From: Diphasiastrum complanatum
Lineage: Eukaryota; Streptophyta; Lycopodiopsida; Lycopodiales; Lycopodiaceae
Direction: 5' to 3'
Length of the DNA stretch: 64,000 nt
NCBI GenBank assembly: GCA_029204225.1
Contig: CM055097.1
Location: 13,006,721-13,070,720 of the forward strand
Shown here piece after piece: positions 1-64,000 of this stretch (position 1 is its first letter; every line of letters begins with the position of its first letter). The notes beneath the pieces are model-generated. The model was not told where the DNA came from. It searched no databases and saw only the letters and a list, made by a program, of their open reading frames with translations. The translations under genes and the position numbers were made by a program.

Positions 1-87
1 TTCTAAGTGATCACTTTATTTTTGGGAATAATTAGATTGGGTAGAATGTTCATGTGGATAATCGATGACCTAGCTGCCATGTGACAT

Positions 88-345
88 CCAATCATTGGTG
101 CATGTGCTATGTGATAGCTAGCCATTGGCTATTTGCATGAACATTTTGCAAGAAGGTTTCATGTCGAATTGTCAATCTCTCATTGGTTGTCCAAATGAAC
201 ATATAGAGAGTTTGAGAGAAGGTTTGTGTGGCAGCCAATCATTGGTGCATGTAACAGCTAGTCACATGCTATCTACGCGAACATATTGTTAAAAGGTTTT
301 ATGCCTAGGTGTCAATCTTCTACTGGTTGTTTACATGAGAGTTTT
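88..345. repeat. Diverged tandem repeat, two units of about 147 bp
   Basis: Two units begin with the same motif CCAATCATTGGTGCATG at 88 and 235. They run through parallel stretches (a GCTAGC/CAGCTAG segment, a GAACAT segment, AAGGTTT, then GTCAATCT and TGGTTGT). Spacing is 147 bp with many substitutions, so the duplication is old. No gene is visible in 1-520; short open frames there have no recognisable domain. Confidence 0.7.
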
Positions 346-879
346 GGCTAAATGTTTGAATCCCTTTAGAAGCACATATAAATCATGTTTCTCAAAGTGG
401 CTTCATGATACCCCAAAAAAAAAGAGAGCACTTGGCATTGATTTGACTTTACCAAATAAGTAAATTTTTTGGAGGGGACTTTCTCATCATAAAATGGATA
501 TTCGAGTTAGTTCAAAAGAATTTGAGAGGAAATATACTTTGTTTAGGTCATTTTCAAGTTACTTGGAATGGGGTGTCACAAGTTTCGATATACGAAACCT
601 ATCACCATTACACGTCCTTTAGAAAGAGACTTTCAAGAATGAGCACAGTTAAAGCCGCAAGGTTGGTCGGGTCGCCCTACATCTTGCATCTCGTGTTGGT
701 GAAGAGAGTTAAAATGTAAGCACATGATAACGAAAGAATTCTCTACCACCATTGGATGAGGATGGGACCTAGACAACAGATTAAATTGGGGTTAAAAGTA
801 GCCTCATCTAGCTTTCAAGCATTTGAGGTACATTTGTGGGACACGACATAGGAAGTACCTTTTCTCTATTGCCCCCTTT

Positions 880-1411
880 TTTTTGTTTTTTTAATTCTCT
901 CTCTCTCACACACAGTCTCAGTCTCTCTCTCTCGTTCTCGTTCTCGTGCAGTACTGCTCTCTCTTTCTTCCGTCGCTCTCGGCGAGCAGCACAGTACGGC
1001 AGCAGCGCCTGCTCCAGTCCGTCCTCCACACGCCAGCGTCAAAGATTTAATGGATCAACAGCCCATTTTTACTTTTCAGCCAGCTGCAGGCATGGCCTTT
1101 TCGCAAATGCATCTAATTTTGTCTGTGGATTCACGTCTCTTGTACCAGCTGCTGCTGTTGCATCCAGTGCAATGTTTTGAGTACTAGTCTACGAATTGCC
1201 GCTGCCCGCACTAGCACTAGCTCAGAACCCAGAACTTGTATTCTTGTTGTTCCGTCTTTTCTTCTTGGCCTGGAAAGCGTTTAATAGGGAGCTTTTCTTC
1301 CTTGCACTCATCTATGTATCAGCTATACCCATGAACTTGGACGCTTGAGCTCATCTCCAATTTTCACCTGGTCCAATTGGTGTGGATCTCTGACCTGCCT
1401 CCATGTTCTCG
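880..1411 (+). promoter_or_regulatory. Pyrimidine-rich stretch, possible 5' leader exon of the lipase gene
   Basis: A poly-T/CT-rich block at about 880-970 is followed by GC-richer sequence and then a consensus-like donor (CTCG|GTAAGC) at 1411/1412. A good 3' splice site (TTGTTGTAG) lies at 4566, 21 bp upstream of the lipase ATG. The CT-rich block could therefore be an upstream non-coding exon and 1412-4566 a leader intron filled with copia debris. This is inference: the rival is a promoter close to the ATG (TATA at 4320). Open frames on both strands here look like products of the CT repeat. Confidence 0.25.
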
Positions 1412-1667
1412 GTAAGCATCGTGCCTAGTCACCCAATTAGCATGTGTTGTGTTCTATTCTGATTACCTACAAATTGCCGCGATCAGTGGCTAAATTTCTA
1501 TTCATGTAACTAGCATGTTTTATGTTTCTAGTCTACTAACAAATTGCCAACACCAGTATTGAACTTTCTTGAAGCCTCTACTTCATCATTGTTCCTTTTA
1601 GCGATTTCAAACAGTCCGCTATAACAATTTTCCAGTTGAATGACGATCTGTGATCTGATTGCCACAA

Positions 1668-2585
1668 CTAATCAGCACACGACAAAGACAAGATACAGTT
1701 ACGCTTACTCTCTCTCACAATACAGTTGTAACGCTCTCCCACTGTACAGTTTTGTAATTGTCTGACGGGCATATGTTTCTGAATAATCCAAGGTTTCCAT
1801 TTGACTACAACCTTTAGCAACCAGTTTGGCCGGATAGCTTGATATGTGTCAACGTTCCCTTCTGCCTTGTACTTAACCTTAAACACCCATTTGTTTCCTA
1901 TCACTCTCCTTCCGTAAGCCTTCCGTTAGGTGGGTCCACCAATTCCGAGGCTTCATTGTCTTACATCAAGTCCAATTCTTTTTCATTGCCTCTTCCCAGA
2001 AAATCCCATTCATTGCTTTCCTGTGCATCTGCTAACTTGGTTGGTTCTTTCACCCTTTTTGATGCAAGTGTAACAAAACTCATATCATGGTATCTTTCGG
2101 GCATCCTTTAGTTTCTGGTTGATCTCTTGGGTGTTTGATCCTCTTCATAAAAATTGACGTCTCTAGACAATAATGTATTCATCTGTGCTAGGTCATTGAT
2201 CTTGTACCCGAAGCAATCTATTGGGTACCCAACGAATATATCTGGAATCCCACGCGCAAACAACTTCTTTCTGAGCTCTTCTGGGACATGTGCATACGTT
2301 CTGCACTAGAAAATCCTCATATGCTCTACAAAGGGCTTCTTTCCTGACCAAATTGTTTATAAGGTCACGTCTTCCCTAGAGTGTGGGATTTCATTTCAGG
2401 ACATGCACTGCTGTGCAAACAGCTTGGGCCCATAGGAATCTAGACTAATCTTTCTTGTAAAGCATGCATCTCGCCAAGTTCTGAATGGTGCAATTCTTCC
2501 TCTCAGCAAGTTCATTTTGCTAAGGGGTATAGGCCATGGTAAATTCCTGCTGTATACCTTTTTCTCAGCATATTTTTTTGAACTT
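1668..2585 (-). mobile_element. Ty1/copia remnant C1b: integrase C-terminus to start of reverse transcriptase
   Basis: Read on the minus strand, the piece starts at about 2570 with a copia integrase segment containing a TP-QNELAERKNCT-like motif, where the third catalytic Glu sits. It continues through GKKPFVEHMRIF and AHVPEELRKKLFARGIPDIFVGYP, and reaches IGNKWVFKVKYKAEGNVDTY at 1904, the conserved opening of copia RT. There are several stops and frameshifts, and the rest of RT and RNase H are absent. It joins a second copia piece head to tail at about 2585. A dead fossil. Confidence 0.7.
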
Positions 2586-2587
2586 CC

Positions 2588-3998
2588 TTAAATACTCTCC
2601 CCTGTTGTTTGACCTTCCTTGAAGATGGAGATAGACTTTATATGCTTTGCTAACTTCACTATCATACAAAGTGTACCCTTTGCATAATTTGGATCCTCTT
2701 TGGATCTGTCCTCAACAAAGGGGATGAGTATAACAAATACATCCAAAAATCTTGAGATGTTCAACATTAAGTTATCATCATAAAGAACTTGATAAGGTGC
2801 CTTACCATCGAATGGCTCACTAGGCAAGTTATCATCACAAAGAACTTGATAAGGTGCCATACCATTGAATGGCTCACTAGGCAATATGTTCCACATATGG
2901 TTGGCACACAAGATAGCTTCACCCCAAAAAAATAATGGAAAAGACTTTTCAAGTCTCATGGCTTTGGCACATTCACATAATGTCCTATTCTTCTTTTCTG
3001 AAATTCCATTTTGTTGTGGAGTCTGAGGGCAAGTTCCCTCTTGATCCCATGTGTGCTGCAAAACTGCCACCATTATCAGATCTGAAGGCCTTGATTTTCT
3101 TCTTAAACTGATGTTCTTAAACTTGATGAAAGTATCCAGCACTTGAGCTTTGCTCTTTCGAATGCACACCCAGATGTACTTGCTAAAGCCATCAATGAAT
3201 GTTACACTCTTATGTCAAAGCTTAACTAAAGATAAGCCTTCATGTACATTCATTGATCATTTTATAGAAGGAAGAGTAGCTACAAGCTCATAGAGATTAC
3301 CTTGCTTAACTCCTTTAGCTACTCTATCTCTTGATAAAGCAAGCATCATCACAAAACTCTGATTTATGGCCTTTCTCTACCACTTGCCCTACTCCTATCA
3401 AGTTTTTAGTAAGAGTAGGCACATACAAAACATCATTAGGTCTCGAGCTTCTATTTGTGCTTAGGAATATAGGAATACTTTTTACGCCCTCAATAACACA
3501 TTGTCGATCATTAATAGTTTAGATGACGCGTTTAGATCCATCTAGGAAGTGATAGAGGAGGAATGCTTTGTGTGACTAGTTATATGCGAACTAGCACCAC
3601 TATCTATCCACCATGGATCTAACTCATTTGTAGAAGAAACAAGACAATAAGAGACCATCATAAGTGAGTTTTCATCAGTCTCATTGCTGAAGTTACCTTG
3701 CATACCGTCAACTTTTAGATCCATTTTCTTCTGGTAACACTCTTTGGCAAAATGGCCAAGCTTACCCTAGTAGAAAAGTGGATGTGTGGCTTATTCTTCT
3801 TGGTGTCACCACTTGTAGAAGGTGTGCCTTCTCCATATGACTTTGTCCATGGCTTGCTACTCCATTTGCCTTTGCCTTTGTTTGCTCTTGCCTTCGGTGA
3901 AGAAGGCCTCTTCATCACCACCACTAGGAGAAGCATGTCCTTGGGTTTTGGTGTTTGCCAATTTGTGTTGTTCTGTGACCAAAACACTGCCGTCAATG
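2588..3998 (-). mobile_element. Ty1/copia remnant C1a: gag end, protease, integrase
   Basis: Minus-strand order is a Lys-rich gag tail with the remains of a zinc knuckle (about 3996-3715), then protease with [12 protein letters not shown] at about 3625, then integrase ending near the TPQQNGISEKKNRT motif at about 3010. The central integrase region is broken by stops. The protease and integrase resemble the intact element C3 at 43.7-49.7 kb, so both belong to one copia group. No LTR flanks it. Confidence 0.75.
2769..2882. repeat. In-frame 57-bp tandem duplication inside the C1a integrase
   Basis: Two 57-bp units starting at 2769 and 2826 differ at only a few bases. On the minus strand they add 19 residues in frame after the LPSEPF segment. 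This is a local duplication within the dead element. Confidence 0.8.
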
Positions 3999-4033
3999 AT
4001 GTGGATGAATCTATATTAAATATTCCAAAGTGA

Positions 4034-4587
4034 CTCTACTAGAAGGTGAGAAGGTCCTAATTTGAATTAGACAGCCTTCTGGGCATGTAAACATGGCTCT
4101 AGGTTGTGTTTTGACATATCATTTTGATGCATTCATTGACGATATAAGCCTATGAACATAGTTTAGGGCGAATCATGGATAACTATTTCGGTGCATGCTT
4201 GTGTTAAATTATCTTCATGTTATTGTTAGGCAACTTTAGATAAATATCAAGGGAGGTAGCATGGGGGCATCCATTATAATCAATAAATGTTTTTCCCTTT
4301 TCTATCCTTGCTCAAAGAGTATAAAAGGGGAACCCTTAATAAAATTCTTTTGTTACTCTATAGGCCAAACTTTTAGTTAAGTAGGAAATTTCGTGCTAAG
4401 ACCAAGGCATATATTATAAGTGTATATTTTTAAAAGTGATAGTTTTATAAGTGAATGGTTTTTATTGTAGCTTATAATTGAAATGTTGATGACAAGGTAA
4501 AACTTTGTCTAAGTAGACAATATATATTGTATATGAATGAACATTTGACTTGTTGGCTTGTTGTAGCAGCTCAATCTTCAAGTTGAT
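4034..4587 (+). promoter_or_regulatory. Region just upstream of the lipase start, with a TATA-like box at 4320-4327
   Basis: This 550-bp stretch has no coding signal. TATAAAAG at 4320-4327 followed by GGGGAACCC is a plausible core promoter 260 bp upstream of the lipase ATG. A strong pyrimidine-rich 3' splice site at 4550-4566 suggests that transcription may instead begin further upstream and that a leader intron ends here. The TATA could also belong to an unrecognised LTR. The sequence alone does not decide. Confidence 0.35.
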
Positions 4588-4654
4588 ATGGCAACTAAAT
4601 GGATCTTTTGGGTGGTAATTGTGGGAGTCTTATTTGGACTTGCTTCTACTCAAG
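4588..4654 (+). CDS. Lipase exon 1: signal peptide
   Basis: ATG at 4588 opens 22 codons, [20 protein letters not shown] then TQ, a classic secretory signal. The donor is CAAG|GTAAAA and the exon ends in phase 1. The next exon supplies AT to complete a GAT (Asp) codon. No upstream in-frame ATG fits better. Confidence 0.8.
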
Positions 4655-7600
4655 GTAAAACATATCACTTTTTCCACTTTTGATTGGTTTTTGGTCCTTG
4701 AAGCATCCTTCACAATGCGTGGTTTTATATGGAGACATATATCTTAATGTGCTTCATGCCCAAATGATAGATTTGATTAGTACATCCAAATGGTAATATC
4801 ATCATGAGACACTTCATTGCATTCTAAAAGAGAAGTATAACTTGCACTAAAAATTGAACTCATTTACTATATGATAAGTTGATCATAAGCTCCACATGCA
4901 TGAAATTCAATGTCGCAGACATGCTCGCAAAAAGATGTAAGCAAATAGAGGATAACCCCTAAGATGAGGATAGGAGAACACAATAGAAGAGACTATGGAG
5001 CCAAACCGCCCAACCAATCCTAGATCAAACCTAGATCTAGCCCCCAAGCCATGCCATGTGAAGCAAGAGGAGAAGAGAGAAACTGGTAACCTAAAACCCA
5101 ATATGTCGACGGGAGAATCCCTACCTCATTATATAGAGAGTAGAGAGTGTCTGGGTCCCCTCAAGGTTATTAGTCACAAACTGGCCTCGACATGGAATTA
5201 AATCTCGGCGTGACCAATAATCTTGAACACTTGAGGGCCGATCTACCATATTAGGACTATGCCAGGTCCTTAACCGAATATGGCAATAACATCTGCAAAG
5301 CTGCTTATCATTTTACTGATTTTGTTGACAGGTGGTGGCACAAGTCATTGAAGTCCAATCAGGCTCCTTCCACCTGGGTTGATGTCAAACGAGCTTTTGA
5401 TGCTCAGTTCATTCCTCCACATGAACATGTACGTGTGATGGATACTAGGTTTTAATTGTCAGAGGTGGTACACAATGCAGAAATATACGATAAGTATATG
5501 GAAGTGCTTATTAAGATACCAGAGGAGATTCTTCAATGGCTCGTGGTGCACAAGTTCATCTTTGGCCTTCGTGAAGAGTTGAGACCTTCATTGTTTAATA
5601 AAGGTTGCAAAACTTTGGAAGAGGCAATTGTAACAATGGTCAACTTTGAAGGAAATGTGCGCAACAAGACTGAATCTGGAGTGGCAAGTTGGCCCCAAAA
5701 GAAGGGTTCACAATTGTCCGGCCAAGCTAATCAGAAGGCTTTTTTCAAAAGGATCCCATCCAGATGCAGCAACTTTGAAGCGCAAGTCGACATCTCCTAT
5801 GGCTCGTCATGCTTATGACAAGTCTCCCCTCACTCCAGAGCAAAAGGATAAGGCCAAGAAAGATGAATTATATATTTTTGTCATAGTAAGCATCTTTTCA
5901 AGCATATTCCCCGACACAAGTGCAAGAAGTTCCATGCATTACAACAACGTCAAGATGAGGGCAAGGATGAGAAAATTTTGGTTGACAATAGTAGGCAACA
6001 ATGAGGACACTAGACATGTCATGACTGTCTTGGTGGGGAAGATTGCTCCAGAGACACTCGGTTGCTTTTTGTCCACCAAGACACGTGAAGCCTATCAATT
6101 TCCAGATACTGAGCTAATACGCATGAGGGAGAAGTTGGAAGGTCATGATGTGCTTGTCTTATTTAACATGAGTTCCTTACATAATATTATTGATTCACAC
6201 ATGGCGAAGTAGTTTGCTTAGCTATTGTTCCTTCTGATTACCGCTATACAATTGAGATGCTAGATGGTAAGGGAACAGAGGTTTGGGATAATAGAATCTC
6301 TTGGGCATCTTTCCTATTCAGACATATGTCGAGAAGTTAGAATTTGGGATCACTATATTAGCTAAGTTTGATATTGTACTTGGTAAGCAGTGGGATGTGA
6401 GTGCGTAGGCCGCTATAAATTTCACTTTGCATGTGTATAGATTTAGACATGAGGGTATGTCTAGTGTCCTAAAGGGGGAGAGACCATCTATCGAAGGTCC
6501 TCTTATCACCTATATGCAAATAAAGAGAATGGACTTGCAGTATTTGTGGTTGTGTTATGTGAGTGTTGATTCTAGTTTTGACAGCAATCAAATAACCATA
6601 CTAACGATCCACATGCAACTTCATCTATTTTTGCATCTTCTAGAGCACATGCATCTGGATTACAGCAAACATTCAGCAAGTGAGCTACAGAAGTCCATCC
6701 GCGCTCAATTTAAACATATATTAATCAGCGACATGCCAGAGGGATTGCCATCTAGAAGGAATGTTGAGCATTGTATTGAGCTCATTCTAGGTGCAAGTTC
6801 TATATGTAAGCCTCCTTATAGGATGAGCCTGAAAGAGGATGACGAAGTCAGAAGGATGTTGGAGGAATATTTTAAGATGTAGTATGTCCCTCCCAGTTAT
6901 TCACCCTTCATCTCTCCTATTTTAGTTGTTAAGAAAAAGGATGGTAGTTTTTGGATGTGCGTTGATGACAAGGGATTGAATAAAATCACTATAAAGCACA
7001 TATGTTCGATACACATGATTGATGATCTACTGGATGCGTTGCAGGGTGCAACAATTTTCTATAAGATAGATCTCAAGTGGGTACCATCATTAACAGATTC
7101 GAGATGAAGACGTCCTGAAGAAGACCTTTTGAACCCGTTTTGGGCATTATGAATTTTTTGATTATGCAGCAACCACAACGTGACTATATGGGCAACTTTG
7201 TCATCAATTTTGTTGACGATATATTGGTCTATAGTAAGGCAGTAGTGGAGCATGAAATTCATGTCCAGACCATATATGGCAAGTTACAAGCTTCTGCTCT
7301 GTATGCCAATGCTCAAAAGACCGAATGGTGTAAGACTCGTTTCAAGTATTTGGGTCGCATAGTGATAGCTGAGGGTATTACGGTTGACCCAACCAAGGTG
7401 GCTGCGATTAAGAACTGGCCAAGGCCTATCAATATATACCAGTTGCAATATTTTTTGGGCTTTTGTAAGTTCTACCAGAGGTTCGTTAGGAACTATTCTT
7501 GGGTAGTTGCTCTTTTAACGGACTAGTTACAGAAGAACAACACTATAGTTCGATGGAGTGTTGAAGTTCAACACAATTTCGGTGGCCATGGCTCCAGTTC

Positions 7601-10600
7601 TCAAGATTGTTGCTAATCAAACACCGTTTGACCTAGAGACAGATGCTAGTGGCATTGTCATAGGTGCAATGTTGAGCCAAGAGGGTAAAGCAATAGCCTT
7701 TGAGAGTAAAAACTTGACACCAGCTCAACAAAGATATTCCACACACAAGCAGGAGCCATATGCAATCATACATGTGCTCAAGGTGTGGCAACATTACTTA
7801 TACTACCCCAAGTTTTATGTGTACACTGTACACAAACCATCATACTTTGAAGATCATAAGGAGCGACAATTGCAAAATCATCTCCTCCAAAAGTATCCAA
7901 TGACTTGGAAAGGGCATCCATTGTCAAATGCTACCTACGAGGCGCAACAATGTTTGCAAAAGTCTTACCCGAAGTTTGTCATCGAGGACTGATGACTTGC
8001 CAGAGAAGGGAAGGATTGTTAGTTTGACTCTAGCATGACCTCGGGAGTCAGCACGGCCAATTGCCAGAGAGGGCATGAGGCCAAGTATTGGTGAAGGCCA
8101 GTAACCAAAGTGGTCAGTGTTCGCAAGTCACATGTGACATGCATGCAAGGTGGACTATTCACCCACAGTTGGATGCCATGTGCCAGGTGACAGGAATAGC
8201 AGGTAGGACTCATAGAGGGGGTGGGAGGTTGATTCTACACACCAGCCTTTTAGTTTCAAAATCTTGGAGAGAGGTTTGAAACAATGATCACATCGGAGCA
8301 CTTGGAGTTACATCCCGGTTAGAAGTGCTGAGTTCTCAAAGGAGGTTTGGAATTGGAATTTGTTAATTCTTGGAGCTCTTCAAAATTGTTGGTAATGTGC
8401 CTATCGTCATGTTTTAATTTTGAAGGAGAAGCTGAGAATTAGTCTTGTAATTTCATTCTGAATTTTCTGGTTTTTGAGAAGAATTCCAATTCATGTTTTA
8501 TGATTTGCAAGTGTGAATCATTTGGCTTGTTGCTTGGACTCACATACTTTGGAGATTTGGATAGATGCAAGTTATGTTTGGTGGTAGGATTCATGCATGA
8601 CTAACTTTGTTTAATGGTTGATTCATGAAAATCAATTTTTCCAGAAGAATTAAACTATTAGTGATGCTGTTACATGAATCTATTTACAGCCAAAGTATAA
8701 CAAGGTGTGAACTGCAATTCTGTCATTTCTCTAGATAGTTGTTGAGAATAAGCTGTTTTGTAGTTGAATCCTGCAAACCAGGCCATTTCATCAGTATGAT
8801 TCCTAGTTTTCTTGGATAAACTGTGAAGTTTCTGGGGAAAATAGGGACAGGGTATATACTGGTTGAAATACCACATGCATGAGTGTGAGAGGAGCAGTAA
8901 TTCTGGTTAGTGAGCCATTATCAGCGTTTAGGCCTCTTCTTAAGCTCGTTTTTGAGATTTGAAGCCTTGGATTGCTATTGTAAGCCATGAGACAACAGGT
9001 TCTAGCACTGTGGTTGTATTCTCAATTTTTTTGTTTTGCGTAAGAGTTGCAGACAGAGGTCCCAGGTGCTATGTTGGTCTTCAGGCTTTGTTCTGCCTGT
9101 AATGTCAGATTCGAAAACAGTAGGCAGACTGTTGTCTTGTGGTCATTATATTAGGATTATAAGGAATTGTGATGATTCTTAAGTGTGGTGATTAATTCTT
9201 CTTCTATTAATTGAGTAAGAATTCAGATCAGTGTTTTGAATATCTTTACTCCAGAATTATTGAGAACCTATGGATCTCATAGACATTCTCACAAGGAAAG
9301 TTATCTTACTTATGGAGAATTTAATTTATCTAGTGGATGCTATTCTGCTACAGTTTATGGTCTGCAGATGCTTGAGTACAGTTTTTTCTTTTGATTGGAT
9401 CTCCAGTTATTAAAGGGGACAGACAAATCTATTGAGATGAATGGGTGCTATTTTCTTGCATTTGATACTAGAAACAGAAGCATTTAACTCAAGAGTATCC
9501 GAGATACTCAGAGTTGAGTTTTAATCATTCTATATCTTAATGATTCTCCTAGAGATTCTAGTTGAATGAATTATCATATCTTAGAATTATATACTAAGGA
9601 TAGTTGTACTTGGAAGCTTTATATAAATTGTCTGCCAGAGTTTGTGGATGATTTCAGACTGTAATTATTATTATTTTTCTTTAACTTTAGTCTCCTAAGT
9701 TAGGGCATATTTCACTCAGTGGTTCATGTAAGTGTTTTACATGAGGGTCATGTCACTAACTTGTGTTGAGTGTAATTTGTTTGAGAAATTTATTGCTTAG
9801 TGTACTTTTCAAACTTGAGCTGTACTCCAGAACAGAGATTAACAATTGGAAATTGGTTTATCTCTGAGTACTTGTTTGATATGAAAGTCAAACTAAGGAT
9901 AATGGTTTTCTCGGTTACTATTGAAAGTTAAAGGAACTGTTCCTGTAATTCTTTCCTGTTTTAAGGAGCTTCTAAGGATAGAAGCAGTTTATGGAGGGAA
10001 GAATGTTATGGCCATATTCGGTTAAGGACCTGGCATAGTCCTAATATGGTAGACCGGCCCTCCAGTGTTCAAGATTATTGGTCACGCCGAGATTTAATTC
10101 CATGTCGAGGCCAGTTTGTGACTAATAACCTTGAGAGGACCCAAACACTCTTATTGAGACATATGGAGTATTGCATGTCTGTGTGACGGATATAGGCAGG
10201 AGGACTGCATGAAGAGATGTAACCTATTTATAGTTGACCTGCATGGGGATTGCATGGTTAGATGCACATGACTCTACTCTCTATATAATGAGGTAGGGAT
10301 TCTCCCGTCGACATATTGGGTTTTAGGTTATCAGTTTCTCTCTTCTCCTCTTGCTTCACATGGCATGGCGGGGGCTAAATCCAGGTTTGATCTAGGATTG
10401 GTTGGGCGGTTTGGCTCCATAGTCTCTTCTATTGTGTTCTCCTATCCTCATCTTAGGGGTTATCCTCTTGTGGTCATTATAGCGGACTTGCCAGTCGTCA
10501 TCAATTGAGGACCGCTTCAAATCAAAGTATTCTTCCCATTTGTGCAGCCATTGATCTACAACATCAATAGTCCTTTGGGGAGGATTATCGGAAAATCGGA

Positions 10601-13600
10601 TAGCTTTATGTCTGTCCTCTGGATAGGGTGGATGATACCCAGGACGAGGAGTTGGAAACAGATATGGATATGGTGGAGGATACTGAGAAGATGGTGCATA
10701 ACAACACCTGTAGGTGAACTTGCAGCCACCGTTTTTGGATTATGATCAGGGCTCGGGATAGGGCTAGTAGGCGGCGATTGAAGGGCAATCGTAGGACTAA
10801 GAGGGATATCAATATGGTTGTCTACCATAATGGATAGAGAATCTTTTTTGTCTCTCAATCAAAACAAAAAAGCAGCAAAGTCATATTTCTCGTAAAGAGG
10901 GAAAACGGAAAAAAAAACCTAAAAAGCGGGATTCAAAAGGATAGATTATTTCTTGGTCTTGATAATTTATGTTGTACACACACTCCCAATGATCATTTGG
11001 AAAATGATAGAATAATATTCAGCTTTCAAAAGCAGAAAATCTTAGAGTTGCCGCAAACCAGTTCCTGGTCCATACCGTCCCACTTTCCCTAAATCTTGTC
11101 TTGGCCCGGACTTTTTTGACTTCCGGCTAAAAAGGTAAAAGAAAAGCGCTGAATCAGATGTAAATCACTTGCAATGAGATCTGAAAAATTGCTGAGGGTC
11201 TATCCAGAGTAGGTCATCCTTCTCTTAAGAATCTACAATTTCAGGTCTAACCGGTAAGAAACCAGGAATTTATGAAGCTTCAACTCCGAAACCTTGGAAA
11301 ATGCTTCAAAAATGGATTTTTTGCTCAAAAAATATCATCGTTTGCATATTTGTTTGGTTGACCTCTTCCTAGGCAGCATTTTAAGGTTAGAAAGGTGTCC
11401 CAAAAATTTGGTTCAATTATGTGACCTGTAGAAAGAGTTTTGAGTGTTTTTCTATTGAAAATAGTGCCCAAATTTGAAAAAATCCTATGTTTGTCCCAAA
11501 AGCGTGTTAGGCCAGTCATCTTTCAGCAATTACAGTAGCAATCCACCTGACATCATTCTTTCCCGCAAATTTCCCAAATGTTTTTGAGAAAAATGAATTT
11601 TTTTCCCCACATTCCCTCTAGAACGGGTTGTTCCTCTCTCTAGAACGTCGCTTTGATACCAACTGTCACAAACCCCTCTCTCCAAGTTCTTGAAATTCAA
11701 AGGCCAGTGTGTAGAGTCAACCTCCCCAATCGTAGGCACCCCCTCTATTCCTGTCACCTAGCACATGACATCCAACTGTTGGTGATCACTTTACCTAGCA
11801 TCATGCATGCATGTCAGCTGTGATTTGTGAATACTAAGAAACTCATGCAAGACCTATGACCCACTTGGTCGAGTAGCATCTCGTCACTGACGACTAGGAT
11901 CTCGATGCTCACAATTCATCGTGTTTCTGACAAGTTCTCAGGCAGTCACACTAGGTCACTGCTTGTGACTCACTGGTCCCAGCTAGGAATATTTCGGTCC
12001 TAGAACCTTCTAACAGATCCATACTAACTGTGGTAGAGTTCCACTCTACTGTAGAAGGCTGTTTTCAGGATGGACATGTCTGCGACTAGCTGTAGACAGG
12101 TTGTTTGCAGGCGTAATAGGCTGTAGGAGCAGCAATGAGCCTCTCAAGATAACACTCCAGTGATGGACTGTCAAAACAGGGCAGTGATGGACTGTAGGAG
12201 CAATCCTCTGATATTTTTCCAGCGATTTTATCAGCGAGCAGCTGCTGAACTGCAGCGATGGACTGCAAAAGGGACTGTGGGACAGCGAAGGTCATGTAAA
12301 CAGTTGATTTACTGATTTTTCAGTCCTGATTTCCAGCGATGGATCTCGAAGCTCCTTCCTGCAGGTTGTGTGATCTCCAAATCGTCGCTTCAAATGTTAG
12401 ACTCCAATTTGAAACTTGACTCTAAACATAGCACATCAACTACACAGATCTAAAAATTCGATCCTTATTGATTTCCCTGCATGCATATAACATCACAAAC
12501 ATAAAACATGGTGGAGTTGGCTGCCTTGTCTCCTCCCAACCTTTGCTGCATAAGATTAGGATTAAGAATGCCTCGCTCTAGGCTCACTTATGCACAATTT
12601 CCCCTTAACCTTGACCCTTCCTAATGTCCACACATTGTCAATTCCATGCACAGTCGACACTTGCCACTTGGCAGTACCCTGACACATAAGTAAGTGAGTA
12701 GTTTGACATGACTCATACACTGGATTAAGTGTCCCAGTGAGCATGTGACACGTCATGTTTGACCGATCAATCCTGACATGTATCACTCATTCACTGGACC
12801 AAGTGTCCCAGTGAGCATATGACATGTGCCCTGTTGACTAGTCAACTCCTACTTTTTAGGAGGCCAGTTCAGCCGCTACCAATTAATGACCTAGTACCCT
12901 ACACCAAAGCTCAACATGCGACTCAGAGGCTCTAATAACAGTTTTATTTACGTGACTTAGCCATTTATGTACTACAAAAATTGTAAGCAACCGGGACAGG
13001 GAGTAAAAGCTATAACAGCATGATAGAAAAAAACTCACTCTTTTTTACTATTTGCAAATGATATGTGCATAGACATGATAAATTATGAATGGCCACATAT
13101 GAAGACCATCCTAATTCTATGATCAAAGTGCTTCATGGTTTTACTTTGTGCATACAACTCTTGCTAGTGCTACTAGTTCTAGTGCCACCAGAAATTCATG
13201 TAGAAAGAAAACTTTTATATACTTATTTACTTATAGTGGATCTTACACAAATGCATTGCTAAAACCATTGGTCCAATAGGCACATTCCTATCAGCACAAA
13301 TGGAATGATGCAAACTATTGAGCTGGAACTCGTATGCATGAATATCTCTTACAATGTCAGTTTTGGCATTGCATGCGTACAGATGTCAAACGCAACATCA
13401 AGTTGAGCCAATTGTGTAGTCTCAATATTCAAATTCTTTGTGCAACATCAAGCCAGTTTTGAAGTCTCAATATTCAAATTCTTTGTGTAACTATGAATCG
13501 TTAAGTTCATACCCACAACGGTTTTGTCTCACTCTTTTGGACCCTGCTGTTCATTACATTATGTGACGATCTTGTAGCAAAATTGAACACAGTACATGCC

Positions 13601-16600
13601 TCGCACGCATGCAGTTTCACGTGGCTATGAAAGAAGTCTTTGGAATTTTATATCCCCTTTGAACCGACTTTGACAGTGTTTGTGGAAGAATTGGGCTGAC
13701 TTTCCTGACTATTAACATATTCACTCAATCTGGAACACCCCAACTTGGTTATTGCTTGACTTTCTCAATCCGCAAAACTTAGATTTGTTTAACCGAAGGA
13801 TGTACGGTGTTGAAAACCCCTTCCACTTGTGTCCCCAGACTTCTGAAGCCTAAGATTTTTCCTTTTTATTGGGACATACGGACATTAGGCCACCCAACTC
13901 TCCTCTATGGGCACCAGGAAACTGCTCCTGGCTTCTGCTCTTAGCTTTCTTGCCCTTCTTGCCCTTGTTTTCCAAAAATCTTTGCCTTTCTAGATTTTGC
14001 CTTGGTAATCTCAAGACTCGAGTCCTCCAAAAGATGCGTTAATATCATATGCCTCAAGGATGGGGATAGTAGAAGCTGTGTGCTGAGAAAATGGTTATTA
14101 TGAAATCAAGGGGGTAAAAATGAACAAACAAGAGGGGCTTTGTCAGAATATGCTTAAGAATGAGGACTCAGTTTTACATTCTATACTTCAGGTATGCACT
14201 GAATTCAAGTTTCCATGTCCATGATCTATTGATAGATTTCATATTGTGTGTAGAAAGTTCTTTTTATTAGATGAATTGCATAGTTTTCTCAATCCTCCTG
14301 AGTTCCTAAATGTGTGCATTTCTGCTTAATGTGAAATTGCTGGCATAGGTGGATTAAAGGGAAAGTTTTCAAGTAAGTTGATCTGTTTACATGTGGATTT
14401 TGTAGTAGTTAGTTCGTGAACTTTGCTTATCCAGAGTTTCATGCACTGTGCTTGATGCAGATTTTAATGCCATCATAACAAAGAAGCCAGAAGCTGTCTA
14501 CAATCATACAGCTGCTCTTATTCTTGTGAAGTTTGCATCTGCGGTACACTGTTAAGCTTTTGGAAACTTCATTCATATACGAGGATCAAAATAACTTGCT
14601 TAGCCAGAAAAAAAGGATTGGTTAAAGCAACATAAGTACCACTTTTGCCTGATAGTTACCTCTATAAAATAAGTTTGTTGTTTGTCTGGCTAGTGCGACT
14701 CTTATCAAAGTGCAGTAAGCACACCATTCTGTAGCATGCTAGCCAATTAAAGATCTGAAATATCTATCTGCAGCAAGAATAGGAAAATATGTGCTCCCTA
14801 GTTTCGGTCCTAACTAGTTGCAGTTTATAGCTATGTCACTTTGCATGTATTGAGATGTTGAATCATAAAAAGATAATTTTTGAGAGAGTTTTTTTTTTGT
14901 TCAAATCAGGCTACTGTTAACCTTGCTCATCTTAATGACCACAGAGAAAAATTGTTCCTTTGGCTGCTTGTTCATTCTTGGCCCCTCTATCCTATGTGGT
15001 GTCGATGTGATGTGATGAGATTAAGCGAAGTTATTTCCTTCATTTTATTTCCTTATGTGAATCCAGTTCTCTAAAGTACTTACACTTGCATGCATAGCAT
15101 ATTGCCTCTCAACTATGAGTTGATTTTCTCTTACAGGTTGGATTTGATATGCTGACTGATGGTATTTCATGCGTAGGTTTACTTTATTAGGCTGAAAGTC
15201 CATTAGTTCTTTTTGAGACCATAAAATTTTGTTACTTGAAATTGCATAGAACTTTTCTGTTTGAGAGGCAGGTTTCGTTTTATTGCCAGGAGCATTATAA
15301 TTGTCAAAATTGACTACGTATTAGTGTGGCTCTTTATGTCAATGAGTGCTTGTGCAGGCCTATACAGATGACCAAGCTGCTTTGCAGGCATGGACTTGCC
15401 ATCGATGTGGTGGTCTGATCCAAGTATGCAGCAGAAATACGTTCTTTATTGCATGATCCATCTTTTTAAGATACATAGGAAATTCCAGCTTTCTAATAAA
15501 GAAGTCAGGATAATAATATCAAGGGGCAAGTGTGCTGCTTGTGGACAGAGATTTGAGATTCAAGACTACTCATCAATTTTGGAATTGTTTGTTCGTTGAG
15601 TTAAACCATTTTTTTTTTTTTTAAATGGTTAATCTCATCCTGAAGTTGGCATTTTGTCAACTAGAATCAAGTTTCCATTTCTTGCAACTTGACTTATAAA
15701 ATTTTTTGGACTGGAGATCCTAAAATCTGTAACTTTCTTGCAAATTTGGACAGGGGTTCCAACTTTCAGAGGTGATTGTGGATGTGCCTAATAGCTTGCA
15801 GGTACTTAGATCAGTTCCTAAAGAGCTTCTGATTAGTATGATTACTGATGTTGTAACACATTATCCTTTGCTATAATCTTTAGAAGCATTCAAATTCAGA
15901 TGCAATTTTGCAAAGATTCAAGGCTGAGTTGAAGCTCCACTGTGAAGATAAATTTTAATCCATCCAGGAGTTTGTTAATGGCCAAAAGATTTTAGGTTCT
16001 GACATATTCTCTTTGATTTCCTAAATAGAAACCAATCAATCATAACCAAATAGTCTCATTTAATGAAGAGGCCCTGTACCAACTTTTGGTTGAATTGGGA
16101 AGACTTAAATTTGGAAACAATCTTGCGAGCTATCTTAGAAGATGAAAGTGGATGGCAATGAGCGTTTGTGATTTAACAATGTTCATGTGCTGCTTCAAAT
16201 TATCAACCTCATATTTCTGCTTTTCTTTGAAAGAGATGTGAGCTATATCTTTCAGAGGTTAATAAAGGATCACCTCTTCCCTTATTCCGAAGTTGATCAT
16301 CCCCATAATTATCGCATACAACTTCGCTAAAATCTATAGTGAATTATAGGGCCCAAGCAGGGTCAGTACTGTTGGAAGTAGCGACCCAGTGAGACCGTCT
16401 GGCAAGTTGTTAGAGATGCAGGGTCTAGAAATATTGGCGGACCTGGCTGTCAGAGCCAGAGTTAGCTAGGACATGACGATAGGCAACATGATAGCTGATA
16501 AGTTGCTGGGCTGGCTGGGGCATGAGGGTGACCGTTTTTAGGGCACTCTAGTCTGGAAGGGTCAAAGAACTGGAGTCAGTTAAGGCCTGATCAACCTTGA

Positions 16601-18260
16601 CGGTACCGTTGACCATATATTGGAAGAGAAGCATGTTCCTAGAGAGAACATGAAATGCAGCTTGTTTTGATTGATCAATGGTAGGATATGATCGAACAAT
16701 GAAGTACAAAGACAGTTGTGATTGGTGTATATTTCACACTGAATTTGTGTTGGAGTGCTTGCTAACGTGTTGTTTATGGCCAATTAGTGGTTGGAGGGTG
16801 CAGCATGCAAGCTCAACGAGATGAAGTGCAGTGGTCCATCAACTACTTATGAGGGTAGAAAAATCTAGTTCAGCACTATGATACTTGGAGGATGGAAGGG
16901 GTGATTTGGCATCAATCAGAGGAGCCATGCCAGCTTCTCTCACATCTACAAATTGCTCTCCTTGCAACTTTTACTCTCTCAATCCGCCAACTCTCTATGC
17001 AGCCCATTGTGTAGAAAATAATTCGCGAAGAAGGAATCTTGTGGCACAATATAATTGTGAAGTCAACAAATGTAAACATTGGTTCAAGAGGGTAAAAAAA
17101 AACTTCATATTTTCATCTTAAAGGAGAATGTAGTTAATGAGACAAGGAGGAGTTTCTATAGTTGTTTGCCTAAGCATAGGCCTGAGTGGTCATTTCATCC
17201 TGATTAAGAGGATCAAATGTCAGGAATCCATGCAGAGGATTCATAGCACAAGGGTGAAAAGTTCTCAATTCAAAGTAGGCCGGAGAAGAAGAAGAAGAAC
17301 TTTATTAACATCTGTGAAGTACCCGTGGGTACAAAAGACAAAAAGAAGAGTACATGTGATAAAGGAGCTTTTGTCCAACATGTGGACTTATTAGCTAAAA
17401 AGCTAAAACTAGCTGAAACGAAATGCTAATAGTACAATGTCTGAGAAAAACTCTCTGAACAATGTCTATATAATGCAGTACAAAAATGTGTGTGTCAGCA
17501 GACCTCCTGCTCCGTTGAGGATACAAGTGCAAGAGCTTGACCTCCAGCTCTGCTGAGGATTACAATACAATAATAAGAGCAGAACAGGCTAGCTAGCCTC
17601 CTGAGAAAAATCTCCTGATAGAGTGAGTAACTGGTACTGGTACTAGTGCCTGCCGTCGCTTGACCCTGGCTGGATCTAGGAGGACGTGGTACATGGGGCA
17701 TCAATCTCATCATCAAAAAGATCCTCTCTTTCCCTCTTCTGGAAGAAACAGGTGATAAGTGCCTGACTCTGATCATCATCATCATCATATGAAGGTATTC
17801 AGGAGGCTCGTAATATAAACATCTCTCGCAGTAGTAATCCCACACATCTAGCATCATGGTAGCCCAGGAACGTACGAAGAGTATGAGGGGTATCCCTGTA
17901 TAGACATCCTCCTGAGCATAAGAATCTGAAGATGTGTGATGTCATCCCAATCATCTGCGGAGAGCCCAAGACACCAAACCTCAGCTGAGTATAAAGCAAT
18001 TGGTGAGACCAGAGTAGAAAAAAGCCTGCAGCGCGTGTCAGGATCCTGAATATGATGAGTAGTACAAAGCCTCTCCGTCTGTACTAATGCAGCATGCCCG
18101 TTTCAGAGCCGAGCAATGTAAGCAGGTCTAAAAGACAGCAGTGGGCCTGAAAAAAGAACTCCTAGATATGTATAAGATGTAACTATCTCCAAAGGCTGTC
18201 CGTTGTAGTAGAATATATCATCCCTCATGTGTAAACGATTGGTGTTGAACACCATAACCT

Positions 18261-18321
<61 letters not shown>

Positions 18322-21300
18322 AGCTTTATTAATGTCTTTTCCATGCCAAAAGACATATAAGACCAAAAGGAGTACATGTCAAGTATGTGAAAACCATGGG
18401 AGCGTATATAAACGTCTCCATGAAAAAACTATGCATAAAAGAAATGAGTAATATAACTGTAAACTACAAACTGTCAACTGTCCATAAATGGGAGCAAGAA
18501 TAACTGCCAGGAGTAGAGTAGTATCATACAGTGCTGCTGCTGAAAAAAGATGTGATACGAGTTGTATCAGGAGGTAATATGGACCGTCGCTAACGTCGTC
18601 TAGGAGGGTGAAAACTGTGTGCTCTCGTAACAAGGCGGGAAGTGCGAACTGCTGCATGACTATGAGTGATACGTTGTCTCTGACATCGGTGAGGTGGTAT
18701 GTCGTCGTCATCGTCATCAGACCGTGTCCATCTCCTGGTGAAGAAAGACGTAATCTGAGCCTGAGAGCTAGGATGTGGCCGGTGAGCTGACTGGTACATA
18801 TCCTGGCACCGCAAGACCATCTCTCGTAGCATAAGTGCGACACAGCGAGAGTCCTCATATCCAACCAGTGCTCTGAGTGTAGTAGGCATGGAATCTCATA
18901 ATATATGGGGCATTTGAAGATGAAATGCTCTTCGGACTCTATCTCATGTAGGGGACACAACATGCATAGTCTCTCCTCTCATGGTGTACCCTGGAATCTG
19001 CCTGTCTCAATAGCCAACTGATGTGAGGAGACTCTGAACTGTCCCAAAGTGAAACGGAGACCGTGTGATAGCCCAGAGGACAAATAGCGAGGTAAAACTG
19101 GAAGACCAGTGGCATCCTGCTCCAGAAAGTGAGTCCGGTAGCAGTTAGGTTTGACCCCCAGCTGGTGTCGCCAAGTACGGTCGAGATATGCTCTGTATAA
19201 AAAACGTCTAATGTATTGGTGTGTACCCAAAGGGAGATCAGTGATAGTGATACCAAATGTTTTCATGAGGAAGTGTGATGCTTGAGAGAACAATGATAGC
19301 TGGTATCCCTGAGTCTGAAGGTGATGAGAAGACATGAGTGCAATCCGTGTATATCTTTGCTCGGTATCAGGAAGTGCCTGAGCTCTCTGGATGTACGTGA
19401 TAAGTTGGAAGGTTGCCTCAATCTGAATAGGAGGGGTGGCAAACTCTGCAAGGATGATCTCATGTGGAACCGAGGGCTTCGCTCGGATCATGTGCGAGCT
19501 AACATGGTGGTCTGTAAGCGTCAAATGCTGGACCAACGTGAAGATGATATTCCTGTACACCATATCTCTGCCGTATACAAGGCTGAAGGGGTGACGATGG
19601 TGTCAAACAGTATGCACTTACTTGGGGCATCCCGAATAGACTTACGGAAGCAGAATCTCTCCAGATGGACTAGGGAAGAGTGGCCCTTCCCAAGTCTAGA
19701 AGTAGCCGCCTGTCTCATACTGAAGGTAGGACCAGAGAAGTGCACACCCAAGTAAGTGTATGAAGAGACCACCTCTAGGGACTGTCCCTCAAAGGTAAGC
19801 TCCTGGCGCTGCATGAAGTCCCGAGAGGTATTGAAGACCATAACTTTGGTCTTCAAGAGGTTCACCCCTAAACCCCATTGAGTACAAAAGGTGTGTAAAC
19901 AGTCCAACTGTCTCAAAAATCCCTCTCTGGTACGGGAGACTAGTACCACATCGTCTGCATAGAGAAGGATGGCAATCAGGTCTCCCAGCCAACAACCGTC
20001 CCCACCACACTGAGAGATGACCGGCTCTAGCTCGTCAATATATAATCCAAAGAGAACTGGTGAGAGAGAGCATCCCTGCTTAACCCCAATAGTACTCCAG
20101 ATCTGCTCAGAAATGCCACTACCATGATGAAAGCAGCCCAAAACCCTCTCACAGAGAGCCATGACGGCTAGAATAATATTTGTAGAGAAGCCCAGGTCTT
20201 GGAGTCTCTAGATAAGTAAGGAGCGTGGGATAGAATCAAAGGCGTTCCTGAAGTCCACAAAACAACAGTAAACCTTTTCTCTTCTGTGTCTAGCTTCCTC
20301 AAAGTTGGCTCAAAGTGTGAATATGTAGTGTTAAGTGTGAAGTAGGGTTAGGTTTACGGCTAAAGTAAGAACATTTACCTATTATTTTTAGGAGCTCATT
20401 CTTGTATATAAGTCTATTTTTCAAATAGAAGAAAGCATAACAGAAGTATTGTTTCTACAGGTCACTCGTTCTACTTCTCCTCTCTTGTTTCATTGTGTGA
20501 GCTTATTTTGCTAACATTTGGTATCAGAGATCCTGGTTGTTCTATTTTTGGTATCCAAAGATCTTGGTTGTGCTATTTTTGGTATCCAAAGATCCTGGTT
20601 GTGCTATTTTTGCTAACATTTGGTATCACAACGTGCGTTTAAGTGAGGAGGAAAGCTTCAGCCGCAGGCCAACACATCTGTAGGAGAAGGCGATATTCTG
20701 TTCGTCGCATTCTCTGCTAGCAAAATTCTACCAGTGAGGTTTTCAATGTCTAGCTGCGTTCGGAGAAGGCGATCTTCTGTTCATCGCATTTTGTGCTAGT
20801 AAACTACTGTTGGTGAAGTTTTTGGTGTATAACAATGTTTGGAGATGCATTCAAGTAGCAAAAGCAGTGCATCTTGTGACAATGATCTTGGCATTCTTGT
20901 GTGGCTTTTGTGTAGCAGAGAAGTGTTCACTCAACCTTTGGGAGTAGCAATGTTCTTGCTTAGGCCATTGTTCCTTGTGTTAAGTCTTTGGATCGTATCT
21001 GAGTCTTCATACTCACATTACTGATCTTTGTTTTTTGGACGATCACACACTTCAAAATCTTTGCAAATTGGGGAATCTAGAATATTCCCTCTGAAAATTA
21101 GAATATTCCCTTTAGTTTTCATCTTATCGGTACTTATATCGGTTCAACGTGCGAAAGCCCAAAAAAATCCCGGGAGGTTGTACATCTGCGCGCCGAATTG
21201 ATATTGCACGTGTACGTACATATATCATTTCAACACTCGGACAGCCGATTACAATACTAGAGGTCGTACTTGTGCGCGCTAAATTGATATTGCCTGTTGT

Positions 21301-24300
21301 TCGTACATATCGAATCAACGTGCGAACATCCAAGTCAAGGACTAGGAGTCATTCCTGTGCGCGTTGAATCGATATCAGGTGTACAACCAAGGATATACGG
21401 TTCTATGGTGTGATAAATTTGGAGACAAGTTTTGTGCTCAGATTGAGGTGCATTTAGCTCGCATTTTCAGTCAGACTTGTGTGTCTGTTCTTGTTTAGTT
21501 GAAGATGGCTCAAAATGCATCAAACGTTTTCGGAGTTTTGTCACAAGAAGATAAACTTGATGGAAGCAACTATTCTCTGTGGAGCTTTATGGTTTGAAAT
21601 CTGCTAGGTGCTAGAAATTTTTGGGGCCTTATTATTGGGGATGAAGAACGTCCCATAGATATTGCACCTGCTACTCCTGCTAGAGGTGGTCAATAGACTC
21701 CAACACCAGCTGCTACTGCAGAACAGAAACGATGGGATGCTCGTGATGCTCAAGCTATTGCCCTGATATCATTATAAGATAAGAGGTCCATCATTCCGCA
21801 TATTCGTTCATGCAGCTCTTCAAAGCGTGCATGGTAAGGGCTTGAGACTATGTATCAAGCTAAGAATGAAGCTCGAATTACTTTCTTGAAAAGAGAGTTT
21901 GAGAGACTAGAGATGCATGAAGGTGATAGTATGGCTGATCATCTTACGAAGATTCAAGATCTTCGAGAGCAGTTACCAAATATTGATGAAGTCATCCAAG
22001 AAAAGGAACTTGTTTCGCGAACCTTGCAGTCATTACCGGAGTCTTATCGAAACTTCCATACTTCACTAAGTTTGTCCATGAGGGGTAATCAACAAGCTTT
22101 ACACTTTGAAGAGTTGGTCAGTTTGTTGTGACAGGAAGAGCAGACAAGGAAGAATAAGTCTTCTAATATGCGTGGTAATGATCAAGCATTAGCTGCTAAG
22201 GACAAAAGCAAAGGCAAAGTTAAAAGCCACCAATCTAAGTTCAAGACTAACTCATCTAGCAAAGGGAATAATGATGCTGGTCCATCCAGAAGGAAGGGAA
22301 AGTGTCACTACTGCAAAAAGCCAGGTCGTTACATCGGTGAATGTCGGAAGAGAATTGCCAAGGAGAAAAAGGAGGAGTCTGAATCTGGTTTGGAAGTAGA
22401 TACGTCTACTGTTCCTGCAGGAAAATTTGATGATTCAGCTCATCTTGTTCATGGTGATTGGGCTTTTCTTGTTTGCAGTTATGATGCTTCTCACAGGCAT
22501 TTTTCAGTCAATGTAGATGAAAAACAAGTCATTTGGTATTTTGATAGTGGAGCTTCTAGACATATAACTTCCAAGAGGAATTTATTCAGTAAGTTAGAAG
22601 CTGCCACCAGGAAAGACAGTCACTTGTGCAAACAATCCTTCTTTATCCAGTCAAAGGCATCGGTGAGGTAACACTCACAACAGCTGATGGTTCTGATTTG
22701 TGCATTTTGGAGGTACTATATGTGCCATGGATAAAGAAGAATCTGTTGTCAGTTTCGTCTTTTGCTAAGTCAGGGTATGCTGTTAACTTTGAGGATGACA
22801 GATGCACAGTGAGGGATAGAGAGAAAAATTATGCAATAGTCACTTCTGGTACACTGTATAGTGGCTTGTATCATTTGGATTCATACGAGAGGAGTGAACA
22901 TAATGCTTGTTTAGCTATTTCTACTACTCCAGCTATGCAAGAGGCAGAGTTATGGCATGCAAGGTTTGGACATGTGAACTATGGTAGCTTGATGTTGTTG
23001 CAAAAGCATCAAATGGTGCAGGATATGCCTTATGTGGAGCTGCCACCCAAACGTGTTTGTGTGCAAGGGTCGAAAATGAAGCTGGTTGCAAAATAAATAC
23101 TCTTCGTACAGATAGCCGGGGAGAAAGGCATTAAGCATCAAAGAACAGGTGCCCTACTAGAGCCTTGAAGACCATCACCCCATTTGAAGCTTGGCATGAT
23201 AGAAAACCAAAGGTTGACTATCTAAGAGTTTTTGGAAGTCTTGCATGCTCATGTACCTTCACAAAGAGGCAAGTTGGATGACAAGTCAATTAAGTGCATT
23301 TTTGTGGGCTATAGCATTGAAAGCAAAGGATATCGTCTCTATACTCCAATCAGCCAGAGGATTTTTGAGAATAGAGATGTTGTGTTTGCTGAAAATTCAG
23401 ATCGACCATTGTCTGAATTTAGACAATCATATGTCGGCTCACATGACGTGTTCGAGGGTTTTAATTCCATTGAGTGTCGAAGCAAAAGTGGATCAACCAC
23501 CAATGCTGAGTGGACAACAAGTTAATGTGGAAAATGAACCCATAACACCACATGAAGTGGAAGAAGGAATTCAAGAAGAAAGAACAGCCATAGAAGAAAG
23601 TCAAGAAATGCCTCGTTAGTTAGTGCGTTCATTACAGGAAAGTAAGCTTTCAGGTCCTCTACCTAGTAGGACACGGGCTAGTTCTAGACTTACTTTTGAA
23701 CATGCAGATCTGGCATGTACGAGCAATCTTAATGATGTTGAAGAACCAAACTCTTATGAAGAGGCTATGGAAAATGAGCATTGGCAAGACGCAATGCAAC
23801 AGGAAATTGATTCAATACATAAAAATTGCACTTGGGATCTTGTGGACTTACCTCATGGCCAAAAGGCAATCGGGACAAAATGGGTGTATAAAGTGAAAAG
23901 AATGTTTGATGGTACTCTTGACAGGTACAAAGCCAGACTTGTGGCCAAAGGCTATGCTCAAGAGAAAGGCATAGATTATGATGAGACTTTTGCACCTACA
24001 TCTCGGATGTCCACAATTAGATGTGTTGTTGCATTGGCTGCTCATTATGGTTGGAAAGTGCATCAGTTAGATATCAAAACAACATTTCTCAATGGGGATT
24101 TGCAGGAGGAAGTATATGTGCATCAGCCCATTGGTTTTGAAGTGCCTGGTCAAGAAGACAAAGTGTGTAGGCTTTAGAAAGCTCTTTACGGTCTCAAACA
24201 GGCTCCAAGAGCATGGTATGAGAAGATACACTCATACTTGATCCATGGCTTCAAGAACAGTCCAACTGCTAGCACCCTCTATGTTAAGGAGGATCATGGA

Positions 24301-27300
24301 GTCATTCTTGTGCTCATACTTTATGTTGATGATACTGGGAATAATGAGCAAGCTATTTCAGCTTTCAAAGCTACGTTGGGTAGTTCATTTGAGATTTCAA
24401 ATTTGGGTCTTTTGCATTATTTTTTGGGCATTTATTTTGTGCAATCAGATGAGGGCATTACATTATTGCAATCGAAGTACATATAGAAGCTCTTGCTTAA
24501 GTTTGGATTTCAAGATTGTAAGTCTATATGTACTCCTATAGAAACTGGGGCTAAATTGAGCATACATGATGGAGGAGAGCCTTATGACTTGGGTACGTAT
24601 AGTCAAGCAATTGGATGTATCATCTATTTATGCAATACAAGACCAGATATTCAGTTTAGGGTTTCCCAAGTTAGCAGATTTATGCACAGTCTAGGTACAA
24701 AGCATTGGCAAGCAGTGAAGTGGACCTTTCACTATCTTCAGGGTACTCAAGATCTTGGTTTGTTCTATCCCAGGGGGAAAGCTTGCAGCTTTAAGCTTTC
24801 AGTGATTCATACTGGGTTGGAGATTATGATACACGACAATCTACCAGTGGGAATTGTTTTTTTTTGGAAACTCATGTATATCCTGGTTAAGTAAAAGACA
24901 ACCTATTGTGGCTACTTCTACCTGTCAAGCTGAGTACAGGGCAGTTTTCACTACTACGATAGACTGTGTATGGCTGAGGAGACTATTGACTGTTCTTCAT
25001 ATATGTCAGCAGGCACCTACTCCGATTTACACTAACAGTCAGAGTGCTATGGCTGTGGGACGTAATCCAGTAATTCATGCTCACACCAAGCACATAGAAA
25101 TACATTATCACTATGTCAGAGAAAGGTTGCAGGCTGGAGAAGTTAGTCTATCTTATTGTCCTACACAGGATAATGTTGCAGATTTATTTACAAAGGCATT
25201 ATCTAGAGAAAAATTTGAGATTTTTCGTAAAACTCTAGGTTTATTACCTTGTAAAGGATAATCTACTACCTTGTACATCTTCACACTACCACTACAGGGG
25301 GGATTTTTAAGATTAAAGCGCAACCAACCTACCAATCTCATTGGGCACCTGGAAGAATCAACTAACGTTCACAATCTTGAAGATGGATGCCTTCGATGCT
25401 ATCTTGGGATTAAGCTGGTTTAACGAACACATGGTGGCCTTCTTGGCAAAAGGGGTTAACCTTGTGTTATTATATAATGGCAGGAGACCTTGTGTCGTCA
25501 GAGCTGTGCCAGGGGCCAACGAGAAAGGAACGACACAAATGAACCTGAGCCAACTATCCCTTCTAATCTCATTCACTTCTTTAACGAAGGGCAGCCAACA
25601 GTGACAAGCCAGCTGACACGGGACCAAATGGAGTCAACATTGCTTGCAGTTTCTACATCAAAGGTGAATCCAAGTGCCAATGCAGAGCTCAAGGAGCTCA
25701 ACTTGTGTGACCAAACGAAAGCTCATCTCTTTAATGAAGGACAACCAATAGTGACAAACCAGCTGACGCGAGGTCAAATGAAGCCAACATTGCCTGCAGC
25801 TTCTACATCAAAGGTGGATCCAAGTGCCGATGCAGAGCTCAAGGAGCTCAACCTGGACAACCAAACGAAAAACCTAGAGTCCTAGGGGACTCATCTAGAC
25901 GTACGACAAAAACGACATATCTGTGGCTTAAGAGAGCCGCAAGTACCTTTTTCTTTCGTGTTAATAAAGTAAGCCGCCTTTTTCATCGAAGGGGTGAGCT
26001 TCAGTCTAACATCTAAATGCAGTAGCTTTACACAAGTTTTACGTAAGTGAACTAGATCCACACTTTTCCTGTGCTGAGTGCAAAAAACAATGTTTTTACT
26101 TCTCTTTACAGTTGGTCTCCTTTGGCCGGTGAATCAAGCCCGTGCTCTTGTATATGTGAATAAAGTTTGGCCGGTGAATTAAGCCCGTGCCATGTGTCTT
26201 AAGTTCTAGTTTGGCCCTGATGAGGACATCAGCTTTCTCAAACGAGGGGAGGATGTTGTAAAGCTGACTCGGGTGCACCCAGCGTGCCCTGTAAGACTCT
26301 AAGGGGTGACGCTCCCTAAGGTCCCAGAGCAAGTTAGAACGTCAAGGACTGAGCCTCCGACCTGTTGTGAGCTAGTCAAGTAGTCACAAGTCATGAGCTA
26401 GCTCTGGAGCTCGAGTCATGGCCTAGTCAGGAAGCAAGTTGATTTTGCCGCTAGGACCCGGGACCCATGTTCGGGAGCCAGACTGATTCTGCCAGGTTTG
26501 CCAGGCTTAATCAGCAAAATAAAAACTAAGTCCTAAAAAGCGTGCTTTACCAGAAAGCACTATATTCCAGGACAGAGGGGGTGCGCCGAATCACACCAGA
26601 ACTATAGGGGGAGTTCGGCAGACAGAAACTTGGGCAGCTCAACCAGCGCCAGGAATCCAGTCGCCAGGTCTCAGCTCCCTCTACCAGCACGAGCCAGGCA
26701 CAATGCCCAGCACGTGTTGGTGGCCCCGAGACCGGTCAGTCTATGTATGAATGTAACCTCTTCCAAATTAAATAAAGTTGATCCTTGGGGATGATTGCCA
26801 TTTCGGTTTCGCCTTCGGGACTGGTCCAAGTGGAAGGACCCTTACTACAACCTTTTTGCGTCGCTGGTGTCCAAGGGTCCACGTCACCGAAGTGTGGCTC
26901 GCCGCTATGCTAATTGGTCAGTTTGGCGACCACTATGCCTTGGGTTTCATGTGTGGCTTGTCTTTGCCTTTGGTTACCTTTTGGGGACGGATTCTGAGTT
27001 GGCTTTCAGGTTGGTTGGGATTCCAGTTTTCTTAAGTCTGAATGGTTAAGCTTGTTACGTTTCTAAGTTGCTTTTACGTAAGTGCATGATGGATGAATGT
27101 TAGACTTAAGCGCGTGTTGGGAAAACCGCTCAAGTCCCAGCGCCCTTTGAGGCGCCGGCGCAACAGATTGCCTATGAGGTGCAAAACTCAACGAATCAGC
27201 AATCCTGCCAAGATCTTGACAGCTCTCTGAGGTGGATAACAAATTTCACTAAGATGGATAGAGGCAAAATGAATCGGAACTGACACAAAACATTGAAAAT

Positions 27301-30300
27301 GAAGCATATTCACAAGTGAAAGTATTCACATGATTCATACACAAGATATAGCACCTGAATCGAAAACTTAGATTATTGATAAAATGTGCGTACAATCAAT
27401 CTACTCATAAAACGAGTGAGCTACAATGCTGAGTCCCTTGCACACATACAGAAACTACTGGCATAAAACGAGTGTGCTACAATCTCCAGTGACGATGGAC
27501 TTGCACACATTCTGCCATTCTCTGCCATCTCTGAACGAGTTTGCTACAATACCATATGAAACAAGCAGGGGTTGCTAGTTCTCATTCCCCACATATCTTA
27601 GTAAGGATCAATGGGTCCACAGAAGCTCGAATTACATATTAATGTCCTTAAAAAACTTGTGGACACAAAGTCCAATTATCTGTCTATAACTGGGTCAGCA
27701 TGCAAAATCATTAACGGGATTTGTCGTACATTTCTTGGACTATCCTGGTGATGATTTTTAGGGTCTAAAAACCCTGGCGTACTAGTTTTAAGATTATTGA
27801 AGGTGCCTTGCTAGCTTCACTAACTGAATCTTTATATGATGAATTATTGAGAGACTCACTCGCTCTGAATATGCTACAAGTATATCTCGACTATGTAAGG
27901 GAGAATGTGCAGCCTGCATATTGTTGAAGTCAATAACTGATTAGCCGGAAATACTCATATGCTATCTTATGATGACTTTAAAAGGATGTATGAGTGACTA
28001 TATATAAGCACTATCAGTAGACTTTCTATAAGAGATCAGGCGGCTAATAGTGAACTTTTTATCTTGCATAGACAATAAATGACTCAGATATTTCTCCTTT
28101 CTGTCTTCTGTGCTTTTTCTGTGAATTGATTTTTGCCGCTCTCAAATATTCTTTATTAAAAATGAGGTACTGCTATGAAATTTTAGGATGTGCTCCTTGG
28201 TTGTAGATGCCAGTTTGAATTACGTATGCTCTAGTGTGATGAAAGGTGGGGTTGTCTTCTCGACATTTGTTTGAAAATTTGTACAAGATTGCTTTGTAGA
28301 AATGGCAGAAGAAAACTGCTAAATACATTTTAATTTGAACTGGCACAGGCAATTGTTGGAATAGCTGAAAACCTTCCAGCCATTGTAGTTGCATTTCGTG
28401 GCACCCAAGAAACAAGGTGGGACTCATGCATGTAGCATACACTTCATGAAGCGTTGTGTGCGTGCCTCTCAATTCATGACTCTCTAAACGCCAAGTTGCT
28501 ACTGTGCAGTATCTGCTTTTCGTATATTATTTTAAGCAGCTTGTTCAAGCAAGTGAGTAACTCATGCAGTCAATATCTTTATCTTATAATTTGCTTTGTA
28601 TCTTTGAAAATGCTTCAATTTGTGCCTAGCTAACTACTAAATTCTGGAACAATGGAATCCCCCTAACCTAACAGCCTGTAGCTATCAGGTATTTAAAAAC
28701 CAATAGCTCACTTTTCATGAATGTCAGGTTTGTGCATCATTGCAAGTATGCTGAAGTAGCCTTACACTGCTAAATTTGAATGATACAACTTTGTTTTCTT
28801 CAGTTCAGACCTCAGCTTTATTACCTTAGAGATACCTTTGTATATGCTGGTCTCATGGTTGTCATTGCTTTAATCTGGCGCTAGCTTTATAATTCTCGTC
28901 TGTGAGGTCAATATTCTGGATCATGACATTCGGGTCCCCAATGCTTGTGATGGCCACTAGCCTCAAATAATCTCAAGAACTGCCACCCTTTTCATGAATG
29001 TCAGAGTTCTGACACTTTGAGAGCAGTGCTAGTAACCACCGCAGAAGGCCCTATGCTGTTCTCTGGATGCTTTACACATGAATCCTTAGTTGACATTCAG
29101 ATGCTCCGATCATTGATGGATATTTGTGAAGGGATATGTCGTACTTTTGTACTGTGCTGTGGTTGTCTTTGTTACACAAGAAAATTGATCATGCTAGAGT
29201 TAAAATACTGGTTAACTTGCTGTTATCTGGCAAGGTTAAGATAAGCTTGAGTTCTGTTAGCACATATATCATTGTACATTGGTTACAGTTGGACCCGTTG
29301 AACTTGTGGCACCGTAAGAGACACCTGTCAGCCTAGTATGCTGAGCACAGGGATTAGTCCTACTATGTTTCAGTTTACTTTAATCTTATTGGACCTCTTG
29401 ATAATTAACCATAGCCAGATGTGAGTAGGGTGCTGAGAAATAAGAGATTGTACACGCTTGTTTTCCACCATTTTTAGAGCCGGTTGGATCAAAACTTTCC
29501 TCACTGAGGTCGCTGATAGGCTGTGAAGAAAATTCACTATTCTATTCTATCTCAGAGGAAAGATAAATTCTGAAAAGCTCAAAAATCAGAAGCAGAAAAG
29601 ATCTCTGAAAGCTGTTGGATGGTGTTCAGCTGTGTCCAGCTGTGGACAGAACTAGATCAGATGGAGCGTGACTGTAGGGCTTGCACCCAAAATCCAAAGA
29701 AAAGGTGGAGAATCAACTGAGAAATCTCAGATTTGCTCAAGGCGCCATAACTGCAATAGGGAGGTCACATGAGGATTGAGCGCTGAGACTGGGCTGTAGC
29801 CTAGTGTTTGGAAGCCTCCTTCGGTGCATGAGCATGAGTGAGTGCGCTTCTTTGATCTCAACTATAGGATTTGTTCCTACCCAAAATCTATTGTGGAAGA
29901 TAGCCAAGATCTCACCCATGATCCAATGGCCAGAATCTGATGGGGCACATTTTTCAGTTTTGAAGAAGAAGGGTAGACTTTCATTCAATTCGAGATGCAG
30001 TGAAGGGGTCCAAAGGCCAAATTCGTTTTCAAGGCCATTTTTTTTCAAAGTGAAGAAATAGTTCAAAAAGCCGTGTGTTTGTACTTTTATTGGGAGAAAT
30101 GCATTCTGGAATCCTTTTCTCACCATCCTAGTGTGCGGAACAAGAGGGACTCGGCAAGGTAATTTTTGGGTCATTTCGAGGCAGGACAGCCAAATTAGAG
30201 CCAGTTGTTGGCTGTAATTTCTGCACAGTTCTGAAGTTGAAGTGCCTATCAGATACTACATGGTCCTACGACTCTGTTGCAAGTGATTTCGTGGTCAAAT

Positions 30301-33300
30301 CACATTGGAGCTGTAAGTCTTGGCCAATATGGGCGAGTCAGTGCTAGGGGAGGCAAGCAAGCTTGATGGACTTACAGTTTCTGGAGGTTTAAGATGTAAA
30401 CATCCTCATTGAGTTGTAGGAAATTTTGATGGGGGAAGAGCAAATGCCAATTACCACTGAAGTGGAAATTAAGGCCTTTGAGAGGCGTGTGAGGCATGTG
30501 TACTCACTTTCATCAACCTATTGGTGAAATATCATGTGATCACTCTCATTTGTGAGGCAACTACACCTAGACAGGCATGGGATGCTTTGAAAGCACAATA
30601 CGAGACATCAAATCCCTCTTGGATATTGTTCCTATGCACAAAGTTGAATTGTGTGTGCATGAATGAGGGTGATGCAATGGACGGATTCCTCAGCAAAATC
30701 AAAGTACTGAGGGATGAACTCCATGCTATTGGTGAACGAAGTCGAGACGTGGAGCTAGTACAAACGACAATGAGCAACATGGCTGCAAGCTATTAGATGT
30801 TCATAGTTTTGAGTAAGAGATTGCCGATATTTGAGGAACGTCATGGTATCTTGTTACAAGAAGAACAAAGATGTGAGGTGGTGGTCAAGTGTTAGGAACA
30901 ACATAATCACGAGGAAGGAAATGCTAGTTTGATCCACCCAGCCAATGCACTCTCGTATAGAATGCCCCTCCTAGCCAAGTGTGAGTTTGCATGCGGTAGG
31001 TGGTAGTTGTTGTTGACACCCACTATTCATGCTGCATGCATGGGCTACTGATGCATGAGGAGTCCCAGTCCATTGCTGAAGGATTGCATGGCCCCCTACT
31101 ATCATGCATGTGTCTGCATGGGCATTACTGGCCCTCATAGCTACTACATGGTATGCATGCATGCCACTGACTCACACTGTCCTCTGCCTTCGGTGATTAG
31201 CTGCACCTAGAAGTACTGTTGGGTTGGTACAGTTACGGTCTCGTAACACTTCGTCCCCCTTTAAGAGCTATCTTGGTCCTCTAAGACAAAATCTTAACAT
31301 AATTGTCGAAGTATGTTGCCTTTTTCCCAAGTGGCATTCTCAACTAGCTGATCCTTCCACTTGATTAAATATTCCTGATATAGGGTATGATGTGGTTGCG
31401 TCTCCCTAGAAATAAGAATGCTTTCTGGCTCATGTGGAAGTTGTTGAGAATCCACCCCTTCTCTTGATTATCATAACCAAGAAATAAACACTTGGTCGCC
31501 TTAGAATCCAATTTGCTCCTTGAATCCTTAGGTATGTAAGAATAAGCAATACTCCCAAACACTCTCAAATGACTTACATCTGGCTTCCGACCCGTGTAAG
31601 CTTCCTTTGGAGTTCGATTCTCTACAACCTTTGTAGGACTTCGATTCAAAAGATAAACCACCGTCTTAACTGCTTCACCCCAAAACATATTTGGAAGATT
31701 TTTACTCTTGAGCATACTCGCAGTTTCTACTATAGACCGGTTCTTTCTTTTTGCAACTCCATTTTGTTGAGGCATGTCCGTATTTGCAAATTGTCTCTTT
31801 ATACCTTGATCCTTGCAAAACACCTGAAATTCCGTAGAAAGATACTCTCCCCCTTTGTTCGAGCGAAGTATCTTAATTTGTCTATCTGTTTCTTTCTCCA
31901 CCTGTGTCTTAAACCATGTGAAATACTTGAAAGCTTCACCCTTATTCTTCAAAAGATAGATCCGTGTCTTCCTAGAATAGTCATCCACAAACACCATAAA
32001 GTAACTTGCTCCCCCATAAGATTGAGTCCTCATAGGACCACACAAATCTGTATGAACAAGTTCTAAAACATTTTTCGCCCTGAATGTACTAGGCAAAAAT
32101 TTCTTCATATGATGCTCGCCTAAGACACAGCCTTCACAAACCTTGTGATCAAAAACGACTTGAGGTAAACTTGTAACCATGTTAAATTTCCTCAAGACTT
32201 GTAGACTTTTGTAATTCAGATGTCCAAACCTTTCGTGCCATAACTTACTCAATGATCCAATATCTGCAACAGTTGCATGATGATCCATCACCTGAGCTTG
32301 AAGTTTATACAACCGCCCTGCAAATATGCCCTCAGCTACTACTTTATTTTTCCTCTTGATGAGACACCGCTGTTCATCAAACTGCACCACCATGTGTTGC
32401 TTTGCAATAGCTGATACTGAGAGTAAGTTTTTCTTGATTCCTGGTACATAAAGCACATCCTTTATGTTTCCAATCTTCCCTGAAGGTAGTTGTACTTGTA
32501 TTTGTCCAACTCCCTTTATATCATATGTGTAGTTGTCCCCCAACTTCACATTTGACCCATCATCTAATTTTTGAAAATTAGATAGCCAGTCTCGCCTAGG
32601 TGTCATGTGCTTCGAAGCTTCCTAATCAATAAACCAATAGTCATCTTCCTTCGAGAAGCCACCACCAGAAGATGTCGATGCCGAAAACAACTCATAGTCT
32701 TCAAGATCAAAGCACTCAATTTTGCATTAGATGTTTCTTCTTCTTTAGCAAAATTCCCATCCTGCTTTTTCTTGAATTTGTTGTGCCAGCACTCCTTTGC
32801 ATAATGTCCTAAATTTTTCGCAAATAAAGCAGTTTCCTTTTCGAACCACTTTCTTTCCATCTTCTGATCGATTTGATTGATTCTCCTCCATATCTTGTTG
32901 CTTTTTCTTCTTCTTCTTCTCTTTTCCACCCTTCTTGGGACTTTGCTCTTGCTTCTTTGCCAGCAATGCCTGTTCCTTGAAATCGTCCCTGTTGACAATA
33001 TTTTGTGCCAACTGAATATGGCTTTAACCTTACTAGGGTCCATCTTAATCCCATCTGCCGAGATTTTAATGTGACCCAAATAAGCTACTTCTTCAACGAA
33101 GAATGCACACTTAGGTTTCTTAGCATAAAGCTTATGCTTTCTAAGCAGTCGAAACACCTTTCTGAGGTGTTTAAGATGCTCCTTCCTCGTTTTACTGTAG
33201 ATGAGGATGTCAAATACGACTACAAACTTACCCAAGTATGGTCTGAGGACACTGTTCATCAAGGTCCCAAATGGCATCACCTTAAACTCATAATGACCGT

Positions 33301-36300
33301 GACGAGTCCTGAAAGCTGTTTTTGGGACATCTTTCGTTTTTCTTCATTCTTTGTTCGGCTGACCCGATACGGAGGTTCAGAAATAGGTGCTGTACCTGAT
33401 ACTAGGTTTATTACATGATCTACATCTCTGCTAGGTGGTAAACCATGCAGTAAATCTTCAAGAAAAACATCTTTAAATTTAGACAATAAAGTTTCTAATC
33501 TATTTACTTGCTGCTGTAAAAAACTAGAAATAGAAACTTCTGGAAAGAACTGAAGGTCACATAAGTATCCCCGATTAACTGACAGAACTCTGAACTGCAG
33601 ACCATAGGACTGTTGGGAACATCATGCTCCCCCTGCAACTGGATCTCTCTGCCATTACGCTAAAAGCTGAGGGTGTTCTCCTGATAATTTATGTGGAGGG
33701 AAGGCCCTAAGCTGAAAAGCCAATCTCTCTCGAGAACAAGGTCTGTACGATCCAGGTGCATTATCTGAAAGTTAATTTCATCTTGATACCCTTGAATATC
33801 AAGATTTAAACTGCTTACCATAGTTTTCCAAATTTTCTTGTCTTCACCCTTAGCCAATGAAACTATGTACCTATGTTGACTAGGTACCTCTGGAAGTTTG
33901 AGCTTCTTAACTAGGGTGTAGTTGATGAAATTATGGGTTGCCCCATCATCAACCATGACTCTTACTGACTGGTTGCCAATTTTACCATGCATACGTACTA
34001 GGTCATGTGGCCCAAAGCTAAAGGGTCTCGCTAGCATTGCAGAAGTTAATTAGCAACAGTGTTCGTGATCTTCATGAAACACTTTTATCTCGGAAGCTGC
34101 CGAGTCACTTGGGAAGCTTACAGTCTGAACAAGATGGACTTGTTTTTTATCTTGCTTATCTAGGGACACTGTCTAACTGTGTGACCCTTCCATACACACA
34201 AAGCACAAACGTTCTTGTTTGGCTTTCTCAAAATCTTCTGGTTTTAAGGGCTGTATGAGTGATGGACGTTTCTGAGGAGCTTCATTCTTAACTTTATCTT
34301 CTTCTTTCTTTTTAAGAATTTCTATTTAAATTGAAAGTGTCCAGTTACGACTCTATCTTGACCTCGGCACGGCCGGTTATCAAAGGGCCTGAGGCCTAGT
34401 GTTGCAAGGGTCGTTGACCGACAAGGACATCTGTCCCAAGTAGGGACCGGTGCGTCACAAGCAGTGATCTGGCCGCCTGACAAGCTGTCAGAGATGTGGT
34501 GTGTCTTGACCGTTGGGACCCTAGCCGTCAGTGACGAGATGCTAGCCGGCAAGTGGTCGGGGTGACCAAGAGGGTCATAGGTCTTTGGTGGGGCACGGGG
34601 GTGGTACCCTATGAGTCACTCAAATGAAGAAGTGGGGAAATTGATGCCCTGCAATGGATTGTTGGTGAATAGGGAGCTTTTGCCTTGATTTGAGCCAAAA
34701 AAAATAGGGATTTACATATCTGAAAAAAAATTGAACATAAAAAAATGAATTTTGTAGAAAACTGAAAAATGGCCATAACTTTCTCTACGCTTATCGGATT
34801 GCTATGAGATTTCGGCAGGTGCTTGGGGGTGCTGAATCGCTGCTAGCAAATCTGAGAAAAGATTTTGAAATCACTGATTTTGCTCCAAAAAACAGATTTT
34901 GGACGTTTTTTTAGAGCTTTTGGAGTTGAAACATCATAACTTCTTTGCCATACGTCCGTTTGACCTGAGATTTGGCACGGAGAATCCTTACAGGAGGGCG
35001 AACTACTATAGTAGTACCTTCAGCTGTTTGAAGACCTGAGCGTCCATAACTTCGCTTTGATTTGGTGCTGTTTTTTCACCTATTTTCTCAAAAAATCGAC
35101 AAAACTTCAAATTTTTCCGGCAACCTCTTCATCAGTCATCCATACTACGTCTTTGGGAACCAGGGAGTGATCTATCTTTGTTGATTTATTTTGCTTTCCG
35201 TTTTCCCTTTTCATAAGAAAAATCGTATTTTTTGTTTTTGTTGGTGTACATTCAGAAAGAGAGTGTTTTTTCTGTGCCCTTTTTGTTCATTATGGAAGAT
35301 GATAGAGTTGATATCTCGCTTAGCCCTCCTGTTGCCCTCCAATCACCACCACCCAGCCCTGTGCTTAGCCCTGACCGTAATCCGCCTACAGTGGCTGCTC
35401 GTTCGCCTGCTAGTACTTCCCCTTCTGTGCAAGCTCGCATGGATAGTGTGGAAAAGACCGTCGCAGAGATGCGAGCGATGATGGTAGCTGGTGGTTATGC
35501 GTCTTCCTCACAATATGCTCCGCCTTATCCGTCTTCTGCTGTTCGTCCTATGTTACCTCCACCTTACCCAGAAGACAAAGATATTAAGCCTACCCGTTTC
35601 GCAGGAAACACTCCCCAACGCAATACTGATATCGTAGATTAGTGGTTGCATAAGTGGGAGGAATATTTTGATTTGAAGTGGTCCCCAACTGATGAGGGTT
35701 GGCGGGTCCGCAAAGCTGCTTACCATTTCACTGATTTTGCTGACAGGTGGTGGCGCAAGTTGTTGAAGTCTAATCAGGCTCCATCCACCTGGCTTGAGTT
35801 TAAGCGAGCTTTCAGATCTCACTTTATTCCTCCACATGATGCTTGGCTTTTGCATCGTCAGGGGCAGTACATGGTGCAGAAATATGTCGATAAGTATCGT
35901 GAGACGCTTATCAAGATCCCAGAAGAGATTCCTGAGTGGCTAGTAGTCCACAAGTTCATATTTGGCCTTCGTGAAGAGTTGAGGGCTTCAGTGCTTAATG
36001 AAGGAAGAGGCAGTTGCTACAGCTCTCAACTTTTAAGGTAATGTGCGCACCAAGGCTGAATCTGGACCGCCAAGTTGGCCTCAGAAGAAGGGTTCGCAAA
36101 AGTCTGGCCAAGCTGGTCAGAAGGGCTTTTTGCAGAAGGATCCTATCCAGATGCAGCAGACTTTGAAGCGCAAGGCGGGAACTCCTATGGCTCGTCGTGC
36201 TTACGACAAGTCTCCCCTTAGTCCTGAGCAAAAGGAAAAGGCCAAGAAAGACGAATTATGTTTTTTCTGTCTTGGCAAGCATCTTTTCAAAGATTGTCCT

Positions 36301-39300
36301 TGACGTACGGGCAAGAAGCTCCATGTTATGCAACGTCAAGATGAGGGCAAGGATGAGGAAATTTTGGATGATTTGTTGGTAAGTGAAGATGAGGACACTC
36401 ATCGTGTCATGACTATTTCGGTGTGGAAGCTTGTTCCAGAGTCACCAGTTTGTTATTTGTCCACCAAGGTGCGTGAAGCTTATGAGTTTCCAGATAGTGA
36501 ACTGATACGCATGAGAGGGAAGCTGGAAGGTCATGACTTGCTCGTCTTATTTGACACCGGTTCCTCGCATAATATTATCAATTCTCGCGTGGTGAGGAAG
36601 TTTCGCTTAGTTACTGTTCCATCTGATTACCGGTATATTGTTGAGATGCCAGATGGTAAGGGAACAAAGGTTTGGTATGAAAGAATCTCTCGGGCGCCTT
36701 TGTCTATTCTATATCGAGAAGTTAGATTTTGAAATTACTAAACTAGCTAAGTTTGATATTGTACTTGGTAAGCGGTGGCATGCAAGTAAGCAGCCCGGTA
36801 TAGATTTTAAGTCACATGTGTATAAGTTTGGGCATGAGGGTATGTCTCATGTCTTAAAGGGGGAGAGACCATCTGTTGAGGGTCCTCTTGTTACCTGTAT
36901 GCAAATAAAGAGAATGGAGATTCAGTATTTGTGGTTTTGTTATGTGAATGTTGATTCCAGTTTTGATTCTTATGTTGATAATAATCAGATAAGCACACTC
37001 ACTAATAAACCACAAGAAGCTTCATTTACTTTTGCATCCCCTAGTATGTAGGCCTCCTTATAAGATGAGCCTAAAAGAGGAAGAGTAAGTCAGAAAGATG
37101 TTGGAGGAGTATCTCAAGCTGGGGTTACATCCGTCCTAGTTATTCACCTTTTGCCTCTCCTATTTTATTTGTCAAGAAAAAGATGGTAGTTTCCGGATGT
37201 GTGTAGATTACAGAGGATTGAATAAGATCACTGTAAAACATAGGTATCCGATGCCTAGGATTGATGATCTACTGGATTTGTTGCAAGGTGCAACCATTTT
37301 CAGTAAGATAGATCTCAAAAGTGGATACCATCAAATAGGGATTCGAGATGAAGACGTCCAGAAGACGGCCTTCCGAACCCGTTTCGGTCATTATGAGTTT
37401 TTGGTTATGCCATTTGGGCTAACCAATGCCCCAACCACGTTCATGATGCTCATGAATGATGTCTTGCGAGACTATATGGGCAGGTTTGTCGTCAATTTTA
37501 TTGACGATATATTGGTTTTTAGTAAAGCGGTCAAGGAGCATGAGATTCATCTCAAGACCGTATTTGGCAAGTTACAAGCTTCTGCCTTGTATGCCAATGC
37601 TCAGAAGGCAGAGTTGTGTAAGACTTGTGTTGAGTATTTGGGTCACGTAGTGATAGCTGAGGATATCTCTGTTGACCCAACCAAGGTGGTTGTGGTTAAG
37701 AAGTGGCTGAGGCCTGCCGATATACGACAATTACAATCTTTCTTAGGCTTTTGTAAGTTCTACCAGTGGTTTGTTAGGAATTGTTCCTGGATAGCTGCTC
37801 CTCTAACGGACCAGTTACAGAAAAACAACATTGTGGTTCGATGGGATGCTGAAGCTCAACAACGTTTTGAGAACTTGAAGGAGAAGGAGTCTGTGGCCAC
37901 GGCTCCAGTCCTCAAGATTGTAGATACCCAGAAACCTTTTGACCTAGAGACGGATGCAAGTGGCATTGCCGTAGGTGCAGTGTTGAGCCAAGACAAGAGG
38001 GTAGACCAGTAGCCTTTGAGAGTAAAAAGTTGACACCAGCTCAAAAGTGGATACCATCAAATAGGGATTCGAGATGAAGACGTCCAGAAGACGGCCTTCC
38101 GAACCCGTTTCGGTCATTATGAGTTTTTGGTTATGCCATTTGGGCTAACCAATGCCCCAACCACGTTCATGATGCTCATGAATGATGTCTTGCGAGACTA
38201 TATGGGCAGGTTTGTCGTCAATTTTATTGACGATATATTGGTTTTTAGTAAAGCGGTCAAGGAGCATGAGATTCATCTCAAGACCGTATTTGGCAAGTTA
38301 CAAGCTTCTGCCTTGTATGCCAATGCTCAGAAGGCAGAGTTGTGTAAGACTTGTGTTGAGTATTTGGGTCACGTAGTGATAGCTGAGGATATCTCTGTTG
38401 ACCCAACCAAGGTGGTTGTGGTTAAGAAGTGGCTGAGGCCTGCCGATATACGACAATTACAATCTTTCTTAGGCTTTTGTAAGTTCTACCAGTGGTTTGT
38501 TAGGAATTGTTCCTGGATAGCTGCTCCTCTAACGGACCAGTTACAGAAAAACAACATTGTGGTTCGATGGGATGCTGAAGCTCAACAACGTTTTGAGAAC
38601 TTGAAGGAGAAGGAGTCTGTGGCCACGGCTCCAGTCCTCAAGATTGTAGATACCCAGAAACCTTTTGACCTAGAGACGGATGCAAGTGGCATTGCCGTAG
38701 GTGCAGTGTTGAGCCAAGACAAGAGGGTAGACCAGTAGCCTTTGAGAGTAAAAAGTTGACACCAGCTCAAAAGTGGATACCATCAAATAGGGATTCGAGA
38801 TGAAGACGTCCAGAAGACGGCCTTCCGAACCCGTTTCGGTCATTATGAGTTTTTGGTTATGCCATTTGGGCTAACCAATGCCCCAACCACGTTCATGATG
38901 CTCATGAATGATGTCTTGCGAGACTATATGGGCAGGTTTGTCGTCAATTTTATTGACGATATATTGGTTTTTAGTAAAGCGGTCAAGGAGCATGAGATTC
39001 ATCTCAAGACCGTATTTGGCAAGTTACAAGCTTCTGCCTTGTATGCCAATGCTCAGAAGGCAGAGTTGTGTAAGACTTGTGTTGAGTATTTGGGTCACGT
39101 AGTGATAGCTGAGGATATCTCTGTTGACCCAACCAAGGTGGTTGTGGTTAAGAAGTGGCTGAGGCCTGCCGATATACGACAATTACAATCTTTCTTAGGC
39201 TTTTGTAAGTTCTACCAGTGGTTTGTTAGGAATTGTTCCTGGATAGCTGCTCCTCTAACGGACCAGTTACAGAAAAACAACATTGTGGTTCGATGGGATG

Positions 39301-42300
39301 CTGAAGCTCAACAACGTTTTGAGAACTTGAAGGAGAAGGAGTCTGTGGCCACGGCTCCAGTCCTCAAGATTGTAGATACCCAGAAACCTTTTGACCTAGA
39401 GACGGATGCAAGTGGCATTGCCGTAGGTGCAGTGTTGAGCCAAGACAAGAGGGTAGACCAGTAGCCTTTGAGAGTAAAAAGTTGACACCAGCTCAACAGA
39501 GATATCCTACACACGAGCAAGAGCTGTATGCGATTATACATGCGCTCAAGGTGTGGAGGCATTATTTATATGGCGCCGAGTTTTATGTGCACATAGATCA
39601 TCATCCTTTAAAGTATTTTTGCACTCAGCCAGATTTGAAAGGCCTCCAAGCTCGGTGGGCCGAGCTGATGCAGGAATTTCACTTGGAAATTCGCTTCCGA
39701 AGAGGGAAGGAAAATGTGGTCGCTGATGCACTATCTCGTATACTGCATCAGATGAGCTTTACTGTGGTTGACAGTGGTCTCATGGAGGAGACTAAGAAGG
39801 CTCAAGAAAAGGATCCGCATTGTCAGTGTGTGTGGCCTAATGCGCGCAAAGTAGTTGACCAAACGGAAGAGTCAGTTGAGGTTGTCGCTTCCGTAGAGGC
39901 ACACACCAGTACATATCTAACATACACCGTGAAGGATGGTATGTTAATGAGAAATGGAAGAGTTTTCGTGCCAGACGTGAAGGATCTTCGTCGTAAGATA
40001 CTTCATGAATGCCATGATAGTCCCTGCGCAGGGCACCTTGGTATTGATAAGACTAGTGAGCTTTTAAGAAGGCATTATTTCTGGCCACGATTGCAGCGAG
40101 ATGTAAGAGAGTATGTCCAGCGTTGAAAGGCTTGTCAAGTGAACAAGGCCGAGAGAGTAAGTCCTTCGGGCTTGCTACATCCACTTGAGATACCTACAGG
40201 AGGGTGGGAAAGCATCTCTATGGATTTTATTGTTGGGATACCCAAAACCTAGAAGGGATTAAATTCCGTTATGGTAGTGGTAGACAGGTTTTCCAAGATG
40301 GCTCACTTCATCGCAACGACCAAGAAGGTTACAACTCTGCAAGTTGCTGAGTTGTTTATTGAGAATATTGTCAGGTTGCATGGCCTTCCGAAGTCCATTG
40401 TTTCTGGCAGGGATCCAAAGTTTACGGGAAACTTCTGGATTGAGGTGTTCGCCAAGCTGGGAACACAATTGCGGATGAGTAGCTTTGAGCATCCTCAACA
40501 TTACTGTTCTTTCCCAGGCTTCCCAGGCTCTATCAAGTTCATTTTCAGGTAGAAACTCTCGTAGGAAGGTCTCTTCAAAAGCCTTCCATGACCGGGGGGT
40601 CTGCCTGGTCTCCTGGAGGTTTAACCACCACTTATAGGCCATGGGTCCTAGGGAAAGACTGGCCTCGATTGCTTGCAAATGGTCAGGGGTCTGTTTAAGA
40701 GCATGAATGTTCTTCCATTTGCTGAGGAAGGTATGTAAAATGTCTGCATTTCTATCCTTCTCTTCCCCAATAAAAGTAGGAGGTTTTAAGTCTTTAAAGA
40801 CACCGGGATGAGACCGAATAGGCTCACCCGATATTGATGGAAGTGGTGAAGGGGACGGTTGAGAAGTGGAAGGGAGACTTCCTTTCGCGAAGCTCAAGAT
40901 TAAATCTTTGAGCTCGGCGAACAAGTCTTCCACACTGGATTTGAAAAGCCAGTTTCAATTCATCCACCTTTGTTACCAAGTGGAGGTACTGCTCCTTGGT
41001 AACCAAATCGTCGAGTTCTTCGGCGAATTGTTCCTATTCTTCCACTTCCATGGGTTCTTTCCCTTTATTGAAAACCAAGGCTTATAAAAGTTTCCAATTC
41101 GTCGATGCCTCTCTCCGGGGATTGATTAGGTCCCTGAGGAGTTCTCATTTTCAGAACGGAAAGAGATGTACCTTAGATTCTGACTGAAATAAGAAGAAAG
41201 ATTGATTGAGCTGGAAAAAACGAAAGCAGAATACTTAGCTCTGTCTTAGGACTGTACTTCCAAAGAGAAAAGCAAGAAACTCCTCAGTCTTTCCTCGGCT
41301 GTGCAATCTGTCTCCTCAATCTGCATGCAACAACTGAAGGTAAATCCGGAAAGTCTGACTGCAACAACATTCTTGAAGAAATCCTGGTTCCCTCCCTCGA
41401 AATTGATGAACTTTCTGGACTCCTATCTCAGAAACCCTCGCTGGTAGAGTTGTGGGTCTGCTGTCCCCAAAAACCGGAATTGAAGGTCTGAATTTGCAAG
41501 AAAAAATCAGATTTTGATTGCTAGCTACCCTCGCTGTCAGACTAGTAGCCCTGCTGCTCCAAAAAACTCAGGTTTGAAGCCCAAAAAGTGCTCTGAATTT
41601 CTGGATTTGTAGAGGGAAACTGCTCGCTGATCTGTCTGCAGATGTGGGACCTCTGATTGGTAGAATAATCCACCCCAAGGCTTTCTGAAAAACAGCGATG
41701 GATATGCAAATTCCTTTTTCCCAGTCCAGCGCTGACCCTGCCTCTGATTTTGCTCTAAAAATCTGTTGACAAGGGAAGGATTTGATACTGCAATCACAGC
41801 GATGGACCTGCAGTTCTATTCTGGTCTGAAATCCGCTTGATCTGCAAGAAATTCCTCTGAAATTTGCAGCGATGAAGCCTGGATTTACAACGATGGATCT
41901 GTCCACCTACTCCTATCCTAAATCCGCTCAGTAATCAGGAAATTACACTTGGAAAACAGTGATAGATAGCTGGTTCTGCAGCGATGGATCTCCCCCACTA
42001 TTTTTTGAAAGTTAGAAGATTGTTCTATACACTCTGATAACTTTCTCTCTTGCTGAAAACTAAACTCCCAAAGATGGAGATGGCTTTGATACCAGTATTA
42101 GAGATCTAAACACCACAGTAGAGCAAACACTAACTGATCCACCCAACCTTGCCTACTCCCTGATATGGAGTAAGCCCCTCCTAGCCCAGTGTGAGGACTG
42201 GTAGCATGCATACTGCCAAGTGTCGGCCATGTGGCACTGACGTGGCCGACTGTACGTCGGGACCCAACGTGGGGCCCTATCCTGCTGACAGGGTCCCTGT

Positions 42301-45300
42301 GGTGTGTTAGGCCCGCCATGTCTATGGACCGTGCCGGGGCACACTACTCACACTGTCTTACCCTGTTAGACGTGTACGCTGGACACGCCCTTGACTGTGG
42401 TATCTGACCTCCTGAGTCCCCTAGGGTTCGGTACTGGTTATAGGCTCGTAACACTCTGGCACCCAGACGAACTCCTTTCCCTTCCCCTTAAGAAGATTTG
42501 TCATGGGAATTGCTATCTGAGCATAATCCTTGACAAATTGTCTGTAGTATCCCGAAAGGCCAAGAAAGACCTAAATGTTTGAAATATTGTGTGGTTTAGG
42601 CCAACTAAAAATGGCTCCCATCTTTCGAGATAATATGGCACAAATATGCTACTTCTTCTCACATTTAGGTTTTTTTGCGAATAGCTTATGGTTTCTAAGC
42701 AAATGGAACACCTTTTTGAGGTAAGCCAAATGCTCTTTTTTAGTTTTGCTGTAAACTAAAATATATTCTAGAAAAACTACCACAAATTTCCCTAAATATG
42801 GCCAGTGTTTCATCACGGACCTAAAAGTCGCTGGAGCATTGGTGAGTCCAAATGGCATCACCTTAAACTCATAATGACTGTGACGAGTTTTGAAAGCTGT
42901 TTTCAGGATATCTTCTGCCTTAATACGGACTTGATGATACCTCGAACATAGATCCATTTTACTAAAATATCTATCCCCATCGAGCTGATCAAACAACTTG
43001 TCTACCTGAGGGATAGGGTATAGGTGCTGCCCAAGGTGAACTGCTTGGTTGAATTTGCCCTTTATTTAGATATTTTGTTAGTTGTTTGGTTATTTCCTTA
43101 TCTTCTTAGCTATGGATGCTGTACTGGATACTAAATTAATGGCACGATCTACTTCTCTACTGGGTGGCAAACCACTAGATAAATCATCAGGAAAAACATC
43201 GTCATACTCATTCAACAGAACATCTAAATCTTTACTTTTATGAAATACATTATTGAAAACAGAGTCATTAACTGCAAGTCACAAAAAAGTACCTCATGCA
43301 CTACCATAAGCTAGATAAGCTCTGAGCTACACACCAAAGGACTGTTGGGAACTCCATGCTTCCTATGCAGGTGAACCTCCTGACCGTTTTTTTGAAAGCT
43401 AAGGGTATTATCCTGATGATTCCTTTGGAGAGTGGGGCCCAAACTGTAGAGCCAATCTCTCCCTAACACGAGGTCGGTACGGTCCAGATGCACGATCTAT
43501 GCTATGTCCACGTCCTGTATATAGGATTCGGCATAGTCCTAAACTTGGATACACGGTACTCCAGTACTCGAGATTATTGGTTACGCCTCGTTATTCTGAA
43601 CTAGGCCAGAAACCTAGAAGCCCGTTCTGACCCTTTTGGGTCGGAACGTCCTGTACGTTCCGGAACGAACTGGGTCAGAACGTTTTAAGGAAAAAAAAAC
43701 CAGGTATCAAAGTGCCACCTGCTGGCTGTGAAAGATTTCAGATCCTTAAGATCCAATCTACTTGAATGATCTTTGGTTAGAAAGAGAAATACACTACCAA
43801 TTTCACCAATGTAAAAAAATCAGCATCTACACACAATTTGAGATGCAAACACTAATAGAACTTGATCAAACTTGAATGAAATGATTATGTACTGTTGCTG
43901 TCCGTACAAAACCAGCAAGCTACTGTATTTCACACGTGTGGATCCAAAAATAGCAAATATAGATCATTTTAGACATAGAATTGCAAGCAATCACCAAGAT
44001 ATTGCACCAATGGATAGTAGAACCCAAGAAAACCATGTATAAGCATGAAATGAGATAGAGAAGAGAGAAGATGATTCTCTCCACGAGTTACATCCTTTTA
44101 TAGCAGGTTCAAACCCTATTTGGCCACTTGGCTTTCCCACCAAAATGCTAACCCTACCAATTTTGGGTCTAGATTCAATGTACCCAACTTATTCAAATTG
44201 AATCTACTCAAACTCGCATTCTATCTTTCCCACACTTTCAAAAAGTGTTTATTCAAATGAAATTTAGACTAATGAACTTTGAAAAGTCAACCTCTAAGTC
44301 TAAAACAAGTTTTGGCCTCAATATGCCAAATATGAAAATATTGCAAAATGTGATGAAACTAGTTGAATCTTTCACAATCCCTCTTCAACTAGTTTTAGCA
44401 TAGACTTTGATAATACTCCAAGTGAAGTCCTATGTTCCATGAACAAGTCTTTTCCCAATGCTTTGGTGAAGATATCAGCTACACATTCCCTTGAAGACAC
44501 ATGTTGAAGCTCCACCTCCTTTGCAATGACTCGCTCCCTCACAAAATGATATTGTATCTCAATATGCTTGCTCCTAGCATGAAAGATAGGATTGGATGCC
44601 ATTCTTTGGGCTGATTGATTGTCACAAAAGATGATTGGGCTCTCTGAAAAATCCAGCAAGTGAAGATCCTTGATCATCCTCTTGATCCATACCATCTCCT
44701 TTGTGCAATGTGTAAGAGCTTTGTACTCGGCCTCACTAGATGACAATGAGATAGTGGCTTGTTTCTTTGACATCCATGATATAGCTCCATCACCTATGAA
44801 AATACAATAAGAACTAATGGATTTCCTATCCATTACATCTCCAGCATAGTCCGAATCTGAAAATCCAAAAAGATTAGGTGACGATCTCTCATACAATATG
44901 CCAAAATCTCGAGTTCCAATGATGTACCTCAAAACTCGCTTTCCTAGCTTCCAATGCTCCTAGCATAGTTTTTGCCAATAGAACTTTGATCCATCATAAG
45001 AATGATCTTCTTCCTAAGAATAGATCTCCTTTCAATGATCATGTAATGCTCAAAATAGAAACAACCATAATTGATATAGCGAATAGTGTCCACTTGGGAT
45101 GCTTCACTATTTCTTACATCAATTTTACATATCAAGATGTGACTAGAACATGAAGAATCAATTAGAATGTAAATGAAATGATTCCACCATGCTTCCAACT
45201 CTGAACTCTCTGGAAAAATACAGCAAACAAACAATAAATGTGAGTGATCAACTTTTGCTTGCATGTCTCCTCCTCCTTTGTCCTTTGTTGCCTTGTATCC

Positions 45301-48300
45301 ACCATGATACTCCATGAATGAGCCTCCATCTTCATCTTGCCACAAGAAACCATCAAACCTTGGAAATCCATGAGTAGGTGAGTACATTAATGATGCAAAT
45401 CCAGCACCACATGACTTCATAAACCAAGTAGTTTGCACTAGTCCATCTTCAAAATCTACTTGACACAAGAAAATGACCATGAATTCACCAAAAATTGACA
45501 ATCTCCAAGTATTGGCACCAAGTAGCTCAACACTTGAGAACTTAGCCATGGATGAGTGACATAATGAACCTCCCATAGCTTCATTTCCATCAGCAAAATC
45601 AGCCAAGAATGCTAATACAAATCCAACATCAAAACAATGCTCACCAATGTAGCTAGTTTTACCATATCTTGACAATTTGCACACATCCACATGAAATTGC
45701 TCAAACATGAGATAGAACAAGTAAAGTAAACTTGAACAACACTTCCTTGCTGCTCCTTTGACCTTACTTGAGTCTTCAATATGCTGCAAAAACAGATCCA
45801 TAACACCTTTGCCAATCACCTCTCCTTTGATGTTCTTGACTAGCTCCAAATTGCCAACTTCCCTTTTGACTAGTTGAAGCGCTTTGAGATCAACCTCTTG
45901 ATCTTCAACTTGACCATCAAAGTTATTGAACAAAATTTGTTTTCCAGATCCATTACTTGATTTTACAGCAAGATAACATCCATCCACTTGCATAGCTCCA
46001 TGTACACAAGAAGATCTTCCAAAAGATGTTCCACTCTTCATAAGAGATCGATACTCAAGATCCATTGCTTGGATCCACTCCTCTTCTTTCCTTGCTTGAT
46101 CTACACTTGTAGGCTCATCCAAAGAGGTTAGGAAAGTAGCATAATTTCCAGAAACTACTTGCTTACCCTTTTGATCATATGTGAGCCTTGAAGGTACTTG
46201 TCTTTCTCTTGATGTTCTCCTTGGCTTTTGACTTGATGAAGGTCCATCATCACCACCATCCAAAGTAGGATCCTTCTCATCAACATCAAGAATGTTAGAT
46301 CCATCTACTTTACCATCAATCATGCTTGAAGACACCTTTGGAATGTTTCCCTCATCAAAAATGACATCTCTACCAACAATCACTTTGTTAGTAGAAGGAA
46401 TGTAAACCTTGTAGGCTTTACTCACCTCACTATATCCAACAAAAATACCTCTTCTTGAAGATGGATCCTCCTTGGTCCTATCATCAAGAGTAATGTTGAC
46501 ATAGCATGTGCATCCAAAGGTTCTTAGAAAGTTGACACTCGGCCTCCTCTTGAATAGCATCTCAAAAGGTGTCCTTCCATCCAAAATAGCACTCGGCCAC
46601 CTATTGCACAAGAAATTGGCACACAACAAAGCTTGATCCCAAAATGGTTTGTCAAGATTAGCACTTAACCTCATAGCTTTAGCACTTTCACATAAAATCC
46701 TATTCTTCCTTTCAGCCACTCCATTTTGTTGTGGGGTCCTTGATGTTGTATACTCCCTCTTGATTCCATGCTCATCACAAAAAGCCTTGAACTTGTTAGA
46801 TATGTACTCACCACCATTGTCACCTCTCAAGCACTTGATCTTTGTGGAAAATTGGTTCTCCCTTGCATTCTTGAACTTGACAAAGACATCATACACTTCA
46901 TCCTTGCTCTTTAGTAGATAGATCCAACAAAATCTACTAAAATCATCAATGAATGTTACATACATCTTAGCTCCACTATTGCTAATTGTACTAAATCCAT
47001 GAATATCCGGATGTACAAGTTGAAAAGGCTTTGTAGATTTAGAAATAGATCTAGTATAAGGTAGTCTATGTGACTTAGACAAAGCACAAGACTCACAAAC
47101 ATGTTTGTCATTACTTAAGGAACTTGGAAGACCAATCACAACCTTCTTCCTTGCCATTACCTCCAATGACTTGAAGTTGAGGTGTCCCATCCTTTTGTGC
47201 CAAACCTTTTGAATAAAAATTTGCTCCCTTGCAACACATCCAACTTGGTTAGTAATAACACAAGCATCAAGTTTGAACAACTTCCCTTGCCTTTTACCTT
47301 TTCCAATCAAGACATCCTTCCTTTTGATCAAACAAGCATCTCCATCAAACTCCACCTTGAGGCCCTTACTTAGCATTTGACTCACACTAAGCAAATTCTT
47401 GGTAATAGATGGAATAAACAAGACATCCTCCAAATGAACATTCCTATTTGTAGAGAGAGAAATAGGAATTGTGCCAATCCCTTTGATTGCACACTCACCA
47501 TCATTGGCCGTATAGATCACCCTCTTGTTATCTCCATATGCCAACAAAGAAGTGAAGTACTCTTCGTGAAAGGTCATGTGTGAACTTGCTCCACTATCAA
47601 TCCACCAAGGATCTAGATCTCCATCATTAGCAAGCATACATGAAGACATCACAAAAGCATCATCATTTGCATCTTGCACATTCAAACCATCTTTATCAAG
47701 AGTAAGATTACCTTGCTTGTCTCCTTGATCTCTCTTCTTCTTGTAGCATTCACTTGCAAAGTGTCCTTTGATGCCACAATAGAAGCACTTGAGCTTTGAT
47801 CTATCCTTCTTTTTGTCACTTGATTTTGCCCTTTAGACCACTTGCTTTTGGTTTTGCCCTTGAATTTTCCCTTTGTGAACATAGCATCCTCTTGAAGTGT
47901 CGATGTAGATCCACCTCTTGCTTGAAGCCTATATTCCTCATTGATCAAGATCTCTTGAAGATCCATCAAACTTGGCAAAGTCTTTTGAATAGCAATACTT
48001 TGAACAATGTTAGCATGAGCATCCAACAAGCCATTAAGAATCACTTGAATAAGCTCTCCTTCCTTAATGCTTTCATCTATGCAAGCTAACTCATCATTCA
48101 ATGCTTTCATTCTCAAAACAAAAGTACTTGGACTTTCTTTATTCTTTTGCAAACAAGAAAAGATTTGCCTTCTTAGAGTCAACACTCTAGAAGTAGACTT
48201 GGATTCATAAAGCTTCTTCAATGAATTCCAAGCTTCCAAAGATGATGTGCACTTACCAACTTCCTTGAGAAGTTCATTGGTAATATTCATCTTTATCATG

Positions 48301-51300
48301 TGTAGAGACTTCTTGGCCCTCTTGTCATACCTCAATTGATCTTGTTGTGTTGCTGGTCTCTCCTCCAAACCTACAACAATATCCAAAACATCATTCATCT
48401 CAAGAAGTGACTCCATCCTCATTTTCCACAATGAATAGTTACTTGAGGTAAGCCTATCATTGGCTTCCAACATGACTCCAATTGAGGTTGCCATGTAGCA
48501 ATGACCTGATCTTCTCTTTCAACCTGTTTCAATGCACAAAGCACTCCTTTGAACAACAACAGATGCTTTCAAAAGAAATCACCAAGATTTGAAACTATCT
48601 CACAAATTCTCTTCTAACACTTATCCAAGCAAATCAACATATAGAATCATGGAATCTTGATCAACCTATGATCTATCCTCAATCTAATGACTTTTGCCAC
48701 TTCCTAAGATTGAAACACACTCAAATGAAGTCCAGCAACCTCACTATTTAGAGATCCAATCAAAATTCGGGTTTTGACAAAATCACAAAAAATTGACTAT
48801 TCCAAATCTACATGCAAATGCTGAAAATTTGATATGCAATCTATAAGCCACCACTTAGGCTGAACCAATGATCCAAAAATCGGCCAAATCCAGCATGTGA
48901 ATTCAAAAAACGGAATTGAACAAGTATATTGACCTATTTAGTGTTTTGATCTACAAAAGATCCAATCTACAAAAGCAAAAAATCCGATTTTGGTGTAGAA
49001 TCCTCTCTAGCATGCTCTAGACTTGATATCTTCACCAAATCATTGATAGATCTGATTTCCTCCTTCATAACTTGAAACACAAGCTCTGATACCATGTGAA
49101 AGATTTCAGATCCTTAAGATCCAATCTACTTGAATGATCTTTGGTTAGAAAGAAAAATACACTACCAATTTCACCAATGTAAAAAAATCAGCATCTACAC
49201 ACAATTTGAGATGCAAACACTAATAGAACTTGATCAAACTTGAATGAAATGATTATGTACTGTTGCTGTCCGTACAAAACCAGCAAGCTACTGTATTTCA
49301 CACGTGTGGATCCAAAAATAGCAAATACAGATCATTCTACACATAGAATTGCAAGCAATCACCAAGATATTGCACCAATGGATAGTAGAACCCAAGAGAA
49401 CCATGTATAAGCATGAAATGAGATAGAGGAGAGAAGATGACTCTCTCCACGAGTTACATCCTTTTATAGCAGGTCCAAACCCTATTTGGCCACTTGGCTT
49501 TCCCACCAAAATGCTAACCCTACCAATTTTGGGTCTAGATTCAATGTACCCAACTTATTTAAATTGAATCTACTCAAACTCGCATTCTATCTTTCCCACA
49601 CTTTCAAAAAGTGTTTATTTAAATGAAATTTAGACTAATGAACTTTGAAATGTCAACCTCTAAGTCTAAAACAAGTTTTGGCCTCAATATGCCAAATATG
49701 GAAATATTGTAAAATGTGATGAAACTAGTTGAATCTTTCACACTGGCCGTGATCTTCCTTCTTGATAATATATTGAGGGACGCTTTATAATGTGTTGAGG
49801 GACGCTACAGATCAGAATTTAGTGTTTAATTTGTCTCCCACTCATTTTAACTACTCTTCTGCTCAAGTCAATTAATTATCCACTCTTGTCAATAGGCCAT
49901 CAAAAAATGTGGACAATCATTAAGGCCCTTTATTTACTCTTTGCCATTTCATAGAACATTCATTGCTTATGAGTCATCCTTACCCTTGTTTGGGTCTTCA
50001 TACACTATGAATAGTGCTCTATGGCCTCATTGAAGTTGGTGATTGTTTAAAGAGTTTTTTCTTACTTCATTGAGTAGCTTGAGAGACGTTTAGCATATGC
50101 ATCTGCTTATATTCTATTTAGCTTGACTATATTTATCATGGATTTAGTTACTGTTCTCCATCAGATTGATGATTGATCTATACATTTGTGATAGTCTATC
50201 TGTGTTCTGTGGTTATGTTTCACTCATAATTTGTGCTTGTATATGTTTTCAGCTTTCAAAATTGGCTTGCAGACCTATATTTTACACAATTGGACTTCAA
50301 TTATCCATCAGTTAAAGATGCAATGGTATGCTTACTAATGCATATGTGTTAAAGTCCTTGATTGTTTACCTGCACTGTTCCTAGATTACATGCTTTGGAC
50401 TTTAATGGTACTTGTAAAGAGGTTATATTCATTTGGCCAATTATCTCTATCATCTTTGATCTTGCCAAGATACCGATAGTGTACTGGAATTTATGCACCT
50501 GACAGCAATAAAATCAGACTTTCAAAAGACTTAGTATCTGTGCTTTGCAGGTACATCATGGATTCTATTCCGCTTATCATAACACCACACTCCAGCCCCA
50601 TATTGTTGCAGCAGTTCAGTCTTTACTCCAGCAAAGGAATGGGTTCTCAGTGATGGTCACTGGACATTCGATGGGGGGAGCTTTGGCTTCCTTTTGTGCC
50701 CTTGACCTTGTTGTAATCCCTCATCTTCATGGAAATCCTCTTTCATATCAATAGGATTCTACATGTTTTCTAATCTTTCACTTAAAGGGGATTATACAAT
50801 GAACATGTTTTCTTATTGTGAGTAATTTCTATGAGAGGGTATTGACCATGTATGTGGATCCAATGCTTTCAGGACTAAAAAGACTTGGAGAAATATATTT
50901 TATTGATTCTTAATCTCACATGGTCATCAGATTTGACCTTAAAATATTTAATGCTTTGACCCTAGACCATTCAGAACAAAAAAGATTTATTGGCAAGCCT
51001 CTGCATAGAAAGAGCCAGGGCATCCTGTAGAAACATGACTTCCTAGAAACAAACATAAAAGTGCAGCCATGCAGTGGACATGGAAGTGGAGCGTCAACGC
51101 AACCTTTCCTGTGCAATAATATCCGACTTGGCTCTCAATCAAGCGTAGATGTAATGGATAGCAATTGCAGGCACCTGAGCAGGACTTGATGATATTGAAA
51201 TCAACCAAACTACAAGGATGTTTTGACTGAAGACAAAGTAGAAGACAGTCCAAGCAAATGCAAATACCCTCAAAGAGTAGTCCAGGACGTAGCTCTACAA

Positions 51301-54300
51301 GATCTCACCTTAGGGAGGTGTACTTGTTCCCAGACGGCTTGCAGAGTCTTCATTTTCACCACTATAAGCTCTTGAAAAGATTCAGCAGTACTAGATTCCC
51401 TATAATCCAACTGAAAACATTTTCCAGCTTCAGCCTTCAATTAAATACCTGCCAATGCAGGTGGCCGACTCTTTAAATGCATACAAGATAAAACTTTTGC
51501 TAGTCACCATCTTCATGCTCAATTGTCTTCTGGTATTCCCTGAAAGAGAATTTTGGATTCTCCATAAGCACTATCGAAGGCAGGTTACTAGATACCGTTT
51601 TTTCTATGCTTTGTGAAATAAAGCTAGAGAGCTTCAACAGTGATCTTTGCATATCTAGATACAAACTAACTATTTGTAGCAAGTTTAGAATTGGTGGAGA
51701 GAATTCTAAACTAATGTATAGCAGTAGATCCTTATAAGAGCTTTAATAATTTGACCATCAAAAGAACTGATGCACATTGCAGTGGTATCATTATGATAAG
51801 AGAATTGAGGCATATATGAAAGAAAGAGAACTATTCAGATAATACATGAGAAGGCCTCTCTTATGTAAGACTTGATGTTAACCATATGCTAAATAGGTGT
51901 AAGCAAAAATGGCTTGATCTAATATTATTCCAGAGTTTAGAAAGTATCATATTACTTATTGTACAAGAAAACTCGTTTCTCTTCTAAATTAGGTGTACAA
52001 TATCAATTTCATACTTTTGCAAAAGCCTGATAGTTCATCAATATGTACCTTCTCTCTAACAAATCTTGTGCCTGTGAATTTGTCTGCTGATTATATATTC
52101 TTGTATCAGGTAAACTACAACATACAAGATGTTCAGGTGGTGACCTTTGGTCAGCCTCGGATTGGGAATCCCATTTTTGCATCTTTTTATGATTCATCTG
52201 TTCCAAAGACCATTCGCATGACTCATGGGCATGACATTATTCCTCACCTTCCTCCATACTATACAATTCTTGAAGAGAGGACCTATCATCATGTTGCAAG
52301 AGAGGTATGCCATGCAGCGGTTTTCTTACTAGACAGATATTGTAGACTGGAATGCAAGGTATTCATGATTTAATAACTGGAAGGAATTTTGATTGTTTGT
52401 CAGTGTTGTGAGTTCTCTGATACATATAAACATCATGTAGCTACAAGCCTTACAAGGCATCTAGTCTGATCCCATATAAATCGTTTATTTTTTTCGTTCT
52501 CTGATGAAACATATATTTTTGTTAATTGCTACCGATTCCTTTCAAATAAAGAATGTATCTGATATTTTGGTGGTTTTATTTCCAATTTGTATGTAGTGCT
52601 CCATAACATTCTGTTTGTAATTGGACTTTACTGTTTACCATCTGTTTTAGAATCGAAATCAAGCAGAATGCAGTGTGAATCTGCTTTATATAATAAACAG
52701 TAATTGAAATGTGAGGCTATGGCGTCATAGTTGGTCTTACGAGTTATTCATCTGAAAAGTGAAGATGTTTTCTATTACTAGAATCACACAAAGAACATGG
52801 AGACTGGTCAAAAGCATAAGTGTACTCAATCTTTGGTTTTGTGGAAGAATTATGTCCAATTGGAGTGGCTGCCTTAATATAAACAGGACTGTGTACCATT
52901 TCCAATTTTTGGGACCTTAATCTCTTGTACCTTTACTTTGATGTCTGTTTTGATATCTTCAAACCATAGCTCCTAGGGAACTGTCCCTAGGGCACCTAAG
53001 GAACCTTTCATAGGTAATTTTTTTTAGAAATTCTAATTTTCTTTTAAACCGCCTGAAATCCTATTACAGCCTGACTTCATGGGGGTGAAAACCCATTCAT
53101 AATAAATTGATTTTTGAGGTTCCTAAAAAAGGGTTTTTGTTCTTGTTTCTGTCTCTGTTCCTTAGTTTGAATAAAAGGTTTCTACTCTGGTTCTTGTTCC
53201 CAAGCTCCTAAGTTCCTATTCCTAAGTTCGTAAGTTAGAAAAGGGTTTTTGTTCTTGTTCATGTTCCTAAGTTTATATGATCCTAAGGTACCCAAGGAAC
53301 GGTAACTTGACAAAGTTTGGTAACTATCCTTCAAATAGTAGAAATGCTTAGAAAATCACAAAAATGCCTAAGAAATATTTTAAAGTTTACAAGGTCATGA
53401 CATTTGGATTCCATCTCCTTCATATCTTGTTCAAGTTTCATGAAGTGGCAAACAACTCTTGTGTGCGATTCCTTGTAAAACTTCCGTCAAGTGCTAATAG
53501 CGTTTCTACTTCTTGCTGAATGAGGATGTGTGCAATTTTCTCCTATTGAAATTGTTGTGCCAAACCTCAACTTCTGGAATTAGAAAATGAGGAAGAAGGT
53601 CCCAATATACAATGGATTTGGGCCTTATGTAAGGTGGAAATAAGGCCTTCATGTGGCTGCCTTTTATTAGCCCTCTTATTCTCAAGTTCTCTCTACATTA
53701 ACTAGTATTATTATCAATGTTCCTCCGAAGCCACAACCTCGTGGCCATACCATGAAAGAAAAGATGAAGAAACCCCTTCAAATCTAGTCGTCTGGAGATC
53801 TTACCACTAAAATGCATTTCATTCAATGAAACTCCGTTTCAAATTGTTTCAAATGGACCGTTCAAAATGGATTCCAAAATTAGACCCCCCCCCAAAAAAA
53901 CCTCCTAATCTGTGTGTGAGAGTTTCGCCTATAAAACTTTAGTTAAAACTCAATAGGGAATAGTTGAATTATCAATACCTTGTGCATGTGCATCGTGTGA
54001 TGTATCTTAATGTCTCATTGAGTCCTTAGTCATCTAAGTGTGTCGATTACCAGATGTTAAATTGTCATTGTATAGAGCTACAATCACTATCTAGACACTT
54101 AAAAAACACTTGGTTTTCCTACAACAAAAGGCTAGGAATAAACTAAGCCCAAAAAAATAAAATATAAAAACGTTTTGTCGTTTCTTTCTTGACAGAGCCG
54201 ATCTTCTTTTCCGTTTCAAGCATGTTTCAAACACGTTGTGAAAAGGCTTTTCGAAAAGGTCCACGAAACATTGATTATTATCCCAAGCTATAAGTGGTTT

Positions 54301-57300
54301 GTCCCCAAAATGCAGTTTATTCTCTATGGGAATTTCTATGGGATTACGTCGTAATTGGTGTTAGAGACTCAACCCCTTGGGTCCCACAGTTTACTTAAAA
54401 CCGGATGATGGACTAGGCTTGTTGACTTGAACAATTACTTGTGGACCACATGTATACTACTTGTCATAATCAGGGGATATGTTCTTGCATGGAGACTCCT
54501 ACCTTGTTAGTATAGAAGGGGATGAGAGGATAGGGGAATGTCCTAAACTGTCCCCATGTTTTTGTGTGCCTTTCCATAATTTATAGATTGTAATGCCTAT
54601 CAACTACGGCTTCAGCCAGGAATTAAAGTCCACCCGATTTTCCACGCTAGTCGTTTAAAGGAACGCTTGGTGGGAAAGATGGTTTGATTCAGGAGGATGA
54701 GCTAGTTCTGTTAGATGATCTGTCAACCTTTGTACCTTTGGAGCCATAGGCCATTGTTGACATACGTCAACATGGACTCATAAACCAGGAGGTGATTGAG
54801 CACTTGGTTTGTTGGAAAGGCAGTCCCAATGATGAGGACACTTGGGAAAAGGAGAAAGACCTTAGAATGAGATTCCCAAATTTCCTTCCTTAAAAGAAAA
54901 GTCTTTTAAGGTGGAGAGAATGTTAGAGGTTGGGCCCCACACCTTATTTGAAACTGGATGATGGACTAGGGCTTGTTGACTTGACCACTGACTCATGGAC
55001 CGCACGTATTCCGCTTGTCATGATCAGGTGCTTGGCATGGAGACTCCTATAGAAGGGGAGGAGATCTCAATTACCTTTCATTCTATCTACCTAGGAGGTG
55101 GATGGTATGGCGCATGTGCCCAGGAGGAGAGCTAGCCAGGGGTAGTAGATGGCTGATGGAGCTGGTGGTAGTATGGGATGTCATTAGTACTGGAGGTTAG
55201 ATCCTACTTGACACCAAGTCTCAAGCCTATGGGCACAAAGGGTGGATCTCGATTGGTGGATCCTATGTCGGGGTGGATCATGATCATTCGGTTTCTTGTG
55301 GTGATTGGCACCTGGCAATTTTTGGTTCTGTAGGTTATGACAATTGACTAGGCTCGTGGCCTAATTTATTCACCATGCTAAGACCCTTGGTCTGGACCAG
55401 CATACACAAAATGCTGATCGGGTTGCTTATTCTTACTAAAGCCCAAAAATGGTTCTACAATACAATCTTTCTATTGCCTAATAGCCCTTGTATGAAGCTC
55501 GTGTAGCCAAAGACTCCCCCTCCTCATCACTATTATCTCCCTCATCTTTATCCTCATTCTCCTCTTCCTCAATGTATTCCTTCTCCTCTGAGGTCTTCGT
55601 CTCCTCTTTCTCCCTAATAAGCTCCTTGTCCCTGAGAGCACGCGTGATGTTTATACTTTGAGAATTGAGCCCTAAGTCTGATGGGAATCAATTTTCAATC
55701 AATAAGGCCTCCTAATGGAGGAATGCATACACATTCTCCTCCTCCTATGATGTTGGTGGTAGATTTGGAACCCTTGCCATGTCGTTTTCATCATAATTGA
55801 CCAGTCAAATTTCATTTTCATATTAGTAATAACAATGTAGTGAACTTAGCACTATACCTATAGTTCAAACACAACTACAACTTATGGGCTCTTTTAGCTT
55901 CTTTAGAAGCTATAGGTTGGCGTGCACAAACACTAACTTTATCCAACTGTGCAGTGGAAAGTGTGTTCCTCTTCTTCTTATGATTTAGAGAGACGATGTT
56001 TTAATTTCTCTCGCACAATTGTTTTGCAATTTTGTGAGAGGATTCGAATGGCAAGCCTCTACAATCTAGAAATATTGATCCCATACTTCACCCACAAATG
56101 GCATAAGGCACAACATAACTACTCTTAGCTATGCTCCCGTACATCCAAACTCAAGGTTCTCATCTTTGAACACAAGTAGGTCATCCATGAGTGCGTCTCC
56201 TACGTGATAAGATCATGAAAGACCTGGCCAATGTAGGTGTGCCATCCATGCTTGACCTCTTTAACTTGGAACTGAGTCTCACTCCTCCATTTTGGGTAAA
56301 GTATGCAAGCCATAGTGTGTTGTTAACAGGTGATGGAACCACTACCACATGCTTTGCCACTGGTCCCCTACTTCCTCAAGCTAGTAAAATCTGAGAATCC
56401 AAAAAGAATATTCATGAATGAAGACGGAGAATGAGAAATTGGGAGTCAATTAGAATTTAGAGACTCACAAAGAAGGCCCAAAGTGCAACCCTTTATTCGT
56501 ATATAGGACATTGTAGATAATAGGTTGTAGCCCTATGATGGTGGCTCGTGCCGGATCCCAAAACAAAGATGATAACATGACAATCTCAAATCTCCTCGAT
56601 TGTGGCCCTCTTGACAACCCCCATTGGGCCCAATGTTTTTCCTCGAGCTTCTGTGCCCTTTCATGAGCCATTGCAAAACAATGAACATAAAAGCAAACTT
56701 AGTGGGGCAAGTCTGAAAACCTCCAGAGGTTGGAACAGGTCCTAAGTATATCCTCGGCCTCTTGTGAAAAACCCACCAAGAATTCTCCCATGTCAACCAC
56801 CGTCTTGACGAGCCCTTTCATGGAGACACAATTTAGCACATTCTTAGTGACAACATGTACAATGCACAACATTGGACAAGACAAGTTGTAGAAGGCTGTG
56901 ATGTGGAAGTCTCTACCAAACTTGTTTCCACAGTGTCACATAAGAATTTATGAATTACTGTTTGAAGTTAAAACTTCAAACAAGTTACAACAAACTCCAA
57001 ACAAATTTTAAAGTCCGAGTAGTCAATAGCCTTAAGAGTGGGGTAATAAATCTTCTCTTGTGGTTGAAGGACTATCCTCCGCTCCATGTATTGGTGCCTC
57101 TATGCAACGAGTGATCTCGTAGCCACACAAATACAATAGGTGTGCTCCTATCTGATTGAAGCCACTTGTGTAGGTGATGCTACAATACTTGCAAGTTCAC
57201 CTCTTTGTGCCCAAACTGCCATAATTCATCGTAATTGTCACATGATCACATAAGGGATCCTTGACCCTCGGCATGATATCTATATTTTCCCCTCTCCTTA

Positions 57301-58501
57301 TATCTTCACTCTCCTTGCCTCTTCCTAAATCCCTCTCCTCACGTAATAGCTCATTCCTAATACCTTCTCCGGAATTTTAAGTAAACCTTTCCCAACTCCT
57401 AATTCCTATTTTTGAACCTTGGCCCTAATTTCTCTATGGCCTCCTATCTTTCTCCCCTCCTATGATCTATCATCCATCTCTCCCCTTGCCGTATTTCTGG
57501 AGAACCCCCCCCCTCTCTCACTCTCTCTTCTTCCCTTTCCCTCAGACCGCTCTCCAAAACTCACTCACAAAATCTTTCCAAGAATCACACAAAAAGAAAC
57601 TTGAATGGTTTGAGTAAATGTTGATGTCAACCCAGGCTAGAGCTACAACACAAGTGAGGAACTTGCTTCTGCTTGGCTTGTGTTTGTTCCACATACCTCC
57701 AACCATACGTTTCATTCACTATAATCCCAGATCTTTTATGTAGAACCTTTTGACGAAGCAAAGCATCCTTGAAACGCAGAAACACTGTGGTGGATTGGAG
57801 CTTACCCACCCAAGCAGCAGATATGACGTCCTCTGAGACCAAAGGTGGAATGAATGAAAGCATTTGCCTCAGCCACGAGGTCCTTACTCGCAAAAGAAGC
57901 TCCCCTAACTCTGACATTGAGAGCCTTGAGATCTCTTTTTTGATGTTCTTGAATAGATTCAGAAATAACCTGCTTAGATCCCTTGAGCATGTTGGCCCAA
58001 GAACTCTTCGATTGCTGAAATTGCTGCTCCAAGGAGTGAACCCGCTCTTGAACCTGCTTTGCCATTTCTGAATCTGCATTGCCGCCTTCTTCTTCTTCCT
58101 CTTCCTCTTCCTCTTCATCTGATTCCAATTCATTCTTGAGGTAAGTAACATCAACCTCAAGAATGCCAACTTTGCCCTGGAGGGCCAAAACCGTATTCTT
58201 CAGAGTGGAGATTTGGAATGCTTGTTGCTTGATTAGCGCAAGCAAGAATACATTGGGCTCTTGAAGAGACTCAATAAAGCAAAGGAAACCAGACGAAAAA
58301 CCAGCTGAAAGAGGCGGAGACAAAGAGGATGAAAACGGCGATGGAGGGACAGGGAAGGAGGGTATAGGATGGAGGGAACAGCGGGCAACGAGCAGCAGCA
58401 GCAGCAATTAGGCAGCAGCAGCGATCAGGCAGCAGCAGAAGCAGCGAGCAGCAGCAGCGTGCCATCACTGCAGGGCGCCATCGTGAGACGGAGAGGGGCG
58501 C

Positions 58502-58555
<54 letters not shown>

Positions 58556-59181
58556 TATTTTAATATCATTGCGTTTTCCGGATATAAAGCCAATTTTGTT
58601 CACAGGTATGGATTTACACTGTTGACTTTGGGATTTTAACTTATGAAACGACGCGTGTATGTGATGAAACTGGAGAGGATCCTACATGTAGCAGGTAATT
58701 CCAACATCAGCGCTTGTCTTAAACATTTGTCAAACTATTTTTTCTCAGCAAATTTCTAGATATTAAGAATCACCTAGAATCACAATTTTGTAGGCAACAG
58801 TGCCCTTGCATCTTGATTCTTTATTGCTAAGTTTGAAGTACTGCAACTATGTTTCCTTTGATGAACAAAAGGGAAGCTTCGTGCAATTTGAAAGCAAATT
58901 ACTTGAAAATTATGCTGCTTCTTTAACAAAAATGACTGCAAAAATTAAAGACCTCTAGAAAACAGAAGCAGATCTGGATAAATTTCGGTGGTTCTTCGGC
59001 AAGCTTCTATGTATTTTCTTGGAGAAAATATTAAAACTCAAGGCCTGTTGGAAATTGTTGCAGGTCAGTATTTGGCGACAGCATTTCAGACCATCTGATG
59101 TATTTGGGGACTGTCCTAAGAACTGAGCATTCCTCTGATAGTGGGTGGTGGCTTTCTGAAAGACAATACAACAGCCTTTAA
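4588..59181 (+). CDS. Secreted class-3 (GxSxG) lipase, ten exons over 54.6 kb
   Basis: Join 4588-4654, 14461-14543, 15358-15423, 15754-15801, 28349-28416, 50253-50325, 50551-50712, 52110-52304, 58606-58694, 59064-59181. All nine introns are GT-AG and the join is one 322-residue frame with no stop. Residues 1-22 look like a signal peptide (hydrophobic core, ends LASTQ). Then come the WTCHRC segment, the oxyanion-side VVAFRGTQ, the nucleophile elbow VTGHSMGG (Ser175), [17 protein letters not shown] (Asp231 candidate) and SDHLMYLG (His294 candidate). Length and order match the plant lipase class 3 family, which hydrolyses acylglycerol esters. The Cys pairs ([17 protein letters not shown]) fit a secretory protein. 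Oddity: introns 1, 4, 5 and 8 hold all the transposons. Missed small exons or assembly joins cannot be excluded, but the family alignment is gap-free by memory. Confidence 0.88.
4911..5291 (-). repeat. LTR-X copy, left, minus orientation, chimeric
   Basis: Read on the plus strand it runs from TGTCGCAG to ATAACA. It is the reverse complement of most of 10004-10481 (shared blocks: CCATATTCGGTTAAG, GGCATAGTCCTAATATGGTAG, the (G)GTCACGCCGAGATTTAATTC block, and CTCTATATAATGAGG), but lacks about 120 bp of that copy. Its inner edge is followed by TCTGC, half of a split target duplication (see the inversion finding). The open frames crossing it are not coding. Confidence 0.75.
5292..8002 (+). mobile_element. 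Chromovirus A1, gag-pol 3' part (gag, protease, RT, RNase H, chromodomain)
   Basis: Plus strand. Gag resumes at 5295 ([10 protein letters not shown], then [15 protein letters not shown]) and runs with a stop at 5453 to about 5800. A degraded protease ([11 protein letters not shown] in place of [11 protein letters not shown]) lies near 6160. RT starts at [15 protein letters not shown] (about 6740), keeps [14 protein letters not shown] near 7205 and the [13 protein letters not shown] thumb near 7460. RNase H is FDLETDASG (7630) to [18 protein letters not shown]. After about 7860 the integrase is missing and the frame jumps to [15 protein letters not shown]...FVIED, a chromodomain-type C-terminus ending at 7992. 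Multiple stops and frameshifts; dead. Confidence 0.85.
8003..8283 (+). repeat. A1 polypurine tract and 3' LTR (267 bp)
   Basis: The purine run GAGAAGGGAAGGAT (8003-8016) is followed by TGTTAG at 8017, and the LTR ends GAAACA at 8283. Its second half aligns with the reverse complement of 11664-11810 (ACAGTTGGATG, AGGTGACAGGAATAG, TCTACACACC, CTTGGAGAGAGG), showing that the two are LTRs of one family in opposite orientation. Confidence 0.75.
8284..10003. other. AT-rich stretch without recognisable genes, ending in a polypurine tract
   Basis: No frame here has a domain I recognise. The last bases, ATGGAGGGAAGAA (about 9991-10003), form a polypurine tract immediately before the TGTTATGG start of LTR-X. 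The stretch may therefore be the internal part of a non-autonomous LTR element. It lies wholly inside the inverted segment. Confidence 0.4.
10004..10481 (+). repeat. LTR-X copy, right, plus orientation, chimeric
   Basis: Starts TGTTATGGCCATATTCGG directly after a polypurine tract and ends TCATTATA at 10481. The next five bases are GCGGA, the reverse complement of TCCGC, which pairs with TCTGC at 5292. About 380 bp are shared in inverse orientation with 4911-5291. The last 13 bp and an internal ~120 bp differ between copies. Confidence 0.75.
10482..10858 (-). mobile_element. Chromovirus A1, gag N-terminal part
   Basis: On the minus strand it begins near 10828 ([20 protein letters not shown]), matching the gag start of A2 at 35292 ([20 protein letters not shown]). 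With one frameshift it continues through [13 protein letters not shown] to [17 protein letters not shown] and stops at WQVR (10487). That is exactly the residue before which the plus-strand gag at 5295 resumes. It is the missing 5' part of A1, now in opposite orientation. Here the VVDQW codon is CAA; A2 has TAG at this place. Confidence 0.8.
10859..11649 (-). other. A1 leader between primer-binding site and gag
   Basis: Non-coding leader on the minus strand, resembling in places the A2 leader at 34.7-35.2 kb (for example a CGTTTTCCC run followed by an ATAAGAAAA/ACGAGAAA segment just before gag). Open frames are short and contain no domain. Confidence 0.6.
11650..11661 (-). promoter_or_regulatory. 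A1 primer-binding site
   Basis: Minus strand TGGTATCAAAGC, one mismatch to TGGTATCAGAGC, the complement of the plant initiator tRNA-Met 3' end. It lies 2 bp inside the LTR end, so it fixes the 5' side of A1. Confidence 0.8.
11664..12015 (-). repeat. A1 5' LTR (352 bp)
   Basis: Minus strand TGTTAGAAGG at 12015 to TGTGACA at 11664. A central block (GTCAGTGACGAGATGCTA, GGGTCATAGGTC) matches the A2 LTR at 34.4-34.6 kb; the last part matches the A1 3' LTR at 8160-8283. No matching target duplication is evident between 12016 and 8284. Confidence 0.75.
12016..14460. other. Remainder of intron 1, with a gypsy-leader-like section
   Basis: 12120-12350 holds about six loose copies of a CAGCGATGGA motif, as in the family-Y leader at 41.7-42.0 kb, so a minus-strand gypsy leader probably lies here. 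12722-12845 has two 74-bp units beginning GGAYYAAGTGTCCCAGTGAGCAT. A loose match to a primer-binding site (GGCTCTAATAACA) is at about 12934. From 13000 to 14460 I see no gene or transposon domain; this is likely old intron. Confidence 0.4.
14461..14543 (+). CDS. Lipase exon 2
   Basis: The exon follows CTTGATGCAG and ends before GTACAC. It encodes [20 protein letters not shown] then ILVKFASA, matching the family's N-terminal VYNHT...ILV-(K/E)-(F/Y)ASA segment. It enters in phase 1, leaves in phase 0, and has 83 nt. Confidence 0.85.
14544..15753. other. Lipase introns 2 and 3 (around exon 3)
   Basis: 814-bp and 330-bp introns with ordinary AT-rich, T-rich sequence and a 15-T run near 15610. 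Neither contains transposon domains, unlike introns 1, 4, 5 and 8. Confidence 0.7.
15358..15423 (+). CDS. Lipase exon 3
   Basis: After TTGTGCAG, 22 codons read [20 protein letters not shown] then IQ, before GTATGC. The WTC-RC-GL pattern is characteristic of this plant lipase group and probably carries a disulfide pair. Phase 0 at both ends. Confidence 0.85.
15754..15801 (+). CDS. Lipase exon 4 (48 nt)
   Basis: A small exon between TTTGGACAG and GTACTT encodes [16 protein letters not shown], the family's G-F-(x)6-IVDV-(x)-LQ block. Phase 0 at both ends. It is too short to stand out as an open frame and was placed by homology. Confidence 0.85.
16370..17280 (+). repeat. Probable degraded LTR, distantly like family A
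   Basis: 16372 onward starts TGTTGGAAG and contains blocks loosely similar to the A2 LTR (GTCTGGCAAG-TTGTTAGAGATG, CTGTCAGAG). It continues with simple AT-rich sequence to 17280. The 3' limit is unclear and no coding is present. 15802-16369 shows nothing recognisable. Confidence 0.3.
17281..18262 (-). mobile_element. LINE-1 copy, 3' part, with (TTC)n tail
   Basis: Minus strand begins with [20 protein letters not shown] and [17 protein letters not shown] near 18260-18110, the RT C-terminal region shared with the larger LINE at 18.3-20.3 kb. It runs with many breaks to a 3' end TTAATAAAGTT(CTT)n at about 17310-17285. It is truncated at its 5' side exactly where the tail of the second LINE begins. 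Confidence 0.75.
18263..18321. repeat. (GA)n / (CT)n tract, tail of the second LINE
   Basis: About 55 bp of almost pure GA on the plus strand with a few GAAA interruptions. On the minus strand it directly follows TTAATAAAGCTTTCTTTC, so it is the simple-repeat tail of the 18.3-20.3 kb LINE. Confidence 0.85.
18322..20303 (-). mobile_element. Non-LTR retrotransposon (LINE), reverse transcriptase and C-terminal knuckle
   Basis: Minus strand. RT begins at [18 protein letters not shown] (about 20265), followed by [20 protein letters not shown] (20075) and the catalytic [11 protein letters not shown] near 19965, then the thumb-side [13 protein letters not shown]. Later frames give the C-terminal Cys/His segment [17 protein letters not shown] (18957). 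The 5' end, endonuclease and ORF1 are missing, as is usual for 5'-truncated insertions. Three frames are needed to cover it, so it is inactive. The 3' end has AATAAAG and a (CT)n tail. Confidence 0.85.
20316..20516 (+). repeat. C2 copia 5' LTR
   Basis: Starts TGTGAATATG and ends GCTAACA two bases before a perfect primer-binding site. At 201 bp it is short and could be 5'-truncated. No second copy was found, so its exact start is inferred from the TG...CA rule. Confidence 0.55.
20507..20632 (+). repeat. Primer-binding-site array of C2 (four PBS-like motifs)
   Basis: TGGTATCAGAGATCC at 20519 is the tRNA-Met-type PBS. Near-copies TGGTATCCAAAGATC begin at 20549 and 20580, and TGGTATCACAACG at 20621. 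The units are 30-31 bp, and TTTTGCTAACATTTGGTATCA, spanning the LTR end plus PBS, occurs both at 20507 and at 20609. This is a tandem array built from the LTR/PBS junction. Confidence 0.8.
20683..20841 (+). repeat. Two ~79-bp tandem units in the C2 leader
   Basis: GGAGAAGGCGAT(A/C)TTCTGTTC begins at 20683 and 20762 and is followed by TCGCATT, TGCTAG and GTGA(G/A)G blocks in both units. Confidence 0.7.
21123..21375 (+). repeat. ~85-bp tandem repeats in the C2 leader
   Basis: The block TGCGCG-(x)3-AAT-(T/C)GATAT recurs at about 21187, 21273 and 21358, 85-86 bp apart, with CGTACATAT and CAAC-(G/A)-(x)-TCG blocks between. A partial fourth unit lies upstream. The array sits between PBS and gag. 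Confidence 0.75.
21505..22667 (+). pseudogene. C2 copia gag (broken)
   Basis: ATG at 21505 begins [20 protein letters not shown] then SNYSLWSF. The UBN2-type gag core follows ([20 protein letters not shown], then LREQLPN...[12 protein letters not shown]). The zinc knuckle [14 protein letters not shown] has Arg in place of the conserved His. In-frame stops at 21596, 21693, 21775, 21837 and 22128 are mostly explained by C-to-T changes of CGA, CAG or CAA codons. Confidence 0.85.
22530..23230 (+). pseudogene. C2 protease and truncated integrase
   Basis: Protease [10 protein letters not shown] is at 22540-22570. After a frameshift, [20 protein letters not shown] follows, and the integrase zinc-binding start [14 protein letters not shown] at 22950. 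The frame breaks at 23095, and within 80 bp the sequence has moved from the LRTDS-type segment to the integrase tail [20 protein letters not shown]. Most of the catalytic core has therefore been deleted. Confidence 0.8.
23231..25310 (+). pseudogene. C2 reverse transcriptase, RNase H and polypurine tract
   Basis: RT reads [20 protein letters not shown] at 23881, then [36 protein letters not shown] after a stop at 24175, and LILYVDDT, the YVDD catalytic box, at 24322. RNase H includes [19 protein letters not shown], the [12 protein letters not shown] end motif, and stops at 25261. CTACAGGGGGGA at about 25294-25305 is the polypurine tract. The expected 3' LTR is absent and unrelated gypsy sequence follows. 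Confidence 0.85.
25311..25885 (+). pseudogene. Family Z gypsy fragment: protease end and tandem-repeat linker
   Basis: [17 protein letters not shown] at 25381 is the C-terminal part of a gypsy aspartic protease (D-(x)-ILG-(x)-W/D-F/W). Another frame, 25490-25885, contains two 50-residue repeats beginning [16 protein letters not shown] and [16 protein letters not shown], encoded by 150-bp units at 25574 and 25724. No RT follows; the sequence goes to non-coding DNA and the LTR. I do not know a function for the repeat. Confidence 0.6.
25886..26253 (+). other. Family Z internal 3' region with polypurine tract
   Basis: Non-coding, with a duplicated TTTGGCCGGTGAAT(C/T)AAGCCC (26121 and 26168). The end is CTCAAACGAGGGGAGGA, a polypurine tract abutting the LTR start at 26254. 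Confidence 0.6.
26254..27175 (+). repeat. Family Z 3' LTR (922 bp)
   Basis: TGTTGTAAAG at 26254 to GCGCAACA at 27175, with matching TGTTG/CAACA ends, follows a polypurine tract. Near 26763 AATAAAG may be the polyadenylation signal. The block GGGGGTGCGCCGAATCACACC at 26577 recurs on the minus strand at the right edge of the window, identifying a second family copy there. Short open frames inside are not coding. Confidence 0.75.
27176..28348. other. End of intron 4, with three short minirepeats
   Basis: AACGAGTG-(A/T)-GCTACAAT-like motifs recur at about 27411, 27466 and 27532, together with CTTGCACACAT. Otherwise this is plain AT-rich intron up to the exon 5 acceptor. Confidence 0.5.
28349..28416 (+). 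CDS. Lipase exon 5: oxyanion-side strand
   Basis: After TGGCACAG it encodes [20 protein letters not shown] then ET, ending in phase 2 before GTGGGA. FRGTQ is the conserved turn next to the oxyanion hole in class-3 lipases. It lies 12.5 kb from exon 4. Confidence 0.88.
28417..30328. other. Start of intron 5, no gene recognised
   Basis: 28417-29460 looks like ordinary intron sequence. 29461-30328 may be the leader of the copia fragment that follows, but no LTR or PBS could be identified. Confidence 0.4.
30329..30889 (+). pseudogene. Copia gag fragment C4
   Basis: ATG at 30329 opens [20 protein letters not shown]. After breaks, [40 protein letters not shown] and [14 protein letters not shown] follow, a UBN2-type copia gag. 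The frame is interrupted by stops and cut at 30889 by the family-Y LTR. Confidence 0.75.
30890..31248 (-). repeat. Family Y 3' LTR (359 bp)
   Basis: Minus strand TGTTACGAGACC at 31248 to CCTAACA at 30890. A polypurine run AAAGGGGGACGAAG precedes it on that strand (31249-31262). It aligns loosely with 42096-42453 (shared: GATCCACCCA, GCCCCTCCTAGCC, ACTCACACTGTC). The divergence is large. Confidence 0.75.
31263..31462 (-). pseudogene. Family Y chromodomain-type polyprotein end
   Basis: Minus strand [12 protein letters not shown], then [20 protein letters not shown], is a chromodomain (YLIKWK-(x)-W). The frame then reaches [10 protein letters not shown] just before the polypurine tract. This is the gypsy (chromovirus) C-terminus. 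Directly upstream the sequence is copia integrase in another frame. Confidence 0.75.
31463..33004 (-). pseudogene. Copia gag-protease-integrase segment embedded in a gypsy element
   Basis: Minus strand, same orientation as its gypsy flanks. A Lys-rich linker is followed by a zinc knuckle (CFICEK, then GHYAKEC after a frameshift) at about 32830. The protease DSG is replaced by D-stop-E. One long frame (32606 down) gives [12 protein letters not shown], the zinc-binding [14 protein letters not shown] with VCEGC, and the integrase core. First Asp is kept (LVHTDLCGP), but the second Asp is lost (RSNKGGEY for RSDNGGEY) and Glu is Lys (NGVAKRKNR). It ends at [10 protein letters not shown]. No RT, no LTRs. 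Confidence 0.85.
33005..33486 (-). pseudogene. Family Y gypsy reverse transcriptase, N-terminal and palm part
   Basis: Minus strand: [20 protein letters not shown] at about 33450 and [14 protein letters not shown], then (with a gap that removes the YRxLN-type segment) [39 protein letters not shown] and [20 protein letters not shown] ending KAIFSW. The DD of the catalytic box is altered (VFDILIYS). Copia sequence follows without LTR, over a few shared bases. Confidence 0.8.
33660..34337 (-). pseudogene. Family Y gag zinc knuckle and protease
   Basis: Minus strand: CFVCMEGSH followed after a frameshift by VRQCP is a CCHC knuckle at about 34170. Then the protease domain reads [40 protein letters not shown] and [20 protein letters not shown]. 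The upstream gag is cut at 34338 by element A2. Confidence 0.75.
34338..34625 (+). repeat. A2 chromovirus 5' LTR (partial)
   Basis: Starts TGTCCAGTTACGACTC, matching the A1 3' LTR start at 8017, and shares GTCAGTGACGAGATGCTA and GGTCATAGGTC with the A1 5' LTR. The family's LTR 3' end and a PBS are not recognisable downstream, so the right limit is approximate. Confidence 0.65.
34626..35291 (+). other. A2 leader
   Basis: A/T-homopolymer-rich non-coding DNA leading to the gag ATG at 35292. No tRNA-Met PBS was found. Confidence 0.5.
35292..36303 (+). pseudogene. A2 gag (broken)
   Basis: [20 protein letters not shown] opens the frame and [20 protein letters not shown] leads to an in-frame TAG at 35641, where A1 has [36 protein letters not shown] and [15 protein letters not shown] follow to a frameshift near 36008. 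The last part ([16 protein letters not shown]) is a CCHC knuckle with one residue fewer between Cys and His than usual. A TGA at 36301 ends the frame. Confidence 0.85.
36304..37051 (+). pseudogene. A2 aspartic protease region
   Basis: [20 protein letters not shown] at 36537 carries the catalytic Asp-Thr-Gly. [20 protein letters not shown] follows, then a frameshift into [15 protein letters not shown]. Compared with A1, about 150 bp encoding the RT entry ([15 protein letters not shown]) is missing at about 37050, and the frame stops at 37049. Confidence 0.8.
37130..38039 (+). pseudogene. A2 reverse transcriptase and start of RNase H (first repeat copy)
   Basis: [45 protein letters not shown], the catalytic FIDDILVFS, and the thumb [13 protein letters not shown] are all readable in one 271-residue frame from 37197. 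RNase H starts [19 protein letters not shown] one-base frameshift after that gives a stop at 38010. The polymerase motifs are complete, but the element is broken elsewhere. Confidence 0.9.
37314..39496 (+). repeat. Three identical tandem copies of a 726-bp RT/RNase H segment
   Basis: Units are 37314-38039, 38040-38765 and 38766-39491, with CTCAA at each junction and at the right end. The same CTCAA occurs at the natural left (GATCTCAA) and right (AGCTCAAC) edges, so it is 5-bp junction microhomology. All frames on both strands repeat exactly, and I see no base difference between copies. 726 is a multiple of three. Each unit carries the same frameshift and stop. Confidence 0.95.
39482..40503 (+). 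pseudogene. A2 RNase H and integrase, truncated
   Basis: RNase H continues [28 protein letters not shown] and the VVADALSR end. The integrase zinc finger has [13 protein letters not shown], but the first Cys of the CxxC is a TGA (QR-stop-KACQ, 40124). Core: [11 protein letters not shown] (Asp), [26 protein letters not shown] (second Asp). A TAG is at 40250. The frame ends at [10 protein letters not shown] near 40503, where it runs into a minus-strand gag. The catalytic Glu, chromodomain and 3' LTR are gone. Confidence 0.85.
40504..41148 (-). pseudogene. Family Y gag, N-terminal part (Yb)
   Basis: The likely start is the ATG at 41148 ([20 protein letters not shown]). After breaks, [20 protein letters not shown] and, from 40933, [40 protein letters not shown] and [18 protein letters not shown] follow, a retrotransposon gag core. 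It is cut at about 40504 by A2 sequence. Gag resumes in the same family at 34337, beyond A2. Confidence 0.75.
41149..42081 (-). other. Family Y leader with CAGCGATGGA repeats
   Basis: Non-coding leader between PBS and gag. Six loose copies of CAGCGATGGA(T/C) occur at about 41692, 41798, 41866, 41886, 41957 and 41980. The same motif clusters at 12120-12350. Frames across it carry no domain. Confidence 0.65.
42083..42094 (-). promoter_or_regulatory. Family Y primer-binding site
   Basis: Minus strand TGGTATCAAAGC, one mismatch from the initiator tRNA-Met complement, one base inside the LTR end at 42096. Confidence 0.8.
42096..42453 (-). repeat. Family Y 5' LTR (358 bp)
   Basis: Minus strand TGTTACGAGCC at 42453 to ...CTAATA at 42096 (the final CA is mutated). 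The PBS follows. On the other side it joins coding sequence of another family-Y RT (KEFVWVPE), so it sits inside that gene. Confidence 0.75.
42454..43515 (-). pseudogene. Family Y gypsy Y1: protease end and reverse transcriptase
   Basis: Minus strand: [20 protein letters not shown] (protease end), then after breaks [52 protein letters not shown] (the catalytic DD is changed to EY). A frameshifted thumb [20 protein letters not shown] and [15 protein letters not shown] follows, where it is cut by the LTR at 42453. RNase H and integrase are absent. Confidence 0.8.
43516..43726 (+). repeat. LTR-X-like fragment with a 60-bp hairpin
   Basis: From TGTATATAGG it follows the LTR-X plan (GGCATAGTCCTAA, CGAGATTATTGGTTACGCC, AGGCCAG). 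43622-43681 is an imperfect inverted repeat, CGTTCTGACCC...GGGTCAGAACG with inner GGGTCGGAACG/CGTTCCGGAAC arms. AGGTATCAAAGTGCC at 43702 resembles a PBS. It is cut by C3 at 43727. Confidence 0.6.
43727..44376 (-). repeat. C3 3' LTR (650 bp)
   Basis: TGTGAAAGATT...AATCTTTCACA, an 11-bp terminal inverted match. It is near-identical to 49095-49742. The polypurine tract (minus GAAGAGGGAT, 44377-44386) adjoins its start. Confidence 0.95.
44372..44965 (-). CDS. C3 RNase H and end of pol
   Basis: Copia sequence resumes at [20 protein letters not shown] (about 44965). RNase H reads [10 protein letters not shown] (Asp), [14 protein letters not shown] (Glu), [14 protein letters not shown] (Asp) and [15 protein letters not shown] (Asp), so all four catalytic acids are present. 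It stops at 44372, inside the LTR border. The frame differs from the preceding 913-residue frame, so as it stands it could not be part of that polyprotein without a frameshift. Confidence 0.85.
44944..47685 (-). CDS. C3 protease-integrase-passenger open reading frame (913 aa)
   Basis: Protease [15 protein letters not shown] has DSG at residues 30-32. Integrase zinc finger: His163, His168, Cys197, Cys200. Core: Asp227 (VHPDIHG), Asp289 ([10 protein letters not shown]), Glu325 (NGVAERKNR), with the DX35E spacing intact. The integrase tail goes to about 440. Residues 524-553 ([20 protein letters not shown] and on) are the opening of copia RT. From about 554 the sequence stops resembling RT and stays open to 913. 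The ATG shown is internal; translation probably starts in gag, which is one frame away because of a single-base indel at about 47830. Confidence 0.85.
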   Translation of the reverse strand: MNVQDANDDAFVMSSCMLANDGDLDPWWIDSGASSHMTFHEEYFTSLLAYGDNKRVIYTANDGECAIKGIGTIPISLSTNRNVHLEDVLFIPSITKNLLSVSQMLSKGLKVEFDGDACLIKRKDVLIGKGKRQGKLFKLDACVITNQVGCVAREQIFIQKVWHKRMGHLNFKSLEVMARKKVVIGLPSSLSNDKHVCESCALSKSHRLPYTRSISKSTKPFQLVHPDIHGFSTISNSGAKMYVTFIDDFSRFCWIYLLKSKDEVYDVFVKFKNARENQFSTKIKCLRGDNGGEYISNKFKAFCDEHGIKREYTTSRTPQQNGVAERKNRILCESAKAMRLSANLDKPFWDQALLCANFLCNRWPSAILDGRTPFEMLFKRRPSVNFLRTFGCTCYVNITLDDRTKEDPSSRRGIFVGYSEVSKAYKVYIPSTNKVIVGRDVIFDEGNIPKVSSSMIDGKVDGSNILDVDEKDPTLDGGDDGPSSSQKPRRTSRERQVPSRLTYDQKGKQVVSGNYATFLTSLDEPTSVDQARKEEEWIQAMDLEYRSLMKSGTSFGRSSCVHGAMQVDGCYLAVKSSNGSGKQILFNNFDGQVEDQEVDLKALQLVKREVGNLELVKNIKGEVIGKGVMDLFLQHIEDSSKVKGAARKCCSSLLYLFYLMFEQFHVDVCKLSRYGKTSYIGEHCFDVGFVLAFLADFADGNEAMGGSLCHSSMAKFSSVELLGANTWRLSIFGEFMVIFLCQVDFEDGLVQTTWFMKSCGAGFASLMYSPTHGFPRFDGFLWQDEDGGSFMEYHGGYKATKDKGGGDMQAKVDHSHLLFVCCIFPESSELEAWWNHFIYILIDSSCSSHILICKIDVRNSEASQVDTIRYINYGCFYFEHYMIIERRSILRKKIILMMDQSSIGKNYARSIGS
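44960..46026 (-). other. Unknown passenger sequence replacing the C3 reverse transcriptase
   Basis: About 1.07 kb, open for about 355 codons in frame with the integrase; its own first Met is at 45993. None of the RT motifs (TKWV, YGLKQ, YVDD) occurs. Visible features: Met-Gln-Val-Asp-Gly-Cys near the start, a [20 protein letters not shown] segment, hydrophobic stretches ([27 protein letters not shown]) and many Cys. I recognise no family. It could be a captured host transcript, a former separate ORF, or sequence open by chance. Left edge near GTSF, right edge near YARSIGS. Confidence 0.7.
47682..48494 (-). CDS. C3 gag (270 aa) with frameshifted zinc knuckle
   Basis: [20 protein letters not shown] then [12 protein letters not shown] is a copia gag start, followed by the UBN2 core ([40 protein letters not shown]). 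At about 47830 a one-base loss, probably in an A run, shifts the frame. In the correct frame [14 protein letters not shown], a perfect CX2CX4HX4C knuckle, and the link to the protease frame follow. The frame shown ends in missense residues at 47682. Close to intact. Confidence 0.85.
   Translation of the reverse strand: MATSIGVMLEANDRLTSSNYSLWKMRMESLLEMNDVLDIVVGLEERPATQQDQLRYDKRAKKSLHMIKMNITNELLKEVGKCTSSLEAWNSLKKLYESKSTSRVLTLRRQIFSCLQKNKESPSTFVLRMKALNDELACIDESIKEGELIQVILNGLLDAHANIVQSIAIQKTLPSLMDLQEILINEEYRLQARGGSTSTLQEDAMFTKGKFKGKTKSKWSKGQNQVTKRRIDQSSSASIVASKDTLQVNATRRREIKETSKVILLLIKMV
48495..49082 (-). other. C3 leader
   Basis: About 590 bp between PBS and gag ATG, AT-rich, non-coding. No tandem repeats seen. 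Confidence 0.7.
49083..49094 (-). promoter_or_regulatory. C3 primer-binding site
   Basis: Minus strand TGGTATCAGAGC, a perfect 12-base complement of the plant initiator tRNA-Met 3' end, directly joined to the LTR end. Confidence 0.95.
49095..49742 (-). repeat. C3 5' LTR (648 bp)
   Basis: Near-identical partner of 43727-44376; the differences by eye are mostly transitions and one 2-base indel. It is followed on the plus strand by the target duplication CTGGC. The open frame across it is not coding. Confidence 0.95.
49748..50252. other. End of intron 5
   Basis: Begins with two TTGAGGGACGCT units 22 bp apart (49772, 49794). Otherwise AT-rich intron leading to the exon 6 acceptor. Confidence 0.5.
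50253..50325 (+). CDS. Lipase exon 6
   Basis: After GTTTTCAG the first base completes AGC (Ser) from exon 5. The exon then reads [20 protein letters not shown] then KDAM before GTATGC. The NW-DLY-QLD-NYP motif is conserved in plant class-3 lipases. It is separated from exon 5 by 21.8 kb of nested transposons. Confidence 0.9.
50551..50712 (+). CDS. Lipase exon 7: nucleophile elbow
   Basis: This 54-codon exon opens with [13 protein letters not shown] and carries [18 protein letters not shown], the GxSxG elbow with the catalytic Ser. The acceptor is TTTGCAG. GTT|GTAATC is preferred as donor because it keeps phase 0 and the alignment into exon 8. Confidence 0.92.
50713..52109. other. Lipase intron 7, nothing recognised
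   Basis: 1.4 kb of AT-rich sequence with no transposon domain or repeat on either strand. Short frames here lack any motif. Confidence 0.6.
52110..52304 (+). CDS. Lipase exon 8: catalytic Asp region
   Basis: After TTGTATCAG, 65 codons include [18 protein letters not shown], then [13 protein letters not shown] (candidate acid Asp) and TYHHVARE, before GTATGC. These are the family's FGQPRIGN and N/H-D-I-V/I-PHLPP blocks. Phase 0 at both ends. Confidence 0.92.
52305..54358. other. First part of intron 8, old repeats only
   Basis: Around 52975-53310 there are several loose direct repeats (AAAAGGGTTTTTGTTCTTGTT at about 53129 and 53240; CC(T/C)AAGGAAC). A C9A7 run is at 53886. No coding domain. 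Confidence 0.45.
54359..54597 (+). repeat. Family W chromovirus 5' LTR, truncated
   Basis: TGTTAGAGACTC...GGATGATGGACTAGG, CTTGTTGACTTGA and CATGGAGACTCCTA align with the start of the LTR at 54921. Its end is lost at the deletion that joins it to pol. Confidence 0.7.
54598..54920 (+). pseudogene. Family W chromovirus polyprotein end with chromodomain, and polypurine tract
   Basis: [20 protein letters not shown] is the post-integrase segment (K-(x)-HP-(x)-FH-S-LK). [20 protein letters not shown] then [11 protein letters not shown] is a chromodomain. A stop lies between the two. The end reads RFPNFLP-stop, followed by AAGGTGGAGAGAA (54908-54920), the polypurine tract. Gag, RT and the integrase core are deleted. 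Confidence 0.75.
54921..55440 (+). repeat. Family W 3' LTR
   Basis: Starts TGTTAGAGGTTGGGCCCC directly after the polypurine tract and repeats the 54359 copy for about 150 bp. The 3' boundary is not certain. Confidence 0.65.
55500..57260 (-). pseudogene. BED zinc-finger / hAT-like transposase remnant
   Basis: Minus strand begins [20 protein letters not shown], then [20 protein letters not shown], a BED finger (CxxC...H) typical of plant hAT-like proteins, with one TGA where Trp is expected. Downstream frames are broken ([47 protein letters not shown]). Near 55620-55500 there is a run rich in Glu, Asp and Lys ([18 protein letters not shown]), as seen at the C-terminus of such proteins. No terminal inverted repeats found. 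The assignment rests mainly on the BED finger. Confidence 0.5.
57627..58407 (-). pseudogene. LINE ORF1-like fragment
   Basis: Minus strand: a Ser/Pro-rich start, then a coiled-coil-like stretch ([20 protein letters not shown]) with a run of ten Glu, then [19 protein letters not shown] and [20 protein letters not shown]. After a frameshift near 57830, [20 protein letters not shown] follows. A coiled coil followed by an RRM-like NVRVRG/FLRF fold is the plan of L1-type ORF1. Upstream lie a GC-rich 5' leader and a (CT)n tract. The 3' part (endonuclease, RT) is missing. Confidence 0.6.
58505..58550. repeat. (GA)n microsatellite before exon 9
   Basis: A pure 46-bp GA tract ending 55 bp before lipase exon 9. 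On the minus strand it fronts the LINE 5' leader. The tract may be the insertion site or the LINE's own 5' end. Confidence 0.95.
58606..58694 (+). CDS. Lipase exon 9
   Basis: After TTGTTCACAG it encodes [20 protein letters not shown] and ETGEDPTCS, ending in phase 2 before GTAATT. The EVW(L/I)-(x)n-VCD-GEDP-CS block follows the Asp region in the family. Its acceptor lies only about 55 bp downstream of a (GA)n tract that fronts a LINE insertion. Confidence 0.88.
59064..59181 (+). CDS. Lipase exon 10: catalytic His and stop
   Basis: After GTTGCAG the first base completes AGG. The exon reads [20 protein letters not shown] and on to the stop TAA at 59179-59181. S-(V)-(x)G-S-I-(x)-DH-YLG is the family C-terminal motif holding the catalytic His (His294). 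The tail is shorter than in some homologues as I remember them. Confidence 0.85.
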
Positions 59182-59450
59182 GAAGCCATTCTACTATGAT
59201 CTCTGTTTTCTCATCTTTTTTTCAAAGGGTTGGCACTGTTACGGTTGTGCCAGCGAGGTTCAGGGTGGGGGTTCAGAACATCGTTCTACATTGTAGTGTT
59301 GTAATTAATATGTAGGTGTTGGTATTTACCATGGATCCAAATCTGATCTTCAAGTAGGTTTCATTCCGTGGAAGAACCATTGATTGTATATCTTATGTAT
59401 TATATGAAAAAACTTCGGCTTTGCTGTCAAACTGCAAACAGCTTAATGTC
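59182..59450 (+). other. Probable lipase 3' untranslated region
   Basis: Follows the TAA at 59181. T-rich then AT-rich with TTGTAATTAATATGT near 59300, a plausible plant near-upstream polyadenylation context, but there is no canonical AATAAA. The end is unknown. Confidence 0.35.
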
Positions 59451-61840
59451 AGGAAGCATCCAGTTATCACATACAGTACAAAACATGGATGAACCCTGCC
59501 ATAGCTAGAACTACTTATCTTAAACCAGACATTTTATCTAAATTTCAACTGACTCATATCTAATAGCATCCAATTTTTTATAGAATGACTAATATTTGTG
59601 TAATGAAATACAAGACTGGTATACTAGGGTTGTACGCTTATCAAAACCTTTGTTGGTAATGCTAAGTATTGTTTTATATGTCCATTGTCAACCAAGGAGT
59701 AAATTAGTTTAATGGTTTCCGGTGGCTTTTTGTATCAGGAGCATGAGTACATTATCATATTGAAACCACGATCAACAGTGCATATTTAACCAGTTGCTGA
59801 AAGGAAGCTTATGAACCAGTAAATGTCTGATCAAATATTTCCTGTTTGCAAGATTCATATCAGCACCGTTGCCGCAGAATGTACACATATAAAATTGCAT
59901 TATTTGGTAGTCTTGACTCTGAAAAGTTTTGAGTTTTCACTTAAATCGGCTTGAAGTTCAAACAGGTGGTAATGAAGCTTGCATGCACCACATATTGTGT
60001 TTTGTGTGTTTAGGATGAAAATGAGCATGATGCTTCATACTATTTATTTTGGTTTTACTTCAAACTATGCACCTCTGCTCTTTGATACTTGACGCTCAGC
60101 AGAACTCTACAAAAATGAAAAAGGATCACATCAGAAGTACTTCATTCTTGAGTAAGGATCATGCTTTACCCAACTAGATTAAGCATAGTCTTAGGTGTGC
60201 ATTGGTGCCTCACCCAGATGCAAGCAAAGTGTCTACCTCCCCCCCCCAAAAAAAAAAAAAAAATCCTCTCCTCCCTTTTTTATTTTATCTTATTTTGTCC
60301 CTCGACATGAAACTCCATCAAAGCTAGCCTAGACTAGGGAAACTGAGTTTTAAACAAAAAGAAAAAACATTATATTTCTTGATGGGATAGAACACCTAGA
60401 TTAACTTTTTCAGATTGCTCACAAGGGAGTCATTGAAGATTGTCCAAACGAAGGGAAGGAGTTTCCTTGAAAGAGTTCTTAGAAGCAAAAATTCTTGGGA
60501 TACACTACAAAAAGAATGGATTCTGGATCCGGTGCCATGACATTTTCAGCCACAAGAGGTGAACATGCCATGTTGCATGATAAGTGACCTGAACTTTAAA
60601 ATCAAATTTTGAAGTACAAGAAAGAGACTTTTGCATAGGTAGATACTTAAAAACATGCCGACATCCAAAGTAGTGTAGTTCTCAGAAGATCTTTATTGTT
60701 GTAAGAGAGTTTGTATGATGCAAAACAGAGCAAGAGACTTTCAAGCAAGCATCAAACTGGAATTTTGAAGGCTTGTTGGAGTGATCTCCCAAAAATGATT
60801 CTCACAAAACAGGACTAGTTGTGTAAAATAGTAGATTTGGCCAATTTTGCAATCCAAAAAGCTGTTGAAGGAACAACTAACGATCATAAGCAGTATGGAA
60901 GATAAAATGATTTCCGCAGTTATATGTAAATGGGAGAAGTGAAGAGGTTGAGTTGTATGGAGTTATAGGCAAATGGGAGAAGTGAAGAGGTTGAATTGTA
61001 TGGAGGGATGACCCACTAGGAATTTGGCACATACAATTTGTAACTGGCCTCATTTCCCTGAATAGTAATGACTTATCTTTGTCAAGATATGGAAACCACT
61101 ATATCTACTTAGATGTTGTCTTATTTGTTCAACATTGGGAGCACAAAACGTGTAGAACCTTCATGGTGGAAGAAAACCATAACTAACAAGGTGCAATGAG
61201 AAGGGGGGATAGAAATAGGGGATGTGGATCCATAACTCATTAGAAGGTTTAGTCAAGGTGATCAAGAAGACCCCAAAACATTTATGTCTATGTTTGGAAG
61301 TTAACCAAGAGGACAAAAGAGTTTTTCTCAGTAGCTGTGTTGTTGCTTCACTACTCTTCACAAAAACTGATGAAGTGAAATCATATGGAGAAATTGGCTT
61401 GAATGTAGGTACGTTTTATTAAAAAGGAGATTTTGTTCTCATTGAAGATGTCAATAGATGGTGGTGTAACCAAAAAGCTCAGCTTTACAAAAACACAAGT
61501 ACATTGCTTTTGGTCAACATTTAATCGTCACTTGCTCATATTCAAGTAGAAGTCCACAACTGAGCCTATCATTTTGAAAGTTTATAAAAGAATTGTAGAC
61601 TTGTTTTTGACTTACTTGAGCTAGTTCTAATGGAGACATTGTAGATTTATATGAAGATTTGAAAAAAAAAAAATTTGAACCAATGAAGAATCCATAGGTT
61701 ATTGAAAAATCAACCAATGCAATGAAGTACTACATGAATAAAATCCGATTTTGACTATGAATTGTATTTAATTGTGTCCTTTTCAAGCATTTACCCAATG
61801 TTACTTTTGTTGATCAGAAATCAATGATGAAAATATTTGG
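59451..61840. other. 3' flank without recognised genes
   Basis: AT-rich. It contains a C10 then A16 homopolymer junction at 60240-60263 and a 43-bp tandem pair (TTAT-(A/x)-GG/GTAAATGGGAGAAGTGAAG) at 60920-61005. Frames at 61.2-61.4 kb have no domain I recognise. Confidence 0.45.
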
Positions 61841-61849
61841 ATGTATGTC

Positions 61850-62100
61850 GCGAATGATCTCGTAGATGTTGGAGGAGCAGGTCTGCATAGATAAACGGAG
61901 CACAAGCTGCACAGATTATGTAGGTGCAAGTTTGCGCGGGTAAATAGAGCACAGGTCTGCGTAGATGTTGTAGACACAGGTTTGCACATTAAACGCAGCA
62001 CCCACCAGTAGGTCTGCACAGGTAGACAAAGTGCAGATCTGCACAGGCATATAGCAAGCCTACTAGACAATACACTGAGCAAGTCTGCGCAGATGGTGAC
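61850..62100. repeat. Degenerate short tandem repeats
   Basis: Variants of GTCTGC-(A/G)-(C/T)AG-(A/G)-T followed by AGAGCACA or AGCAC recur seven or eight times at irregular 30-50 bp spacing, giving repeated Cys-Arg/Ala-Asp residues in translation. It looks like an expanded non-coding minisatellite. Confidence 0.5.
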
Positions 62101-62307
62101 GGCGCATAGGTATCACTTTGACTCCATCCCATTGCCAATCCATTGGAGACAGTGCAAGCCATTTTTGCTCTGGTAGTCTCCCTGGTGCCTCTCCTCTTAT
62201 GCACAATCAACACATGGTTCTATCCCTCCAAAAGTCAAACTTTTCACAAGCAAAGCCATTTCTCTCACAGTCCTCTCACAACCAACAATCAATCTCTCCA
62301 CATAGCG

Positions 62308-62311
<4 letters not shown>

Positions 62312-62344
<33 letters not shown>
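62312..62344. repeat. (CT)n microsatellite
   Basis: A pure CT tract following GCGCGCG, in a CT-rich stretch (62160-62530). It could be the 5' leader of a further gene, but no coding sequence follows in the window. 62545-63050 shows nothing recognisable. Confidence 0.9.
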
Positions 62345-62349
<5 letters not shown>

Positions 62350-63051
62350 TTTCTCTCAAACTCACTCTAAAAAATACCTCTCTTCACAAAAACCATCTTA
62401 CTCATATCACAAAAACGTCTCTCACAAGCAACAAACAACTCTCACTCTCTACAACTCTCCTTGCATCTGCCCCCATAGGGCAGATGTTCCACACCATCCA
62501 AGGGGGGATAAATCTTTTTTTTTCCCCTTAGCCCCATTCATCACCATTGGATGGAGTGGGGCCAGCACTACAAGTTGTTGGAAAGAGGTGATAATGCAAT
62601 AACAACAAGTCGAAGACTGTGAACGACTTATCATGTGCACGAAATAGAGCCTTATTTCCTATTGCATGACTACGCCTGTCAATATTGAACAAAACATAAT
62701 GACAGAAGTCATGTTCAATCTTTTAGCAACTAACTTTGAAATCATCAGCGCTAAAGTGATTACGTAGCCAAACAATGAAGTATTGAATAATCAGACAAGA
62801 CTATAAGAGATTATCAATAACCAAAACAATCACATAAATGCATACGTTCTGACATAATAGTGAACGCAATAAAAGATAGATTGATTCAGCATAAAACAGA
62901 TGATGATGAGCACAAGACAATTGTGGTTAGAAACCGCGTACTCTACGCTATCTTTGAGTAACTGGGAAACTATGTCTGATTGCACTTCCGCTGATAAGCA
63001 GTAAGCACTAATAACAAAACTCTAAATGAACTCTAAAGAACTGAGCTAGAA

Positions 63052-64000
63052 TGTTCAAGAGTGTTCAAGCTTGAAAGCTTGAGAGAGCTGCTACAATACT
63101 GTAACGCAGGCATCCCAAAGGGAGCCGAGAACCACGACTTAGCTTCCCAGCCTTCAACTCTTGCCATCCAAACCCACTTGACATACAAGCAGCCAATTCG
63201 CCAACAATGATCAGACTTAACCAACTTGAAGTTCCGAAAACCAACATTGAGATCCAACCTGGCGCCATGTTAGATCGGGGGTCCCGATGTGGGTGACTTC
63301 CTTCCAAGCAAGCCGCCCGACATACATCAAACTTAACCAACTCGAAGCTTCGTTACAAACGAGTAACATCCATTCTTAGCAAGCGGTCTGACTTACATCA
63401 GACTTAACCAACTGAAAGCTTCGTCATGAGCGCTGGAAGCCAACCTGGCGCCACGCCAGACTGGACAGCCATAAACAGGTAACTTCCACCCAAGCAAGCC
63501 ATCCAACTCAGCCGACAGGTTAGAGCCCGTTCCCCAAGAGCTTAACCCATTCACGTTCATGCAAGGAACACTCAGAACCACAAGCCGTGACAGATATGGA
63601 GACAACCAGTTCCTGGACCAAATGGTCCCGACAGCATGCCGCTGGCGCCACGGACCGAATGGTCCCGACGTCATACCGCTGGCGTCCCGGGATACGACCC
63701 TCAGCTATGAGCCAAGTTAAAAATTTCGAAAGCGGCCTTACAACTGGCGCTTTTACCGAACACTGAAACCTAAAAAGTAATCAGAGTTAGTTTGAGAAAA
63801 ATCCCACTTTATTGATAAATCTGAGAAGGTTACATTTCAAGTGTGTGACCGACCCTAGTCTCCGGGGCGCTAGCATGCCAAGGCGAGAGCCATGACAACA
63901 TTCCAGCAAGGGAGGCAGTGGAGCTCGCCCTGAGTCGCAACCCGCACTCCCCTATAGTATTGGTGTGATTCGGCACCCCCCTCATACCAAGCACTCTACC
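63052..64000 (-). repeat. Family Z-like LTR, minus orientation, running off the right edge
   Basis: Near 63960-63985 the minus strand has GGGGGGTGCCGAATCACACC and CTATAGGGGAGT, matching the LTR at 26254-27175 (GGGGGTGCGCCGAATCACACC, CTATAGGGGGAGT). AATAAAG lies downstream on that strand at about 63815. The left limit is set at TGTTCAAG (63052). Inside are imperfect tandem units (TCA-(G/A)-ACTTAACCAACT at about 63210, 63328, 63398) and a 37-bp pair (GACC-(A/G)-AATGGTCCCGAC at 63616 and 63653). Open frames here are not coding. Confidence 0.6.

Follow-up and report, generated by a model that had tools for sequence, protein, structure and literature searches.

How does a retrotransposon without a reverse transcriptase (RT) come to be repeated through a genome, and what is the long open reading frame that stands where the enzyme should be? 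Both questions are raised by C3, a copia element in a 64,000-nt window of contig CM055097.1 of Diphasiastrum complanatum (GCA_029204225.1), the whole stretch of DNA analysed here, within which all coordinates are given. The original prediction, made from the letters of the window, offered three readings of this frame: a captured host transcript, an envelope-like gene, or a passenger ORF in a non-autonomous copia lineage mobilised in trans. The passenger fits the results, and the other two are not supported. On the sequence comparisons set out below, C3 is probably the RT-less form of an otherwise RT-bearing copia that arose when elements recombined with one another, and it is probably moved by enzyme acting in trans.

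Structure of the element

Table 1. Features of the C3 element, as positions within the window
Feature	Position	Strand	Basis
C3 copia element	43727-49742	-	Target-site duplication GCCAG at both ends
5' target-site duplication GCCAG	49743-49747	.	Flanking bases read
5' LTR, 648 nt, TG..CA	49095-49742	-	LTR alignment
Putative primer-binding site TGGTATCAGAGC, right after the 5' LTR	49083-49094	-	Bases read
gag ORF (stop to stop), Retrotran_gag_2 and DUF4219	47682-48518	-	ORF list, Pfam
CCHC, protease/Pol_BBD, gag-pre-integrase, integrase core and SH3-like domain, in a single frame shared with the segment	46060-47832	-	ORF list, Pfam
First residues of the RT domain, copia pol homology retained	46027-46087	-	Copia pol comparison, L065 comparison
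RT-replacing segment, 355 open codons	44961-46026	-	Frame count, 40-row alignment, family B and L065 comparison
RNase H ORF, in a frame different from the segment's	44372-44959	-	ORF list, copia pol comparison, profile
3' LTR, 650 nt	43727-44376	-	LTR alignment
3' target-site duplication GCCAG	43722-43726	.	Flanking bases read

At its margins C3 is much as predicted, with perfect target-site duplications and LTRs, placed by eye about 2% apart, that differ at 12 of 648 aligned bases (1.85%). The bases following the 5' LTR are presumably the primer-binding site for plant initiator-methionine tRNA. Pfam detected gag, CCHC, Pol_BBD, gag_pre-integrs, rve and an SH3-like domain, and no RT domain, while a copia pol profile matched the integrase part at 625.6 bits and RNase H at 247.6 bits. 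The order of Retrotran_gag_2, Pol_BBD, rve and SH3, with RNase H after the RT position, places the element in the Ty1/copia lineage, as does the RVT_2 domain that its sister L065 carries at that same position. A feature absent from the prediction is that in this copy the gag and integrase (44944-47832) ORFs lie in different frames, as do the ORFs of segment and RNase H. The stop at 44944 that ends the segment's ORF is kept in nearly all 40 rows of the alignment, L014 having a deletion there.

Of the best 15 two-piece copia pol matches listed, 11 lose homology in the integrase frame at 46027 and two at 46033, and 13 regain it at 44956 or 44959. What is lost comes to about 295 canonical residues, for example 868 to 1164 of P0013. 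The RT that an autonomous copia encodes is absent between 46027 and 44956 in all 40 rows read, and C3, with its LTRs, the duplications of independent insertions and no RT, has in these respects the make-up of a non-autonomous LTR retrotransposon. In place of the enzyme, and in the frame of the integrase, runs an unrelated segment with no stop in 355 codons, against 14, 32, 22, 29 and 25 stops in the other five frames, which bears out both the predicted replacement and its non-random openness. At the proposed 5' switch point there is a short match, ACAT.

A lineage of copies and its RT-bearing sister

The 26-mer spanning the 5' junction occurs at 2,014 sites in the assembly at up to 2 mismatches (control 0), and 40 of 40 scored copies have the same two junctions; the worry that no other copy would carry the segment can be put aside. 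Both LTRs were complete in seven of 21 copies read, six of the seven having perfect target-site duplications, five of them different. The RT-bearing sister that the prediction proposed to seek was found in L065, whose full RT (RVT_2 at 3.4e-80) sits exactly between the C3 junctions. Its pol flanks are near-identical to those of C3: beside the junctions, 56 nt on one side match at 98.2% and 305 nt on the other at 98.4%. L064, an RT-bearing family that came to light earlier, is too distant to be the direct sister, with 49% protein identity in its RNase H. With up to 3 mismatches allowed, the 26-mer at the sister's RT start has 1,867 sites, and given these an early impression (15/28 sites) that RT-less copies outnumber RT-bearing ones by 100 to 1 was dropped. 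A whole RT-less lineage beside an RT-bearing sister fits a passenger ORF that would be mobilised in trans.

The two forms may still be trading sequence. The median distance from L065 to C3 copies is 0.0197, versus 0.0230 among C3 copies, and its 56-nt flank is the commonest C3 haplotype (8/31). These distances and the shared haplotype fit exchange, but would also follow if all had radiated from a single RT-bearing progenitor in a star-like burst. The same junction was also found with more diverged flanks, at 16 sites with at least 3 differences from C3; in the one such fragment read, the flank differs at 16/135 and the segment at 5/103. A shared junction behind diverged flanks argues for exchange, although little sequence is involved.

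Source of the segment

A search of about 5.8 billion sequences, with 886 candidates scored, returned a single protein match, P0001, an annotated model that a genome search placed within a relative element in D. complanatum itself. The only relative found belongs to a second copia family, B, which has no recognisable RT and ORFs of up to about 1,146 codons; the 3' part of the B ORF matches C3 at 46029-45501 and 45362-44963. Nucleotide identity between C3 and B is 83.5-87% in the segment and 77-80% across LTR, leader, gag and protease, and Jukes-Cantor (JC) distances are 0.12-0.15 in the segment versus 0.21-0.24 in the LTR; the segment was thus shared more recently than the rest of the two elements.

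We consider it likely that C3 is the RT-less arm of a related copia set in which RT was swapped for a piece of the B ORF, and that it spread on enzyme acting in trans. An intact copia would have lost its RT in exchange for part of the ORF of family B, in which no RT is recognisable, most plausibly when reverse transcription of co-packaged RNAs switched template twice, with B as the presumed donor. The chimera would have retained LTRs, gag, protease, integrase and RNase H sequence, and RT-bearing relatives would have provided the enzyme, as independent insertions, copy number and the intact RT of a near-identical sister suggest. Segment-bearing and RT-bearing elements probably continue to exchange flanks.

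The segment might instead have begun as part of a host gene, picked up by way of its transcript in the manner of maize Bs1, itself an element without RT, and only later become common to B and C3. Such an origin would account for a 355-codon frame unbroken in the sense direction and without demonstrable homology to RT or RNase H. We regard it as quite improbable, as the proteins searched, which cover annotated sources, yielded no host gene and only P0001, inside an element; Pfam and PDB sequences gave no match; and C3 and B show no constraint on amino acids.

A somewhat unlikely but weightier alternative is that nothing foreign was captured, the segment being the C-terminus of B's own RT together with its RNase H, eroded past recognition. 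The upstream part of the B ORF does hold a decayed in-frame RT relic: a semi-global test without a preset place put one 122-residue piece on the RT palm (z 9.8, 0/200 shuffles; in a second test z 7.8, 0/400), and in a local HMM search for traces of RT, B scored no better than shuffles or reversed sequence. The counterpart of the segment directly follows this relic, and the B ORF ends, next to the 3' LTR, like the RNase H ORF of C3 (KLVEEGV/KLVEEGL). Direct alignment tests, however, demonstrated no RT or RNase H homology in the segment. Against RT C-terminus plus RNase H, Xc scored z 1.7 (window shuffles 0.95) and the C3 segment z -0.8, whereas the true C3 RNase H reached z 52; three pieces of Xc gave z 0.06 to 0.76, and comparison with the sister gave z -1.25 to -0.06.

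Possible selection on the open frame

Whatever its source, the segment is a passenger at the amino-acid level. Its residues drift freely, with N/S at or above neutral (gag is at about 1.3-1.4), and Ka/Ks, a check that the prediction had proposed, revealed no constraint between C3 and B (dN/dS 0.89-1.36 in 48 pairs). Variants shared within C3 stand at 38 nonsynonymous to 9 synonymous versus 28.9 to 12.2 expected (p 0.15, 31 dereplicated copies); an apparent nonsynonymous excess dissolved when nine near-duplicate rows were removed and the ratio fell from 2.2 to 1.78.

The frame itself has been spared. C3 and B are separated by no stop and one terminal frameshift, whereas 130 random substitutions would yield 5.3 stops on average (P(0) 0.0045); the frame is open in 19 of 31 dereplicated C3 copies, and in L040 a single ORF of 1,196 codons runs from gag to segment. 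Such openness would be expected of a working protein, an accessory or envelope-like factor aiding the element, a reading that the near-neutral dN/dS and shared variants make very improbable; the pLDDT of 30 that AlphaFold gave the segment, from a shallow alignment of 14 rows, is weak evidence in the same direction. Envelope-like copia elements of the Sirevirus type carry an extra ORF downstream of an intact pol. The C3 segment occupies the RT position within pol, a location that, with no match among Pfam and PDB sequences and no amino-acid constraint, tells against the envelope-like gene of the prediction.

More tentatively, and with the odds in our view rather against it, C3 and B may be under selection for an open frame and not for the product it encodes: hundreds of codons without stops or frameshifts, near-neutral amino-acid drift and an old RT dissolving in frame would be explained if translation through the RNA were itself needed, for instance for escape from nonsense-mediated decay or as a spacer on a Gag fusion, RT and spacer then being interchangeable cassettes in one recombining retrotransposon population. 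Speculatively, the frame may have stayed open because an early stop would leave the RNA prone to decay or shorten Gag-Pol translation.

C3 and its sisters are near-identical retrotransposons in one genome that differ by one module, RT or spacer, a natural set for direct tests of enzyme supply in trans and of recombination among packaged RNAs. Should the frame be kept open for its own sake, one could also test whether parasitic elements are shaped by RNA decay pathways. More generally, a long open frame in a retrotransposon need be neither a captured gene nor a functional protein.

Comparison with known systems

Several known elements share part of this arrangement, as far as the cited accounts describe them. 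Maize Bs1, an LTR element that has transduced parts of three host genes (PMC13317346), likewise has a foreign stretch within its coding region; its inserts come from known host genes, whereas the C3 segment is common to another LTR family, with no host source found, in a family with about two thousand junction sites. In grapevine, Vine 1 is, like C3, a copia without RT-domain sequence (PMC2576258), but is described as truncated in its 3' ORF, where C3 has another open stretch in place of RT and keeps RNase H sequence. The same types of extra ORF (ORF3) occur across different retroelement families in bdelloid rotifers (PMC5408684), recalling the segment common to C3 and B; in the rotifers the ORFs have been added, and several carry enzyme or env domains that can be recognised, whereas the C3 segment has no recognisable domain and replaces RT. 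As to mechanism, the chimeric Veju and BARE-2 of Triticeae have been explained by template switching between packaged RNAs (PMC13317346, PMC1950507), as is proposed for C3, and differ from it in that theirs are TRIM or LTR regions or fused elements, while in C3 the RT was exchanged inside an open frame.

Structure of the window element

The C3 copia element has two LTRs (648 and 650 nt) with 12 differences over 648 aligned sites, and is bounded on both flanks by a perfect GCCAG duplication, bearing out the original prediction of perfect 5-bp target duplications and LTRs about 2% apart. Pfam matches comprise gag, CCHC, Pol_BBD, gag-pre-integrase, integrase core and an SH3-like domain, and no RT domain was found by Pfam. 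Alignment of 121 fetched database proteins (copia polyproteins with few exceptions) onto the element placed the junctions: among the best 15 two-piece matches, homology in the integrase frame stops at 46027 for 11 matches and at 46033 for 2; for 13 it restarts at 44956 or 44959, now in the RNase H frame, with ~295 residues of the copia polyprotein missing in between. RT has thus been replaced by unrelated sequence, as had been proposed. The predicted run of ~355 open codons is likewise real, with no stop in the integrase frame vs 14 to 32 in the other frames. No family was recognised for this segment in the proposed searches of Pfam (nothing above noise, best E 0.16) or PDB sequences (no match at E up to 5).

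Features of the window
Feature	Position	Strand	Description
C3 copia element	43727-49742	minus	LTRs and TSD
Segment	44961-46026	minus	355 codons, between integrase part and RNase H
Overlap of segment ORF and RNase H ORF	44944-44959		16 nt, different frames
Second copia	21505-25258	plus	gag, integrase, RT, RNase H 57-72% to database copia polyproteins
Triplicated stretch	37314-39065		three copies, exactly 726-nt spacing, 100% alike over 300 nt compared
Inverted arms	4947-5292 and 10003-10468		~350 nt, 97-98% alike, ~5 kb apart

Elsewhere in the window, the triplicated stretch, whose motif resembles part of a gypsy RT, would be either a tandem triplication within an element or an artefact of assembly.

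C3 as a genome-wide family

The segment was sought across the 1.74 Gb assembly (5,176 contigs), and 40 copies were scored among 3,901 candidates. All 40 cover ~98% or more of the segment and share identical 5' (integrase) and 3' (RNase H) junctions, with small indels near the junctions in three or four. The junctions are therefore fixed, the further copies to be looked for under the original prediction exist, and C3 is a family; a private insertion or deletion confined to the window copy is contradicted by the same 40 copies. In a set made up of the window copy and 20 others with extended flanks, both LTRs are complete in seven (divergence 1.85 to 3.54%), and TSDs are perfect in six of these seven. 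Five of the perfect TSDs are different, the near-duplicates L024 and L038 having one in common, and that of L036 is off by one base; the insertions are independent. With up to two mismatches allowed, a 26-mer spanning the 5' junction has 2,014 hits, assembly duplicates included, and its reversed control has none. Removal of nine rows <0.6% from another row left 31 copies, 19 of which keep the segment frame open; in L040 a single ORF of 1,196 codons runs from gag through the segment, and RNase H, where whole, is a separate ORF.

One near-identical locus, L002 (G000:C6), lies ~556 kb from the window copy and matches it at 0.998 over 4,081 nt including 3' flank. Several further close pairs sit on a single chromosome, which suggests duplicated assembly stretches and inflated copy counts.

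A sister element with reverse transcriptase

A pattern of intact RT start behind C3 flank was found at 28 sites, 15 of which continue as RT start and 13 of which read ACATTGTT or ACATCGTT. The RT-bearing sister that was to be looked for exists: L065, between C3-like flanks, can be read without a stop over 1,241 nt, through RT and into the beginning of RNase H (RVT_2 at 3.4e-80). Its identity to the window copy is 98.2% in the 56 nt that reach 46026 and 98.4% in the 305 nt from 44961, with 880 nt between fixed anchors vs 1,065 nt in C3. Allowing up to three mismatches, its RT-start 26-mer has 1,867 hits, 13 of them exact, a count of RT starts rather than of whole RTs. In the RNase H part its median distance to the 31 C3 copies is 0.0197, vs 0.0230 among the copies themselves, and its 5' flank is identical to the commonest C3 haplotype (8/31). 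This closeness is compatible with exchange, and also with one RT-bearing progenitor having given rise to a star-like burst. A pattern of the segment junction with a more diverged flank hits 115 sites, overlapping the 2,014, and 16 of those listed have at least 3 differences from the C3 pattern; one such fragment, beside the B copy L047, differs from C3 at 16/135 positions in the flank and 5/103 in the segment. Were the swap older than the C3 burst, recombination would be needed to give an RT-bearing sister its C3-like flanks, as inferred from little sequence.

Family B and the possible origin of the segment

P0001, a protein model annotated inside a relative element, led to B, a second copia family, with 150 copies scored among 15,727 candidates. 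Open frames spanning 1,088 to 1,146 codons are present in 15 of the top 20 rows, open copies being favoured by ranking on protein score. In three copies read full length (L047, L054, L059), LTR, leader, gag and protease are colinear with C3 at 77-78% nt, and a region X follows. Towards its end, X aligns with the C3 segment at 83.5-87% nt (46029 to 45501 and 45362 to 44963); the segment is thus common to both families and less diverged than LTR and gag. The B ORF ends in KLVEEGV (KLVEERV in one copy), adjoining the 3' LTR.

Against Pfam, X of two copies had no hit up to E 10, and a purely local HMM search found no RT trace. Seven X pieces of L047 were placed, location not preset, against a profile built from 71 copia polyproteins: a 122-residue piece falls on the RT palm (z 9.8, 0/200 shuffles), a 50-residue piece immediately ahead of the integrase core (z 3.4, 0/200), and five at chance. 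The 122-residue piece also scores z 7.8 against the RT of L065, and X therefore contains decayed RT. The first part of X scores z 2.1 against a gag decoy vs 7.0 at its proper place. Derivation of the C3-shared part from RT or RNase H was not demonstrable (highest z 1.7); z for the C3 segment itself was -0.8 to 0, and the true RNase H of C3 reached z 52.

The B copy L052 has ~160 unrelated nt in place of ~30 nt of the RT relic (alignment columns ~1240-1420), a net change of 129 nt and perhaps another patch exchange.

Openness of the frame and selection

The window copy and L047 differ at 130 bases in a 359-codon segment without a stop, where random placing expects 5.3 on average (P(0) = 0.0045), in a test biased towards openness because copies were picked for open frames or by protein score. 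Internal gaps between C3 and B measure 9, 174 and 12 nt, plus a single base in the last codons; those within X among seven B copies measure 3, 78, 51, 171, 15 and 9 nt. The 78- and 51-nt gaps both belong to the replaced patch of L052, a copy that has two stops itself.

Between C3 and B, dN/dS (NG86, no transition correction) is 0.25-0.29 in gag, 0.24-0.25 in the CCHC-protease region and 0.89-1.36 in the segment (48 pairs: eight open C3 copies by six B copies), where the neutral value is put nearer 0.75 given an expected neutral N/S of ~2.5-2.8. Within B, L054 and L047 differ by 22.5N:15.5S in gag plus protease and 57.5N:23.5S in X. Among variants common to two or more C3 copies, the segment has 38N:9S and 1 nonsense, integrase 40N:26S, and RNase H 20N:6S and 2 nonsense; no region departs from neutral at p 0.05. 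Any reason for the frame staying open is speculative.

Proposed mechanism and known parallels

Template switching may have joined the segment into C3, a short ACAT match lying at the 5' switch point. The segment would have moved from B to C3, RT for C3 would be provided in trans, and exchange between elements may still be going on. Literature searches, at the level of listings, found no paper on the C3 family. Parallels are Bs1, Vine 1, the chimeras BARE-2 and Veju, and the sharing of ORFs among rotifer LTR elements.
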